Shown: positions 1 through 63,119 of the stretch, one piece after another
Position numbering within the stretch: position 1 is the first letter of the stretch
Layout of the letters: every line of letters starts with the position of its first letter
Assembly (NCBI RefSeq): GCF_013036045.1
Contig: NZ_WTPX01000009.1
Location: forward strand, 1 to 63,119
Source: Alienimonas chondri
Lineage (GTDB): Bacteria > Planctomycetota > Planctomycetia > Planctomycetales > Planctomycetaceae
Length of the DNA: 63,119 nucleotides
Direction: 5' to 3'
The notes under the pieces: model-generated
Seen by the model: only the letters and a program-made list of their open reading frames with translations
What the model was told of the DNA's origin: nothing
Database searches by the model: none
Program-made: the position numbers and the translations under genes

Positions 1-154
1 AACGGGAACGGCCGGCGCGTCTCGGGGCATAGCGGCCGGAGGCTCCTATCGACCGCTCCGGCCGGCACGTTCGGGCCGACCCCGCTCGCCGGCAAAGTCC
101 GCCGGACCGGACGGCTCGCGCCCCCGGCGGCATCGCGCCCGCATCGCCCGTCGA

Positions 155-490
155 TCAACGCGAGGCGTCGTCCGGCAATTCCACCCACACGAACCCGTCT
201 TTCACCGAGACCGGAAACGTTTCGTGTCGAATTTGCGGGGTGAGGCTGTGCCCGCCGTCTGTCACGTCGAACTGCCAGCCGTGCCAGGGGCAGGTGACGA
301 CGCATCCGGTGAGCGCTCCGGCGCCCAGCGGTCCGCCGGCATGCGGGCACAAGCCGTCGAGCGCGAACCATTCGCGACCGTCCTGCGGCTCCGCGAGTCG
401 AAAGAGGGCGATCAGACGATCGCCCACCGGAAACTCCCCGCCATCCCCGGGCCGGACATCTTGGACGGAACAGAGGCGTGCGAGCGGCAT
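155..490 (-). CDS. Rieske [2Fe-2S] ferredoxin-like protein
   Basis: Small soluble single-domain Rieske protein of 111 residues. The cluster ligands are visible as C48-x-H50 and C67-x-x-H70 (CPHAGGPL and CPWHGW boxes). This is the layout of NirD-like and dioxygenase ferredoxins that pass single electrons to a partner oxidoreductase. No signal peptide or membrane helix is seen, so it probably acts in the cytoplasm. The partner reductase or oxygenase is not in the window, and the specific pathway cannot be named. It lies 37 bases downstream of the acyltransferase gene on the same strand. Bases 1-154, downstream of it, hold nothing I can call. Confidence 0.9.
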   Translation of the reverse strand: MPLARLCSVQDVRPGDGGEFPVGDRLIALFRLAEPQDGREWFALDGLCPHAGGPLGAGALTGCVVTCPWHGWQFDVTDGGHSLTPQIRHETFPVSVKDGFVWVELPDDASR

Positions 491-527
491 ACCCCACTCT
501 AAACCGATTGGCCGCGAACCGGGACGC

Positions 528-1544
528 TCACGCGGCCTTGGCGCGGTCGGCGGAGGACGCTTCGCTCGTCAACGCCTCTTCCTTGGCCAGCGCCGCGGCG
601 CGTTCGCGCGCCTTGCGACCGCGGGGCTTCGGGACGCTCTTCCAACGTCGATGGACCCAGAAGTATTGCTCCGGGCTTTTGCGGACGACCCGTTCGATAG
701 CCGCGGTGTACGCCGCGGTGAGGTCCTTCACGGCCGATTCCGCCGTGAAGTCGCGGGGGTCGAAGACGGCCTCCGTGCCGACCTCGAACCGCACCCATCG
801 ATTGCGGCGAAAGTCGTCCGGCAGCCGACGGGCATAGCCGACCAGCACCAGCGCGTCGTACTCGCTGGCCAGCAGGGCGATGGATTTGAAGGTGCTGGCA
901 TCTTTGCCGAAGAACGGGACGAACTGGCCCCGCGAACCGGCGTCCTGATCGCCCAGCAAGCCGACGATCCCGCCCGATTCGAGCACTTCCGTGACCTCTC
1001 CGCCGCCGCCTTTCTTCGAGATCAACCGCCCGCCGCTGGCCCGCCGTTTTCCGGCGAACCACTCGTGAATCAAGGGGTTGTCCATGTCTCGCGCCACCAC
1101 GGAGATCGGGATCCCGAACGCTCCGAACGACGCTGCGGAGACTTCCCAGTTCCCGAAGTGTCCGCCCAACATGATCAGCGGTCGGCCGCTGTTGAGAGCG
1201 CGGGTCGTCTCGTCCCGATGATAGAAACTGATGACGTCCATCAGGTTCCCCAGCCGCATTTTGCGCTCGAAGAGCACCATTTCCGTCACCAGACGGAACA
1301 GGTGCGTCCACATCCCCCTGATGCGTTCGTCGGCCTCCTGCGGGGAGAGCTCGGGAAACGCGACGGCGAGGTTTTCCCGAGCGACCTTGCCGCGGTTGAT
1401 CTTGTGCGGCAGGGCGCACACGACCGCCGCCAGCCCGCGGCACAAGGCCGCGGCGGCGGGGGCGGGGAGAGCGGCGACCAATCCTGCGACGCACCGGAAG
1501 GCCGCGTATTCGGCTCGCTGCCGGGCGGTCGCGGGAGTCTTCAT
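528..1544 (-). CDS. LpxL/HtrB-type lipid A acyltransferase family protein
   Basis: 338-residue member of the lysophospholipid/lipid A biosynthesis acyltransferase family, which adds a secondary acyl chain to a lipid A precursor at the inner membrane. The H-x4-E catalytic motif is at H129-E134 in GGHFGNWE. A hydrophobic N-terminal stretch (about residues 15-45) fits a membrane anchor, followed by the ARENLAVAFPE block typical of the family. The frame stays open further upstream, but the ATG at 1544 gives the normal family length and N-terminus. The C-terminus is Lys/Arg/Ala rich. The exact acyl donor and position (LpxL or LpxM type) cannot be told. Confidence 0.88.
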   Translation of the reverse strand: MKTPATARQRAEYAAFRCVAGLVAALPAPAAAALCRGLAAVVCALPHKINRGKVARENLAVAFPELSPQEADERIRGMWTHLFRLVTEMVLFERKMRLGNLMDVISFYHRDETTRALNSGRPLIMLGGHFGNWEVSAASFGAFGIPISVVARDMDNPLIHEWFAGKRRASGGRLISKKGGGGEVTEVLESGGIVGLLGDQDAGSRGQFVPFFGKDASTFKSIALLASEYDALVLVGYARRLPDDFRRNRWVRFEVGTEAVFDPRDFTAESAVKDLTAAYTAAIERVVRKSPEQYFWVHRRWKSVPKPRGRKARERAAALAKEEALTSEASSADRAKAA

Positions 1545-1623
1545 CAGGAGAACTGCGTCGCGGAGACCTGATCGACGGGACGGTGGGATGGCGGGACGGC
1601 GGAGCCGGTCGGCCCGCCGTCGG

Positions 1624-2340
1624 CTAGTTCCGGCTGACGTCGCTGTACCGGGGGTCGTTCGTCGAGACCCGCGTGGCCGGCAGCCGAGCGGGGGCGGCGG
1701 CGCTGGTCGCAGCGGGCACCTTCTCAACCCAGCCTTCGGTACTCCACACACCGTACTCGGACCGCACGCTGCGTCCCAGATCGATCAGCAGACCGCGGAC
1801 CTTCGCGTTGGACATCTCCGTGTTCGCCACCACCCGCTGCAGCACGAACCGACGGTTTGCCGGAATGTAGGCGAAGAACTTGCCGTTCCCCATCCGATCG
1901 TTCGCGGCGAGCATCTTCAACAGGGCGCTGCGGGGCACCGCGGCGGCGCTTTTGGGCAGTTCGTCCAACCAAGCCATCACCCACAGGCTCTGCTGGTTGC
2001 GGGAGAGCACCGCGGACATCGTGAAGTCCCACTGCTCCTCTTCGAGCGTGGTTTTGAACTGAAAATCGAAGCGGCTCTTTTCCTTCGACGGCTTCAGGCC
2101 GATCGCGGAGAGCAGGGCGCCCAACGAATCTTCCGTCAGTCCGCCGGGGGGAAGCGGTTCGACGTCCGGCTCCGCGTCCGCGGGGGCTTCCTGAGCGAGC
2201 AGCGAACCGGACGCGGCGAAGCTCGCGGCGCCGGCGAGGGCGGCGCCGAACACGCGGCGACTCAGACCGCGGGCAGCCGGGGTAACGTCCGCACGGGGAG
2301 AGCCGGACGGAGTGGGGGGCGTGAAGTCCGAAGCCGGCAT
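1624..2340 (-). CDS. Tat-exported protein, possible YbjN/CesT-like fold
   Basis: 238-residue protein with a twin-arginine signal near residues 24-52 (LSRRVFGAALAG followed by a hydrophobic run and an alanine-rich cleavage region), so it is probably folded in the cytoplasm and then exported. The mature part alternates helices and strands, with the pattern FDFQFKTTLEEEQWDFTMSA then a helical stretch. This loosely recalls YbjN or type III chaperone-like domains; that resemblance is by eye only. The ATG at 2340 is preferred over one 26 codons upstream because it puts the Arg pair at a normal distance. Function unknown. Confidence 0.75.
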   Translation of the reverse strand: MPASDFTPPTPSGSPRADVTPAARGLSRRVFGAALAGAASFAASGSLLAQEAPADAEPDVEPLPPGGLTEDSLGALLSAIGLKPSKEKSRFDFQFKTTLEEEQWDFTMSAVLSRNQQSLWVMAWLDELPKSAAAVPRSALLKMLAANDRMGNGKFFAYIPANRRFVLQRVVANTEMSNAKVRGLLIDLGRSVRSEYGVWSTEGWVEKVPAATSAAAPARLPATRVSTNDPRYSDVSRN

Positions 2341-2472
2341 CGGGGACGTTCCTTCGTCACGGGCGGGGAGAATACCGGCGTCCTGCCGGGTCAGAGCGTT
2401 GTAGCAAGCCGAGCGCACCGGGGAAACCCCTTACGCAAGTTCCCGCTCCCTCCCGATTCGACATGCTCGCGT

Positions 2473-3138
2473 TCAGGAGCGAGCGACGGCGGGAAACAGC
2501 GCTTCCAGTGCGATGCGACTCCACGATTCCAGCGCTGCCGGGTTCGCCAGCAGAGCCGCGGGGTCGTGGAACCCCGCCTCGATCATCGACGCCTCCCGCA
2601 GCGCCACTCGTGGAAAACTTTGCGGGTCGTGCGGATTTGCCGGATGATCCGCGGATAGGTCAAGCCGGTGCACCACGCCGAGATGCACCCGGCCGACCTC
2701 CGTCTCGTCGTCATTGATCAGGCCGACCAGACGTTCGCCGTACCCGCCCGGGATCGAAACTTCTTCCTCCAACTCTCGAGACATGCCCGCCTCATAGGTA
2801 TCCCCCGCGGCGTCCCGGTCGACGGTCGAGATATGCCCGCCGACGCCGCAGGAGATCTTCGCCGCCAATCGTTTTTCCCCGCCGCCGGCGCCGCGGCGAT
2901 AGGCAAAGACCCGCTCGCCCGCCGTTCCGTCCTCCTCGGCCACGGCGGCGATCAGCACGCAATATGGGATAAGCTGCTTGTGGGAAGGATCTTCCTCCGC
3001 CTCGGGCCGCGGCAGGTAGAGGGTGTTCGCCGGGTCGAGCAAATCGGCGAGGGAGGCGGTGTCGGCGCGAAATCCTTGAAACTCGCCGAGCTCCCGGAAG
3101 CGAGCGGCAGGGACGCAGAGGACGTGTTCGACGGACAT
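2473..3138 (-). CDS. Nudix-like predicted phosphoesterase (COG4112 type)
   Basis: 221 residues. The N-terminus (VEHVLCVPAARFRELGEFQGF) matches the MutT-related predicted phosphoesterase family COG4112 as I know it. A degenerate Nudix box is visible: a GGHIS segment, a short insertion, then EAGMSRELEEEVSI, where the usual Gly after the EExx core is Ser. Nudix enzymes hydrolyse nucleoside diphosphates linked to another group, but the substrate here is unknown. The protein is soluble with no signal. It sits upstream of the Tat protein gene on the same strand with a gap of 132 bases. Confidence 0.75.
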   Translation of the reverse strand: MSVEHVLCVPAARFRELGEFQGFRADTASLADLLDPANTLYLPRPEAEEDPSHKQLIPYCVLIAAVAEEDGTAGERVFAYRRGAGGGEKRLAAKISCGVGGHISTVDRDAAGDTYEAGMSRELEEEVSIPGGYGERLVGLINDDETEVGRVHLGVVHRLDLSADHPANPHDPQSFPRVALREASMIEAGFHDPAALLANPAALESWSRIALEALFPAVARS

Positions 3139-3222
3139 GGGGACGAGAGCGTCTGAAGGAGCGTGGACGATTCCCGGTCATCGTCGGTTACGGTTTCGCG
3201 GATCCCCAAGAATTGTTCACGC

Positions 3223-3245
3223 CGCGAAACCGCAAGCGACGGGCG
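3223..3245. repeat. 23-base intergenic repeat, copy A
   Basis: The 23 bases beginning CGCGAAACCGCAAGCGACGG recur at 44351-44373 with one mismatch. The first ten bases also form an inverted repeat with CGGTTTCGCG at 3191-3200, so a stem with a 22-base loop is possible. It lies in the gap between the Nudix-like gene and trpC. The copy number elsewhere in the genome is unknown. Confidence 0.6.
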
Positions 3246-3282
3246 TAACCGTTCGAGCCGTCACGACTCAGTCCGGCGATCC

Positions 3283-4095
3283 TCAACCGCCCACCAACTC
3301 CCGCACCTTCGCGGCCGAATCGGGCGCCCGCATGAGCGTCTCGCCAATCAACACGGCGCCCACGCCCGCGGCGGCCAGTCGGTCAATCTCTTTGCGGGTA
3401 CGGATGCCGCTTTCCGAGACGAACGTCACGCCCGCGGGGCAATCGGCGACGAGTTTCAGCGAATGTTCCAGATCGACCGTGAAGGTCCGCAGGTCGCGGT
3501 TGTTCACCCCGATCGAGGTTCGCTCCGGGGCCGCCGCGGCGAGGGCGGCGACGCGGGGCATGTTCTCCGGTTCATACAGTTCGATCAGCGTATGCAGGCC
3601 GTACTCGCCCGCGGCGGCGTGCAACACGGCCAGTTCGTCGCCCGGCAGGCACTCCGCGATCAACAGCACGGCATCCGCGCCGGCGGCGCGGGCCTCGGCG
3701 AGCTGATAGCGGGAGACGATGAAATCCTTGCGGAGAACCGGCCGATCGATCGCCGATCGAACCGCTTTCAAGTCGTCCAGCGAACCGCCGAAAAACGGGC
3801 CGTCCGTCAGCACGCTGACGCACTGGGCGCCGGCCGCGTCGTAGATCGTCGCCACGCCGACGGGATCGGCCGCCTCGGCGATCGGGCCGGCGGACGGGCT
3901 GGCCCGCTTCACTTCCGCAATCAGCGCCAGCGGCGTGCCTTCGTCGCGGTTCTCCGGACGCAGGGCGCCGGTGAAGTCGCGAGCCGGCGGGGTCGTCGCG
4001 GCCAACGCCTCTTGTCGTGACTGCGGAACGGTCGCTTCCCGGGCCGCGAGGTCGGTCCGGGTGCGGGTCAAAATCTTGTCGAGGATCGTCGCCAT
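3283..4095 (-). CDS. trpC: Indole-3-glycerol phosphate synthase
   Basis: 270-residue monofunctional TrpC, a TIM-barrel enzyme that closes the indole ring in tryptophan synthesis. Visible family motifs are AEVKRASPSAGPI with K63, VLRKDFIV with the catalytic Lys at K123, LLIAECLPG with E148, GVNNRDL with N199, and SESGI with E228. Length is normal. No other trp gene is nearby, so the pathway is scattered in this genome. Its start codon overlaps that of the divergent protease gene by two bases if both called starts are right. Confidence 0.96.
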   Translation of the reverse strand: MATILDKILTRTRTDLAAREATVPQSRQEALAATTPPARDFTGALRPENRDEGTPLALIAEVKRASPSAGPIAEAADPVGVATIYDAAGAQCVSVLTDGPFFGGSLDDLKAVRSAIDRPVLRKDFIVSRYQLAEARAAGADAVLLIAECLPGDELAVLHAAAGEYGLHTLIELYEPENMPRVAALAAAAPERTSIGVNNRDLRTFTVDLEHSLKLVADCPAGVTFVSESGIRTRKEIDRLAAAGVGAVLIGETLMRAPDSAAKVRELVGG

Positions 4096-4888
4096 GCGGG
4101 CAGGTTACAGTGAAAACGTGATTCTTCCTCCGCCCGGCCTGTCGCTGACCCTGTTCACGGTCGCCTGCGGCGTCGGCATGTGGGGAATCGAGGCGTCCCG
4201 GCGTCAGCGGGGCGAATCGCTGCTTCCCCAAAGGCCGCTGCCCTCGGTCGCCCTGTGGGGCGCGGCGGCCGGAGCCGGCATTTGGGTTCTGGCCACGGCC
4301 TTGGCCGGCGGGCTGCCCGGAGATCACCTCTCCCCGCTCGCACGATCCGTGGCGAGAGCGGGGCTAATCGCGTGCGGGGCGACGGCGCTCTGGTCGTTCG
4401 CGGTCGACCGATCGACTCCACGCCGTCTGCCGAGTCTCGCCAGCGTTCGCGACGGCCTCCTGACGTTGCTGCTGGCGCTCCCCCCGACGGCGATCGCGTT
4501 CGCGGCGACCCTTTTCTTTCGGACGCAGGAAGGGGGCAATGAGATGCTGCTGCGATTGCTGGAAGGAACGCCGTCGACTTGGGCGGCCGTGACGCTGAGC
4601 GCCGTCGTCTTCGCGCCGATCGGGGAAGAACTGCTATTCCGCGGTTTGTTGCTCGGATCGCTCCGAACCGCCGGCGTGACGGTCGTGCCCGCGGTGATGG
4701 CTTCGGCCGCACTGTTTGCCCTGCTGCACCCGGTTCAGGATTGGGCGCCGTTGTTCGTGCTGGCCTGCGTGCTGGGGTGGAGCCGGGAGCGGACGGGGTC
4801 GATCCTGCCCGCGATCATCGCCCACGCGGGGTTCAACGCCCTGATGCTCGCTTGGGCCCTGTTAGACGGTTTCGGCGCCGCCGCTTGA
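4094..4888 (+). CDS. CPBP family intramembrane glutamic protease
   Basis: 264-residue multi-pass membrane protein of the CAAX protease/bacteriocin-processing (Abi/CPBP) family. The signature EExxxR is present in the EELLFRG segment, a His follows in LLHPVQDW, and HxxxN is in IIAHAGFNAL. Several hydrophobic helices precede them. Family members are membrane-embedded metal-independent proteases, but the substrate is unknown here. The ATG at 4094 shares bases with the trpC start; an in-frame GTG at 4118 leaves room for separation and is a realistic alternative. tyrS follows 65 bases downstream. Confidence 0.85.
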   Translation: MRAGYSENVILPPPGLSLTLFTVACGVGMWGIEASRRQRGESLLPQRPLPSVALWGAAAGAGIWVLATALAGGLPGDHLSPLARSVARAGLIACGATALWSFAVDRSTPRRLPSLASVRDGLLTLLLALPPTAIAFAATLFFRTQEGGNEMLLRLLEGTPSTWAAVTLSAVVFAPIGEELLFRGLLLGSLRTAGVTVVPAVMASAALFALLHPVQDWAPLFVLACVLGWSRERTGSILPAIIAHAGFNALMLAWALLDGFGAAA

Positions 4889-4953
4889 ATCGCCGCGTCC
4901 CGGCGACGACCCTGCCGACTTCCGTCCCGCCTCCCCTTCGATCCGCCCCCGCC

Positions 4954-6168
4954 GTGTCTTTCGCCCCCGTCGACGAGCAGCTGGAACTGCTCACCCGGGG
5001 CGTCGAGAAGATCGTCCCGGAGGACGAATTGCGGGCGAAGCTGCAGAAAAGCCGCGAGACGAACACGCCGCTGCGGGTGAAGTACGGCATCGATCCGACC
5101 GGGATCGATCTGCACCTCGGCCACACGGTGCCCCTGCGGAAGCTAAGGCAGTTCCAGGAGTTGGGGCACACCGCCGTGCTCATCATCGGCGACGCCACCG
5201 CCCGGGTGGGCGATCCGTCCGGCCGGGACGAAGCGCGTTCAAAAAAACTGACCAAGGAGCAGGTCGACGCGAACGCCGCGGACTACCTCAACCAATGCGG
5301 CAAGGTGATTGACCTGTCTCGCGCGGAGGTGCACCGCAACGGCGACTGGTTCGATCCGATGGGATTCGGCGAACTCCTCGGCCTGTGTGGTCAGGTCACC
5401 GTCGCCCAGCTGCTCACGCGGGACGACTTCGCCAAGCGGTATCGGGACGAGAAGCCGATCTTCCTGCACGAGTGCCTGTACCCCGTGATGCAGGCGTGGG
5501 ACAGCGTGCAGATTCAAGCCAACGTGGAACTCGGCGGAACGGAGCAGCTCTACACCTTCATGCTCGCCCGCGACTACCAGGCGAACGCCGGGCAGGCGGG
5601 GCAGGTGGGCGTGATGAGCCCGATCCTCGTCGGCACCGACGGAGTCAAACGGATGGGCAAATCGCTGGGGAATTACATCGGCATCGCGGAAGAGCCGTAC
5701 GAGCAGATGAAGAAGTTCATGCGGGTCTCCGACGACAACCTGCGGGACTACTTCACCCTGCTGACCGACCGACCGGCCGAGGAGATCGACGTTCTCATTA
5801 CCGGACACCCGAAGGAGGCGAAGGTGACGCTCGCCAAGAGCGTGATCGGCGGCTACCACAGCCCCGCCGAGGCCGACGCCGCCGCGGATCGCTGGCAGAA
5901 GGAAATCGGCGGCGGCGGGTTGCCGGCCGACATCCCCGATCGCCCGCTGTCCGCGCCCGCCGACGGGCTGATGCAAGCCGTCGACCTGCTCGCTGAGTTG
6001 AAGCTGACGGGCAGTAAAAGCGAGGCCCGGCGCCTGATCCAGCAGGGCGGCATGAAGCTGGGCGCAGACAAATCGCCGGTTCTCACCCATGACGAGCAGG
6101 TCGCGGTGAGCGACGGCCTGCTCGTTTGGGCCGGCAAGAAGAAGTTCTGCCGCGTCGCTTTGACCTAG
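4954..6168 (+). CDS. tyrS: Tyrosyl-tRNA synthetase
   Basis: 404-residue class I aminoacyl-tRNA synthetase charging tRNA-Tyr. The HIGH-type motif is HLGH at 54-57, the KMSKS-type motif is KRMGKS near residue 233, and a C-terminal S4-like RNA-binding segment follows (LTGSKSEARRLIQQGGMKLG). The GTG at 4954 is chosen because it gives the usual N-terminus and length. The frame is open much further upstream through the protease gene, but that part is not TyrRS-like. A long inverted repeat with a T run follows the stop. Confidence 0.96.
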   Translation: MSFAPVDEQLELLTRGVEKIVPEDELRAKLQKSRETNTPLRVKYGIDPTGIDLHLGHTVPLRKLRQFQELGHTAVLIIGDATARVGDPSGRDEARSKKLTKEQVDANAADYLNQCGKVIDLSRAEVHRNGDWFDPMGFGELLGLCGQVTVAQLLTRDDFAKRYRDEKPIFLHECLYPVMQAWDSVQIQANVELGGTEQLYTFMLARDYQANAGQAGQVGVMSPILVGTDGVKRMGKSLGNYIGIAEEPYEQMKKFMRVSDDNLRDYFTLLTDRPAEEIDVLITGHPKEAKVTLAKSVIGGYHSPAEADAAADRWQKEIGGGGLPADIPDRPLSAPADGLMQAVDLLAELKLTGSKSEARRLIQQGGMKLGADKSPVLTHDEQVAVSDGLLVWAGKKKFCRVALT

Positions 6169-6184
6169 GGGTAAGGGGCGAGCC

Positions 6185-6262
6185 GTAAGGCGTAAGCAGC
6201 CTTTCGTATCGCCTCTTTTCTTCCGTCACTTACGCCTCTCCACTTACGCCTTACGCCTTTTT
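6185..6262 (+). terminator. Terminator-like inverted repeat after tyrS
   Basis: GTAAGGCGTAAG at 6185-6196 pairs perfectly with CTTACGCCTTAC at 6243-6254, with GCCTTTTT immediately after (T run 6258-6262). The 46-base spacer contains a further CACTTACGCC copy at 6227-6236. A stem followed by a T run just after the tyrS stop suggests a factor-independent terminator, though the loop is long. It may instead be a dispersed intergenic element. Confidence 0.5.
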
Positions 6263-6266
6263 CAAT

Positions 6267-7337
6267 ATGCACGGCTTCGGCATCGTCGGCACCGGCTCGA
6301 TCTCCGCGTTTCATGCCGCGGCGATCGCGGAACTGGAGCACGCCGAACTGATCGGCTGCTACAACCGCACGCCGGAGAAAGCCGCCGCGTTCGCCGAAGA
6401 GCACGGCGGACAAGCGTTTGATTCGCTCGAGGCCCTGCTGGCGGACGACCGCATCACCGCGGTCTGCATCAACACCCCCAGCGGCGCCCGCCGGGACATC
6501 GCCGTCGCCGCGGCCGAAGCGGGCAAGCACGTCGTCGTCGAAAAGCCGCTGGAGGTCACGCTCGCCCGCTGCGATGCGATCATCGACGCCTGCGACGCGG
6601 CCGGCGTGAAGCTCTGCACGATCATGCAGAGCCGCTTCAGCCCGGCGAACGTCGCCTTGAAGCAGGCCGTGGACGACGGCCGGTTCGGGAAGCTGACGCT
6701 CGGCGACACCTATGTGAAGTGGTGGCGCTCGCAGGAATACTACGATTCCGGCGGCTGGCGGGGCACCTACGAACTCGACGGCGGCGGCGCCTTTATGAAC
6801 CAGGCAATCCACAACGTGGACCTGCTGCTGTGGTTCATGGGCGACGTGGTCGAGGTCAGCGCCGTGACCGGTACGCTGGCCCACGAGCGGATCGAGGTGG
6901 AGGACGCCGCCGTCGCCGCGGTGCGATTCGCCAACGGGGCGCTCGGCACGCTGGAAGCCAGCACCGCTGTCTGGCCGGGCCTGCTCAAGAAGACCGAGCT
7001 GCACGGCACCGCCGGCTCCGCGATCGTGGAGCAGGACAGCGTGCTGCTGTGGAAGTTCGCCGAGGAAACTGAGGCCGACGCCGACGTCCGCCGAAAGTTC
7101 GCCGCCCCGGACACGATCGGCGGCGGGGCCGCCGACCCCAAAGCGATCTCCCACGCCGGACACCGCGATCAACTCAAAGACTTCCTGCACGCGATCGACG
7201 CCGGCGGCGCCCCGCTGGTCGACGGTCGCGAGGGCCGGAAGAGCGTCGAATTGATCCTCGCGATCTACGAGAGCCAGCGCACGGGCCAGCGGATTTCGCT
7301 ACCGCTGAAGGAAGACCCGCCGCGACCGAATGCGTAG
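6267..7337 (+). CDS. Gfo/Idh/MocA family NAD(P)-dependent oxidoreductase
   Basis: 356 residues. The N-terminal Rossmann fold begins at once with GIVGTGSISAFHAAAI, followed by the conserved VVVEKPLEV segment whose Lys is a family catalytic residue, and a C-terminal alpha/beta domain containing GGWRGTYELDGGGAFMNQAIHNVDLL. Enzymes of this family oxidise or reduce sugars, inositols or related polyols. Planctomycetes carry many paralogues and the substrate cannot be inferred. No signal peptide is seen, so it is cytoplasmic. It is preceded by the putative tyrS terminator and followed by a short hairpin that touches its stop codon. Confidence 0.92.
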   Translation: MHGFGIVGTGSISAFHAAAIAELEHAELIGCYNRTPEKAAAFAEEHGGQAFDSLEALLADDRITAVCINTPSGARRDIAVAAAEAGKHVVVEKPLEVTLARCDAIIDACDAAGVKLCTIMQSRFSPANVALKQAVDDGRFGKLTLGDTYVKWWRSQEYYDSGGWRGTYELDGGGAFMNQAIHNVDLLLWFMGDVVEVSAVTGTLAHERIEVEDAAVAAVRFANGALGTLEASTAVWPGLLKKTELHGTAGSAIVEQDSVLLWKFAEETEADADVRRKFAAPDTIGGGAADPKAISHAGHRDQLKDFLHAIDAGGAPLVDGREGRKSVELILAIYESQRTGQRISLPLKEDPPRPNA

Positions 7338-7354
7338 GGTCCGCTGTGCGGACC
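7338..7354. repeat. Short perfect hairpin after the oxidoreductase
   Basis: GGTCCGC, loop TGT, GCGGACC directly follows the stop codon of the oxidoreductase. There is no T run after it, so a factor-independent terminator is not convincing. It could be an mRNA 3' end stabiliser or a dispersed palindrome. Confidence 0.5.
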
Positions 7355-7426
7355 GTGAGGCGGCCCTGTGGATGACGGCCGGCAACGCCCCGCCACGTCT
7401 CGTCACCGCCTACCTGAATTGAAACA

Positions 7427-7651
7427 ATGCCCGCCGAGCACTCCCGCGTCGCCCTCACCAAAGATTGCCCGGAGGAAGGGCTGAGCGCCGGCGATGTCGG
7501 GACCGTCGTGCACATTTACGGGGAGCGGGGCGTTGAAGTGGAGTTCTTCAATGGAGCCGGCGGGACCGTCGCGGTGCTTTCGCTGCCCGCCGACACGGTG
7601 CGTCCGCTAGGCGAACGTGATGTTCTGCACGCCCGTCGACTCGCCGCCTGA
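7427..7651 (+). CDS. DUF4926 domain protein
   Basis: 74-residue soluble protein with the DUF4926 pattern: an N-terminal VALTKDCPEEGLSAGDVGTVVHIY stretch, then VEVEFFNGAG and a final LPADTVRPL. It is predicted as a small all-beta domain. Members are widespread in planctomycetes and cyanobacteria, often near toxin-antitoxin-like pairs, but no function has been established that I know of and no partner toxin is next to it here. The ATG at 7427 is the only sensible start. It is read in the same direction as its flanking genes. Confidence 0.75.
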   Translation: MPAEHSRVALTKDCPEEGLSAGDVGTVVHIYGERGVEVEFFNGAGGTVAVLSLPADTVRPLGERDVLHARRLAA

Positions 7652-7709
7652 ACGCAATCTTCACCGCACAGGCCCGACGTGCGGATTCCGAGTCGTTAGC
7701 TTGTCCTGC

Positions 7710-9734
7710 ATGCGAAACGCCTTCCTGTTCCTGCTCGCCGCCACCCCGGCCTTCGGCCACCCGCCGGGGGAGGACGGTTCTCACGAGCACGCTCATGAGG
7801 AAGCGGCCGCGGCGTCGGTCTTCACGACTCGCCCCAACGAGGGGCAACAGGTCGCGCCTCCGAACGAGGAGGGGATGTTTCAGTTCGTCATCTACGGCGA
7901 CCGCACCGGCGGTCAGCCGGAGGGCATCGCGGTTCTGAAGCAGGCGGTGAAGGACACCAACCTGCTCGACCCGGACCTCGTCATGACGGTCGGCGACCTT
8001 GTCCAGGGCTACAACGAAACGCCCCAGTGGATGCTCCAGATGCGGGAGTTCCGCGGGGTGATGTCCGGTTTAAACATGCCTTGGTTCCCGGTCGCCGGGA
8101 ACCACGACGTCTACTGGCGTGGCTCCGGTCCGAAACCTGAGGGGGAGCACGAGCCGCAATACGAGAAGCACTTCGGTCCGCTGTGGTACAGCTTCAAGCA
8201 CAAAGACTGCGGCTTCCTCGTGCTCTACTCCGACGAGGGCGACCCGGAGACCGGCGAGAAGACCTTCAGTAAAGGCTCCGCCCAGACAATGAGCGACGAA
8301 CAGCTGGCCTTCGTCCGGCAGGCGCTAGCCCAACTGAAGGACAGCAAGCACGTCTTCGTCTTCCTGCACCATCCCCGCTGGATCGGGCGTGGGTATGCGG
8401 ATGGGAACTGGGACGTGGTGCACAAAACGCTTGCCGACGCCGGCAACGTCCGCGCCGTCTTCGCCGGCCACATCCATCGCTTGCGGTACGACGGGGTGAA
8501 GGAAGGCATCGCCTATCACGCCCTCGCGACCACCGGCGGAGCGATGCCCGGTCACATGCCGACGCTGGGCTACGTCCACCACATGCACATCGTGACGGTC
8601 CGCGATCCGGACGTCGAACCCACCGAACAGAACCACGCGGGCATGACCGTCGCGATGTTACCGGTCGGCGCCGTCGCCGATCCGCGGCAATACACGCCGG
8701 AGCGACTGGCCATGCTCGACGAAGTGCGGCGGATTGCCCTGAAGCGGACGTCCGCCCCGCTGACCCTCGGCGACGGGCCGGTGATCGGGGAGTACGTCGC
8801 TGAGTTCGCCAATCCGACCGATCGCCCCGTGGAGGTCGAAATGGCGCCGCGGGGCGTCGAAGCCGGTTGGCGGTTCGCCCCGGACCACCTGCACGCCACG
8901 ATCGAGGGCGGTGAAAGCGCCGAGTTCGCCTTTTCCTACGCCCTCCGCGACGACCGCCTGCCTGAGACGGTTCCGCAGTTCGTGCTCGACACGGACCTGA
9001 TCGACGGCGACGCCCGCGTTTCCCTGCCGACCCGCACCATCCCGATGGACGTGGAGTTGGGAACGCTGTCCGAGGAGTTCTTCGTCGGCGCCGAGGATCG
9101 CGGCGTGCGTCTGGACGGCGGCTCCGCGATCCGTGTTGACGACGACGCATTTCGCCTGGCCCCGGACAGCCCATTCACGCTGGAGTGCACGATCACGCCG
9201 GACGCCGCGGCGCTGACGGGCGGTTGCGGCATCGTCGCCAAGACGCAGGGCAGCGAGTACGCCTTCTTTATGAACGACGGCGTCCCGCAGTTCGACGTGC
9301 ACCTCACGGCCCCCGGCGCCGGCGCCGGCAAGTACGTCACGGCGGTCAGTCCGCAGAAGCTCACGGCGGGCCAGAGCTATCGGCTCGCCGGCGTCTGGGA
9401 CGGCGCTCGCGTGCAGCTATTCATCGACGGCAAGCCGGTCGGCGCCGCGCCCGGCGAAGGCGTCCGCACCCTCAACGATTTGCCGCTGTACCTCGGGGCC
9501 GACACGGACGGGAACGGCGCCCTCACCCGCCCGTTTACCGGCGTGCTGAATGACGTGCGGCTCTCGAACACGGCCCGCTACGCGGCGGAGTACGCATCTG
9601 ACAAGGCTCTGACCGCCGACGACGACACCGTGCTGCTGTTCCCCCTCGACCGCCGCGTCGGCCCGTTCTTCCCGGGGCAGGGGACCGCGGGCGTCGTCGG
9701 CCTCGCCGTGGGCGACGTGGACTTCGCGGAGTAG
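7710..9734 (+). CDS. Secreted metallophosphoesterase with C-terminal LamG-like domain
   Basis: 674 residues. The ATG at 7710 gives a clean signal peptide (MRNAFLFLLAATPAFG) followed by a His-rich linker. The calcineurin-type phosphoesterase domain spans about residues 40-300 with its metal motifs in order: YGDRTGG, VGDLVQG, GNHDVYW, FLHHPRW and AGHIHRL. A middle beta-rich region follows (about 330-470), then a concanavalin/LamG-like domain from about 490 to the end (FTLECTITPDAAAL, YRLAGVWDGARVQLFIDGKPVG, LNDVRLSNTARY). It is likely an exported hydrolase acting on phosphoesters bound to polymers or the cell surface; the substrate is unknown. Confidence 0.88.
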   Translation: MRNAFLFLLAATPAFGHPPGEDGSHEHAHEEAAAASVFTTRPNEGQQVAPPNEEGMFQFVIYGDRTGGQPEGIAVLKQAVKDTNLLDPDLVMTVGDLVQGYNETPQWMLQMREFRGVMSGLNMPWFPVAGNHDVYWRGSGPKPEGEHEPQYEKHFGPLWYSFKHKDCGFLVLYSDEGDPETGEKTFSKGSAQTMSDEQLAFVRQALAQLKDSKHVFVFLHHPRWIGRGYADGNWDVVHKTLADAGNVRAVFAGHIHRLRYDGVKEGIAYHALATTGGAMPGHMPTLGYVHHMHIVTVRDPDVEPTEQNHAGMTVAMLPVGAVADPRQYTPERLAMLDEVRRIALKRTSAPLTLGDGPVIGEYVAEFANPTDRPVEVEMAPRGVEAGWRFAPDHLHATIEGGESAEFAFSYALRDDRLPETVPQFVLDTDLIDGDARVSLPTRTIPMDVELGTLSEEFFVGAEDRGVRLDGGSAIRVDDDAFRLAPDSPFTLECTITPDAAALTGGCGIVAKTQGSEYAFFMNDGVPQFDVHLTAPGAGAGKYVTAVSPQKLTAGQSYRLAGVWDGARVQLFIDGKPVGAAPGEGVRTLNDLPLYLGADTDGNGALTRPFTGVLNDVRLSNTARYAAEYASDKALTADDDTVLLFPLDRRVGPFFPGQGTAGVVGLAVGDVDFAE

Positions 9735-9815
9735 GCTCGGGGGTGGGGCGAGCGAACCAGGTCGTACAGACAGGGCGCCGCTGACCGTCCGAATGCATAT
9801 ATCACAGTGAAGCCG

Positions 9816-10580
9816 ATGTACGTCGTTTCAATCGACCCGGCACCTACTAAGGAGGCAGTCGTCTGTGACGGGGACTTTCGCCGCGTACCAGCACTGGATC
9901 TGCCGGACTTATGCCACGAACTCGCCGGGCGAGGTGACGTGCTCTTGCTCTGGGACGCCCCACTGACCGGCCCGCCACTGGGTTCGCAGAGTCGGTCAGC
10001 GTATTCACAGCGAACCATCGAGCGATTTTTCTCTCGCACCGCGACGTGTTATCGCGCGCCGAAGGGCATCTCGGTCCTGCCATACTCAGGCTGCTCGCAT
10101 TGGGCGATCACGCGGGCCTCGCTGGGGTTGCCAATCTGCGGGCGGTACGGACTGCGGCAGGATCAACTTCCGTTTCGATTAACCTCCGAAGCAGCCGAAC
10201 TTGCCCGCGGCGGCAGCCGGGTGGTGGAGTCGCACCCCGCCGTCGCTGCGTGGCTCTGGCTGCGGCTCGCCGGCGAGCCCAACAGACTTTGGGCCTACAA
10301 GGGGTCAAAGGCTGGCGTTGCCGTCGCCGCACTGTGGTCCGAACTTCTGGAGACTTGGGGGGCGGTCCTCTCAGACAACGTAGTGGAGGCGATCGCCGTG
10401 GTGCCGGAGCCGCAGGACGATGACGAGTTCGACGCGGCCGTCGGCTGGGTCTTGGGGAAGGCACTGGCGGCGGGCGATCCCGGCGTAGACATCCTCGGCA
10501 ATGCCACCATTGGAGGTTTCGCCGTTCCCTGTGACGATGGGCTGAGAGCTGCCTTCGCGGCGTTCGCAATGGAAAATTGA
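9816..10580 (+). CDS. DUF429 family predicted RNase H-like protein
   Basis: 254 residues. The N-terminus begins with a strand ending in Asp (VVSIDPAPTKEAVVCDG). Later come VESHPAVAAWLWLRLAG, WAYKGSKAG and a C-terminal DDEFDAAVGWVLGKAL. These blocks match DUF429 (COG2410/COG4923-like), predicted to have an RNase H fold, for which I know no proven activity. The ATG at 9816 is preferred because GAAG lies four bases upstream; a GTG at 9807 is possible. By eye the gene is somewhat less GC-rich than its neighbours, which may point to transfer. An AT-rich stretch at 9794-9803 could be part of its promoter. Confidence 0.7.
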   Translation: MYVVSIDPAPTKEAVVCDGDFRRVPALDLPDLCHELAGRGDVLLLWDAPLTGPPLGSQSRSAYSQRTIERFFSRTATCYRAPKGISVLPYSGCSHWAITRASLGLPICGRYGLRQDQLPFRLTSEAAELARGGSRVVESHPAVAAWLWLRLAGEPNRLWAYKGSKAGVAVAALWSELLETWGAVLSDNVVEAIAVVPEPQDDDEFDAAVGWVLGKALAAGDPGVDILGNATIGGFAVPCDDGLRAAFAAFAMEN

Positions 10581-10600
10581 TCGCCCGCATCAGTGCCGCC

Positions 10601-10816
10601 CTAAGCCCACACCTCGCCGTCGATGCGTCGCATCTCGTCGAGGATCACCGGGTGCCAGTCCGGCTCCCGGGCGCCGGCGTTGCAGTAACGCTGACGCGCC
10701 CACGTACGAAGCTTCATCTCCGTGACGAAATCCACCTCGGCGATCGTTTCTTCCCCCGGGAACTGTGACGGGCCGGCGGGCGTGGGGCGGGGGGCGTCGA
10801 GTACGGCGGCGGACAT
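10601..10816 (-). CDS. Small conserved planctomycete-type protein
   Basis: 71-residue soluble protein with no known domain. The second half (FVTEMKLRTWARQRYCNAGAREPDWHPVILDEM) looks like a compact helical family that I associate with planctomycetes, where a WARxxY...WHPxxLxEM pattern recurs. Codon usage is ordinary for this genome. It is convergent with the DUF429 gene, with 20 bases between stops, and divergent from the next unknown gene. Function unknown. Confidence 0.6.
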   Translation of the reverse strand: MSAAVLDAPRPTPAGPSQFPGEETIAEVDFVTEMKLRTWARQRYCNAGAREPDWHPVILDEMRRIDGEVWA

Positions 10817-10969
10817 TGAGAGAGGCGGCCTACGTCAGGTTCCCCGACCGCGGCGGGCCGGCGTGGGAAGGTTGCGAAAGGACGCCCGAGACGCGACTCG
10901 CGGCGTCCGGGACGATCGGGCAGCATAGAACATCGATTCCCGTCCCTCACGTTCCCCCGCGAGTTTCCC

Positions 10970-11479
10970 GTGAACCAGAAGCCGGCCGCTCTGCCGTCCG
11001 CCGCAGAACCGGCCCCCGTCGGGTCGCCCGCCGCCGGACCACCCGGCTTCGCGGGACTTGTCGCGTCTCGACGGGAGTGGATCGAGACCGTGCTGCGGCC
11101 GTGGTGCCGAGCGGCGAACCGGACCGATCTGCGTCTCGCGGAGAGCGCCTGGGCCGACCTCGCCGGCGACGTGGGCGCCCGGGAAACGCTGTGGGCCTGG
11201 GCGTGGGAACGGTTTCCGGTTCTCTGCGTCCCCGGTCTCACCCCGCCGGCGGAGAGTCGCGCGGTCCGCGTCACGTTGAACGACGGCGCCATGATCGAGG
11301 GCACGCCGGACGGGCGGCGCTCGGTCCGGGGAGAGCTCTGGCTCGTCGCCGCGGGTTCCGACGGCTGGACGGATCACGGTCCGTTCGATCTGGATGCGAT
11401 CGCCACGGTCGAGGCGGCGGACGACGCCGGCGACCGCGGCCCGGACCCGGCGCCGCGGTCGATCACCATGCCGCACTAA
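10970..11479 (+). CDS. Hypothetical protein
   Basis: 169 residues, not recognised. The first 25 residues are Pro/Ala rich and probably disordered. A helical block with several Trp residues follows (REWIETVLRPWCRAANRTDL, ETLWAWAWERFP). The C-terminal half is beta-like (VRVTLNDGAMIEGTPDG, GELWLVAAGSDGW), ending in an acidic tail. No signal peptide or membrane helix. It is convergent with the HlyD-type gene 40 bases downstream. Third-position GC is high like true genes here, and no better frame competes. Confidence 0.6.
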   Translation: MNQKPAALPSAAEPAPVGSPAAGPPGFAGLVASRREWIETVLRPWCRAANRTDLRLAESAWADLAGDVGARETLWAWAWERFPVLCVPGLTPPAESRAVRVTLNDGAMIEGTPDGRRSVRGELWLVAAGSDGWTDHGPFDLDAIATVEAADDAGDRGPDPAPRSITMPH

Positions 11480-11519
11480 CGGACGACGCGGCCAGGCAGC
11501 AACCGGATCGCCTCCCGCT

Positions 11520-12572
11520 TCAATCCGCGGGACGGACGTCGCAGACGGCGCCCTCGGGGAGATCCGGCCAGAGCGGGCCGGTCGGCAGGATCCGCACCGT
11601 CGCCAGCCCGTCTCCCGCTTCGGGCGCCACGGCGACCACCCGACCGAGATAGCCGTCGCGGCGGTCGGCCTCGCCGAACTGCAGGGAGACGTCGGCGCCG
11701 GTTTCGAATCGAGAGAGCCGGCCAGTGGGAACGAGGGCGGTGACGAACGGCCGGGCGTCGTCCCGCACGGCGGTCAGCGGTTCGCCGGCGACCGCGGTGG
11801 CTCCCGGCGCCACCGCACGACGCCCGACGCGACCGTGCCGGGCGGCGTGCACGGTGAGCGTCGTCGGCGCCTGAGCGACGGCGTCCCGCTCCGCCTTCGC
11901 CTCAGCCAACGCCGCGGCGGCGGCGGGGGTGCCCGTCGCGGCCGAGACGGCGGCGGGCAGACGCTCCAGCAGATCCAGCAATTCTCCCTCCCGCACATCG
12001 CACAGCGCGAGCCGGGCCTCCAACACCTCCGCCGCGTTGGTCGACGTGGCAGCGGACGCTGCCGTGTGGTTCCGCATGCTGACGGTGCGGGCGGGAATGC
12101 CGCCGCGCGGGGGGACGTCACCTTCAGCCGCCGCGGTGAGCGCGGCGTCGAATCGATCGCGGAGCAACTCCGCCGTCTCGGTTCGTACCTCGTGCAGTTC
12201 CCGACGAACGGCCGAACGTCGCCATGCCAGATCCAATTCGGCCGCTTTCTCCGCAGCCATGAGCTTGCCGGCGGCCTTCGCGACGGCGGCCTCCGCGGCC
12301 GCCAGTTCGGCGGCGTGGTCCGCGTCTTCCAATTCAACCAACGGATCGCCGGGCCGAACGGTCGTGCCGGGTTCCGCCAACCAGCGCATCACCCGACCGC
12401 CGCTCGGCGCTCGCACGAGATCCTCGGCGCTATGCAACGTGCCTCGGACCGACTCCGGCGGGCCGGGGGCCAGCAGGACGACCGCGGCGGTTCCCACGGT
12501 CAGCGCAGCGCCGCAGAGGGCGAGCGTGACGGCGGGGCGGGGGCGGGGTGGGCGTTCCATCCCCGACGCCAT
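11520..12572 (-). CDS. HlyD-family membrane fusion/adaptor protein
   Basis: 350 residues. A single N-terminal membrane helix (about 15-32, VTLALCGAALTVGTAAVVLL) is followed by a biotinyl-lipoyl-like half motif (VRAPSGGRVMRWLAEPGTTV), a long alanine-rich helical hairpin (about 80-220), the second lipoyl half (VHAARHGRVGRRAVAPGATA) and a beta-barrel end. This is the layout of periplasmic adaptor proteins that bridge an inner membrane pump to an outer membrane channel. No pump or channel gene is adjacent, so the transported compound is unknown. It lies 125 bases downstream of der on the same strand. Confidence 0.82.
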   Translation of the reverse strand: MASGMERPPRPRPAVTLALCGAALTVGTAAVVLLAPGPPESVRGTLHSAEDLVRAPSGGRVMRWLAEPGTTVRPGDPLVELEDADHAAELAAAEAAVAKAAGKLMAAEKAAELDLAWRRSAVRRELHEVRTETAELLRDRFDAALTAAAEGDVPPRGGIPARTVSMRNHTAASAATSTNAAEVLEARLALCDVREGELLDLLERLPAAVSAATGTPAAAAALAEAKAERDAVAQAPTTLTVHAARHGRVGRRAVAPGATAVAGEPLTAVRDDARPFVTALVPTGRLSRFETGADVSLQFGEADRRDGYLGRVVAVAPEAGDGLATVRILPTGPLWPDLPEGAVCDVRPAD

Positions 12573-12697
12573 CGGTCAGGTTCACGGTCGCTTCGCAGGC
12601 CGCCGGCCCAAACCGGAGCGACCCGTACGCCCCGCACGCCCCGTACAGCGGTTACGAAACACAACCTTGAAGACAACGACGGCCCGTCGATCGCGAC

Positions 12698-14224
12698 TCA
12701 CCGACGGCCAGGCGTCGGCTCCTCTTCGTTGCCGCGCGGGCGGAAGTACAGTCGAATCGGGATCTCCGGGAACGGCAAGCGATCCCGCATCTGCGTCAGC
12801 AGGTACCGCTTCCAATCGTCCCCGAGCAGTCCGGGATCGTTGCACTTGAGCACGATCGTCGGCGGCGTCACCGCGACCTGCGTGGCGAAGAAGATCTTCG
12901 GTCGTCGATTCTTCCGCATCGGCGGCGGATTCTTCTCGATCGCCGCTCGGATCACCGTGTTCAGCTTTCCGGTGCCGACCCGCTCGCGAGCCTGCTTGAA
13001 CAGGCTCTGAGCCAGGTCGACGACCGGCCGCACGTTCCGGCCCGCCTGGCTCGTGAGGAACGCGACCGGCACGTAGCGCATGTTGGCAAAGGTTTTCTCC
13101 AGGTACTCCGCCCAGCGTTCGCTGGTCATCTCCTTCTCCAGGGCCAGGTCCCACTTGTTGACCACGAAGATGCAGGGCTTGTGCGCCTCGACGATGTCCG
13201 CGACGAGTTGCTTGTCGACCTTGGAAATCGTGCGGGTCGCGTCGAAGGTCATCAGCACCACGTCCGCCCGGCGAATGCTTTGCTGGGCCCGGACGGTGCC
13301 GTAGTACTCCACGTCGTTTGCCAAGCTTTTCTTGCGGCGCACGCCCGGCGTGTCGATGGCGACCAGCGAGCGACCGTCCACTTCGAACCGCAGGTCGATG
13401 CTGTCGCGGGTGGTGCCGGCGACCTCGGACACGATCACCCGTTCCTCGCCGGCCAAGGCGTTGAGGAAGGTGCTCTTGCCGACGTTCCGACGACCGACGA
13501 CGGCCAGCTTCATCACTGGATCGGCCGCGAGTTCGGCGCCGCCGCTGGCTTCTCCCTCGCCGGCGGGAGGCAGCGCCTGAACCAGCGTCGAGAGCAGGGC
13601 GTCGCGGCCCCGATTCCCTTTCACGGTCGTGGCGAGCAGCGGGGCGTCGAACAATTCGAGGAACTCCGCGGCGTCCGACTCCATCTTCGGGCTGTCGCAC
13701 TTGTTGGCCGCGATGACCAACGGCTTGCCCAGCGGATGCAGCCGCTTCGCGACTTCCCGGTCCAGCGGCAGCACGCCGGTCTGGGCGTCGCCGACGAACA
13801 GCAGCACGTCGGCCATCTCCAGGCCCACGCGGATCTGTCCCTCGATCTCCTCTTCCAAGGCGTCGGAGTCGACGATCCCGATCCCGCCGGTGTCGATCAG
13901 TTCGAAGTACCGGCCGCCCTCATGCATGAGGTGCGTGAGCCGATCGCGGGTCACGCCGGCGGTCGGATCGACGATGGAGAGTCGCTCCCCGGCGAGCCAG
14001 TTGAACAGGCTGCTTTTCCCGACGTTCGGGCGACCGACGATCGCGATCCGGGGGATCGTCGCCGGCGCCGCGGCGGAGTCGGTCGACGCGACGGCCTCGG
14101 CCGGCGGGTCCGTCCCCGCGAGCGGATCAGTCGTCGAGGTCGGGGAGGGGGAAACGGACACGGCGGGAAGTCTTCGGTGAACCCGACGCGCCAGCGAGGG
14201 GGGAAGAGAACGATGAAGGGACAT
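12698..14224 (-). CDS. der: Ribosome-associated double GTPase Der (EngA)
   Basis: 508 residues. Two GTPase domains in tandem are clear: the first has GRPNVGKSSLFN, DPTAGVTRD, DTGG and NKCD, and the second has GRRNVGKSTFLN, AGTTRDS, DTPGVRRK and NKWD. A C-terminal KH-like domain follows (NPPPMRKNRRPKIFFATQ). Der is needed for 50S subunit assembly. About 55 residues of Ala/Pro/Ser-rich, probably disordered sequence precede the first domain, so the start is uncertain; ATG 14224 is chosen over an ATG nine codons upstream. It is divergent from hpnC with about 70 bases between starts. Confidence 0.95.
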   Translation of the reverse strand: MSLHRSLPPSLARRVHRRLPAVSVSPSPTSTTDPLAGTDPPAEAVASTDSAAAPATIPRIAIVGRPNVGKSSLFNWLAGERLSIVDPTAGVTRDRLTHLMHEGGRYFELIDTGGIGIVDSDALEEEIEGQIRVGLEMADVLLFVGDAQTGVLPLDREVAKRLHPLGKPLVIAANKCDSPKMESDAAEFLELFDAPLLATTVKGNRGRDALLSTLVQALPPAGEGEASGGAELAADPVMKLAVVGRRNVGKSTFLNALAGEERVIVSEVAGTTRDSIDLRFEVDGRSLVAIDTPGVRRKKSLANDVEYYGTVRAQQSIRRADVVLMTFDATRTISKVDKQLVADIVEAHKPCIFVVNKWDLALEKEMTSERWAEYLEKTFANMRYVPVAFLTSQAGRNVRPVVDLAQSLFKQARERVGTGKLNTVIRAAIEKNPPPMRKNRRPKIFFATQVAVTPPTIVLKCNDPGLLGDDWKRYLLTQMRDRLPFPEIPIRLYFRPRGNEEEPTPGRR

Positions 14225-14293
14225 CCTTCGGGCGACCGGCGGGGGCGGCAAGGACGGTCGCGCGGGGGGCGGTTATAACGGAACGTCGTGATC

Positions 14294-15232
14294 ATGACTG
14301 CCGCCGCCGCCGATCTTCCCGCACATCTGGAAGGATGGATGCCGCAGAGGGTCGCAATCGAACCTGCCAGCGACCGGCAGGCCGCGGAGCACGTGCACCG
14401 GCTGGCGACGCGGCACTACGAGAACTTCCCCGTCGCCTCCGTCGTGCTCCCGGCGACGCTGCGGCCGCACTTCCACGCCGTCTACGCCTTCTGCCGTTGG
14501 GCCGACGACCTCGGCGACGAGGTGGAGGGAACGAGCGAATCGCTGGCGCTGCTCGATTGGTGGCGGAGCGAAACCACGGCGATGTTCGCGGGAGAATCGC
14601 CGCGACATCCGGTGTTCGTCGCGCTCAAGCCGACCGCGGAGCGCTTCGGTCTCACGCCGGAACCGTTTCTTGACCTGATCTCCGCCTTCGAGCAGGACCA
14701 GACCGTCACGGCGTACGAAACCTTCGCCGAGCTCCGCGACTACTGCCGCCGCAGTGCCGATCCGGTCGGCCGGATCGTGTTGCGACTGCTCTGCGCGTAC
14801 GACGAACGAAACGTGGCCCGGTCGGACTCGGTCTGCACCGGGTTGCAGCTCATCAACTTCTGGCAGGACGTCGATCGCGACGCGGACATCGGCCGCCGCT
14901 ATCTGCCGACGGAAGATCTGGACCGATTCGGGTATTCGCTGCAGGACTACGAGGCGCGTCGCACGACGCCGGCGTTTCTTGAATTGATGCGGTTCGAGGT
15001 CGACCGGGCGGCGGACCTTCTGGGGGCCGGGCGCCCGTTGGCCGATCGGCTCGGCGGTCGATTCGGGGCCGCGATCGACCTGTTCGCCGCAGGAGGATTG
15101 ACGATCTGCCGCAAGCTGCGGGGGATCGACTATCAGGTGTGGGAGACGCGGCCGACGGTGGGAAAGCGGGACGCGGCGGCGCTGCTCGCCGGAGCGATGA
15201 GCCGAAGCCTCCGACGTCTGGTGACGCGTTGA
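14294..15232 (+). CDS. hpnC: Squalene synthase family enzyme HpnC
   Basis: 312-residue trans-isoprenyl diphosphate synthase-fold protein. The two Asp-rich metal motifs are DDLGD (71-75) and QDVDRD (191-196, followed by IGRRYLP). The overall pattern (ENFPVASVVLP, HAVYAFCRWADD) is that of HpnC, which with HpnD and HpnE makes squalene from farnesyl diphosphate; HpnC converts the hydroxysqualene made by HpnE's partner steps onward or removes diphosphate, depending on the description. ATG 14294 is preferred; a GTG two codons upstream is also possible. It is followed immediately by hpnD with overlapping stop and start. Confidence 0.92.
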   Translation: MTAAAADLPAHLEGWMPQRVAIEPASDRQAAEHVHRLATRHYENFPVASVVLPATLRPHFHAVYAFCRWADDLGDEVEGTSESLALLDWWRSETTAMFAGESPRHPVFVALKPTAERFGLTPEPFLDLISAFEQDQTVTAYETFAELRDYCRRSADPVGRIVLRLLCAYDERNVARSDSVCTGLQLINFWQDVDRDADIGRRYLPTEDLDRFGYSLQDYEARRTTPAFLELMRFEVDRAADLLGAGRPLADRLGGRFGAAIDLFAAGGLTICRKLRGIDYQVWETRPTVGKRDAAALLAGAMSRSLRRLVTR

Positions 15233-16173
15233 GCGGCGCCGCCCCCCCGCCGAATCTCGACGCCGCCTTCGCCGACTGCACCCGTCTCGCCCGGCGGACC
15301 GGGAAGAATTTCTACTGGTCCTTCCTCACCCTGCCGGCGGATCAGCGGCGGGATATGGGCGCGCTCTACGCCTTCATGCGGGTGACGGACGACCTCGGCG
15401 ACGACCCCGACGAACCGCTCGATCGGCGTCGCTGGGCGATTGAAGATTGGCGCTCGCGGACTGAAGCGGCGCTGCGAGGCGACTCGGTCGATCCCTCGGT
15501 CGCCTATCTCGCCGCGTTCATGGACGTCGTACGGCGACGCGGCATCCCCGTGCATCTGCCGTTGGATGTGATCGACGGCGTCGCAGCGGACCTGGCCGGC
15601 CCGCAAGCCGCTCCAGGCGAACCCCGGACGTTCTTCGAGACGGCCGCCCAACGAGACGACTACTGCTATCACGTGGCCGGGGCGGTCGGCCTGTGCTGCC
15701 TGCACGTCTGGGGATGCGAGCAGTTGGACGGGACGGCCCGGGAGCCGGCGCTGGCCTGCGGGCGAGCGTTTCAGCGAACGAACATACTCCGCGACCTCGC
15801 CGAGGACGCCGCGACCGGCCGCGTGTATCTCCCCGCGGAGCGGCTCGCACAGTTCGGCGTCGAACCGGCCGATCTGCTCGGAAACGGGCTGGACGAGATT
15901 CGGGACGGAGAGGCGATCCGTCACCGGCTCGAACGGCTGCTGCGCTGCGAGGTCGAGGAGGTTCGTCATGAGTACGATCGAGCGAAGCCGCTGTTCGCAC
16001 ACGTTTCCCCCCATGGCCGCGGCGTACTGCACGCCATGACCCGCATCTACGGCGACCTGTTGAACCAGGCGGAGCACGCGGGGATCGACGTGCTACGCCG
16101 CCGGGTGCGAGTGCCCGCTTGGCGGAAGGCTGCCGCTGTGGCCGGCGGCTTTGCAGAGCGCTGGCGGCCCTGA
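15229..16173 (+). CDS. hpnD: Presqualene diphosphate synthase HpnD
   Basis: 314 residues when read from the TTG at 15229, which overlaps the hpnC stop (TTGA). HpnD couples two farnesyl diphosphates to presqualene diphosphate, the first step toward squalene, hopanoids or carotenoid-like products. Metal motifs are DDLGD (54-58) and RDLAED (188-193, then GRVYLP). The frame is open upstream to an ATG at 15139, but that segment has no family similarity and would overlap hpnC heavily. The third enzyme, HpnE, is not in the window. A decayed copy of its 3' end lies at 17545-17751. Confidence 0.92.
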   Translation: MSGAAPPPNLDAAFADCTRLARRTGKNFYWSFLTLPADQRRDMGALYAFMRVTDDLGDDPDEPLDRRRWAIEDWRSRTEAALRGDSVDPSVAYLAAFMDVVRRRGIPVHLPLDVIDGVAADLAGPQAAPGEPRTFFETAAQRDDYCYHVAGAVGLCCLHVWGCEQLDGTAREPALACGRAFQRTNILRDLAEDAATGRVYLPAERLAQFGVEPADLLGNGLDEIRDGEAIRHRLERLLRCEVEEVRHEYDRAKPLFAHVSPHGRGVLHAMTRIYGDLLNQAEHAGIDVLRRRVRVPAWRKAAAVAGGFAERWRP

Positions 16174-16297
16174 CAGATTTGGCCGGCAACGCTCACCTCA
16201 ACGACAGTGAATGGTGTGCGGAGTAGTTCGGAACCAAGCTCGCGCGGGGCGGTCGACGCCCCTCGCATTGCCAAACTCCCGCTTTCGCTGCCGTCGT

Positions 16298-17341
16298 TTA
16301 CGGCGCGGGAGGCAGCGCGACGTCGACGCTAACCGGAAGATGATCCGACCCAATGCCGGGCGGGGTGTCGCAGTCCAGGGTGGCCCACTCCTCGCTGACG
16401 AGCACGTGATCAAGCGGAATCCGAAGCGGCCAACCAAAGCCCACGCCCAGTCTTGTCGCCGGGAACGTCGGCAGCAGCCCATACCCGTCGCGGGCGTCGG
16501 CCAGCTGCGCCTCATCAACCAAACGGCGAAAGTGCGGCGACCACATCGTCACGTTCAGGTCGCCGGCAACGAGTACCGGCGTGTCGATACCGTTGACGTA
16601 GCGGGTGAGCTCCCGCAAGTGTTGATTGCGATTCCGCCAGGTCTTTGTGCTGATGGGCGCCGGCGGGTGCGTGGCGATAACGGTCACCGGCTGACCGTTC
16701 ACCTCCAACTGAACAATGATGCTGGAGGACCATTTCTCGCCGAAGCTCTCAAACTTTACGTCCTTGAGCGGCCGGCGACTGAGCAGCAGCGTACCGAACC
16801 GCTCTTGCGTGGGCGTATCGACGATCTCGTAGCCGGCTGACAATTCGCGAATCTCGGCAAGCCACTCACGATCGACTTCGAGCAGCACCGCCACGTCCGG
16901 TTTTGCCTCGGCAAGCAGCTGCCGGAGCGGTGCGAAGTCATCGTTTGAAACGCGAACGTTGAGCGTCATCAATCGCAGGTCGCGGTCCGCGACGCCAGGC
17001 GGAACCTCAGGGCCGCCGCCAATCATCCAGGGCAGGATCACCCAGAGGTTCAGTCCGGCGACCACGCCCGCCACCGCCAGCCACCTCCACGACCGGAGGG
17101 CCAGCAGCGCAGCGGTCAGTAGCAGTGCGAGCAGCGCGTACTGCAGCCGCCACTCGTTCGTCAGGTCCAGAAGCCACGCATGCTCGCCGAAGTAACCGAG
17201 CACCGTGGCGAGCAGGAGAAGAGCCGCAGCGCCGCCCAGCAGGTGGGCCGACCACCGCCGCAGCCGACCGACAGTGTGACGCTCCCGATCCGGCGAGTCG
17301 TCATCGGATTTATCGTCGGCGGGGGCGGGAGTGTCTGTCAT
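16298..17341 (-). CDS. Membrane-anchored endonuclease/exonuclease/phosphatase family protein
   Basis: 347 residues. The ATG at 17341 gives an acidic, Pro-rich N-terminal tail followed by three hydrophobic helices between about residues 30 and 105. The catalytic EEP domain then lies outside or in the cytoplasm (about 115-345), with LMTLNV, the metal Glu in LLEVDREW, the AGDLNVT motif and the final GSDHLPVSVDV. This topology is common in bacterial proteins of unknown substrate (COG3021-like). It is convergent with hpnD, with 124 bases between stops that hold nothing obvious. It separates hpnD from its relic copy. Confidence 0.85.
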   Translation of the reverse strand: MTDTPAPADDKSDDDSPDRERHTVGRLRRWSAHLLGGAAALLLLATVLGYFGEHAWLLDLTNEWRLQYALLALLLTAALLALRSWRWLAVAGVVAGLNLWVILPWMIGGGPEVPPGVADRDLRLMTLNVRVSNDDFAPLRQLLAEAKPDVAVLLEVDREWLAEIRELSAGYEIVDTPTQERFGTLLLSRRPLKDVKFESFGEKWSSSIIVQLEVNGQPVTVIATHPPAPISTKTWRNRNQHLRELTRYVNGIDTPVLVAGDLNVTMWSPHFRRLVDEAQLADARDGYGLLPTFPATRLGVGFGWPLRIPLDHVLVSEEWATLDCDTPPGIGSDHLPVSVDVALPPAP

Positions 17342-17544
17342 CGTAACTCTTTTATATCGGGCCCGTCCCTCACATCCACCGCCGAAGGGATCCGAAACGG
17401 ATGCGCCCGGGCGGGGTACGGTGCGTTCAGACGACGGGGACAGCGTCACGGCAGGCCTTCTGAAACCTCTCGTGCGTCCCGCATTGCCTCCGCCGGTGGT
17501 TCGTTCTTTTTCACGACGGCGACTGCGTGCCCAGCCGCACCGCC

Positions 17545-17751
17545 TCCCCGCGAGCCGCGGCGGGGGTGTTCGGCGGCGGGACGACGATCTACGGCGGCCT
17601 GTTGGATCGGGTCGAGGCGACCGAGATTGACGGCCTGAACCGTCGCGCCAGCGTGCCGACCTGGCGAAAAGCGGCGCCCGTCGTCGGCAGTCTGACGGAG
17701 CGATTCCGCCCGGCCCCTCCGCACCATCCGCTGATTCCGCCGACGCGGTAA
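17545..17751 (+). pseudogene. Relic of a squalene-synthase-like (hpnD) gene 3' end
   Basis: The translated frame aligns without gaps to the last 50 residues of HpnD 1.4 kb upstream: 27 of 50 positions are identical by my count, including IYG-LL, ID-L-RR, VP-WRKAA-V-G and ER-RP. Here the RP is followed by 13 extra residues before the stop. Upstream of about 17545 the similarity disappears, and no Asp-rich motifs are found, so this is a 5'-truncated remnant. Bases 17342-17544 hold nothing else I can support. Confidence 0.7.
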
Positions 17752-17789
17752 GCTGAACTTCGCCCCGCCCACCTTGCCCGGAGTTCGAT

Positions 17790-18287
17790 GTGTCCCCCGA
17801 TCCAGCCAGCCTCGTCGCGGAATACGACGACGGCCGCCTCTCCCGCCGCGACCTGATCGCCGGCCTCACCGCCCTCGGCGCCGCGTCGGCGTTCGCCGGC
17901 TCCGCCGCGGCGCAGGAGAGAGAGGACGACGCGGCGGATGCGAAGCCGCTGTTCTCCGGCCGGAATGTCGACCACATCGCCCTGGACGTCACCGACGTGA
18001 ACCGCTCCGTCGCGTTCTATGAACGACACCTCGGCTTGAAGAAGATCCGTGGGAACGACCGCAGCGCCTTTCTCGGTCGAGAGAACGGCGAGTTCTTCGT
18101 CGCGTTGTTTCAATCAGAGACGCCCGGGCTGAACCACTTCTGCTTCGGCATCGACGAGTACGACCCGCTGGAGGCCGCCCGCAAGCTGAAAGCTGAGGGA
18201 CGCGAAGTGCGGCAGACCTCCGGCCGCACCTATTTCAAAGATCCGGACGGCATCGAAGTGCAGCTCGCTCAGAAGCGGGATCTGTGA
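17790..18287 (+). CDS. Tat-exported VOC (glyoxalase-fold) protein
   Basis: 165 residues. An acidic N-terminus is followed by a twin-arginine signal, RLSRRDLIAGLTALGAAS, ending in AAAQ near residue 42. The mature part is one vicinal oxygen chelate domain: VDHIALDVTDVNRSVAFYERHLGLKK, LNHFCFGI and a final TYFKDPDGIEVQL. The His in VDHIAL and the Glu in GIEVQL fit metal ligands. Exported VOC proteins are seen in planctomycetes, but the reaction is unknown. The stop overlaps the GTG start of the next gene, so the two are probably translated together. Confidence 0.85.
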   Translation: MSPDPASLVAEYDDGRLSRRDLIAGLTALGAASAFAGSAAAQEREDDAADAKPLFSGRNVDHIALDVTDVNRSVAFYERHLGLKKIRGNDRSAFLGRENGEFFVALFQSETPGLNHFCFGIDEYDPLEAARKLKAEGREVRQTSGRTYFKDPDGIEVQLAQKRDL

Positions 18288-19414
18288 CGACCGCTCGCCT
18301 CCTGCTGGCGCTAGGGCTCGCGTTCGTCGGCCAGCTCGCTTCGGGGACGGCGGACGAACCGGACTCAGTGCCCGCCCCCGAAAGGATTCGCGTCTCCGAA
18401 GGCGGATCGCGGTTTCTCGCGGGCGATCGACCTTTCGTTCCCTGGGGCTTCAACTACGATCACGACCGCGACGGGCGGCTGATCGAGGACTACTGGCACG
18501 AGGAATGGCCGACGGTCCGCGAGGACTTCGCCGAGATGCGACAGCTCGGGGCGAACGTCGTCCGGGTGCACCTGCAACTCGGCCGATTCATGGAGACGGC
18601 GGAGCGCCCGAACGCCGAGAATCTCGCTCGGCTGAAAGACCTGCTGGCGCTGGCGCGGGAGAACGACCTGCGGCTCGACCTGACCGGGCTGGGCTGCTAC
18701 CACAAAGCGGACGTCCCCGCGTGGTACGACGCCCTACCCGAGACTGAGCGTTGGGCGGTGCAGGGGCGTTTCTGGTCGGCCGTGGCGAAGACCTGCGCAC
18801 ACGACCCGACGGTGTTTTGCTACGACTTGATGAACGAACCGCTCGCCGCCGGCGGGGTGCGGGACGATTGGTTGGGCGGGGCGTTCGCGGGGAAACACTT
18901 CGTGCAGTTTCTCAGCCTCGATCCGGCCGACCGGGACCGCGGCGCGATCGCCCGGGACTGGATCCGCGCGATGACCGCCGCCATCCGTCGGCACGACGCG
19001 GAGACGCTGATCACTCTCGGTTTAATTGCACACCCGCCGAAGAACCCCGGTGCGTTCGCCGGCATCACCCCGGAGATCGCCGCGGCGGAACTCGACTTCA
19101 TCTGCGTCCACATCTATCCCGAATCCGGCAAGCTCGACGACGCGTTGGCGATGGTCTCCGGCTTCGCGAAGAGCAAGCCGGTGGTGATCGAGGAGACGTT
19201 TCCGCTGAAGTGCTCCGCGGAGGAATTGGGCACGTTTATCGAGCGCTCCGCCGTCCACGCGGACGGTTGGATCGGCTTCTATTGGGGGGCGACGCCGGAG
19301 GAACTCGCCGAGCGAGACGACCTCGGCGCCGCCCTCACGCGATCGTGGCTGAAGCTGTTTGCCGAGGGGCCGCCGAGTCGGTCGGTTCCAGCGCCGGGGC
19401 CGGCGCGGGAGTGA
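18284..19414 (+). CDS. Secreted glycoside hydrolase, GH5-like
   Basis: 376 residues, starting with GTG at 18284 inside the stop of the VOC gene (GTGA). A signal peptide is visible at 1-23. The catalytic TIM barrel shows the clan GH-A layout: an acid/base Glu in CYDLMNEPLAA near residue 185 and a nucleophile Glu in VVIEETFPL near 303-304, with HIYPESG and IGFYWG typical of the barrel. It resembles cellulase/mannanase-type GH5 proteins found in planctomycetes. Polysaccharide substrate unknown. Convergent with ftsK, 16 bases apart. Confidence 0.82.
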   Translation: MTTARLLLALGLAFVGQLASGTADEPDSVPAPERIRVSEGGSRFLAGDRPFVPWGFNYDHDRDGRLIEDYWHEEWPTVREDFAEMRQLGANVVRVHLQLGRFMETAERPNAENLARLKDLLALARENDLRLDLTGLGCYHKADVPAWYDALPETERWAVQGRFWSAVAKTCAHDPTVFCYDLMNEPLAAGGVRDDWLGGAFAGKHFVQFLSLDPADRDRGAIARDWIRAMTAAIRRHDAETLITLGLIAHPPKNPGAFAGITPEIAAAELDFICVHIYPESGKLDDALAMVSGFAKSKPVVIEETFPLKCSAEELGTFIERSAVHADGWIGFYWGATPEELAERDDLGAALTRSWLKLFAEGPPSRSVPAPGPARE

Positions 19415-19430
19415 CCGGCGGCCTTATCCG

Positions 19431-21764
19431 TCACCCGGCAGCCCGCAGTTCCTCAAACGCTTCCACGTCGAGCAGCACCTCGCGGGCCTGCGAGCCGTTG
19501 TGGCCGCTGAGGAAGCCGTCCTCGGCCATGTGGTCGATCATCCGAGCCGCCCGGCCGTAGCCGACGCCCAACGCCCGTTGCAGCAGACTGGTCGAACCGC
19601 GGCCCTCGCGAACGACGCACTCCACCGCCTGAATGTACATGTCGTCCCGGGCGCTGCCGTGCAGGCCGCCGCCCTCGCCGCCGCCGACCGAGCCGGCGGT
19701 CGTGGCCTGCTCGATGCTCTCGTCATACTCCGGTTCGCAGTCGCCGAAGAAGTCGATGACGCGGTCGATCTCGGAACCGCCGACGAACGCCCCCTGACTC
19801 CGCACCAGCGAACTGGTGCCGGGCGTGAGGTAGAGCATGTCGCCGTTGCCCAGCAGACGCTCGGCGCCGGACTCGTCCAGCACGACACGGCTGTCGGACT
19901 TCGACGCGACCTGGAAGCTGATCCGGGCCGGCAGGTTCGATTTGATCAGGCCGGTGATGACGTCCACCGTCGGCTTCTGCGTGGCGAGCACGAGGTGAAT
20001 CCCGACCGCACGACTCTTCTGGGCGAGGCGGATGATGTGCGACTCGACCTCCTTGCCGTTGGTCATCATCAGGTCCGCCATTTCGTCCGCGACGATGACG
20101 ATGTACGGCATCTTCTCCGTGAGGGCGTCCGCTTCCTCGTGCAGCTCGGACAGGCCCATTTTGTCGAGCTTCGTGGCCCGGGGCATCTCGTTGAAGTCGG
20201 TGAGGTGCCGCACGCCGCACTGGGCCAGCAGCTCGTAGCGCTCCTCCATTTTGTCGACGGCCCAAGCGAGGACCGCCTCGGCCTTTTTCATGTCCGTGAT
20301 GACCGGATGCATAAGGTGCGGCAGCGTTTTGTACGGGCTGAGTTCGACCATCTTCGGGTCGATCATCAGCATCTTGACCTCGTCCGGCGTGCGGGAGAGC
20401 AGCATCGAGAGGATCAGCGTGTTCAGGCAGACCGACTTTCCGGTGCCCGTCCGACCGGCGATCAGCAGGTGGGGCATCTTGGCGAGATCGACCACCAGCG
20501 GGGCGCCGGAGACGTCCTTGCCGAGGAAGATCGGAATCGCCATGTCGTCGGCGCCCGTGGCGGTCTCGGCGATCTCACGCAGCCGGACCATCACGCGGGT
20601 GTCGTTGGGCACCTCGACGCCGACGGTGTTCTTGCCCGGGATCGGGTTCACGATTCGCACCGCGGGCACCCGCAACGCGACGGCGAGATCGTCCGCCAGC
20701 GCCGCGACCTTGTTCACCCGCAGCCCCTTCTCGAGGTCCAGTTCGAACTGGGTGACGACCGGGCCGGTATCGATCTCGGAGACCGTCACGTTCAGGCCGA
20801 AGTCGGAGAACGTCTGTTCCAACGTCTCGGCAGCGACGCGCGCCTTTTCGGCCAATTCCTCGAATGGGAACGGCTCCGGCGGTTCGAGCAGATCGGTCGG
20901 CGGCAGCGTGTGCGACCGCGTCGCCGCGGCGGGCTTCGGCCCGGCGGGGAGGTTCACGCGGAACGATTTCTTGTCCGGATCCTTGGCGGGGAGAATCTCT
21001 GCGGGGGGAGCGACGACCGCCTCCGCGTTCGCCTTCGGAGGAACACGCTCAACGGAAGGCGCCTGCTTCTCGGCGGCGATCGCCGCTTTCTTCGCGGCTT
21101 TTTCATCTTGGATCGCCTCTCGCTCCGCGGCACGCTGTTGAGCCGCAGCGCGGCGGTCGGCTTGCCAGCGGCTAACGCGGAGACGCGTGCGATCGAATGC
21201 CCGGCCCGCGGCGGTGAAGGGGACGGCGGCGGCCCCGCCGGCGGTCGCCGCGACGGCGCCGATCGTGCCGAAGTCACCCGCCAGCAGCAGACCGGCGGCC
21301 ACGATCGCGGCCAGCAGCACCCCCGTGCCCGCCGCGGAGAAGTTGTCGTTGAGGATCGCCGTGCAGCCGGCCCCCAGCAGCCCGCCGCCGCCGGTCGGCA
21401 CGCCGGCGTTCGCCCCCGGCAGCAACGCCGCCAGACCGGCGCAGACGCCGACGAGCGTCAGCCCCCAACCGACGAGCTTCAAGACCGGTTCCGCGGTCGC
21501 CTCCCGGGCGAACAACCGCAGATCGACCCACGCGAGCCGCACCCAAAGCAACCACGCTCCCAGTCCCAACAGGTTGCGGAGGTGCCACGCGGCACGGGCG
21601 CCGGCGGGACCGCAGAGGTTCGCCGGCTCCTCGTGGGCCGGCCAGACCGTCCCCCCGGCGAGGTCGGCGGGGTCGAAGCTGAACAGCGCCAGCCCGAGGA
21701 AGGCCGTCACCGCCAGCAGGGCGAGCGCGGCGAGATCCTGGCCGAGGCGTTTGACGTCGATCAC
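19431..21764 (-). CDS. ftsK: FtsK/SpoIIIE DNA translocase
   Basis: 777 residues. The N-terminus carries several membrane helices (to about residue 185), anchoring the motor at the division septum. An Ala/Lys/Glu linker of about 130 residues follows, then the motor with Walker A GRTGTGKS near 437-445 and Walker B IVIVADE near 556. The C-terminal winged-helix gamma domain (about 705-777, ending AEDGFLSGHNGSQAREVL) recognises polar DNA motifs and contacts XerCD. It moves chromosome ends across the closing septum. Length is normal. The coaB gene ends 184 bases upstream of its start. Confidence 0.95.
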   Translation of the reverse strand: MIDVKRLGQDLAALALLAVTAFLGLALFSFDPADLAGGTVWPAHEEPANLCGPAGARAAWHLRNLLGLGAWLLWVRLAWVDLRLFAREATAEPVLKLVGWGLTLVGVCAGLAALLPGANAGVPTGGGGLLGAGCTAILNDNFSAAGTGVLLAAIVAAGLLLAGDFGTIGAVAATAGGAAAVPFTAAGRAFDRTRLRVSRWQADRRAAAQQRAAEREAIQDEKAAKKAAIAAEKQAPSVERVPPKANAEAVVAPPAEILPAKDPDKKSFRVNLPAGPKPAAATRSHTLPPTDLLEPPEPFPFEELAEKARVAAETLEQTFSDFGLNVTVSEIDTGPVVTQFELDLEKGLRVNKVAALADDLAVALRVPAVRIVNPIPGKNTVGVEVPNDTRVMVRLREIAETATGADDMAIPIFLGKDVSGAPLVVDLAKMPHLLIAGRTGTGKSVCLNTLILSMLLSRTPDEVKMLMIDPKMVELSPYKTLPHLMHPVITDMKKAEAVLAWAVDKMEERYELLAQCGVRHLTDFNEMPRATKLDKMGLSELHEEADALTEKMPYIVIVADEMADLMMTNGKEVESHIIRLAQKSRAVGIHLVLATQKPTVDVITGLIKSNLPARISFQVASKSDSRVVLDESGAERLLGNGDMLYLTPGTSSLVRSQGAFVGGSEIDRVIDFFGDCEPEYDESIEQATTAGSVGGGEGGGLHGSARDDMYIQAVECVVREGRGSTSLLQRALGVGYGRAARMIDHMAEDGFLSGHNGSQAREVLLDVEAFEELRAAG

Positions 21765-21948
21765 GGGTGATGCGAGGCGGGGGAACGGGATACCGCGCCG
21801 CCAGCTCGGGCCGCGCCCGAAAACCTAGCTCCCGGAAAGCTCGCATGCGGACCGTTCGCCCCGAACCGTCGCGACCGCACCCCGCCGCCCGTCGCCCCGT
21901 CCGATTTGGCAAACCTTGCGGCCTTGCCAGATCGAATCTGCGAGCCGG

Positions 21949-22599
21949 TTATGCGGGCCGTTCCGCGGCGACCCAAGCGTCGATCCAATCCACCAGTTCG
22001 CCTGCGACGGCCGGCTTCGTGCCTTCCCACCGCGCGACGACCTCGCCCCGCGGCCCGATCAGCTCGGCGGCGGTCCGGTCGCCGCCGATACTTGCCGGGC
22101 CGTTCAGGACCACGCGGTCGCACTGCTTGGCCCGCAATTTTTGCAGGGCGTTCTCCCGCGGGTTGGCCGCTTCCAAAGCGAATCCGATCACCCATCGCGG
22201 AACCTCTCGTCCCGCGCTCTTCCGCTCGCCGAGCGCCGCGAGCACGTCGTCGGTCTGAATCAGTTCGACGGAGACCGGCGCCCCGTCCTTCTTAATCTTC
22301 CCGGCGACGCGAACGGCCGGGCGGTAGTCGCAGACCGCCGCGGCCGCGATCACGCCATCGCACCGAGCGAACGCCGTCTCGGACGCGGCTCGCATCTCGG
22401 CCGTCGTCTCGACGGGGACGAACTCGCATCCCGCGGGCGGGGCGAGGCCGACCGGCCCGGAGACCAACACGCACTCATGCCCCGCCGCCGCGAGCGCCGC
22501 CGCGACCGCGTAGCCCATCTTCCCGCTGCTGGCGTTCGACAGATAGCGAACGTCGTCCAAATACTCCCGCGTCGGCCCGGCGGTGACGAGAACTTTCAT
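21949..22599 (-). CDS. coaB: Phosphopantothenate-cysteine ligase (stand-alone CoaB)
   Basis: 216 residues. It joins cysteine to 4-phosphopantothenate in coenzyme A synthesis. Family motifs: VTAGPTREYLDDVRYLSNAS, SSGKMG, AAAVCDYRP and GKIKKD with the catalytic Lys region. In most bacteria this domain is fused behind CoaC; here it is a separate gene whose ATG overlaps the coaC stop by four bases (ATGA). The frame is open another 72 codons upstream, but that reading is antisense-like Arg-rich sequence inside coaC. It is the last gene of the pheA-to-coaB run. Confidence 0.94.
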   Translation of the reverse strand: MKVLVTAGPTREYLDDVRYLSNASSGKMGYAVAAALAAAGHECVLVSGPVGLAPPAGCEFVPVETTAEMRAASETAFARCDGVIAAAAVCDYRPAVRVAGKIKKDGAPVSVELIQTDDVLAALGERKSAGREVPRWVIGFALEAANPRENALQKLRAKQCDRVVLNGPASIGGDRTAAELIGPRGEVVARWEGTKPAVAGELVDWIDAWVAAERPA

Positions 22600-23192
22600 G
22601 CGTCGTCCCGAACCGCCGGCAGGGCGCCCGCGGCGGCGGTGAAGATCGCGTCCGGTTCCGCCATGCGACCGGCCCCGACACGGCCGCAACTGAGCCAGCC
22701 CTCGCCGGGGCCGACGAGACCGTGGCCGTCGCTTCGCAATGTCGCGACGTTCCTTTGCACCGACGGCGACTCCCACATCGCGGTATTCATGGCGGGGGCG
22801 AACAGCGTCGGGCACTCACATGTCAACACGAGCGTGCTGAGCAGATCGTCCGCCAAGCCCAGCGCCGCCTTCGCGAGAAAGTGAGCCGTCGCGGGGGCGA
22901 CGACGAACAATTCCGCCCGCTCCGCGAGTCCGATGTGCTCTCCGCGAGGGTGTTCCTTCGGCGCGTACATCTCCGAGTACACCGGCCTGCCGGTGAGGGC
23001 TTCAAACGTCGTCGCGCCGATGAAGCTGCCGGCGCCGCGGGTCATCACGACGGTCACGCCGGCGCCCGCCTGCACGAACTTGCTGCACAGGTCGGCCGTT
23101 TTGTACGCGGCCACGCCGCCGCACACGCCCAGCAGAATCTCGCGATCCCGGAACGCGGCGGCGGCGTGGTCAGCGGACATGGCCGCACTCAC
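22596..23192 (-). CDS. coaC: Phosphopantothenoylcysteine decarboxylase (stand-alone CoaC)
   Basis: 198-residue flavoprotein (HFCD family) that decarboxylates phosphopantothenoylcysteine to phosphopantetheine. Visible are the FMN-binding N-terminus (LLGVCGGVAAYKTADL), the active-site His in GEHIGL, the PAMNTAMW substrate clamp and the Cys in GWLSCGRVGAGRM. A second in-frame ATG five residues in (MSADHAA) is an alternative start. Translational overlap with coaB suggests equimolar synthesis. rpoZ lies 15 bases upstream. Confidence 0.94.
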   Translation of the reverse strand: MSAAMSADHAAAAFRDREILLGVCGGVAAYKTADLCSKFVQAGAGVTVVMTRGAGSFIGATTFEALTGRPVYSEMYAPKEHPRGEHIGLAERAELFVVAPATAHFLAKAALGLADDLLSTLVLTCECPTLFAPAMNTAMWESPSVQRNVATLRSDGHGLVGPGEGWLSCGRVGAGRMAEPDAIFTAAAGALPAVRDDA

Positions 23193-23207
23193 TCCGAAAA
23201 GTTCGGC

Positions 23208-23483
23208 TCACAGATCGTCGAGCGACGGGCCAAGATCCTCGACGCCCGGACCGCCATCGCCTCCGGCCGGCTCGCGCACCTGCACCTTCTGGGAGGCATC
23301 GAGGTAGATCTTGTCGGTCAGGATCTCCTGCACGACGATCGCCATCGTGTCGTTCGTCTGCATCTCGACCAGCGGGCGGGCGCCGCGGTTGAGGGCGACC
23401 ATCCGTTTTTGGATCAGCGTGGACAGTTTGAACCGTCCGCCGACCTTGTCCACGATCGCTTCCTGTTTGAACGCCTCGAGCAT
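23208..23483 (-). CDS. rpoZ: RNA polymerase omega subunit
   Basis: 91-residue omega-like subunit, helping assembly of the beta' subunit. The core pattern is [24 protein letters not shown] followed by a helix ending [13 protein letters not shown]. The last 25 residues are acidic and Gly rich, as often seen in divergent omegas. Position next to gmk matches the widespread gmk-rpoZ-coaBC order, which supports the call. Spacing is 27 bases to gmk and 15 to coaC. Confidence 0.88.
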
Positions 23484-23510
23484 CGCGGGGGGGTGGCCTA
23501 TAAGTGGGGA

Positions 23511-24140
23511 TCAGGAGGGCGAATGGGACGCGAGAAGTTCGCACAGTTGTGCGACCGCGGCCGGCAAGTCGTCATTGTAGACACGAAAGCGGTAGCCGTC
23601 CGCCTCGGCGAGTTCCGCCCGGGCAGTTTCGATACGACGGCGGATCTCCTCCTCGCCCTCCGTGCCGCGAGATCGCAGGCGCTGCTCGAACTCCGCCTCG
23701 GTGGACGTGCTGAGGAAGACGGTGACGGCGTCGGGGTAGCGGGTCAACACCGTGCGGGCGCCGGCGACGTCGATTTCCAATAACGCCCACGCCTGCGCCG
23801 CAGCGGCCGCGTCGATCTCCGACCACAGCGTGCCGTACCAGTAGCCCCGGCCGTGGACCTCGGCAGTTTCGAGGAACTCTCCCGCGTCCCGCCGGCGGTG
23901 AAAGTCTGCGTCCGTCAAGAAGTGGTAGTCCTTACCGTCGATCTCGCCGGCCCGCGGCGGACGGGTGGTGGCGGAGACGCAGGACCGCACCGGCTCGGGG
24001 CACGCCGCGACCAACGCCCGCACCACGGTGCTTTTCCCGCTGCCGCTGGGGCCGGACAGGATCAGAATCCGGGCGTTCGCCGCGTGATCGACATCGTCCG
24101 TCGCAGAATCGGCGCCAGGTTCGGACACGGGGCGGCGCAA
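23511..24140 (-). CDS. gmk: Guanylate kinase
   Basis: 209 residues. It phosphorylates GMP to GDP. The P-loop is GPSGSGKST, followed by SATTRPPRAGEIDGKDYHFL (GMP-binding region), a WYGT segment and LEIDVAGA. A short hydrophilic N-terminal extension of about 20 residues precedes the P-loop; the true start could lie a little downstream, but no better start codon is obvious. It lies 39 bases downstream of yicC and 27 upstream of rpoZ in the same run. Confidence 0.95.
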   Translation of the reverse strand: MRRPVSEPGADSATDDVDHAANARILILSGPSGSGKSTVVRALVAACPEPVRSCVSATTRPPRAGEIDGKDYHFLTDADFHRRRDAGEFLETAEVHGRGYWYGTLWSEIDAAAAAQAWALLEIDVAGARTVLTRYPDAVTVFLSTSTEAEFEQRLRSRGTEGEEEIRRRIETARAELAEADGYRFRVYNDDLPAAVAQLCELLASHSPS

Positions 24141-24179
24141 TGAAATAGGACGGAGAAAAAGGCGACCGGGACGTCCGAT

Positions 24180-25061
24180 CTACTCCAGATTCTGCAGGAT
24201 TTCCCGCAGCTTTTCGACCGCGCCCTTCATCCCCACGACGGCGCCGGCCAGATCCGCGTCGTTCGCTTTGGATCCGACGGTATTGATCTCCCGATTGATC
24301 TCCTGCGTGAGGAAATCGAGCGTTCGGCCGGGCGAGTCGACGCCGTCGTCCCCCGCGAGCGCCGCCTCAAAGGCGTCCAAGTGGGTGCGTAACCGGACGA
24401 TCTCCTCCGTCACGTCCGCCTTGTCGGCGTAGACGATCACCTCGCGAGTGAGATCCGCGGGACTCACCTCGGCGCCGGCCTGGGCGAGCAGGGCGCTGAC
24501 CCGGCCGTGCAGCTTCGAGCGGAACTCCTCCGCCAGTCCGGGGGCGCGCTCTTCGACCGCGCCGAGGTGATTGCGGAGCGTTGCGATCTGCGAGCGCAGC
24601 TCTTCCGCCATCGCCTCGCCTTCGCGGGCACGGAAGTCGTTGAGGGCGTTCAACGCGTCCTTCGTGGCGTGCAGCGCCAGCTTCGCATCCGCGGCCGGAT
24701 CGCCGGGAGCCGCGGCTTCCTCACGCACCACGCCGGGCAAGCGGAGGTAGGCGGAGAGATCGGTCGGAGCGGCCAGCCCGGCTTTGACGGCATACGCCTC
24801 CGCGTCCGCCCGGTAGCCGTCGAGCACGTCCGCGGCGAGCGTCAGCCGGCTCGCGCGGCCGGCTGTTTCGACCCGCACCGAAACCGTCACGGCGCCGCGA
24901 TTTAAGCGATCCCGGACGACCGCTTCGATCTTCGGTTCGATCTCCGAGAACCCATCCGGCAGGCGGGTCTGGATCTTGAGGAAGCGGTTGTTGACGCTCC
25001 GGACCTCGACGGCGACCGACGTGCCATCCGACGACGCGGCGCCCGCGCCGAACCCGGTCAT
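24180..25061 (-). CDS. yicC: YicC family endoribonuclease-like protein
   Basis: 293 residues. The ATG at 25061 gives the canonical MTGFGAG N-terminus; the open frame upstream is rejected because it runs into secG. Family blocks are VEVRSVNNRFLKIQTRLPD, DRLNRGAVTVSVRVE and the C-terminal GRTLDFLTQEINREINTVGSKAND. YicC proteins are RNA-associated endoribonucleases in enterobacteria; activity here is inferred only. The adjacent gmk is the usual neighbour of yicC in many bacteria. Confidence 0.93.
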   Translation of the reverse strand: MTGFGAGAASSDGTSVAVEVRSVNNRFLKIQTRLPDGFSEIEPKIEAVVRDRLNRGAVTVSVRVETAGRASRLTLAADVLDGYRADAEAYAVKAGLAAPTDLSAYLRLPGVVREEAAAPGDPAADAKLALHATKDALNALNDFRAREGEAMAEELRSQIATLRNHLGAVEERAPGLAEEFRSKLHGRVSALLAQAGAEVSPADLTREVIVYADKADVTEEIVRLRTHLDAFEAALAGDDGVDSPGRTLDFLTQEINREINTVGSKANDADLAGAVVGMKGAVEKLREILQNLE

Positions 25062-25077
25062 ACTCCGCGGCACGGGA

Positions 25078-25533
25078 TTACTCGTCGCCCGGGAGGACGG
25101 GGTCGCCTTCGGTCGCCTCAAACGGATCGACGTCGTCTTCCTCGCCGACCGGATCCGCGCCTTCCACGTCGGTCTCGGCGTCAGCGTCGGCGGGCAGGAC
25201 CGGGATCTCGTTCCCGCCGGTCGTCCCCGCCTCCGGGGCAGCAGGGGAGATGGTCGCGGCGCCGGCGTTGGGAGCTTCTTCGAACTTCTCCGTCGCTCCC
25301 TTGAGGACGTAGATGTCCACGCAGGCCAGCACGATCCAGGCGACGGCCAAGCCGATCGTGATCTTGGTGAACACGTCGCCGGCCCGGGTACCCAGCGCGC
25401 TCTGCCCGCCGGCGCCGCCGAAGGCGCCGGCCAGACCGCCGCCGCGGCCGCGTTGCAGCAGGATGATGAGGATCAGCACGATGCTCAACCCGGCGAGGGC
25501 GAACATCATCAGGGCGGCGTAGGGGATATCCAT
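25078..25533 (-). CDS. secG: Preprotein translocase subunit SecG
   Basis: 151 residues. It has two membrane helices (about 5-24 and 56-76) separated by the conserved loop [26 protein letters not shown], cut here as [16 protein letters not shown] and SALGTR. SecG assists SecYE in protein export. The C-terminal 70 residues form a long acidic tail (Glu, Asp, Ala, Pro), longer than in typical SecG of about 75-110 residues. It lies between tpiA and yicC in the same transcription direction. Confidence 0.93.
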
Positions 25534-25617
25534 GGCCCCGAGGGCTTTCAGTCAGACGAACGCGGTCGTGGGGAAACTCAGACGCCAGCGGCGCCGACGT
25601 GGATCAAACCAAGCGGA

Positions 25618-26406
25618 TCAAACGAGGGCGAAGGCCGCTTCGATGATCGGGAGGAAGTTCTCCGCCGTGAGGCTCGCCCCGCCGACCAGCGCCCCGTCCA
25701 CATCGGGTTGGGCGAGCAGATCGGCAGCGTTCGCCGGCTTGACGCTCCCACCGTATTGAATGCGGGTCTCCGCGGCTAGGTCGTCGCCCCAACCCTCGGC
25801 GAGCTTCGACCGCAGAAAGGCGTGCGCCTCCTGAGCCATCTCCGGCGTCGCCGTCTTCCCGGTGCCGATCGCCCAAACCGGCTCGTAGGCCAGCACGAGG
25901 TCCGCGTTGCCCCCGGGGCCGGCGGTGAACTGCTCCGCCGTCAGGCCGGCCAGCCCGCCGGAGAGCTGTTCAGCCAGCACCTTTTCGGTCTCGCCAGCTT
26001 CGCGCTGCTCCAGCGTTTCTCCGACGCACAGGATCACTCCCAGCCCCGCGGCCAACGCGGCCGCGACCTTCTTGTTCACGTCGGCGTCGGTCTCGCCGAG
26101 CACGTGGCGACGTTCCGAATGGCCAAGGATGACGTAGTCCACGTCCAGGTCCGCCAGCATCTGGGGGCTGACCTCGCCGGTGAAGGCGCCTTCTTTTTCG
26201 TGGTAGCAGTTCTGGGCGCCGAGCATCACGGCGGACTTCGCCAGTTCGTCGTCGACGCAATCCAGATAGGGCAGGGGAGGGGCGACGAGCACGTCGACAG
26301 CGTCCCGACTGGTCGGCACGGCGGCGGCGATTTCGCGGGCCAACGCACAGCCGGAGGCTGCGGTGGTGTTCATCTTCCAGTTGCCAGCAACGAAAGGACG
26401 ACGCAT
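25618..26406 (-). CDS. tpiA: Triosephosphate isomerase
   Basis: 262 residues from ATG 26406, which gives the canonical MRRPFVAGNWKMNT start with the catalytic Lys. The His is in VILGHSERR and the base Glu in LAYEPVWAIGTGKTATPE. It interconverts dihydroxyacetone phosphate and glyceraldehyde 3-phosphate in glycolysis. The C-terminal IQYGGSVKPANA phosphate-binding loop is intact. secG lies 84 bases downstream, a common tpiA-secG order. Confidence 0.97.
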   Translation of the reverse strand: MRRPFVAGNWKMNTTAASGCALAREIAAAVPTSRDAVDVLVAPPLPYLDCVDDELAKSAVMLGAQNCYHEKEGAFTGEVSPQMLADLDVDYVILGHSERRHVLGETDADVNKKVAAALAAGLGVILCVGETLEQREAGETEKVLAEQLSGGLAGLTAEQFTAGPGGNADLVLAYEPVWAIGTGKTATPEMAQEAHAFLRSKLAEGWGDDLAAETRIQYGGSVKPANAADLLAQPDVDGALVGGASLTAENFLPIIEAAFALV

Positions 26407-26486
26407 CGATCGATTCTCCACAGATGTTCGGACAGAGGCGCGAGAGTATGCCGAACCGGGGCGTATTGCGAAACGCGCGACAGCGG

Positions 26487-26930
26487 TCAGTCGCCGGCTT
26501 GGGCGGGATCGTCGTCTGTCGCTTCGAAGGGGGACGGACGGTGGGCGTACAGCGTGAGTTCGATCTCACCGCCCGCTGCGGCGACACGGCGAATCGTTTC
26601 CGCGGACAAGGTCTGCTGGAAGCAGAACGGCTCCTCGCAGCACTCGAACCCCGGGTCGAAGACGCGGCGCTCGCAACGGTCCCACTCCGCACGCCTATCC
26701 GGGGAGAGTCCCTCGACGGCGGCCAACAGCACGCGAAAAGCGGCGTCCATGTCCGGCGGCGAATCCGGGTCGCTCCCGGGCTCCAAGACAGCCGCCCAGC
26801 GGCTCTCTGCCGTCTTCGAGCAGTGAAGAAGGTCCAGCCCCGTCCTTTCTAGTTCGCGACAGAGCGGAGCCAGATCGAAACTCGCATGCAGATCGAGATC
26901 GGTTTGGATGCAGTGCGTCCGCTCGTTCAA
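26487..26930 (-). CDS. Hypothetical protein coupled to pheA
   Basis: 147 residues when started at TTG 26930, which overlaps the pheA stop (TTGA). Not recognised. The sequence is well mixed and protein-like: CIQTDLDLHASFDLAPLCREL, SRWAAVLEPGSDPDSPPDM, AEWDRCERRVFDPGFECCEE, and a strand ELTLYAHRPSPF near the end. Five Cys lie in the middle and C-terminal parts, but no clear metal motif is formed. No signal or membrane helix. The frame is also open upstream through pheA, but that reading is not protein-like, so the overlap start is preferred. Confidence 0.65.
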   Translation of the reverse strand: MNERTHCIQTDLDLHASFDLAPLCRELERTGLDLLHCSKTAESRWAAVLEPGSDPDSPPDMDAAFRVLLAAVEGLSPDRRAEWDRCERRVFDPGFECCEEPFCFQQTLSAETIRRVAAAGGEIELTLYAHRPSPFEATDDDPAQAGD

Positions 26931-27934
26931 TTCCGCTCCCGAGGATAGCTGCCCAGCACCGTGACGGACTTCGCGACCCGTCCCAGCGAACGCAGGCAGG
27001 CGGCGATCGCCGGGTCGTCGGCGTGGCCGTCGCAATCGAGGAAGAACTGGTATCCAGGCTCGCCGCCGGGCAGGGGGAAGGATTCGATCAGCGACAGATT
27101 CACTTCGTGCCGGGCGAAGACGGCGAGCGTGTCCGCCAGCGATCCCGGCTCGTGCGGGATGCGGAGCAGCAAGGCGGTGCGGTCGTCGCCGGTGGCGGCC
27201 GCCGGCTCGGTCCCGAGGACGGCGAACCGAGTGACGTTGCGGGGGTTGTCCTCGATCTCCGAAGCGAGAATTGTCAGCCCATGTTCGACCGCTAACCGCT
27301 CCCCGCCGACCGCGGCGGCGCCCGCTTCCGTCTTTGCCCGGGCGGCGGCGGCGGCGGTGCTGGACTCCGGCAGCGCCTCGGCTTGCGGCAGATGTTCCGC
27401 CAGCCAACCACGGCACTGCGAAAGGGCCTGCGGCTTCGAGTACACCCGCCGCACGGCCGATCGCGGGCCGGCGCTCATCAGGTGCAGGTGAATGGGGAGG
27501 GGCACCTCGCCGCAGATTCGGACGGGGTGATCATCAACCCCAGCGAACCGGGCGAACGCGGCGAGGGTGTCCACCACGCGGCCGTCCGTGCTGTTCTCGA
27601 CCGGCACCAGCCCATAAGCCGTTTCGCCCTTCGCCACGGACTCGAACACCGCCCCGATCGTCGCGACGGGGCAGAGATCCGTCGTCTCCCCGAACCGCAG
27701 CACGGCCGCCTGATGCGAAAAACTGTGCTCCGGCCCGAGATACGCGACCCTGACGGGGGCGAGGCGGTTCCGATGCGCTGCGAGCAACTCCCGGCCGATC
27801 GAGGTCAGGACCGAATCCGGCAGCGGCCCCGCGTTCGCCGCGATCAAGGCGTCCACGGAAGCATCGTCCGCGGTTTGGGACCATTCGTTCAGCAGACGCG
27901 ACAGTACGCTCGGCGAAGGGGCATTCGATTCCAT
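26927..27934 (-). CDS. pheA: Prephenate dehydratase
   Basis: 335 residues. It makes phenylpyruvate from prephenate in phenylalanine synthesis. The dehydratase domain begins with [17 protein letters not shown] near residue 61 and contains [15 protein letters not shown]; a C-terminal ACT domain follows ([20 protein letters not shown]). The first 60 residues end in [20 protein letters not shown], resembling only the last part of a chorismate mutase domain, so mutase activity is unlikely. The ACT regulatory motif usually read as ESRP is ESFP here. ATG 27934 is chosen over one 17 codons upstream. It is the first gene of the run to coaB. Confidence 0.93.
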
Positions 27935-28128
27935 CCCCCCAGTCTCCCGCCGCGGGGGGCGCCGCTCAACGTCGCGGACTGCCAATCCGGCACATAGCTG
28001 CGTGCGAACGCTTTTCTACAAGCGAATCGTCAGTTTGGCGCCGCGGTTGCTGTGATAGCCCAAGCGACCGTTCGGCCCGCCGGCCGGCCGCGTATCTCCA
28101 TCACGAAATCATCACACGAAAGTATTGT

Positions 28129-30030
<1,902 letters not shown>

Positions 30031-30086
30031 GGCCACGTGAGCGAGGGGCTTCGGCCCCCCGTCCTTGTTACCGGCGCATGAAAAGA

Positions 30087-30119
30087 AGCGACCCGGACGC
30101 TGCAAGCGTCCGGGTCGCT
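30087..30119. terminator. Bidirectional terminator between dnaK and the small basic gene
   Basis: A perfect 15-base stem (AGCGACCCGGACGCT with its complement) closes a 3-base loop. Read on the minus strand it is followed by TCTTTTC, and on the plus strand by GTCGTTTCT. It sits between two convergent genes and probably ends both transcripts. Confidence 0.8.
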
Positions 30120-30168
30120 GTCGTTTCTGTGAACGTCCGCTCCGAAGGAGCGTCGATCACCGGCGTTG

Positions 30169-30363
30169 TTACGCGGAGACCGGGACGTGCGGCTCGTCGA
30201 ACGTTTCGCGCGGGACGAACGGGCTGATGCGACGGGCCTTGGCGAAGATGGCGTCTTTCTCCTCCGCGTTGCCCGCGGCGGTGTACTTCACGCGAAGCTT
30301 CTTCAGCTTGATCTTGCGATGCCGGCGGCGGGCCAGCTCTTTTTGCCGCTCGGGTTTCGGCAT
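30169..30363 (-). CDS. Small basic planctomycete protein (DUF6800-like)
   Basis: 64 residues, very rich in Lys and Arg at the start (ERQKELARRRHRKIKLKKLR), then a helical AEEKDAIFAKARRISPF stretch. It resembles a small family that I recall as DUF6800, found in planctomycetes; the family name is from memory and unverified. The basic N-terminal half suggests nucleic-acid or ribosome contact, as in small ribosomal proteins, but no known ribosomal protein matches. It shares a terminator with dnaK. Confidence 0.75.
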   Translation of the reverse strand: MPKPERQKELARRRHRKIKLKKLRVKYTAAGNAEEKDAIFAKARRISPFVPRETFDEPHVPVSA

Positions 30364-30523
30364 AACAGGTCTTTGGTTCTCTCGGGGGGCGGCTCGGGGC
30401 CGCGGGGATGTGCGAAACTCGCGCGGAGGCGCGGGCCGAACAGGGTATCCACAGCGGTCTGCCGCGACAACGGCCCCGCGATTCCCGTTGACGAGGGAGG
30501 TCGGATCGGACTACGCCCCCACG

Positions 30524-31576
30524 ATGCCTCACCAGTCCCTCGTCGCCGTGTTGATCCTCGCGGCGACGTGCGCCGGGGGGGAATCGTGCGATGCGACGGA
30601 GCTGACCACCGAAGAACTACGGGCCCGCAGCCCGCTGGCCGCCGCGTTGAACGCCCGCGTCCACCCGCCAGCGGAGATCCCCACCACGCTGATGCATCCG
30701 TCCGCCGGGCCGATCGGCGGCCCGATCGGTCGGCCGTCGCCCCCGCCGCCCCCGGTTGATGCGGGGAAGCCGCCGTGGCTCCAGATGCTCACGCCGCGCT
30801 CGATGAACGGGCAGCGCACCGAGGTGACGGGGGGCGACCTGTCCACCTCCGAACTCGACCTGCAAAGCACGCACGGCCTCCGCGGCGTCCCGCCGTTCGT
30901 GACGGTCACGCCCGGACTGAACCTGCTACTGGTGGACGGCCCGTCGACTTCGGCGTTCCCCGCTCCCGGCCCCGATTTGCCTTCGCGGTTGTGGGGACTG
31001 AGCGCCCAGTTCACCGCGACGATGCCGCTCTCCGAACAGTGGATCGCCCAGGTCGGCCTCTCGCCGGGGATCTACACCGATTTCGACCACGTCTCCTCGG
31101 ATTCGTTCCGCATGCCGGGTCGGCTGCTGGGGATCTACAAGTATTCCGCAAGAACGCAGTTCACCGTCGGCGCGGTCTACCTCGACCGGGAAGACCTGTC
31201 CTGGCTGCCGGCGTTCGGAGTCATCCATAAGCCGACCGATCGCACGACCTTCGAGTTCATCCTTCCGCGTCCGAAGGTCATTCAGCGGTTCTGGGGCACG
31301 AGTTGGGACGACGGCGGCTTCGGATACATCGCCGGGGAACTGGGCGGCGGAAGTTGGGCGATCGAACGCCACGAACGCCCCGGCGTGCCGACGGATGATG
31401 TGGCGACGCTCTCGGACCTCCGCCTGCTCGCCGGGTTCGAATGGAAGCGGAACGGCGGCATGGGCCTGCTGGCTGAGACCGGCTGGGTCTTCAATCGCGA
31501 CGTCGAATACGAAAGCGGCGTGGGCGATGCCGACTTCGACGACGCCTGGCTCTTCCGCGTCGGTCTTCGCCGCTGA
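30524..31576 (+). CDS. Secreted outer membrane beta-barrel-like protein (DUF6268-like)
   Basis: 350 residues. The ATG at 30524 gives a signal peptide (SLVAVLILAATCAGG); an internal Cys near the cleavage region might allow a lipoprotein reading, but the lipobox is weak. A Pro/Gly-rich linker (about 50-85) precedes a region of alternating strands (LWGLSAQFTATMPLSEQW, SPGIYTDF, TQFTVGAVYL, LLAGFEWKRNGG, DAWLFRVGLRR) typical of the DUF6268 outer-membrane family in planctomycetes. The C-terminal residues alternate as in barrels. Function unknown; likely located in the outer membrane. Convergent with cca, 10 bases apart. Confidence 0.75.
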   Translation: MPHQSLVAVLILAATCAGGESCDATELTTEELRARSPLAAALNARVHPPAEIPTTLMHPSAGPIGGPIGRPSPPPPPVDAGKPPWLQMLTPRSMNGQRTEVTGGDLSTSELDLQSTHGLRGVPPFVTVTPGLNLLLVDGPSTSAFPAPGPDLPSRLWGLSAQFTATMPLSEQWIAQVGLSPGIYTDFDHVSSDSFRMPGRLLGIYKYSARTQFTVGAVYLDREDLSWLPAFGVIHKPTDRTTFEFILPRPKVIQRFWGTSWDDGGFGYIAGELGGGSWAIERHERPGVPTDDVATLSDLRLLAGFEWKRNGGMGLLAETGWVFNRDVEYESGVGDADFDDAWLFRVGLRR

Positions 31577-31586
31577 CGCCGGCCAG

Positions 31587-32858
31587 CTACCGAGTCACGA
31601 GGGCGAGCGCTTCTTCGGTCGAGCGCACCGTGCCGTCGAGCTGGGCGTCATATGCCTCGTCCAGCATCTGTTTGAACTGCGGTCCCGGCTGGCAGCCGGC
31701 GGCGATTAGATCTCCGCCGGTTAGCAGCGGGGCAGGGGACAGTTCCGCCGCCGGCGTTTCGTTCAAGAACGTTTCGGCGGCGTCCGCGTCCGCGGTGGCC
31801 GTGCCGGTCCCGTCGTCCCCGTCGGCTCGCCGCATCGCACGTTCGAGAGCGATCAAATCCCTCGCAAACGCTCCCGCCAGCAGTCGTTTCTTGCGGTGCG
31901 TGGGCAACGCTTCGAAGCCGCCAAGGGCGCCGAGATTCGCCAGGAGATCTTCGGATCGACGCGCCTCGTCGTTGGAGAGCCGCCAGCCCCGGACCGCCTC
32001 TTCCGCGGAACCCACCTGCGCGTACAACGCCGCCAACGTGAGGGGGAACGAGACGGGGCCCGGCTGCCAGCCGGGCAATAACCGGAGAGCTTGACGCGTC
32101 CGTGATCGCTCGGTCGGACTCAGGGCCGCAACGGAGGGGGCGACGTATCCCAACAGCCCCGCCGCATGCAGCATCGCGACGCCCTGATCGCGTCGCGGCG
32201 CCGCCAACAGTCGACGCATCTCCTGCCCGATGCGTTCGCCGCTCACGGCGGTGATGTTGTCCGCTGCCGCCAGGACCGCGGCGGAGGTCTCCTCGTCCGG
32301 CCAGAACTCCAGCACGGTGGCGAAACGCACGAAACGCAGCATGCGTAGGGCGTCTTCCGCCATCCGGTCCGCCGGATCGCCGATCGCTCGCAGCACGCCT
32401 GCTTCCAGATCCGCCACCCCGCCGACGAAGTCGATCACCTCCCCCGTCGCCGGATCTTCGAACAGGCCGTTGATCGTGAAGTCCCGCCGCAGCGCATCCG
32501 CTTCGGGCGTGCTGAAGCGGACGGCGTCGGGGCGGCGCCCGTCGGCGTAGCCGGCGTCCTCCCGGAACGTGGCGACCTCCACCTGCTGGGCGCCGGGGAA
32601 CCGTCGGCGGTTTGGCAGCACGACGATCACGCCGAAGCTTTCCCCCACCGCCAGCGTCCGCTTTCTCCCGAACGTTTCGCGGACGGCGGCCGGGGGGGCG
32701 TCGGTGGCGACGTCGTAATCCTTCGGCGTCTTGCCGAGCAGGCGATCCCGGACGCATCCGCCAGCGAACAAGGCGCGATAGCCCGCGCGCGATAGTTCCT
32801 CAGCGACGTAACTCGCGAAGACACGGTTCGGGTCGGCGGGGCGTTCGGCGTCGGTCAC
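31587..32858 (-). CDS. cca: CCA tRNA nucleotidyltransferase / poly(A) polymerase family
   Basis: 423 residues. The nucleotidyltransferase head is clear: LFAGGCVRDRLLGKTPKDYD with the catalytic Asp pair, then LRRDFTINGLFEDPATGEV and the nucleotide-recognition region ending RMAEDALRMLRFVRFA. A helical C-terminal part follows with no HD motif seen. These enzymes add or repair the 3' CCA of tRNAs. That fits the tRNA-Cys gene in this window, which lacks an encoded CCA. A poly(A) polymerase role cannot be excluded from sequence. Confidence 0.9.
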   Translation of the reverse strand: MTDAERPADPNRVFASYVAEELSRAGYRALFAGGCVRDRLLGKTPKDYDVATDAPPAAVRETFGRKRTLAVGESFGVIVVLPNRRRFPGAQQVEVATFREDAGYADGRRPDAVRFSTPEADALRRDFTINGLFEDPATGEVIDFVGGVADLEAGVLRAIGDPADRMAEDALRMLRFVRFATVLEFWPDEETSAAVLAAADNITAVSGERIGQEMRRLLAAPRRDQGVAMLHAAGLLGYVAPSVAALSPTERSRTRQALRLLPGWQPGPVSFPLTLAALYAQVGSAEEAVRGWRLSNDEARRSEDLLANLGALGGFEALPTHRKKRLLAGAFARDLIALERAMRRADGDDGTGTATADADAAETFLNETPAAELSPAPLLTGGDLIAAGCQPGPQFKQMLDEAYDAQLDGTVRSTEEALALVTR

Positions 32859-32887
32859 GCCCCCAGCGGACCTCGACCGAGCGGTCG

Positions 32888-33103
32888 ATGCAATCCTTCG
32901 GGCGCGACGGTTCCGCCGGACGACCGATCCCCGTTACGCGCTACGGTTCCTCAAATCCTTCCTCGCCAGGCAGAATCCTTCGAGCGCGAGGGTTCCCCGC
33001 GACCAAACCTCCGGACCCCACGGTTCCTCCGATCGTCCCCTCGCCTACAGAACGCTCCGGCCCCCACGGTTTCTCATGTGGAACGATCGCCTGCGACGGT
33101 CTC
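32888..33103. repeat. Cluster of degenerate CGACGGTTCC repeats
   Basis: Six near copies of the 10-mer occur at 32905, 32941, 32987, 33018, 33064 and 33094, spaced 30-46 bases apart. Two of them lie inside a longer matching block: AATCCTTCGGGCGCGACGG at 32892 and AATCCTTCGAGCGCGAGGG at 32974. The spacing is not a multiple of three, so they are not codon repeats. This is most of the 257-base gap between cca and the transporter; no gene is seen in it. Confidence 0.5.
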
Positions 33104-33115
33104 CACGGGCCGGCG

Positions 33116-34540
33116 GTGCCGAACCTGGCTGATGTAACGGCTGAAACCGCCGCGCGCGGAGAGTTCGCGGGGGATGAATCGGCTGGCGAACCCTCCGTGA
33201 TCGCAACTCCGCCCTCCACAACATCCGCGGCCGAGGGTTCCCCGTTATCGTCAGATCGATCTGACGACACAGGCCTTCCGGCCGATCCCCCGGCGGAGCG
33301 TCGCAACCTCGCGACGCTCGCCGCCTACACCGTGGCGTTGCGGGTCAGTTGGATCTTCAAAACGGAAAGCGTCGTGATGCCGGCGCTGCTGGACACGCTG
33401 ACCGCCCCGCTGGCCATGGCTGGGGGAGCGGGGTGGGTCCAAGGGTTCCTGCCGCTGTTGAACCGGGCAGGGCAGAGCGTCCCGCCGTTGCTGTACGCGG
33501 ATAGCCTGCGCGATCGGCCGCTGAAAAGGTGGAGCGTGTGGGCGACGACGTTGGGCATGGCGGCCCCGTTCGCACTACTCGCGGTCCTGCTCGCCGCTCT
33601 CGACGAACGGTTCGCGGGAGCGCCGGCGGTTGCGGGGTTCCTCCTGCTCTACGGGCTGTTCTTCGTGGCGACCGGCTTGAACCAGCTTGGATTCAGCACC
33701 TTGCAGGCGAAGCTGATCCCGCCGCATCGGCGGGGCCGGCTGATCGCGGCGGGCGGGGTACTCGGCTCGATCGCCGCGGTCACGGTCGCCTACGGATTCC
33801 TGGCCGGCTGGCGAGTCGAAGGGCCGGGCAGCTTCGCCGCGCCCTTCGCCGCGACCGCCGCGGGGATGTTGATCAGTTCGACGCTCGTGCTGTTTGTGCG
33901 GGAAGCGCCGGACGACGGGGCTGGGAACCGTGGCTCACGACGGTTCTCCGTCCGCGGTCAGGTGCGAGAGGCCGCGGCCGTCCTGCGCTCCGACGGCCGG
34001 TTCCGCAGAATCGCCGCGGTCGCCGGCCTCTTCGTCACCGCTCAACTTGTGTTCCCCCACTACATCGTGCTGGCCCGTGAACGGCACGGGGCGGGAAACC
34101 TGCCGCTGATTCTGTTCGTCGCGGCGCAGAACGTCGGGGCGGGGCTGTTCAGCGTCGCGGTCGGCTGGATCGCGGATCGATTCGGCAATCGACTGGCCGT
34201 GCGGATGTGCCTCGCGGGACTCGCCACGCTGCCGCCGTCGGCGCTGATCCTGACGCAATTGAGCGATCCGACCGCGATGGCGGCCCTCTTCTTTCTGTTG
34301 GGGCTGACGCCGGTATCCTTCAAGGCGATGACGAATTGGACGCTCGAACTCACCGCTCCTGAGAATCACCCGCGGTACGTTTCGACCCTGAAACTGTGCA
34401 TGGCGGCCCCGTTCCTGTTCGCCGTGCCGGTCGGAGCGTTGATCGACCTGATCGGACACCGGCCGGTGTTCCTCGGCGTGGCGATCCTGGTTGCCGCGGG
34501 GTGCGGATTGACGTGGCGGGCGCCGGAACCGCGACGCTGA
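33116..34540 (+). CDS. MFS-like membrane transporter
   Basis: 474 residues with roughly ten to twelve hydrophobic helices from about residue 70 to the end, grouped as two halves separated by a hydrophilic loop (EAPDDGAGNRGSRRFS). An arginine-rich loop between early helices (PPHRRGRLIAAGG) and IADRFGNRLAVRMC in the second half resemble MFS cytoplasmic loops. The transported compound is unknown. About 70 Ala/Ser/Asp-rich residues precede the first helix and the start is uncertain: GTG 33116 is used here and GTG 33197 is equally possible. It is divergent from cca. Confidence 0.75.
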   Translation: MPNLADVTAETAARGEFAGDESAGEPSVIATPPSTTSAAEGSPLSSDRSDDTGLPADPPAERRNLATLAAYTVALRVSWIFKTESVVMPALLDTLTAPLAMAGGAGWVQGFLPLLNRAGQSVPPLLYADSLRDRPLKRWSVWATTLGMAAPFALLAVLLAALDERFAGAPAVAGFLLLYGLFFVATGLNQLGFSTLQAKLIPPHRRGRLIAAGGVLGSIAAVTVAYGFLAGWRVEGPGSFAAPFAATAAGMLISSTLVLFVREAPDDGAGNRGSRRFSVRGQVREAAAVLRSDGRFRRIAAVAGLFVTAQLVFPHYIVLARERHGAGNLPLILFVAAQNVGAGLFSVAVGWIADRFGNRLAVRMCLAGLATLPPSALILTQLSDPTAMAALFFLLGLTPVSFKAMTNWTLELTAPENHPRYVSTLKLCMAAPFLFAVPVGALIDLIGHRPVFLGVAILVAAGCGLTWRAPEPRR

Positions 34541-34666
34541 GTCCGGCGAGCGAGGCCCGAAAGCAGTTGAACCGAACCTGATCGTGGCCGAAGATCGCCC
34601 ATCCGCCCGCTTGCCGGGGGCCGCCCTCATGCCGGGGCACGGGCCGCCACCGTACCCCGCCGCCGC

Positions 34667-36634
34667 ATGACTGCTCCCACGCCGCCCGCCGAACTGCCCC
34701 GCACGGTCGATGCCGCGGCCTCCGAAGAGGCCGACGCGGCGGAGCCTTCGGAGGATCTCGGCAAGACTCGGCAAGCGCCGTCGTTCGACGAAGCCTCCAG
34801 ACAGACCGTGATCCCCGGCGGATCGGCGGGCGTGACCGCGGAGAACACCGGCGAGGTTCCCAATCCGGACGATTCGCAGACCAAAACGAGGCGGCTCGGC
34901 CCGTTCACGATGGGACGCCGACTGGGCGTCGGCGGCATGGGGGTGGTCTACGCCGCCAAATACACCAAGGGCGATCGCCGGGCGGTCGCGGTCAAGGTGC
35001 TCACCCCATCGCTGGCAGCGGACCCGAAGGTCCGCAAGCGGTTCAACCGCGAGATGGAAATCTTCAAGAAGCTCCGTCACCCGCACATCGTGCGGTACTT
35101 CGGCGGCGGGCAGACCGGCGGTAAGCTGTTCTACGCCATGGAGTTGCTCAGCGGAGGGAGCGTCGAAGATCGACTGCGCGAGACCGGCCCGGTCGACTGG
35201 CGACGGGCGGTCGACTTCGCCGCTCAAACGGCCGACGCCCTCCATCACGCTCATGCACAAGGGGTGATCCACCGCGATCTGAAGCCGGCGAACCTGTTCA
35301 TCGACTCGAAAGGGAACCTCAAGCTGGGCGACTTCGGCATCGCTCGAGACGCGAACGCCACCGCCCTGACGGCCGCCGGGCGGACGGTCGGCACCTACGC
35401 CTACATGGCCCCGGAGCAAATCAGTTCCGCCCTCGAAGTCGGTCCCAAGACGGACCTGTACGCGCTGGGCTGCGTGCTGCACGAACTGCTGACCGGCAGA
35501 CCGCCGTTCTCCGCGACCAATCCGGCCAAGTTGCTGCATTCGCATATGACGGAGCCGCCCCCGCGGGTCCGCAGTCCGGACTGTCCGCGTTGGCTGGCCG
35601 ATCTGGTCGACTCGATGCTCGCCAAAGATCCGGCGGATCGCCCGTTCGACGCTCTCGCCGTCCGAGAATTGCTCCGGGAACGGGCCGAAGAGGAAGCCAC
35701 CCGCAGCGTCATCGGCCGTACCGCCGCCGCGGAGTCCACGGCTCTGGGCGCCACCGTGTCCGAGGTCCGCACCCAAAGGGACGCCGCCCGCAAACTGCTG
35801 GGCCGCAAGAAGAAGCGAAAGAGGGGCCCCGCCGTCCCGATCTACGAGCGAGCATGGTTCCTCGGCCTGTTGCTGGTCCTGATGGCCGGCGGAGCGACGT
35901 GGGCGATGTGGCCGCCTGGCGAAGAGGAGTTGTACGACCAAGCCGCGGCGCTGATGGCCTCCGACGACGTCAACGACTGGCGAGCCGCTCGCGAAAACTT
36001 CATTGATCCGCTGCTGGAACGGTTTCCAGAGACCGAACACGCCCCGGAACTCACGGCGTGGATCGACCGCATCGAAGTAGACATCCTCCGTCGACAGCTT
36101 CGCACCCAAGCCGCCAGCGTCTTCGCCAGCCCACGAAACGAGTTAGAACGGCAGTACCAGGAGGTCGAACGACTTGCCGACTTCGGTGATTACTGGGGCG
36201 CTGCCGACCAAGTGAACGTTCTCCGTGATCTGCTCAAGGACAACGCTTGGACGAAGCGGGAAGAGATCGGCGCTGACAACGCCCGCTATTACGGGTTGCT
36301 GCTCGACCAACGGGCCGCGGAGTTGGAGTCGGAACTCCGCGACGACACCCTCGGCCGACAGGGATTTGTTGCGGACAGCCTGCGATCCGCCGAGCGTGCT
36401 TTCGCAGCAGGCCGTGTCGGAGAAGCCCGCGAGAAGTGGACCGGGGTCGTCCAACTATACGAAACCGTCCCGGAACTGGTTCCTCAGGTGGAGTGGTCCC
36501 GAGCGCGTCTCGCCGGGCAATCCCCCCCGCCGCCCGCGTTCCTCACCGAACCAACCGCCGCACCGGAACCGACCGGGAAAGACGAGCCGCCCCCCGATGG
36601 GCCCGCGCCGTCGAACAGCGAAGCGGCGGAGTGA
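34667..36634 (+). CDS. Transmembrane Ser/Thr protein kinase
   Basis: 655 residues. A disordered N-terminus (1-75) is followed by a full Hanks-type kinase domain: Gly loop LGVGGMGVVY (86-95), catalytic Lys K110, HRD at 202-204, DFG at 222-224 and APEQ after the activation segment. One membrane helix lies near 399-418. The remaining 235 residues, probably outside the cytoplasm, are helical and Glu rich without a recognised sensor domain, ending in a Pro-rich tail. It probably transduces an envelope signal by phosphorylation. No phosphatase gene is adjacent. Confidence 0.94.
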   Translation: MTAPTPPAELPRTVDAAASEEADAAEPSEDLGKTRQAPSFDEASRQTVIPGGSAGVTAENTGEVPNPDDSQTKTRRLGPFTMGRRLGVGGMGVVYAAKYTKGDRRAVAVKVLTPSLAADPKVRKRFNREMEIFKKLRHPHIVRYFGGGQTGGKLFYAMELLSGGSVEDRLRETGPVDWRRAVDFAAQTADALHHAHAQGVIHRDLKPANLFIDSKGNLKLGDFGIARDANATALTAAGRTVGTYAYMAPEQISSALEVGPKTDLYALGCVLHELLTGRPPFSATNPAKLLHSHMTEPPPRVRSPDCPRWLADLVDSMLAKDPADRPFDALAVRELLRERAEEEATRSVIGRTAAAESTALGATVSEVRTQRDAARKLLGRKKKRKRGPAVPIYERAWFLGLLLVLMAGGATWAMWPPGEEELYDQAAALMASDDVNDWRAARENFIDPLLERFPETEHAPELTAWIDRIEVDILRRQLRTQAASVFASPRNELERQYQEVERLADFGDYWGAADQVNVLRDLLKDNAWTKREEIGADNARYYGLLLDQRAAELESELRDDTLGRQGFVADSLRSAERAFAAGRVGEAREKWTGVVQLYETVPELVPQVEWSRARLAGQSPPPPAFLTEPTAAPEPTGKDEPPPDGPAPSNSEAAE

Positions 36635-36686
36635 ACTGCGAAGAGTTCGATTTCGCGATCACGTCCGGCGAATCGAATTCGACCGC

Positions 36687-36728
36687 GAAAGAAAACAGCC
36701 GCCCGGGTGAGTGATCACCCGAGCGGCT
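36687..36728 (-). terminator. Terminator of the tRNA-Cys gene
   Basis: Read on the minus strand, a 14-base stem with one G-T pair (AGCCGCTCGGGTGA with TCACCCGGGCGGCT) and a 4-base loop is followed by GTTTTCTTTC. It starts only seven bases past the tRNA 3' end, the expected place for a factor-independent terminator. Confidence 0.85.
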
Positions 36729-36734
36729 GCGGAG

Positions 36735-36808
36735 AGGTGGTGGGCGGATTCGAACCGCCGAATGATGGATTTGCAATCCATTGCCTTAGACCACTTGGCT
36801 ACACCACC
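36735..36808 (-). tRNA. tRNA-Cys (anticodon GCA)
   Basis: The 74 bases on the minus strand fold as a standard cloverleaf. The acceptor is GGTGGTG with CACCACC. The D arm is GCCAAGTGGTCTAAGGC. The anticodon stem ATGGA/TCCAT carries the loop TTGCAAA, giving GCA. The T arm GGCGG/CCGCC has loop TTCGAAT. The discriminator base is U, as usual for tRNA-Cys. The next three bases are CTC, so CCA is not encoded and must be added after transcription. Confidence 0.97.
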
Positions 36809-37105
36809 GTTTGGTCAACTGTTCCGGATGAACCGGCGCCGGACGAACCGGCTGTGCCACTTCTATCGGAACCGCCGCCGCGATCGCTTGAACGAAAACG
36901 ACGGCTTTTTCCAATTCGCGGACACGCTTGGGGCGACCGCGGTTCGGATCCTAAATCGACCGCCCGTGATGGTCAAGACGGCTGGGCAGGATGTAGGGGC
37001 GAAGGTCGGTGTTTCGGAAGAAGCAGCTTACGACCTACGCTCCCCGAGCGGTCGCCGGGATGGGCGCCCGCCCTCACCATAGAGCCACCGCCGCAGGACG
37101 CCCCC

Positions 37106-38038
37106 GTGACCGCCGTCGTCGCCCCCTCCGCTCCCGACACCGATGCCTCCCAGACTGTCGCGCCCGACGGTCTCCCCGAAACCGAATCGCAACTGGTCGA
37201 GACGGCGCAGATCGCCGTCAGCCGGTGCAACTGGGTCGTCGGGCGATGCGCCGCGGAATGGACCGAACGGTACGCCCGCGGCCGGACCGACGCCGACTTT
37301 GCCGCCCTCGTCGGTTTGTCCGCCGATCAGGTGTACCAGCGTCGTCGGGTCTGGGAGACCTTTGCCGACGTGCGGGAGCAGTACGAAACCGTCGCGGCCC
37401 CCGGTTCCCCCAAACGCGGGCCGCGCTGGTCGCACTTCTACGTCGCCCTGACGTGGGACGACGCTCCCGAATGCTTGGAATGGGCGTCTGAGAACGAGGC
37501 GACCGTCGCGGAGATGAAGGCGTACCGCCGGGCCCTGCACGGCGAAGACCTCTCCGCTCCCGCGGCTCGCGGGCCGGCGGACGACTTCGCCGGCGACCCG
37601 TCGGTGATTCGTCTGCCGACCGATCCGGTGCCGGTTCGCGACCCGGACGAGTTCGCCGGCCCGGCCGGCGAACGCCCGCCCTGGGATGAAGACGGGGCCG
37701 ATTCCGCCCGACCGCCCGCCGCGATGGCGGCGCTGCGTGAAACCGCATCCGGCGAGAGCGGCGAAGACGGGGACGAGACCGGCGGCGACGGCTATGCGCC
37801 GTTCTCCGCGGGGGCCGTGACGCCGCCGGGGGGCGAATCAGGCAGTGACGCGGAGGACAAAACGGACTCCAACGCCGCCCGACTCGCCAAGACTCTCCAA
37901 CGGGTCGACGCAACGCTCACCGAAGGAGTGATGGACTCTTTCCGGCATCTCTCGGACTCTCGCCGGGGAGACATCGCGGAGTCCGCACGTGCGGTGCTCG
38001 GCAAGCTTCAGATCCTGTCGAGCCTCGACGAGGCCTGA
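37106..38038 (+). CDS. Hypothetical protein, possible DNA-binding N-terminal half
   Basis: 310 residues from GTG 37106; the frame continues upstream through the tRNA region, which cannot be coding. Not recognised by name. Residues about 25-145 form a dense helical region with a helix-turn-helix-like stretch (DFAALVGLSADQVYQRRRVWETF) followed by WSHFYVALTWDDAPECLEWA and EATVAEMKAYRRAL. The rest is acidic and Gly/Pro rich, probably disordered, ending with a helix (ARAVLGKLQILSSL). I associate this layout with planctomycetes only. A regulatory or DNA-binding role is inference. Bases 36809-37105 upstream hold no gene I can see, only presumably the tRNA promoter. Confidence 0.6.
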   Translation: MTAVVAPSAPDTDASQTVAPDGLPETESQLVETAQIAVSRCNWVVGRCAAEWTERYARGRTDADFAALVGLSADQVYQRRRVWETFADVREQYETVAAPGSPKRGPRWSHFYVALTWDDAPECLEWASENEATVAEMKAYRRALHGEDLSAPAARGPADDFAGDPSVIRLPTDPVPVRDPDEFAGPAGERPPWDEDGADSARPPAAMAALRETASGESGEDGDETGGDGYAPFSAGAVTPPGGESGSDAEDKTDSNAARLAKTLQRVDATLTEGVMDSFRHLSDSRRGDIAESARAVLGKLQILSSLDEA

Positions 38039-38132
38039 AACGAGGACGTCTGAACTGAGGAGGTCTGAATCGGCGCGGATCCGCGGGCGATCTTGACGGC
38101 GGGCTATGGGCGGGGGACGAATCACGGGCACA

Positions 38133-39521
38133 ATGGAGCGCCCGTCCCCGGTCCCGCCGCCCGAGATGTCTGAGTTCGACGCCGCTCGAGAACCCGCCGC
38201 CGCCGGCCGCGCCGGGGATCTGCTCGACCGGGGTGATTGGCCCGAGGGAGCGGCCCGTTACCCAGGGCAGGGCAGAGCGGCGGAACATTTCGTCGAACGG
38301 ACCGCGGAGCGGCCGGAGCAAGCGGTCGAACCTCGGCGGCGCACCGGGCGGGGCGTTTCGCCCTGGCTGGTTTTCGTCCTGCTGGTGATCATCGCCGGGC
38401 TGCTGTTTCGGCTGGGCCTGCTGAGCGGCGGGAGCGTCCTCGACCCGGACGCGGCGCCGCGTCCGATCACGCCGAGGGGCGAACTCGCCCCCGCGGAACA
38501 AACGGTGACGGAGATCTACGAACGGGTTTCGCCCAGCGTTGTGCATCTCGTCGGCCGGGTGCCCGAGTACCGCGTCGACGCTTCCGGCCAGCAGGCGTTG
38601 ATCGGCGAACGTCAGGTCTCCGGCAGCGGGTTTGTTTGGAATGCGGACGGGCACGTCGTCACGAACGCACACGTGATCGCGGACGCGGAGGATCTGCGGA
38701 TCACCCTCGCGGACGGCACGACCTACAACGGCCGGCCCGTCGGGGCGCTGCCGGGACGCGATATCGCCGTCTTGAAGATCGACGCCCCGCCCGTAGCCCT
38801 CACCCCCATCCCGGTCGGAGAGAGCGGCGATCTGCGCGTGGGGCAGTCGACGTTTGCGATCGGCAGTCCGTTCGGACTGGATCAAACGCTCACGACCGGG
38901 GTGGTCAGCGGGCTGGACAGGGCGATCCCCTCCGGCCTGCCCGGGGAGAGCGCGATCGCCGGCGAACCGGGTCAGCGGATCACGGGCGCCATCCAGACGG
39001 ACGCCGCCATCAACGTGGGCAACTCCGGCGGACCGCTGCTGGACTCCGCCGGGCGATTGATCGGCATGAACACGGCCATCTTCACCGACGGCGGCCGCAG
39101 CGGGGGGATCGGCTTCGCGGTCCCCGTGGACGACCTCAACCGGTTCGTCCCCGAGCTGATCCGCACGGGGGAAGTCCGGCCGATCGGCATCGGCGTCGGA
39201 CTGGTGATGGACGCCGGAATGCGGCGCGACGTTCGGCTGGGACGCATCCCGCGCGCGGGGGCGCTGGTCGGTCGGGTGCTCCCCGGCGGCGCGGCGGATC
39301 AGGCGGGGGTGCTGGGCACGCGGCTCGGCGAGAACCGCACCCTGCCGGGCGACCTGATCGTCGCTGTGGACGGCCGGGACATCGGCAGCGGGTCAGACCT
39401 GCAAGACGTACTGACTCGTCGCAAAGCGGGCGAGACGGTCACGCTTACGATCGTGCGGGCCGGCGAGCCGGATCCGCTCAAACTAGACGTGACGCTCCAG
39501 GAACTTCCCGAGTTCCCGTGA
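38133..39521 (+). CDS. HtrA/DegP-type trypsin-like serine protease with PDZ domain
   Basis: 462 residues from ATG 38133. One membrane helix at about 76-97 anchors it, with the protease facing the periplasm. The catalytic triad is His180 in VTNAHVI, Asp210 in GRDIAVLKI and Ser298 in NVGNSGGPLL. A single PDZ domain follows (about 360-455, GALVGRVLPGGAADQAGV). Such enzymes degrade or trim damaged envelope proteins. The start is uncertain: ATG 38106 or ATG 38166 are in frame, and all lie ahead of a disordered Pro/Ala/Glu-rich tail. It follows the unknown gene by about 95 bases. Confidence 0.93.
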   Translation: MERPSPVPPPEMSEFDAAREPAAAGRAGDLLDRGDWPEGAARYPGQGRAAEHFVERTAERPEQAVEPRRRTGRGVSPWLVFVLLVIIAGLLFRLGLLSGGSVLDPDAAPRPITPRGELAPAEQTVTEIYERVSPSVVHLVGRVPEYRVDASGQQALIGERQVSGSGFVWNADGHVVTNAHVIADAEDLRITLADGTTYNGRPVGALPGRDIAVLKIDAPPVALTPIPVGESGDLRVGQSTFAIGSPFGLDQTLTTGVVSGLDRAIPSGLPGESAIAGEPGQRITGAIQTDAAINVGNSGGPLLDSAGRLIGMNTAIFTDGGRSGGIGFAVPVDDLNRFVPELIRTGEVRPIGIGVGLVMDAGMRRDVRLGRIPRAGALVGRVLPGGAADQAGVLGTRLGENRTLPGDLIVAVDGRDIGSGSDLQDVLTRRKAGETVTLTIVRAGEPDPLKLDVTLQELPEFP

Positions 39522-39569
39522 TCGGTCGACGCTTTCGGCGCTCGATCCCGATCTGTCTGCGAACGGCGA

Positions 39570-39794
39570 TCAGCGGGCGACGGCGGAGAAGCGGGCGGTT
39601 TCCGCCGCCTCTTCGGAACCCTCGGCGGGATCGACGCGGAGGTGGACCTCCCCGTCCAGAATCTCGACGACCGTGCAGACCACTTCACCCACCTGCACGC
39701 TGTCGCCCACCGCCAACTCGACTTCCACCGACTTCGTCGGATCGACGTCGACGGTGCGAGGAAGGCGGTCGGCGGACGAAGCGGGGTCGAACAT
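39570..39794 (-). CDS. Small hypothetical protein
   Basis: 74 residues from ATG 39794 (an ATG 17 codons upstream adds only Arg/Pro/Ala-rich sequence). The core reads VEVELAVGDSVQVGEVVCTVVEILDGEVHLRVDPA, a run of short strands and turns like a small beta-barrel. It faintly recalls CsrA-like spacing but lacks CsrA key residues, so I do not call it CsrA. No signal or membrane helix. It lies convergent with the HtrA gene and divergent from manA. Function unknown. Confidence 0.5.
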   Translation of the reverse strand: MFDPASSADRLPRTVDVDPTKSVEVELAVGDSVQVGEVVCTVVEILDGEVHLRVDPAEGSEEAAETARFSAVAR

Positions 39795-39975
39795 GCGGTC
39801 GCGTCGCGGGCGGGCGGGGGCGGCTCTGAGCCGGGGGCGGCTCATATAGGGGCTGGCCCGTGGGGAGGGAACCCATGTTCGAGTCGCGACCTCGATTCGC
39901 CCGGCCCGCGACGGTGATCGAAGCCCCGCGCGTCGTCACAATCTTCTGCCCCGCATCTTGGAGAATGAAGATCTC

Positions 39976-41001
39976 ATGGCCGACGCCGACCGCAACGCCG
40001 CCGCCTCCGCCGGCCCCCTGGAACCGGCCCCGATTCTCAAACGGATCCGTTGGGGGGGAACCAAGCTCGGCTCGCTGTTGGGCAAGGATCTCGGCGAAGG
40101 AGACGACTGGGCCGAGAGTTGGGAGGTCGCCGACCATGGTGACGATCAGAGCGTCGTCACCGCCGGCCAATACGCGGGATGGTCGCTGGGACGTCTCGTT
40201 GCAGAACGCCCCCGCGCCCTATTCGGCCGGCACGCGACGCTGCCGGACGGCACGCCGCGGACGCAGTTTCCGCTGCTGATCAAGTTCCTTGACGCCGCGG
40301 ACACGCTCAGCGTGCAGGTTCATCCCAACGACGAGCAGGCGAAGACCTATGACCCGTCGGAAAACGGCAAGACGGAGGCGTGGGTGATCGTCGACGCGGA
40401 GCGGGGCGCCTCGCTCTACGCCGGTCTGAAACCGGAGACCGACGCCGACGCCCTCCGCGCCGCCAGCGAGGCGGGTTCCGTCGAAGACCTGCTCCACCGC
40501 TTTGAGGTGGAGGCGGGTGACTGCGTGTTCATTCCGGCCGGCACGGTGCACGCGATTGGAGCGGGGATCGTGCTGGCGGAGATCCAGCAATCCAGCGACC
40601 TCACCTTCCGCCTGTACGACTGGGGCTACCGCGATCCGCAGGGGAATCCGCGGCAGATTCACCTCGACGAATCGATCGCTTGCACGGACTTCAATCGCGG
40701 CCCCGTCGACCCGGTTTCGCCGCGACCTCTGAAGGGGTTGTCTGAACGGAGCGAACGGCTCGTGGAGGGCGAGTATTTCGTGATCGATCGCCACACGGCG
40801 AGCGCCGCGTTCCCCCTGCCGAGCGACGACCGATTCCGCGTGCTCATGACCCTGAGCGGCTCCGCGACCCTCCTCTGCGAGCGTGATTCGATCGAACTGC
40901 CCACCGGGAAGACCGTCCTGATTCCGGCGGACTGCAAACCGCTCACGGTCGAACCGGCCGCCGGGGGCGTGACGCTGCTGGAGAGCTATCTGCCCAGCTG
41001 A
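39976..41001 (+). CDS. manA: Mannose-6-phosphate isomerase, class I
   Basis: 341-residue cupin metalloenzyme interconverting mannose 6-phosphate and fructose 6-phosphate. The zinc site is visible in LSVQVHPNDEQAK and GKTEAWVIVDA, and the later VFIPAGTVHAIGAG block supplies the His. The short form of about 310-340 residues is normal for bacteria. ATG 39976 is preferred since GGAG lies 13 bases upstream and the reading in front of it is short. It is convergent with glnD, with only three bases between the stop codons. Confidence 0.93.
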   Translation: MADADRNAAASAGPLEPAPILKRIRWGGTKLGSLLGKDLGEGDDWAESWEVADHGDDQSVVTAGQYAGWSLGRLVAERPRALFGRHATLPDGTPRTQFPLLIKFLDAADTLSVQVHPNDEQAKTYDPSENGKTEAWVIVDAERGASLYAGLKPETDADALRAASEAGSVEDLLHRFEVEAGDCVFIPAGTVHAIGAGIVLAEIQQSSDLTFRLYDWGYRDPQGNPRQIHLDESIACTDFNRGPVDPVSPRPLKGLSERSERLVEGEYFVIDRHTASAAFPLPSDDRFRVLMTLSGSATLLCERDSIELPTGKTVLIPADCKPLTVEPAAGGVTLLESYLPS

Positions 41002-41004
41002 TCG

Positions 41005-44411
<3,407 letters not shown>

Positions 44412-45005
44412 TCACACGCGATCCAGCTTGCTGTGGCGACGCCGCCGCGGCTTGCGGGCCTCGCGGGAGAGGCCGTAGACCTCCAGTCGATGGCCTTCGA
44501 CGCGGAATCCATGTTCCGCGGCGACGCGTTCCAGGATGGCGTCCAGTTCCGGGCTGCGGAACTCGATCAATTCGCCCGTCTCCCGGCAGATCAGGTGATC
44601 GTGGTGCGGGTAGCCGTACGCGTGCTCGTAGAGGTCGCGGTCGTCCTGACGGGCGATCTTGCGAATCAACCCCGCCTCCTCCATCGCGGCGACGTGCCGA
44701 TAGACGCTGGAGCGACTGACCCGCCGGCCGTCGCTCTTAGCGGCGAGGCGTTCGGCGAGGGTTTCCACGTCGAAGTGCTCATGATCAGCGAACACTTCCT
44801 CCACCGTGATCCGGCGTTCCGGGGTGAGGCGTTGGTTTCGCGTAACGAGGAACTCGCGGAACTTTTCTGTCGGCGAAACCGCCACCGGCACCGGCGGCAG
44901 GTCGGTTCGCCCGCGGGGGTTGGGCGCCGCGTCGTCTGCGGAGCCGTCGCGGGGCCGGGAGCCGTCCGACGAGCGCGATTCCGAATCTGGGCCGAGGTGC
45001 GACAA
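44412..45005 (-). CDS. Fur family metal-responsive regulator
   Basis: 197 residues. A disordered 45-residue N-terminus precedes a winged helix (RITVEEVFADHEHFDVETLAE ... VSRSSVYRHVAAMEEAGLI, cut here in parts) and the metal-sensing dimer domain with GYPHHDHLIC (132-140). The usual second Cys three residues after C140 is Thr, so the Cys4-type structural zinc site of E. coli Fur is absent, as in Pseudomonas Fur. It could regulate iron, zinc or peroxide genes; which metal cannot be told. The C-terminus is basic (RKPRRRRHSK). Confidence 0.9.
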   Translation of the reverse strand: MSHLGPDSESRSSDGSRPRDGSADDAAPNPRGRTDLPPVPVAVSPTEKFREFLVTRNQRLTPERRITVEEVFADHEHFDVETLAERLAAKSDGRRVSRSSVYRHVAAMEEAGLIRKIARQDDRDLYEHAYGYPHHDHLICRETGELIEFRSPELDAILERVAAEHGFRVEGHRLEVYGLSREARKPRRRRHSKLDRV

Positions 45006-45030
45006 ACGAAAAGCCGTGGGGCGGGCGGGT

Positions 45031-45279
45031 TCAGTCGAGGAGGTCCGCCAACAACCCGTCGAGGGCGGCGTCGAGGCGGTCCGGTGTATCGTAGGCGCCG
45101 GCGGCGATCTGCTCGCGGATCAACTCCAACCGAGCCGCCCGGACGGACTTGGCGTCGCCGGAAGAGCGATCATCGGCGGTCGAAGCGTCGCCGCTTGCGT
45201 CCGTTCGGTCGCCGGCCGCCCCGTCGGTCTCCGCACGCGGCGGGGAGGGCGGCGGATCGGGGTCAGGGTTCGGCTCCAT
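45031..45279 (-). CDS. FlgM-like anti-sigma factor
   Basis: 82 residues. The first 45 are acidic, Pro/Ala/Asp rich and probably disordered. The last 35 (VRAARLELIREQIAAGAYDTPDRLDAALDGLLADLL, about 46-82) match the C-terminal part of FlgM, where a helix pair binds the flagellar sigma factor. The pattern LRxQIxxGxYxxxxxLDxxL is the basis for the call. No flagellar genes are nearby. It is 25 bases upstream of the Fur-family gene on the same strand. Confidence 0.65.
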   Translation of the reverse strand: MEPNPDPDPPPSPPRAETDGAAGDRTDASGDASTADDRSSGDAKSVRAARLELIREQIAAGAYDTPDRLDAALDGLLADLLD

Positions 45280-45367
45280 CGCGCAGCGTCTCCCGGGGGC
45301 AGGGCAGCCGGTCAGTGTACGGCCCCCCTGGCGCCCCCGGCAACGGGCGGTCGAGTCGGTCTGCCTC

Positions 45368-46393
45368 TCACCGACCGTTCAACACGGCCACGACGGCGTC
45401 CGCCGCGCTCAAGGCTTGCTCTGCGGAGACGTCCAGATGCGTGCAGGCCCGCACGCGGTTTGGTCCGGCCGGCTCCATCAGGACGCCCCGCTCCCGGAGC
45501 CGTTCGCATATTTCGCGGGGCGAGGGAAGCTGCGGAGCGAGTGTGAAGAACACCAAGTTCGTTTCCGGGGCCGATCCGCTCACGCCCTCCACTGTCGAAA
45601 CACGGTTCCAAAAGGCGAGGGCATGGACGTGATCCTCTGCGAGGCGATCGACGTGATGTTCCAGCGCATAGCGGGCGGTCGCGGCGATCACGCCCGCCTG
45701 CCGGCAGGCGCCGCCGAACAGTTTGCGGGCGCGACGGGCCGCATGCATCTCCGCTTCGCTGCCGGCCAGAATCGACCCCATCGGGCAGCCAAGCCCCTTG
45801 CTGAAGCAGATCGACACCGTGTCGCAGCACGCCGCGATCTCCCGCGGCGTGCCGCCCCCGGCGACCACCGCGTTGAAGAATCGGGCGCCGTCCAGATGCA
45901 CCTTCAAGCCGCGATCCCACGCCCAACTCGAAACTTCTCTCAGCCGTTCGAGCGGCCAAACTCGGCCGCCGGCCATATTGGCGGTGTTCTCCAGGCAGAT
46001 CGCCGCGGTCCGGGAGAGGTAGACCGCGTCCGCGTGCACGTGCGGAGTGAAGTCGTCGACCCCGGGCATGCCGCCCTCGCCGGGCACCGTGCGGCAGGAG
46101 ATCCCGGAGAGAGCCGCCGCGGCGCCGCCCTCGTAGTTGGCGATGTGGCCCGTTTCGTGGATCAACACCTCGTCCCCCGGCCGGGCATGCAGCCGCACGC
46201 CGAGTTGGTTGCTCATCGTGCCGGACAGACAGAAGAGCGCCGCCTCCTTCCCCTGCAAGTCCGCGATTTCCGCTTCGAGGGCGTTGACCGTCGGGTCTTC
46301 GCCGGCCATGTCGTCGCCGACTTCCGCCTCGCACATCGCCCGGTACATCCCGGGCGTCGGTTTGGTGACGGTGTCGCTGCGGAGATCGATCAT
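45368..46393 (-). CDS. ltaE: Threonine aldolase family PLP enzyme
   Basis: 341 residues, fold-type I PLP enzyme. The start [16 protein letters not shown] is characteristic of low-specificity L-threonine aldolases, which split threonine to glycine and acetaldehyde. The PLP Lys is in [30 protein letters not shown] is also typical. Length is normal. It may also act on other beta-hydroxy amino acids. Its start codon is only 13 bases from a 32-base palindrome shared with the divergent hisD. Confidence 0.92.
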
Positions 46394-46406
46394 GTTGATT
46401 GCACTG

Positions 46407-46438
46407 TAACGCGGAGGCTCCGCGGAGCCTCCGCGTTA
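46407..46438. repeat. 32-base perfect palindrome between ltaE and hisD
   Basis: The left arm TAACGCGGAGGCTCCG is followed at once by its exact complement, with no loop bases. It fills most of the 55 bases between the divergent ltaE and hisD starts. The same element recurs at 47814-47849 with a compensated base-pair change. Either a shared operator or a dispersed REP-like palindrome. Confidence 0.85.
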
Positions 46439-46445
46439 GGATAGG
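46438..46445 (+). promoter_or_regulatory. Ribosome binding site of hisD
   Basis: AGGATAGG begins on the last base of the palindrome and lies 3 bases from the ATG at 46449. A hairpin formed by the palindrome in the mRNA would abut this site, so folding could affect hisD translation. Confidence 0.5.
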
Positions 46446-46448
46446 GAC

Positions 46449-47804
46449 ATGCGCACGATCGACACTCGAACCGACGACTGGCGAGCCGCCCTGAACGCCT
46501 TGCGGGACACGCTGGGCGTGGACGGCGACGTGGTCTCGGAGGCCGGCCGGGCGAAAACGATCGAACTGTTCGGCGAGCCGCTCTCGCCGAAGCTGGTGGT
46601 CGACCGCATCTGCGACGACGTGCGGCGGGACGGAATCGACGCGGTCCTCGACTACACCCGCCGACTTGACGGGAAGGACCTCACCCCGCAGACAGTCCGA
46701 GTGAGCGAAGAGGAGTTTGCCGAGGCCGAAGCCGCCGCGGACCCGGCGTTCCTCGAGGCGATCCGACGCGCGGCGGAGAACGTCCGTGAGTTTCAGACCG
46801 CGATCCGACACCGCGACGTTCCCGTCCGCCGCGACACGCCCGGCGGCGGCTCGGTGCATCTGGTGCAGCGATATGTCCCGATGAAGCGGGTCGGCCTGTG
46901 CGTGCCCGGCGGGGCGGCGGCGTACCCCTCGACGCTACTGATGACCGCCGTCCCCGCGCAGGTCGCCGGCGTGCCGGAGATCGCCGTCTCCGTCCCGCCC
47001 ACCGCCTTCGGCGGCTACAACGCGGACCTGCTTGCCACCTGCAAAGCGATCGGCGTCACCGAGGTCTACCGCACCGGCGGCGCCCAGGGCGTCGCGGCGC
47101 TGGCCTACGGGGCAGGGGAGGGGATGAAGCCAGTCGATTTCATTTGCGGCCCGGGCAATCTGTTCGTGGCGTTGGCCAAGCGGCGGGCGTTCGGCACGGT
47201 CGGCATCGATTCGATCGCCGGCCCCAGCGAGGTAATCGTGCTGGCAGACGAGACGGCAAATCCCGCCTTCATCGCCGCAGATCTGATCGCCCAGGCGGAG
47301 CACAGCCCCGGCAGCGCCGTGCTCGTCACGTGGCACGAACCGCTGATCGCGGCGGTGGAGGAAGCGATCGAAACGCAACTCGCGACGCTCAGCCGGGCGG
47401 ACCTGATCCGGCCCAGCCTCGACGCCTACGGGGCGTCCATGCTGGCCCGCGACGAGGCGGAGGCGTGCGAACTGACGGACGAACTCGCCACGGAGCACCT
47501 GCACATTCAGACCAGCGATCCGGAACGGTTGGCCGAAAAGATCACGAACGCCGGGGCGATTTTCCTCGGCCATCACACCCCGGTGGCCCTGGGCGATTAC
47601 TACGCCGGCCCCAGCCACGTCTTGCCCACCGGCGGCACGGCCCGCTTCGCCAACGGGCTCTGCGTGAACGACTTCCTCAAGCGCAGCAGCGTGATCCGCT
47701 ACGACGAAGCGGCGCTGGGCGACGCCGCGGACGACGTCGTCCGTTTGGCGGAGAAGGAAGCCCTCACCGCTCACGCGGCGAGCGTTTCGATTCGTACTGC
47801 GTAA
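46449..47804 (+). CDS. hisD: Histidinol dehydrogenase
   Basis: 451 residues. It oxidises histidinol to histidine in the last two steps of histidine synthesis. Motifs: RVGLCVPGGAAAYPSTLLMT (cut here to CVPGGAAAYPS), YRTGGAQGVAALAYG, CGPGNLFVALAKR, GPSEVIVLAD, the zinc ligands in AQAEHSPGSA and GHHTPVALGDYYAGPSH, split here as HHTPVALG and YYAGPSH. No other his gene is nearby. Flanked on both sides by matching palindromes. Confidence 0.96.
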   Translation: MRTIDTRTDDWRAALNALRDTLGVDGDVVSEAGRAKTIELFGEPLSPKLVVDRICDDVRRDGIDAVLDYTRRLDGKDLTPQTVRVSEEEFAEAEAAADPAFLEAIRRAAENVREFQTAIRHRDVPVRRDTPGGGSVHLVQRYVPMKRVGLCVPGGAAAYPSTLLMTAVPAQVAGVPEIAVSVPPTAFGGYNADLLATCKAIGVTEVYRTGGAQGVAALAYGAGEGMKPVDFICGPGNLFVALAKRRAFGTVGIDSIAGPSEVIVLADETANPAFIAADLIAQAEHSPGSAVLVTWHEPLIAAVEEAIETQLATLSRADLIRPSLDAYGASMLARDEAEACELTDELATEHLHIQTSDPERLAEKITNAGAIFLGHHTPVALGDYYAGPSHVLPTGGTARFANGLCVNDFLKRSSVIRYDEAALGDAADDVVRLAEKEALTAHAASVSIRTA

Positions 47805-47813
47805 CCCGTGCCG

Positions 47814-47849
47814 CGTAACGCAGAGGCTCCGCGGAGCCTCTGCGTTACG
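47814..47849. repeat. 36-base perfect palindrome after hisD
   Basis: The left arm CGTAACGCAGAGGCTCCG is followed by its exact complement. It differs from the copy at 46407-46438 by G to A in one arm and the matching C to T in the other, so symmetry is kept. It begins nine bases after the hisD stop and ends eight bases before the start of the next gene. There is no T run. Confidence 0.85.
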
Positions 47850-47857
47850 ATCGAACC

Positions 47858-49000
47858 ATGAGCCTCGACGCCCTCCCCCAGACCCGCGCCGTCCTCGAAC
47901 AGGGCCGCGCCGACGGTCTGCACCACGGCGCCCAGCTGTTCGTGTCGCATCGCGGAGACCTGATCTGCGACCGCGCCGCAGGCGAGGCTCGGCCCGGGGA
48001 GCCGCTGAAGCCGAAGCACCTCATGCTCTGGCTGTCCAGCGGCAAGCCGATCACCGCGGCAGCGGTCGTCGATTGGTGCACGCGAAGTGACGAAGCCGGC
48101 CCCCGCCTGGACGATCCTGTCGCCAAATACTTGGCGGCGTTTGCAGCGGGCGGGAAGGGGGACGTGACGATTCAGCATCTCCTCACCCACACGGGCGGGT
48201 TTCCCGACGCCGATCCCGGCTACCCGAACGTCTCCTGGGAGGAATCGATCCGCAGGGTCTGCGAGGCCCCGTTGGCGGACGGGTGGATCGTGGGCGAGAC
48301 CGCGGGCTATCACCCGAAGTCGTCGTGGTTCATCCTCGGCGAACTGCTGCGTCTGTGGGAGAACGAACCGGCGACGGACGCGATGCACGAACGAGCCGGC
48401 TTCAATGAGACGATCACGCTTCAGCGCGTCATCCGGAGCGGGTTTTACGGATGGTGGAGCGTCGGCGAGCATCGAGTGGATGAAGTACGCCCGACGCTCG
48501 CCCCGATGTACCGCCGTGCCGGACGGGAGCTCGTCGAGACGGAGCATCAGGACGACGTCCACCTCACCCGCGACTCGCCCGGTTCGTCGCTCCGCGGAAC
48601 CGCCGCGGACCTCGGCCGGTTCTACCTCGATCTGCTCGACGCGATGCGAGGGCTGGGCGAGTCCTTTCCGCAGGCCGCCGCCGAACTGCTCGTCACGCCT
48701 CATCGCGTCGGAGTCCGTGACCGGACGTTCCAGCACACGGTCGACTTCGGCCTCGGGGTGATCATCGATTCAAACCGCTACGGGGCGGACACCGTGCCGT
48801 ACGGGTTCGGGCCGCACTGCTCGCCTCGGACGTTTGGGCACGGGGGGAGCCAGTCGTCGATGGCCTTCTGCGATCCGGAGCACGAACTCGTCGTCGCCTG
48901 GGCGACCAACGGGATGTGCGGGGAGCCGAAGCACCAGCGTCGCAATCGGGCGATCAACGCGGCGATTTACGAAGACCTCGGGCTCGGCCTCAGCGGCTAG
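47858..49000 (+). CDS. Beta-lactamase/class C-like serine hydrolase
   Basis: 380 residues. The catalytic SxxK is in LWLSSGKPITAAAVVDW (Ser-Ser-Gly-Lys, near residue 61), followed by IQHLLTHTGGF, a common feature of this family. A GYHPKSSW segment takes the place of the usual Tyr motif and HGGSQSSMAF near the end replaces the KTG box. No signal peptide is evident, so it may be a cytoplasmic esterase or peptidase. Substrate unknown. Its last four bases overlap the end of the convergent BRCT/TPR gene. Confidence 0.88.
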   Translation: MSLDALPQTRAVLEQGRADGLHHGAQLFVSHRGDLICDRAAGEARPGEPLKPKHLMLWLSSGKPITAAAVVDWCTRSDEAGPRLDDPVAKYLAAFAAGGKGDVTIQHLLTHTGGFPDADPGYPNVSWEESIRRVCEAPLADGWIVGETAGYHPKSSWFILGELLRLWENEPATDAMHERAGFNETITLQRVIRSGFYGWWSVGEHRVDEVRPTLAPMYRRAGRELVETEHQDDVHLTRDSPGSSLRGTAADLGRFYLDLLDAMRGLGESFPQAAAELLVTPHRVGVRDRTFQHTVDFGLGVIIDSNRYGADTVPYGFGPHCSPRTFGHGGSQSSMAFCDPEHELVVAWATNGMCGEPKHQRRNRAINAAIYEDLGLGLSG

Positions 49001-50316
49001 CGCACGTCGTTCGGCAGGCCCAGCCGGGTCCGGGCCAGCTGCGCCCATGGGCCGCGGTCGTCGTGAACGAGATAGGCTCGATAGTGCTCCTGCGCGCCCT
49101 CGTCGCCCAGCGTGTGCAGGCTCTCGGCGAGATGAAAGTGAGCTTCGGGCAGGTCGCCGTGGATCGCCAGTGCCGTGCGGAACGCCTTGCTCGCGGAGCG
49201 ATGCTCGCCGCCGCTCGCCCGCACGCAGCCGAGTTGCACCCAGGCTTCGAGGTAGCGCGGGTCATGCTCTGTCGCCGCTCGGTAGCGTTCTGCCGCGGCG
49301 TCGGGACGGCCGGTGCGAAACAGGGCGTCGGCGAGGTGAAAGTGAGCCTCGGGATGCGCCGGTTCCTTCGCCAGACAGGCTCGCAGCGCCGGCTCCGCGG
49401 CGGCGGGGTCGTCGGCGTCCAACCGCTCGATGCCGAGCCGGAGCCACTGGGCGGCGGTGCGACGCTCGGGCCGTTCGCCGTCCGCATCCGGCAGGCGGAG
49501 CAGGGCGGGGGAGGGCGGCTCGCCTTCCGGGGACGCGGGTTCGAGCGAGGCGTCCGCAGCGAACTCCAACACCCGCTGCCCGCTCGCCGGTTCACGCAGT
49601 CCCGCGTCGTCCCGGACCAGCAGACGCCCATCGTGAGCGAGCAATTCGAGCCGTCCCGCGGCGATCGCGTCCTCGCCGAAGACCTCCGTCAGGGACGCCA
49701 ACCCGGCTTCCAACTCCGAACGGGACACGCCCGCGGCTAACAGCTTCGCCAGCGTTCGGGTGCGGGCGACCTCGGCGAAGTCGAAGTACGGCAACCGGTG
49801 CACCGTCTTCACCGGCCGAATCAATCCGTCTCGCGCCCAGCGGCGGATGCGGCCGGGCGTCACGTCCAACAGGCCGGACAGCATCGCCGGCGTGTAGAGG
49901 CGTCGCACGCCCGCGGAGAGATCCGCGTCGAGCGGGGCGCTGAGTCCCGCGGCCCGCAGCCAATCGCTCTCGGCGAGCACCCGCACGGTCGCCTCGCCGG
50001 TGCGATTCCACTCCGCCGCGTGGCGGAACTTCACGGTCGGGGCGCCGTCGTCGGCCAGCGGCCAGCCCTCCTCGCCCACCACCAGCAGCGTCGTGCTTCG
50101 AGTGAGGCGCTCTGTGAACGTCCCCCCGAGGTCCGCGACCAGCCGTGCCGCTGCGGCGTGCGTCATGCTCGCCAATGTGCCGGTGAAGGCGATCGTCTCC
50201 CCGGCGAGCGGCGGCGGATCGGCGGGTTCGGTCGACGGCGGGTCGACGGCGTCCTCCGACGAATCGTCGCCGACGGCTTCCAGCGATTCGGCAGATGGGA
50301 GCGATTCCGCGGGCAC
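48997..50316 (-). CDS. BRCT - MerR-type HTH - TPR fusion protein
   Basis: 439 residues with three modules. Residues about 36-125 form a BRCT domain of the DNA ligase type (AGETIAFTGTLASMTHAAA, TTLLVVGEEG, ESDWLRAAG). About 133-205 is a MerR-like winged helix (LYTPAMLSGLLDVTPGRIRRWARDGLI, then YFDFAEVARTRTL). From about 275 to the end are four or so TPR units with a repeated EAHFHLADAL pattern. Such a combination suggests a DNA- or phosphoprotein-linked scaffold or regulator; the function is unknown. Start ATG 50316 is followed by an acidic linker. Confidence 0.8.
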   Translation of the reverse strand: MPAESLPSAESLEAVGDDSSEDAVDPPSTEPADPPPLAGETIAFTGTLASMTHAAAARLVADLGGTFTERLTRSTTLLVVGEEGWPLADDGAPTVKFRHAAEWNRTGEATVRVLAESDWLRAAGLSAPLDADLSAGVRRLYTPAMLSGLLDVTPGRIRRWARDGLIRPVKTVHRLPYFDFAEVARTRTLAKLLAAGVSRSELEAGLASLTEVFGEDAIAAGRLELLAHDGRLLVRDDAGLREPASGQRVLEFAADASLEPASPEGEPPSPALLRLPDADGERPERRTAAQWLRLGIERLDADDPAAAEPALRACLAKEPAHPEAHFHLADALFRTGRPDAAAERYRAATEHDPRYLEAWVQLGCVRASGGEHRSASKAFRTALAIHGDLPEAHFHLAESLHTLGDEGAQEHYRAYLVHDDRGPWAQLARTRLGLPNDVR

Positions 50317-50432
50317 GAGTCTGCGGGTCGGGGCGGGGAACGGATGTGGCAGGCGGCCGCGTGTCGGGCGGCAATTCTCTGCGGTAGTTTAGGAGCCTCC
50401 TTCGCCCCGCGCGCTCCCCCACCGGCCTCGTG

Positions 50433-51734
50433 ATGTCTTCGTCCGCCTCGTCCGCCCCCGCCTCCGGCCTGCAGACCGCCGGTCTGTCGCAAGCCGATCC
50501 CGACGTCTTCGCCGCGATCGAGCGCGAGCGGGGTCGCCAGACCGACGGCCTCGAACTGATCGCCAGCGAGAACTACACCAGCGCCGCCGTGATGGAGGCC
50601 CAGGGCACCTGCCTGACGAACAAGTACGCCGAGGGCTACCCCGGCCGCCGCTACTACGGCGGATGCGAGTACGTCGACCAGATCGAGAACCTCGCCCGCG
50701 ACCGGGCGAAGGAACTGTTCGGGGCGGAGCACGCCAACGTCCAGCCGCACGCCGGCAGCCAGGCGAACTTCGCCGCCTTCAGTGCGATCCTCAAGCCGGG
50801 CGAGACGTTCCTCGCCATGGACCTCGCCCACGGCGGGCACCTGACGCACGGCATGCACCTGAACGTCAGCGGCCAGTTCTTCAAGCCCGTCCACTACGGC
50901 GTCCGGCAGAGCGATCACCGGATCGACTTCGATCAGGTCGCGGCTCTGGCGAAGGAGCACAAGCCGAAGATGATCGTCGCCGGCGCCAGCGCCTACCCGC
51001 GGGAGATCGAGCACGCCCGCTTCGCCGAGATCGCCGAGGAGGTCGGCGCGAAGCTGCTGGTCGACATGGCCCACTACAGCGGCCTCGTCGCCGCGAAACT
51101 GCACGACGATCCCGTGAATGTGGCGGACGTGGTCACCAGCACGACCCACAAGACGCTCCGCGGCCCCCGCAGCGGGGTGATCCTCTGTCGGGAAGAGTTG
51201 GCGAAAGCGATCGACCGGCAAGTGTTCCCCGGCTCGCAGGGCGGCCCGCTGATGCACGCGGTCGCGGGGAAGGCCGTTTGCTTCCGCGAAGCGTTGCAGC
51301 CGGAGTTCAAGCAGTACGCCCAGCAGGTGCTCGACAACGCCCAGGCGCTCGGCGAGGCGCTGGCCGCGGGCGGCGTCACCCTGGTCAGCGGCGGCACGGA
51401 CAACCACCTGTTGCTCTGCGACGTCACCGCCGTGGGCACCACCGGCAAGATCGCGGAGAAGGCCCTCGACGCCGCCGGCGTGACGGTCAACAAGAACATG
51501 ATCCCGTTCGACCCCCGCAAGCCGATGGACCCCAGCGGCATTCGCTTCGGCACCGCCGCCCTCACCACCCGCGGCATGAAGCAGGACGAGATGAAACGCG
51601 TCGCCGCGTGGGTGCTCGAAGTGCTCGCCAACCCAGAAGACGAAGCTCTGATCAAACGCACCCACGAAGCCGTGACGGAGTTCACCCGCAACTACCCGGT
51701 CCCGGGCGTTAGCGCGGTCGGGGAGACCAAATGA
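50433..51734 (+). CDS. glyA: Serine hydroxymethyltransferase
   Basis: 433 residues. It converts serine and tetrahydrofolate to glycine and methylene-tetrahydrofolate, supplying one-carbon units. Family motifs: [34 protein letters not shown], the HLTHG segment, PLP Lys in [12 protein letters not shown] and [13 protein letters not shown] 50433 is chosen; a GTG one codon earlier is also in frame. The next gene starts within its stop codon (ATGA), although that gene has a very different composition. Confidence 0.97.
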
Positions 51735-52237
51735 ACTGGCTGTGGCAGAATCCGCCTGCGTTTTGGCAGTGGGCAGGCATCGCAGTCACATGCATTGGGG
51801 CAGGGCTCTCGCTCGCAGCGGTCCTATTCGCTCGCTCTGCGCGAGACCAAGCGAGGCGTGCAGCGTCACGGACCCGCAGGCTCAACTCGCTCGGAAAGCT
51901 AGAGTCCCTCAGGTTAGACCTCGACGAGCTAAATCGAGCAGCTACACGAGGTGAATGTGAAGCTGTTGCGACCCTAGCAAACAGGTTGCTTTTCACGATT
52001 GCGAGAATGAAGCCCGTTTCACTCGATGCGGTTGTGGAAGTCGATGCTCACATCTGTTGCCGACAACTGCTGGAAGAACTTACAGCGGTCACAGAGGTAG
52101 CTACAATCGTCGGTCGAAAGCCGCCACGAGCCGTACAACTTCAGCAATTGCGCAACGCAACAGGTAAGATTCAACTCTTAGCTGGCGAACTCACGGCAAT
52201 CGCGGAACGGTCCTTGAGGGTCGAAAATGAAACTTAG
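51731..52237 (+). CDS. Hypothetical membrane-anchored helical protein, lower GC
   Basis: 168 residues, starting inside the glyA stop. A hydrophobic segment at about 10-34 ([23 protein letters not shown], shortened: [14 protein letters not shown]) is a membrane anchor. The remainder is basic just after the helix ([13 protein letters not shown]), then long amphipathic helices that could form a coiled coil, with paired Cys in [11 protein letters not shown]. No family recognised. The DNA is visibly lower in GC, about half by eye against roughly two thirds nearby, which suggests recent acquisition. It overlaps the next gene by 11 bases. Confidence 0.65.
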
Positions 52238-52664
52238 CACTGAGTACGATTACATCTCTGGGCGGGCTAACCGAGCATCAGATCTGGCTCAACTAGGCAG
52301 TCGCGTCGAAGAAATTCTTGAGAATACTCGTCGCGGCAGCGCGATTTGGATGTCGACAGGACACCCCGACATCTACTTGAGCGACCTCGGTGACGACCGC
52401 TCGCTAGAGGTTGGGATCGAGTCGTCCAACTGTGTCTTCCGGATTCGTAACCACACCGGGCGCAAGGAGTTCAATGTGTCGCTTCCGTGTCCAAATCTAT
52501 TGGATTTCAAAGAGACCGGCGGGAGTCGAGCGGAACTTAACAGCTTGGAACTGTTAGTCTTGGCAGCAGCGGATAAAGCCCGAAAAGCTGAACTCCCACA
52601 GGCTAGGTTTGGCTCCCAGTTGTTACTCCCAGTCGAAGAGGATTCAGCCGCAGTGGTGAGTTGA
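52227..52664 (+). CDS. Hypothetical soluble protein, lower GC, partner of the preceding gene
   Basis: 145 residues. The ATG at 52227 lies inside the end of the preceding gene, suggesting coupled translation. Not recognised. The N-terminal 35 residues are helical, the middle is beta-like (SAIWMSTGHPDIYLSDLGDD, EVGIESSNCVFRIRNH, EFNVSLPCPNLL) and the end is helical again. No signal or membrane segment, so it may work in the cytoplasm with the anchored protein. Its last 62 bases overlap the end of larE on the other strand. The composition matches the preceding gene. Confidence 0.65.
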   Translation: MKLSTEYDYISGRANRASDLAQLGSRVEEILENTRRGSAIWMSTGHPDIYLSDLGDDRSLEVGIESSNCVFRIRNHTGRKEFNVSLPCPNLLDFKETGGSRAELNSLELLVLAAADKARKAELPQARFGSQLLLPVEEDSAAVVS

Positions 52665-53481
52665 GGCTCCCGCTACGAAACCCCTCCAAATCGAGGGTCA
52701 CGTAGCGGAAGCCCAGTCGCTTGAGTTCCTCGCTGACCGCCGCCGCTTCGCCGCAGACGCGGGGCAGGGCGGGGCGGGGGACTTCAACGCGGGCCAGTTC
52801 GTTCGCCTCGCAGCGGACGCGGCACTCCCGCAAGTCGAACGTCGCTTTGAGCCAGACTTCCGCGGCGTCGACGCGGCGGACGCGTTCCTCCGTCACCGGC
52901 ACGCCGTAGGCGATCCGGCTGCTCAGGCAGGGACTCGCCGGCTTGTCCCACACCGGCAGGTTCCAAGCTTGGGCCAACGCCCGCACGTCGGCTTTGGTGA
53001 AGCCGCACTCCAACAGCGGACTGCGGACGCCCCGGTTGCTGGCGGCCCGCATGCCGGGGCGGTGGTCGCCGGCGTCGTCGGCGTTGGCGCCGTTGACCAC
53101 CGCGTCCACGCCTAACTCCGGCAACAGATCGCCGAGTCGGTCGTAGAGTTCGCTTTTGCAGTGAAAGCAGCGGTCGGAGGCGTTCGCAAGGTAGTCCGGC
53201 GAGGCGAACTCGTTCGTCTTGAGCACGCGATGCCGGATGCCGATCGCCGTCGCGACCTCCGTCGCCGTGTCTAACTCCCCGGCCGCGAGGCTGGGGCTGT
53301 CGGCGGTGACGGCGACCGCGTTCTCTCCGCAGGCCAATGCGGCCGCTTTCGCGACGACGGCGCTGTCCACCCCGCCGCTAAACGCGACCGCCGCACGTCC
53401 CATTCCACGCAGCACGTCGAGCAACCGATCGCGCTTCGCGGCGAGTTCGGGGGAGAGCGGGGGGGATTGAACGGCGGGCAT
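52603..53481 (-). CDS. larE: LarE-type ATP-dependent sulfur transferase
   Basis: 292 residues. A PP-loop ATPase of the LarE family, which sacrifices a cysteine sulfur to build the nickel-pincer cofactor of lactate racemase. The PP-loop is SGGVDS at 35-40, a DRCFHCKSELY block follows near 103-113, and the likely sacrificial Cys is C185 in PASPCLSSRI. The usual C-terminal end VTLDLEGFRSGSLN is followed by 17 extra residues read from the lower-GC cassette before a stop. larB and larC are not in the window, so the role here could be another sulfur transfer. Confidence 0.88.
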   Translation of the reverse strand: MPAVQSPPLSPELAAKRDRLLDVLRGMGRAAVAFSGGVDSAVVAKAAALACGENAVAVTADSPSLAAGELDTATEVATAIGIRHRVLKTNEFASPDYLANASDRCFHCKSELYDRLGDLLPELGVDAVVNGANADDAGDHRPGMRAASNRGVRSPLLECGFTKADVRALAQAWNLPVWDKPASPCLSSRIAYGVPVTEERVRRVDAAEVWLKATFDLRECRVRCEANELARVEVPRPALPRVCGEAAAVSEELKRLGFRYVTLDLEGFRSGSLNSPLRLNPLRLGVTTGSQT

Positions 53482-53577
53482 CGACCGATTCTAGCGAGAC
53501 CGGCCGGGATCGTGGCGAACCTCGCGGTCCCCGGACCGGGTACACTCGTCCCGCCGCACCGCCCGTCCACCTCTTCT

Positions 53578-55287
53578 ATGACCCCGCCGATGCGCCCGCC
53601 CCGTCCCCGTCTCCTCACGGCCGTCGCCGTCCTCAGCGTCGTCGCAGCGATGGCTCTCTCGCCCGCTCCGGTGGCCGCTCAGGGCGAGTTGACGCGTGAG
53701 CAACGGGTCGAACTCGTCGGGTTGAAGCGAGATGCGGTCCGACTGGGCGGGTTGCTGCGTCGCGGCGAGACCGAAGATGCGAAGGCGATGCTGGCCGAGG
53801 TGGAGGCCCGCTTCGCCAAGCTCAAAGAGGCGACCGGCGGCCTGGAAGGCGACCGCTACGCGGGACTCATCGAGGAAGATCTCGCCGAAGCTCGCACCGC
53901 GCTGGCCCCGGGAGCCGCCCCCGTCGAAGATGAACCTCATCCCGAAATGGACGACATGCCGGTGGACGGCCCCGCCATGAACGGGAATATGGCCGGCGGA
54001 AACGCCATGGCCGGCGGCGCGATGGACACGGGCGACAGCGGGGCGGGGGGGATCACCTTCTCCAAAGACGTCGCCCCCACGCTGGTGAACATGTGCGGCC
54101 GCTGCCACATGAACGGGCAGGCCCGCGGCGGGTTTGAGATGAACAGCTATCAGGAGCTGATGGACAGCGGCTACGTCGACACCGACGACCCCGAGGGCGG
54201 TCGCATGATCCGCCTGATGGGGCAAATCGAGCAGCCGAAGATGCCCCCGGGCAACGCCCGCATCAAACGCAGCCAATGGACCAACGCCCGTGATTGGGCC
54301 GTCGCCGGAGCCAAGCTGGACAAGGGCAATCCGAGCGCCCCGATGCGGTCGCTCGTGCCCACTGCAGCGCAGCTTGCCCGGGCAGCGATGGCGAAGATGA
54401 GCGACGGCGAACTCGCCGCCGCTCGACTCGAACGAGCGAACGAACTGTTCAAGAAGGCGTTGCGCCGTTCGACGCCGACGGTCGTTCAGGTTCCCGATTC
54501 CGCCTCCCCCGTCACCGGGGGGTTGATCCTGATCGGCAACGTGGACGAGGCCCGGCTCAACCAGATCGCGGATTGGATCAAGAAGGACGCCGAACGCCTC
54601 GAACCGCTGGCCGGCGAGGACGGCCTCGGCGGGCGCGGACCGCTGACCGTGTTCGTGATGAAAAGCCGCTTCGACTATCAGGAGTTCCACGCCGCCGCCA
54701 GCGGTTTGTTCGAGGTGCCGGCCAGCGTGACCGCCGACGCCACGGTCCCCGACGACGGCAGCGACGCCTACATCGCGCTGCAGGACCTGCGGGACGACGC
54801 GACGCAGTCCGATCCGGGCATGCGGGCGAACGTGATCTTCGGGCTATCCGAAGCCGCGATGGCGGGGCGGGGCGGGGACGTGCCTGCCTGGTTGTCTGCG
54901 GGCCTCGGCCCCGCGATCGCGTTCGACGTGGATTCGCAGAATCCCGCCTTGCGGGCGATGTCCGATCGGCTGCCGGGCGCCTTGTCGCGGCTCTCGAAGC
55001 CGGACGAACTGCTCATGCCCGGCACCTTCGCTCCGGAAGAGATGCCGGCCGTCGGCGCCGCAATGGTCTCCGTCCTGCGGAAAAACGGCGGCGACAAGAA
55101 GCTCGGCCAGTTGCTCAACGTGATGGCCGCCTCCGCTCCCGCGGAGGAACCGGCGATGATGATGAACGCCATGCGACGCGGGAACCGCAACCGCGGCGAC
55201 GGCGGAGCGGCGGCGTTGTTGCAGGTTTACGGCGCGACCCCGGCTCAATTGGCGGCCCGCCTCGTCGCGGCGGCGCGCGGGCGGTAG
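53578..55287 (+). CDS. Secreted planctomycete-type cytochrome domain protein
   Basis: 569 residues from ATG 53578, which gives a signal peptide ending in AAQG near residue 36. A Met/Gly/Ala-rich linker (about 120-160) leads to a c-type haem segment (ITFSKDVAPTLVNMCGRCHM, CxxCH at 173-177; MNSYQELMDSGY follows), the PSCyt1 pattern of planctomycetes. The C-terminal 370 residues are a mixed helical and strand region ending in an alanine-rich stretch, perhaps a degraded DUF1570-like peptidase domain; I cannot see an HExxH. It probably works in the periplasm in electron transfer or redox sensing. Confidence 0.8.
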   Translation: MTPPMRPPRPRLLTAVAVLSVVAAMALSPAPVAAQGELTREQRVELVGLKRDAVRLGGLLRRGETEDAKAMLAEVEARFAKLKEATGGLEGDRYAGLIEEDLAEARTALAPGAAPVEDEPHPEMDDMPVDGPAMNGNMAGGNAMAGGAMDTGDSGAGGITFSKDVAPTLVNMCGRCHMNGQARGGFEMNSYQELMDSGYVDTDDPEGGRMIRLMGQIEQPKMPPGNARIKRSQWTNARDWAVAGAKLDKGNPSAPMRSLVPTAAQLARAAMAKMSDGELAAARLERANELFKKALRRSTPTVVQVPDSASPVTGGLILIGNVDEARLNQIADWIKKDAERLEPLAGEDGLGGRGPLTVFVMKSRFDYQEFHAAASGLFEVPASVTADATVPDDGSDAYIALQDLRDDATQSDPGMRANVIFGLSEAAMAGRGGDVPAWLSAGLGPAIAFDVDSQNPALRAMSDRLPGALSRLSKPDELLMPGTFAPEEMPAVGAAMVSVLRKNGGDKKLGQLLNVMAASAPAEEPAMMMNAMRRGNRNRGDGGAAALLQVYGATPAQLAARLVAAARGR

Positions 55288-55298
55288 TCGGGGCCGAT

Positions 55299-55318
55299 CG
55301 ACGGACGGTCGTCCGTCG
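55299..55318 (+). terminator. Hairpin after the cytochrome gene, weak terminator
   Basis: CGACGGAC and GTCCGTCG form a perfect 8-base stem around a GGTC loop, 11 bases past the stop. There is no T run, so a factor-independent terminator is not secure. Confidence 0.3.
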
Positions 55319-55406
55319 TGGCCGACTGGCGTTCCTTGGACAAGAACGGGGCGGGGGGGGAACCTATACTGGTTCTCCCGCCGCCCCGCTTCGTTTCGCC
55401 CCGTCC

Positions 55407-56570
55407 ATGCCCGCGCCCGATGTGTTGATCGTCGGCGGGGGCGTGATCGGACTCAGCTGCGGGGTCGAACTCGGTCGACGCGGCCGCTCTGTCACGGTCT
55501 TGGAACGCGGCGAGGTCGGCGCCCAGACCGGGCCGGCGAGTTGGGCGGGCGCCGGCATGCTGCCGCCGGCGTCGCTGGAACTCGCCGTCACCCCGCGAGA
55601 TCGCCTGCGGGCGCTGTCCCACGCTCGCTGGGACGATTGGGCCGCGGCTTTGCGAGAGGAAACCAGCGTCGAGATCGGCTATTCACGTCGCGGCTCGCTG
55701 CACGTCTCGCACCCAAATCTCGGCGGGGAGTTTGCGTCGGGGCAGGAGGCCGAAGCCTACGTCACGTCTTTGCAGCAGGTCGGCGTTCGTGCGGCACGAT
55801 TGAGGCCGGACGACGGGCGCCTGCATGCTCCCGGGCTGTCGCGAGACGTGTCCGAACTCATCCGCGTGCCGGCCGCCGGGCAGGTTCGCAATCCCCGCTT
55901 GCTGCGGGCTTTACGCGGGGCGGGCCACGGAATGGTGGAGGTTCGCGAAGGCGTGCCGGTCCGATCGCTGCGGCGATCGGGCGGACGCATCGTCGGCGTC
56001 ACGACCGAGACGGGGGAGCGAATCGACGCCGGAGCGGTTCTGATCTGCGGCGGAGCGTGGACCGGCGGCCTGCTGGCAGACGCCGGATTCGCAGCCCCGG
56101 TTCGTCCCGTCCGCGGACAAATCGCGCTGCTGCGCACGCGACCGGGACTGTTCTCGGCGACGATCGAATGCGGACGGAGATACCTCGTCCCGCGGACCGA
56201 CGGTCGGCTGATCGTCGGCGCGACGCAGGAGGAGGCCGGCTTTCATGCGACGACCACCGCGGGCGGCCTCGCCGAATTGCTCGACTTCGCCCGCACGCTC
56301 GCGCCGGTTCTGGAGGAGGCGACCGTCGAACGGTGTTGGGCGGGTCTGCGTCCCGGAACGCCCGACGGCAACCCGCTGCTCGGTCGCGTTCCCCAAGCTG
56401 ACGGGGAACCTTACAACCGACTTCTCCTCGCCGCCGGCCACTTCCGCGACGGTCTCCAACAAAGCCCCGGCACTGCCGCGATCCTCGCAGATCTCATCGA
56501 GGGGAACGCCCCCGCAATCTCGCTGGACGGGTTCGCCCCCGACCGATTTTCGAAGCCGGAGGCTGAGTGA
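55407..56570 (+). CDS. thiO: Glycine oxidase ThiO-like FAD oxidoreductase
   Basis: 387 residues. It begins with the FAD-binding [20 protein letters not shown], followed by a DAO-family layout ([55 protein letters not shown]). ThiO makes the imine of glycine used to build the thiazole of thiamine. No other thi gene is adjacent, so a different amine substrate is possible. The ATG at 55407 is preferred: the frame runs far upstream but overlaps the cytochrome gene. Its stop overlaps the dtd start. Confidence 0.85.
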
Positions 56571-57052
56571 TGCGCGCCGTGGTGCAGCGAGTTTCGGACG
56601 CGTCCGTGACGGTCGAGGGGACCGTCGTGGGGGAGATCGGCCGCGGCTTGCTAGTGCTGTTAGGCGTGGAAGAGGGAGACGGGGAGGCCGATCTGAAGTG
56701 GCTCGCGGCGAAGGTCGCGGGCCTGCGGATCTTCAAGGACGCCGAGGGCAAAATGAACCGGTCCGTCACGGAGTTGGTACGAGACCGAGCGGCCGACGAC
56801 GCTCAACCGCCGGCCGGCGTGCTGGTGGTCAGTCAGTTCACGCTGCTGGGCGACTGCCGCACGGGGCGACGCCCCAGCTTCAAAACCGCTGCCGAACCGG
56901 GCGAGGCCGATCGCCTGTACCAAGCGTTCTGCGAACGACTGCGGGCCGAAGGGCTATTCGTCGCCACGGGGGTGTTCCGGGCGACGATGGCGGTTTCGCT
57001 GACGAACGACGGCCCGGTCACGCTGCTGGTCGATAGCCGCAAGCAGTTCTGA
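56570..57052 (+). CDS. dtd: D-aminoacyl-tRNA deacylase
   Basis: 160 residues. It removes D-amino acids wrongly attached to tRNAs and also glycine from tRNA-Ala. The family motifs are [31 protein letters not shown] and [11 protein letters not shown], the last carrying the Gly-cisPro clamp. Normal length is about 145-160. The ATG at 56570 shares its A with the thiO stop (TGATG); a GTG one codon earlier is possible. Confidence 0.95.
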
Positions 57053-57203
57053 GCGGCGTCCGGATTTCTCCCGAAACAGTCGCGACCGAATCGCCCTTCC
57101 CGGCGGTCCGGACAATTCGATAGCTTGGGCCGATTCGCCCCGGAGGATCGGGGCTGCGCACGCCGTTCCGTCCGCCCCGTTCTCCAAGGAAGGGCCCTTC
57201 GCC

Positions 57204-58553
57204 ATGTGGTTCGACCTCGTTGTCGCCGCCATTCTCCTGTTCTGCATGGTGCGGGGCGCACGGAAGGGGTTCCTGTGGCAACTCGCCGCGATCGCCGCGG
57301 TGGTGCTTTGCTTCGTGTTCGCGGAGACCGCGTCCTTAGCGATCGCGCCCTACTTGAAAATCGATCCGCCGCTGAACCGGTGGGTCTCGATGCTGCTGCT
57401 TTACGTGGCGTGCTCCTTCGTCTGCTTCGCCGTCGCGCGGGGGCTGCAGAACGGACTGGAGAAGGCGAAGTTCGAAGACTACGACCGGCACCTCGGCGGT
57501 CTGTTCGGGCTGATCAAAGGCGCCGGCATCGCCGTGATCGTGACGTTTTTCGCGGTGACGCTTTCGGAAACCGCCCGGCCGTCCGTGCTCGCATCGCACA
57601 GCGGGCACGCCGCGGCGGTCGTGATGGACAAACTCTCGCCGGTGTTCCCGGAGGAACTGGGCAAGGTGCTCAAGCCGTATCTGGATGAGTTCCAGGGCTT
57701 CGAGGACGAGTTTCACGGCTCGCACCTCGCGGAGGGCAGCGAGGATCTGGACGACATTTTCGGCGAAGGCGATCCGTCCGATGACGGATTCGGCGGATTC
57801 GGCGGATTCGGCGACGACTTCGGCGGCGAGTTCGATGATCGTGGCCCGATCGCGGGGAATGACTCGTCTCAGGCGGGCGACGGCTTCGGGGGCGATCCAT
57901 TTGGCTGGGGTTCGCGTCCGAGCGGCGATCGCGTCTCCGGCACGCCGATCAGCGGCGACGGAGCCTTCGGTGACTCACGCTTCGGCGGAGACGACTTCGG
58001 GGCACAACCGGGAGCCGATTCCGGGGAACGGGCTGATTGGTTCCGAGACGGCTCCTTGAACACGGACCGGCTGAGAGACGAAGCCGGGGGCCTAGCCCGA
58101 GACATGATGAATGACGTGCCCGAAGAGACCCGCCGCAACCTGACCGATTCGCTCACCGAGGCGGCGACCGGCGCCGCCCGGCGCCGGGTGGAAGACGGGC
58201 TGGGCGTGCGGCTCGACGACTTCCTCGGCGGCGACCCGACCCGGCCCGCCGCCGATCCGGCCGCCGTCGCCCGACCGTCGCGGCAAGAGCTGATCGCGGA
58301 GATCGCCGCGATCTACAACCGCGACGAGGACGTGCAGGCGATGATCCGCAGTCAGTCCGCCCGGGCCCTCGGACCGGTGCCGGAAGATGCGGCGCTGGAC
58401 GTCCTCCAAGACTGGCTCGCCGATCTCCGCGGGCCGGCCGCCGGCCCGGACCCGGATCCGACGACGACCAAGTCGACGACGCTCCGCGAGCGGATCACCC
58501 GACGTCTCACCGCACGCACCGCGCGGCCGGGAGCGTCGACGTCGCTCCGGTGA
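57204..58553 (+). CDS. CvpA family membrane protein with long acidic Gly-rich tail
   Basis: 449 residues. The first 165 match CvpA (colicin V production/accessory) proteins: four hydrophobic helices with FDLVVAAILLFCMVRGARKGFLWQL and KFEDYDRHLGGLFGLIKGAG. CvpA members are about 160-200 residues and of debated function in envelope or biofilm processes. The remaining 280 residues are a low-complexity, Gly/Phe/Asp-rich extension with a short tandem GFGG repeat near 57785-57815, then a helical C-terminus. Function of the tail unknown. It may be exported or cytoplasmic. Confidence 0.85.
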   Translation: MWFDLVVAAILLFCMVRGARKGFLWQLAAIAAVVLCFVFAETASLAIAPYLKIDPPLNRWVSMLLLYVACSFVCFAVARGLQNGLEKAKFEDYDRHLGGLFGLIKGAGIAVIVTFFAVTLSETARPSVLASHSGHAAAVVMDKLSPVFPEELGKVLKPYLDEFQGFEDEFHGSHLAEGSEDLDDIFGEGDPSDDGFGGFGGFGDDFGGEFDDRGPIAGNDSSQAGDGFGGDPFGWGSRPSGDRVSGTPISGDGAFGDSRFGGDDFGAQPGADSGERADWFRDGSLNTDRLRDEAGGLARDMMNDVPEETRRNLTDSLTEAATGAARRRVEDGLGVRLDDFLGGDPTRPAADPAAVARPSRQELIAEIAAIYNRDEDVQAMIRSQSARALGPVPEDAALDVLQDWLADLRGPAAGPDPDPTTTKSTTLRERITRRLTARTARPGASTSLR

Positions 58554-58703
58554 GCGAGAGCCGGCGGGGAACCGTCCCGACGAACGTCGCCGCCCGTTGG
58601 GTCGAACCCACCAAGTCCTACGCCTGAAGGGTCAGAATCAGGCCCAGTTTGACATAACGGGCATTATCGGACGTTACTGGCATTCCCCCGAGGGGAGAAT
58701 GGA

Positions 58704-59738
58704 TCAGGTGGAGGAAGCCGTCGTGGCGTCCTCGGCCGACGCGTCCCCCGCAATCTCCGCGGCGACGGCTTCCTCGAACTGGCCGATCCTGCGGAACCGC
58801 TCGTAGCGGTGAGCCAACAGTTCGTCCGGCGAGAGTCCGGAGAGTTCGCGGACCGCGCGACCGAGCGATTCCTTCAGCGCCCCGGCCGCGGCCCGGTGGT
58901 CGCGATGGGCGCCGCCGGGCGGCTCCTCGACGACCTCTTCGATGATCCCGAACTCCAGCAGATGGTCGCTGGTGAACTTCAGGGCGTTGGCTGCCCGATC
59001 GACGTTCGCGGGAGTCGCCCCGCCCTCGGTCCGGTACAGGATGCCCGCGCAGCCTTCCGGGCTGATGACCGAGTAGTAGGCGAACTGCATGACCGCGACG
59101 TGATCGCCGATGCCGATACCCAAGGCGCCGCCGCTGCCGCCCTCGCCGATGACGCAGCACACGATCGGCGTCTTCAGCCGGGCCATCTCGCGAAGGTTCA
59201 ATGCGATCGCGTAGCTCTGACCGCGTTCTTCGGCTCCGACGCCCGGATAGGCGCCTGGGGTGTCGATCAGGCAGACGACCGGGAGACCGAACTTCTCCGC
59301 CAGCCGCATCTTCTCCAAGGCTTTGCGGTACCCCTCCGGGTGGGCGCAGCCGTAGTAGCATTCGGTCCGCTCCTTCAGCGTCCGCCCCTTTTGCTGACCG
59401 ACGAGCAGCACGCGCTGGCCGTCCAGCTTGGCGAAGCCGGTGAGGATCGCCCGGTCGTCGCCGAAGGCCCGGTCGCCGTGCAGTTCGACGAATTCATCAA
59501 ACACGAGTTCAATGTAATCGCGCGTCTGGGGCCGCTCCGCGTGGCGGGCCACCTTGACGGTCTGAGCGGCGTCGAGGTTTTCGAACACCTCGCGCGTTTT
59601 CTCGCGAATCTCCCGCCGCAATGCGCGGACGGCGTCGCGGAGGTGGCTCGACGGATCCGGATCGGCTTCGAGCGCGGCGAGCTTTTCTTCGAGCTGACGG
59701 ATCGGCCGCTCGAACGGCAACAGGGGGGCAGCAGGCAT
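58704..59738 (-). CDS. accA: Acetyl-CoA carboxylase carboxyltransferase subunit alpha
   Basis: 344 residues. It is half of the carboxyltransferase that moves CO2 from biotin to acetyl-CoA in fatty acid synthesis. Motifs: EKLAALEADPD at the start, ELHGDRAFGDDRAILTGFAK (cut here), DTPGAYPGVGAEERGQS and GEGGSGGALGIGIGD. The second of two starting Met codons is used. The C-terminus is longer by about 20 acidic Ala/Thr-rich residues. accD is not in the window. Confidence 0.95.
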   Translation of the reverse strand: MPAAPLLPFERPIRQLEEKLAALEADPDPSSHLRDAVRALRREIREKTREVFENLDAAQTVKVARHAERPQTRDYIELVFDEFVELHGDRAFGDDRAILTGFAKLDGQRVLLVGQQKGRTLKERTECYYGCAHPEGYRKALEKMRLAEKFGLPVVCLIDTPGAYPGVGAEERGQSYAIALNLREMARLKTPIVCCVIGEGGSGGALGIGIGDHVAVMQFAYYSVISPEGCAGILYRTEGGATPANVDRAANALKFTSDHLLEFGIIEEVVEEPPGGAHRDHRAAAGALKESLGRAVRELSGLSPDELLAHRYERFRRIGQFEEAVAAEIAGDASAEDATTASST

Positions 59739-59870
59739 CACGCGACCGGACGGAACGGGAACCCGCTTTTCGCGGGGCCGTTGAGTCTACGAGAGCGTCC
59801 GCGAATCGCCCAGCCCGACGCCCGGCCTCGGCGTCGGCCTTGCCATGAAGACCGCCGGGGACGCTGTCCG

Positions 59871-61409
59871 CTAGATGATTTCCGGGAGTTCGGTCATCAG
59901 GGGCAGGTCCTCGTCCTTCGTCTCTTTCTGGCTGGCATGCTGAGCGTCCGTCGGACGGGTCAGACCGGGCACCTGCACCTGCGAGCCAGCCGGCGCGGTT
60001 TTTCCCTCCGGCGGCCGCGGCGGGGCGTTCCCCGGCGCGCCGGATTGCGGCGGGGGTTGCGGGGGCGGCGCCGCTGCCGGTTGAGCGTTCGACGGCGAAG
60101 CGGACGGCGGCGGCTGCTGGTACTGCGGCGGCTGATACTGCGGCGGGGGGTATTGCACGGGCGGATACTGTCCCGGAGGCGGTTGTCCCTGCCCGCCGGG
60201 CTGCGGAGCGAACTGCGGCTGCGGAGCGAACTGCGGCTGCGGATAGTACCCCGGCGGCGGATAGCCGGGCGGATAGCCCTGCGGCATCCCGGGCGGCGGA
60301 GCCTGCGGCTGCGAGGCCTCTTTCTCCGCCTTGCGAGCAGCGGCCTTCTTGGCTTCGCCGCCCACGTCCGCACGGCGGCGTTGCTTCTTGACGGGCTTCG
60401 CGGGAGCCTTGATCCCCTTCAACGTACGGACCGCGTCCGCCCGGCTGTCCAGCAGCGACGCGCCCTCCAACTCCTGTTCTTCTTCCCGCCGTCGCTGCTC
60501 GCGCAGTAATTCGTGCGGGTCTTTCTTGAAGAGCGTCGCGGTACGGAACTCCGCGAAGACCTCCGTCGGCGACTGCGGCCGGTCTTTCGGCTTCTTGGCC
60601 AGCATCCGATCCAACAGCTTGTCCGCCTCCGCAGTGAGGTTGTCGTTGAAGCCGCTCGCCGGCGGGACCGCCTCTTTGATGTGCTGCCGCAGCATATGAG
60701 CCGGGTCGTTGCCGGCGAACGGCGGCCTTCCGGACAGCATTTCGAAGAACGTCACGCCCAGGCTGTAGATGTCCGTGGCCGTGGTCTTCGGCTTTTTGAG
60801 AATCGTCTCCGGCGCGATATACGTCCGGGTTCCGCGGATCGTCGCTCCGCCGCCGAACAACGCCGCCAGTCCGCCGGCTGGCTTTTCGCTCAGCGAGAAA
60901 TCGATCACCCGCACTTCGCCAGTGGGCGTAATCAGCAGGTTGTCCGGCTTCAGATCCAGGTGCAGCCAGCCCTTCTCATGGATGTGGGACAGCCCCTGAC
61001 AGACGCCCTCGACGATCTTCTGCGCGTTCGCCCGCACCTCCGCCGAGTTATTTTTCAGCGCCGCCTTGAGGTTCGGGTACTTAAACAACTCCATCACCAA
61101 ATACACGTTCGTCTTCGTTTTGACGAAGCCGCCGGTGTGAATCACGCAGGGGTGATTCATGGACGAGCCGACCTTCTGCTCGTGCTTCAGCGTGGCGATC
61201 TGATCTCTGTCTTTGATCAGGTTCGGTTGAAGCAGCTTGATTGCGTGCGTTTGACCGGTGGCCCGCTCCAGGGCTTCCCAGATGACCGTGGCGCCGCCGG
61301 AGGCGACCTTCTCCACCAGGTCGAATCCGTCGACGGTCTTCCGCCCGTCGCCCTCCATGGAGGAAGCGGCTTCGGCATGTTCGTCGGGGGGGGCGTCGGG
61401 ATCGGCCAT
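59871..61409 (-). CDS. Ser/Thr kinase-like protein with altered HRD and DFG motifs
   Basis: 512 residues. A kinase fold is clear with catalytic Lys K58, but the Gly loop is irregular (VASGGATVIW), HRD is replaced by HLD (150-152) and DFG by DFS (170-172); APE is present at 199-201. It may be a weak kinase or pseudokinase. No membrane helix is seen. Residues about 345-512 form a Pro/Gln/Tyr-rich tail with tandem units (PQPQFA, PPQYQ), likely disordered and adaptor-like. No phosphatase or partner gene adjacent. Confidence 0.88.
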   Translation of the reverse strand: MADPDAPPDEHAEAASSMEGDGRKTVDGFDLVEKVASGGATVIWEALERATGQTHAIKLLQPNLIKDRDQIATLKHEQKVGSSMNHPCVIHTGGFVKTKTNVYLVMELFKYPNLKAALKNNSAEVRANAQKIVEGVCQGLSHIHEKGWLHLDLKPDNLLITPTGEVRVIDFSLSEKPAGGLAALFGGGATIRGTRTYIAPETILKKPKTTATDIYSLGVTFFEMLSGRPPFAGNDPAHMLRQHIKEAVPPASGFNDNLTAEADKLLDRMLAKKPKDRPQSPTEVFAEFRTATLFKKDPHELLREQRRREEEQELEGASLLDSRADAVRTLKGIKAPAKPVKKQRRRADVGGEAKKAAARKAEKEASQPQAPPPGMPQGYPPGYPPPGYYPQPQFAPQPQFAPQPGGQGQPPPGQYPPVQYPPPQYQPPQYQQPPPSASPSNAQPAAAPPPQPPPQSGAPGNAPPRPPEGKTAPAGSQVQVPGLTRPTDAQHASQKETKDEDLPLMTELPEII

Positions 61410-61557
61410 CGCCTCACCACCTTATCGGACTCGCGTAACGAACCGCGTCGGCGGCTCGCCGGCACGGGGGTGCTTGCGGTCACTATAGCCCCGTTTCAGG
61501 GCTCGTGGCACGATTCGTCGGGAGCGAAGGTCGCGTTCGGCTCACATTCCGATCGCG

Positions 61558-63119
61558 TTACAAACCGTCCGCCCCCCCGCCCTTGCGCGGATCCGCGGCG
61601 GCGGAGAGCGTGCCGTCGGCGTTCCGAACCGCAATCTGCGCGACGCCGAGTCCGGCTCTCTCCCGCAGTTCGTGGCCCAACGGTTCGAGATCCCGGCGAA
61701 CGGCGCCATACATCGCCGGCTCGACGTCTACGCGATCGGGCACCCATTGATGATGCAACCGCGGCGCGGCGACGGCCTCCGCAGGCGACATCCCGCCGCG
61801 CACCCGGTTCAACACGACCTGCAACGTGGCGGAGATAATCCGCGGCCCGCCGCTGGCCCCCGCGGCCAAGACGGCTCGGCCGTCCCGCACGCCGATCGTC
61901 GGCGACATACTCGACAACGGCACCCGCCCCGGGCCGACCGCATTCGCCTCCGACTGAATCAGGCCGAAGGCGTTCGGCTCGCCGGGTACGGCGGCGAAAT
62001 CGTCCATCTCGTCGTTCAACACCACGCCGGCTTCGGTCACCACCAGACTGCCGAACTCAAGATTGATCGTTTCCGTACAGGCGACGGCGTTGCCGGCGGC
62101 GTCGATCACCGACAGGTGACTCGTTCCGCCGTCGCGGACCGGCGCCACGCGGCCGTAGTAGGCCGGAGGGAACGTGCGCGTCGGGTCGATCTTCACGGCC
62201 AACGAATCCGCGTAGGCCGGCGAGATCAGCCGCGCGGTCGGAATCGGAGAGCCGGCCCGGGCGGCGAAGTACGGATCGCCGAGGTACGCCGCCCGATCCG
62301 CAAAGCTGTGCTTCAGCGCCTCGACCAACCGATGCCGACCGGCGGGAGAGTCGAGGGCCACGCGGCCGGCGATTCGCTCTCGCGCAGCAATCAGATTCAG
62401 AGTTTCGAGCATCGCCACACCGCCCGACGAAGGCGGCGGCATGACGTACAGCGACATACCGTCGAAGGTCCCCGCGATCGGTTCGACCGGTCGCGGTCGG
62501 TAGGCGGCGAGGTCCGCCTCCGTCATCACCCCGCCCGCCTCCCGGACGGTTCGCACCAGCGCCTCCGCATTCGAGCCTTGGTAGAACGCCGCCGGCCCCT
62601 CCGCGGCGATCCGTTCCAACAGAGCGAGTTGAGGCGAGGGAACCGGCTCCCCTGCCCCGGGCAACTCGCCGCTGAACAGGTACTGACTCCAGAAGGCTGC
62701 GAACTTTGTTTTCAGCGCCGGGTCGGCTTCGAATTCCGCCAGGAACTTCAAACGTCGGACGCGGTCATGGTCGTCCAGCGGTACGCCCTCACGGGCCAGG
62801 CGGATCGCGGGGGCGAACACGACCGCCCGGTCGAGGACGCCCCACTCGCGTTGAGCGAAACACAGACCGGCGACGGTCCCGGGCGTCGCGACCGCCTTTC
62901 CGCCGCGACGGCTGGACGCGGGATCGTCGAGGAACATGTCGCGGGTCGCCGCGGCGGGGGCGACCTCTCGGTAGTCCAGCGCCCGGCACTCGCCCGCGGC
63001 CGCGTCATAGAAGACGAGAAACCCTCCGCCGCCCAACCCGCAGGAGTAGGGCCGCACGACCGAGAGCGCGAGGCTCGTCGCGACCGCCGCATCGACTGCG
63101 TTCCCGCCCGCCCGCAACG
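61558..63119 (-). CDS. ggt: Gamma-glutamyltranspeptidase family protein, 5' end beyond window
   Basis: At least 519 residues are present; the true N-terminus with a signal peptide lies past the right edge. Family blocks are RAGGNAVDAAVATSLALSVV, PPPSSGGVAMLETLN, the nucleophile Thr in DGGTSHLSV, NLEFGSLVV and SSMSPTI. These Ntn hydrolases self-cleave before that Thr and act in the periplasm on glutathione and related peptides. All of the small subunit region appears intact. No neighbour in the window hints at a special substrate. Confidence 0.94.
   Translation of the reverse strand, partial: LRAGGNAVDAAVATSLALSVVRPYSCGLGGGGFLVFYDAAAGECRALDYREVAPAAATRDMFLDDPASSRRGGKAVATPGTVAGLCFAQREWGVLDRAVVFAPAIRLAREGVPLDDHDRVRRLKFLAEFEADPALKTKFAAFWSQYLFSGELPGAGEPVPSPQLALLERIAAEGPAAFYQGSNAEALVRTVREAGGVMTEADLAAYRPRPVEPIAGTFDGMSLYVMPPPSSGGVAMLETLNLIAARERIAGRVALDSPAGRHRLVEALKHSFADRAAYLGDPYFAARAGSPIPTARLISPAYADSLAVKIDPTRTFPPAYYGRVAPVRDGGTSHLSVIDAAGNAVACTETINLEFGSLVVTEAGVVLNDEMDDFAAVPGEPNAFGLIQSEANAVGPGRVPLSSMSPTIGVRDGRAVLAAGASGGPRIISATLQVVLNRVRGGMSPAEAVAAPRLHHQWVPDRVDVEPAMYGAVRRDLEPLGHELRERAGLGVAQIAVRNADGTLSAAADPRKGGGADGL

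Follow-up and report, generated by a model that had tools for sequence, protein, structure and literature searches.

The window is the whole stretch of DNA that was analysed, 63,119 nucleotides from the planctomycete Alienimonas chondri, whose genome is 5.3 Mb and 97% complete. The gene of interest lies on the minus strand and is divergent from glyA. The gene, its parts, and its neighbour are listed below.

48997..50316, minus strand: gene of the BRCT-MerR-TPR protein, 439 aa, GTG start, TAG stop
50218..50316, minus strand: N-terminal tail, residues 1-33, low confidence and weakly constrained
49951..50217, minus strand: BRCT domain, residues 34-122 (Pfam, AlphaFold2, fold match, profile)
49717..49896, minus strand: MerR-type winged helix-turn-helix, residues 141-200 (Pfam, fold match, alignment)
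49558..49716, minus strand: helix after the MerR domain, then a small beta unit with GQRxxxF at its end, residues 201-253 (alignment, AlphaFold2)
49462..49551, minus strand: linker, residues 256-285, mostly low confidence (AlphaFold2)
49021..49461, minus strand: TPR array, residues 286-432 (Pfam, AlphaFold2, structure search)
50317..50429, no strand: intergenic region of 113 bases between the BRCT-MerR-TPR gene and the divergent glyA
50430..51734, plus strand: glyA, serine hydroxymethyltransferase (Pfam SHMT, 538 bits)

The open reading frame reported in the first-pass annotation was confirmed exactly at 48997-50316 on the minus strand, with 439 aa. The window gene and the sister-species copy have the GTG start codon in common. 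Chance or an artefact was ruled out, because the gene lies at the same position in the single-contig sister genome (G001, L043) and its domains are under purifying selection. The phage search gave partial matches only, none covering 80% of the query, and a phage origin was not backed. The window also encodes a PP-loop ATPase-like protein at 52603-53481, with weak Asn_synthase and QueC matches, which we take to be LarE-like; among the first 20 wide loci of the window's taxonomic family, the window included, 10 have such a gene close to glyA and the BRCT-MerR-TPR gene. A nearly identical 33-nt palindrome of the type GTAACGC-GAGGCTCCGCGGAGCCTC-GCGTTAC occurs at 46406-46438 and 47816-47848, flanking the histidinol dehydrogenase gene; it yields an RLRGASALG string in spurious open reading frames.

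The description of a three-module protein held in profile searches, since each module scored over its curated Pfam cut-off: BRCT (PF00533, 27.1 bits against 21.3, residues 34-104), MerR_1 (PF13411, 31.1 bits against 21.6, residues 141-200), and a number of TPR families over roughly 290-400 (among them TPR_14, 48.5 bits against 23.5). The whole-protein AlphaFold2 model (pLDDT 80.3) contains BRCT-like, winged-helix, and TPR parts, and the N-terminal tail has pLDDT 43-56 over residues 1-30. When the full model was searched, TPR structures filled the matches; the BRCT-MerR part was therefore folded alone (pLDDT 86.1) and searched separately.

In the PDB, the two-domain model matched the BRCT domain of RFC1 (7u1a, Z 9.9, rmsd 2.9, 79 aligned; 2ebu, Z 9.2, rmsd 2.2, 77 aligned) and LigA (9a6z, Z 9.3, rmsd 2.0, 76 aligned). 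A profile of the BRCT region, searched against PDB sequences, identified only RFC1 and DNA ligase at E <= 0.01, in ten distinct sequences (E 3.4e-8 for RFC1 and 2.2e-7 for LigA), which agrees with the earlier label of a ligase-type BRCT. The single BRCT of the window protein thus has the same sequence type and fold as those of RFC1 (p140) and LigA. Unlike RFC1 and LigA, the window protein has no clamp-loader or ligase domains, and its family has its own GEEGWPL stretch after the third strand of the BRCT.

The T, R, and K positions of RFC1 are assumed here to be the residues that hold the 5'-phosphate. T45, H53, and K96 of the window BRCT align with or near this site, where the placement of K is our own alignment. 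The first two positions are T and R in both RFC1 and LigA; the window BRCT differs in having H53 where RFC1 carries the arginine. Among the orphans of the window's taxonomic family, which are copies with no Ku neighbour, T45 and H53 are each present in 27/27 and K96 in 23/27, and the first G of the GG turn is retained in 27/27. The Ku-linked BRCT domains outside the class have T in 8/10, H or R at the second position in 10/10, and K in 4/10. The other orphans (Pirellulales and kin) have T45 in 0/13, H or R in 12/13, and K96 in 1/13. As T45 is lost and K96 mostly lost in these 13, end binding by the BRCT would not be conserved across all orphans. According to the part of PMC9293009 consulted, the isolated BRCT of RFC1 has a deep groove in which it binds a DNA end with a 5'-phosphate.

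The MerR part matched the DNA-bound structures of TipAL (2vz4, Z 7.8, rmsd 1.9, 57 aligned) and MtaN (1r8d, Z 7.7, rmsd 1.9, 58 aligned). Together with the Pfam score, these matches bear out the MerR-like DNA-binding fold that the first-pass annotation had named. The helix-turn-helix residues are also conserved, with nine MerR positions (T142, P143, A144, L146, W160, R162, L175, F178, and G196) invariant in 38 homologues. Q247 and F252 of the following linker unit are invariant in the same set; this unit ends in the family motif GQRxxxF, and is recognisable also in plasmid relatives. A 23-residue helix (199-221) is predicted by AlphaFold2 after the MerR domain. MerR regulators dimerise through a long C-terminal helix. 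Like TipAL and MtaN, the window protein has a winged helix-turn-helix fold; unlike them, it has a TPR array in place of the ligand-binding domain, and a BRCT in front.

The gene is widely conserved in planctomycetes. All 36/36 other genomes of the same taxonomic family were matched at E 1.2e-52 or better (59 genomes searched, own included), and the named relatives are planctomycetes such as Rhodopirellula baltica and Aeoliella. Among 38 homologues, Pfam matches at E <= 0.01 were found for MerR_1 in 38/38, TPR_2 in 38/38, and BRCT in 29/38. In the class sample, a profile of the MerR domain plus linker matched 135/248 genomes, including 67/68 of the window's taxonomic family (counted by hand); Ku was found in 10 of the same 68. 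The domain combination had been called uncommon. This is true in general, but in planctomycetes it marks a conserved protein family rather than a one-off, and a recent one-off fusion was ruled out by the distribution across planctomycete genomes.

Between the window and the sister species, dN and dS (NG86) were 0.057 and 0.538 for the BRCT, 0.075 and 0.804 for the MerR domain plus linker motif, 0.066 and 0.582 for the TPR, 0.354 and 0.556 for the N-terminal tail (residues 2-33), and 0.368 and 0.422 for the linker (256-285). The ratio is ~0.1 in each of the three modules and ~0.6-0.9 in the tail and linker; the modules are therefore constrained, and the connecting parts much less. Some other forms were observed. 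Short proteins that match the MerR-plus-linker profile, with open frames of 207-216 aa and no BRCT (L102, L103, L105, L106, L108), occur in planctomycete genomes of 2.0-2.5 Mb, and no Ku lies in the stretch read. L124 (G032) is a second BRCT-MerR-TPR copy, and its genome yielded no Ku.

A phylum sample of 294 genomes was searched with the MerR-plus-linker profile and with Ku (PF02735). The protein family was found in 44 genomes, Ku in 37, and both in 19. Ku is thus present in 19/44 family-bearing versus 18/250 other genomes (Fisher p = 1.3e-8, with kinship ignored). Outside the class, 24 genomes have the protein family and 17/24 also have Ku; those without Ku are G107, G193, G235, G258, G279, G300, and G314, the last of which has a Ku fragment near the family gene. 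At 16 loci outside the class, the gene is found 3' of Ku in the same orientation, with the centres 0.9 to 4.1 kb apart. Six copies inside the class are also downstream of Ku (L107, L123, L125, L198, L199, L200), which gives 22 such loci, and the genomes of L107, L123, and L125 each hold an additional orphan-type copy. LigD was found by tblastn in 15/19 tested Ku-downstream loci, and in one locus it was identified by Pfam. Four copies outside the class (L097, L098, L100, L101; 277-302 aa) are MerR-TPR proteins without BRCT. The linkage of this protein family to Ku is strong.

The reverse does not always hold. In wide stretches, no family gene adjoins Ku in 13/29 Ku loci outside the class (L182-L194) and in 16/23 inside it; the Ku genomes G231, G272, G283, G303, and G308, outside the class, were left out of this reading. 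One further in-class Ku locus (L207) has only a 206-aa neighbour, matched by a second profile. The Ku proteins without a family gene are mostly more distant from the query Ku, with exceptions such as L195 and L208. Tandem pairs of Ku genes with no adjoining MerR-TPR gene were seen at L191 (6641-8462) and L209 (5943-7816). At L185 (2284-3063) and L186 (905-1678), proteins of 258-260 aa are encoded on the strand opposite to Ku, 4-6 kb away from it; they were matched by the profile of Ku-linked MerR-TPR proteins, and not by the window-derived profile.

Relatives outside the phylum were found on plasmids. A tblastn search with a planctomycete relative lacking the BRCT gave 45 records. In 27 of them the hit was near-full-length, with 80% or more of the query covered, and these are all from Burkholderiales; the order was presumed from genus names, except in five records whose annotation prints it. 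Ku lies directly upstream on the same strand in 27/27 near-full-length records (positions compared by eye), and one of these pairs spans the origin of its record. The plasmids are related, and the 27 records are therefore not independent. In the annotation of 5/27 records, the gap between Ku and the 'tetratricopeptide repeat protein' or 'TPR repeat-containing protein' is -4 to +7 nt, and LigD is present within the 6 kb flanks in 3/5. Two additional plasmid loci that came up in the Ku search carry a MerR-TPR gene as well, and the Ku locus of a Gemmatirosa plasmid does not. Of the plasmid proteins tested, the window-derived MerR-plus-linker profile found 6/7 (E 1e-7 to 3e-12, in a small set) and missed L196. 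The plasmid search with the BRCT-MerR part of the window protein gave only partial matches, to genes annotated as exonuclease or BRCT.

A phylogenetic tree was built from 69 proteins (MerR to C-terminus, 297 columns) and rooted on the plasmid proteins; its bootstrap was not fully settled. The main planctomycete group has 59 rows (support 100/100), nearly all with BRCT; no BRCT was detected by profile in three of them (L093, L104, L119). The orphan clade includes the window and has 40 rows without Ku neighbours (100/98). Within it, the 27 orphans of the window's taxonomic family (100/100) and the 13 other orphans (100/99) form separate groups. On this topology, the simplest account has Ku linkage as the ancestral state, with its loss on the lineage leading to the orphan clade. 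The separateness of the Ku-linked copies in the window's taxonomic family from its orphans was also tested, and is unsecured: the grouping of three Ku-linked copies with the orphans was not rejected (AU test, p 0.091), so that the branching order may be a different one.

By its sequence, the window copy falls in a family in which the other members are linked to Ku. It has the MerR domain, GQxxxF linker, and TPR that define the family, and the profile built from its homologues finds the Ku-linked proteins. However, it fails as an NHEJ gene, because Ku and the NHEJ neighbourhood are absent. No Ku (PF02735) match and no LigD polymerase domain were found in its 97% complete genome, neither Ku nor LigD lies beside the gene, and Ku is nearby in 0/40 orphan loci. 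The orphan may therefore have changed its function altogether. The first-pass annotation had also hinted at a scaffold that reads the state of DNA and recruits partners. This hint is partly supported: it agrees with the constraint on all three modules and, most of all, with the Ku/LigD neighbourhood of the relatives, although the genome of the window copy itself has no Ku.

Because the Ku-adjacent relatives include the plasmid forms without BRCT, the MerR-TPR core seems to be an undescribed accessory factor, coupled to Ku, in bacterial NHEJ. Our preferred reading, with a probability of roughly 0.48, is that the window protein binds DNA as an adaptor at breaks or nicks, that it derives from this Ku-coupled accessory family, and that its ligase partner is other than LigD. 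The BRCT of RFC1/LigA type and the MerR-type winged helix would hold DNA at the break or nick. Dimerisation like that of MerR, if present, could let the protein bridge two DNA segments. The TPR array would recruit an enzyme, which may be Ku or LigD for the Ku-linked members. Planctomycetes might have added the N-terminal BRCT to the MerR-TPR core, and in the class of the window organism one copy might have become a vertically inherited, Ku-independent gene. The domains, the fold match, the conservation, the Ku adjacency of the relatives, and the absence of Ku here are observed, while DNA binding, dimerisation, recruitment, the change of partner, and the direction of evolutionary change are inferred. 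Since the window carries the orphan form, its ligase partner would differ from LigD. LigA would be the simplest candidate, as neither Ku nor a LigD polymerase domain is present in the genome, and the search for further BRCT proteins there found LigA alone.

Three other explanations were weighed against this reading. The protein might be a transcription factor whose MerR domain binds the divergent promoter and controls glyA and itself, with the BRCT and TPR as protein-binding sensors. The MerR fold does resemble DNA-bound regulators, and glyA lies on the opposite strand in 19/27 wide loci of the window's taxonomic family, the window included (within about 2 kb in 18 loci, and 6.2 kb in one). 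However, the protein is conserved where glyA is not nearby, in 8/27 loci of that taxonomic family and all 13 other orphan loci of the class, and the relatives lie downstream of Ku in the same direction rather than divergent. No clear operator of the kind used by MerR regulators was found upstream of the gene: in the 113-base intergenic region, the search showed no MerR-size operator-like palindrome and no sigma-70-like promoter, but an imperfect, overlapping palindrome of 9 nt and some GC-rich repeats. A simple regulator of glyA was lowered as the main reading because the linkage is confined to part of one taxonomic family, and it keeps a small but real chance.

The protein might instead be an adaptor of the replicative ligase LigA, or act in other DNA metabolism such as nick sealing or nucleoid upkeep, with no tie to double-strand breaks. 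In its favour, RFC1 and LigA are the closest solved relatives of the BRCT profile, LigA is the sole other BRCT protein found in the genome, and LigA lies near the gene in one wide locus (L052). Against it, this was the only such locus, so that LigA linkage is not a rule, and the relatives are tied to Ku; we judge this explanation unlikely. MerR proteins are usually transcription factors, and autoregulators are commonly co-transcribed with their targets; the MerR-TPR protein of the Ku operons might then be the regulator of the operon only, and the orphan a drifted regulator. But two phyla repeatedly show the gene paired with Ku, on plasmids with gaps close to zero, and the fusion to a BRCT of RFC1/LigA type is hard to explain for a mere regulator. 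We judge this reading quite improbable.

Bacterial NHEJ is described as Ku plus LigD in the parts consulted of PMC7719229 and PMC1378119. The neighbourhood analysis in PMC7719229 concerns ku and ligD, and the consulted part of that paper does not mention MerR, tetratricopeptide, or BRCT; the corresponding part of PMC1378119 does not mention BRCT, and that of PMC10386641 contains neither MerR nor Planctomycet terms. PMC11936186 contains none of the terms looked for. In the open-access literature, with older subscription papers outside the scope, no recognisable study of a BRCT-MerR-TPR protein or a Ku-linked MerR-TPR gene was found.

The point of interest is the tie of the family to Ku, not the domain combination alone. 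What the family shares with bacterial NHEJ (Ku plus LigD) is the location of the relatives' genes next to Ku and in many cases LigD, whereas the window genome itself lacks both Ku and the LigD polymerase domain. A broader proposal is put forward tentatively: NHEJ in at least two phyla may have an unrecognised third component, an end-holding and ligase-recruiting MerR-TPR protein coupled to Ku, which is fused to a BRCT in planctomycetes and has a descendant in Planctomycetia that acts in the repair of breaks or nicks independently of Ku. The BRCT fusion would then parallel the BRCT-bearing factors of eukaryotic NHEJ. If this is true, a conserved gene directly behind Ku, in planctomycetes as well as on Burkholderiales plasmids, would add a component to what is described as a two-protein system, and this candidate suits the existing Ku-LigD end-joining assays at once. 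The orphan would illustrate how an accessory protein of NHEJ can persist after Ku is gone, and planctomycetes would gain a candidate DNA-break adaptor.
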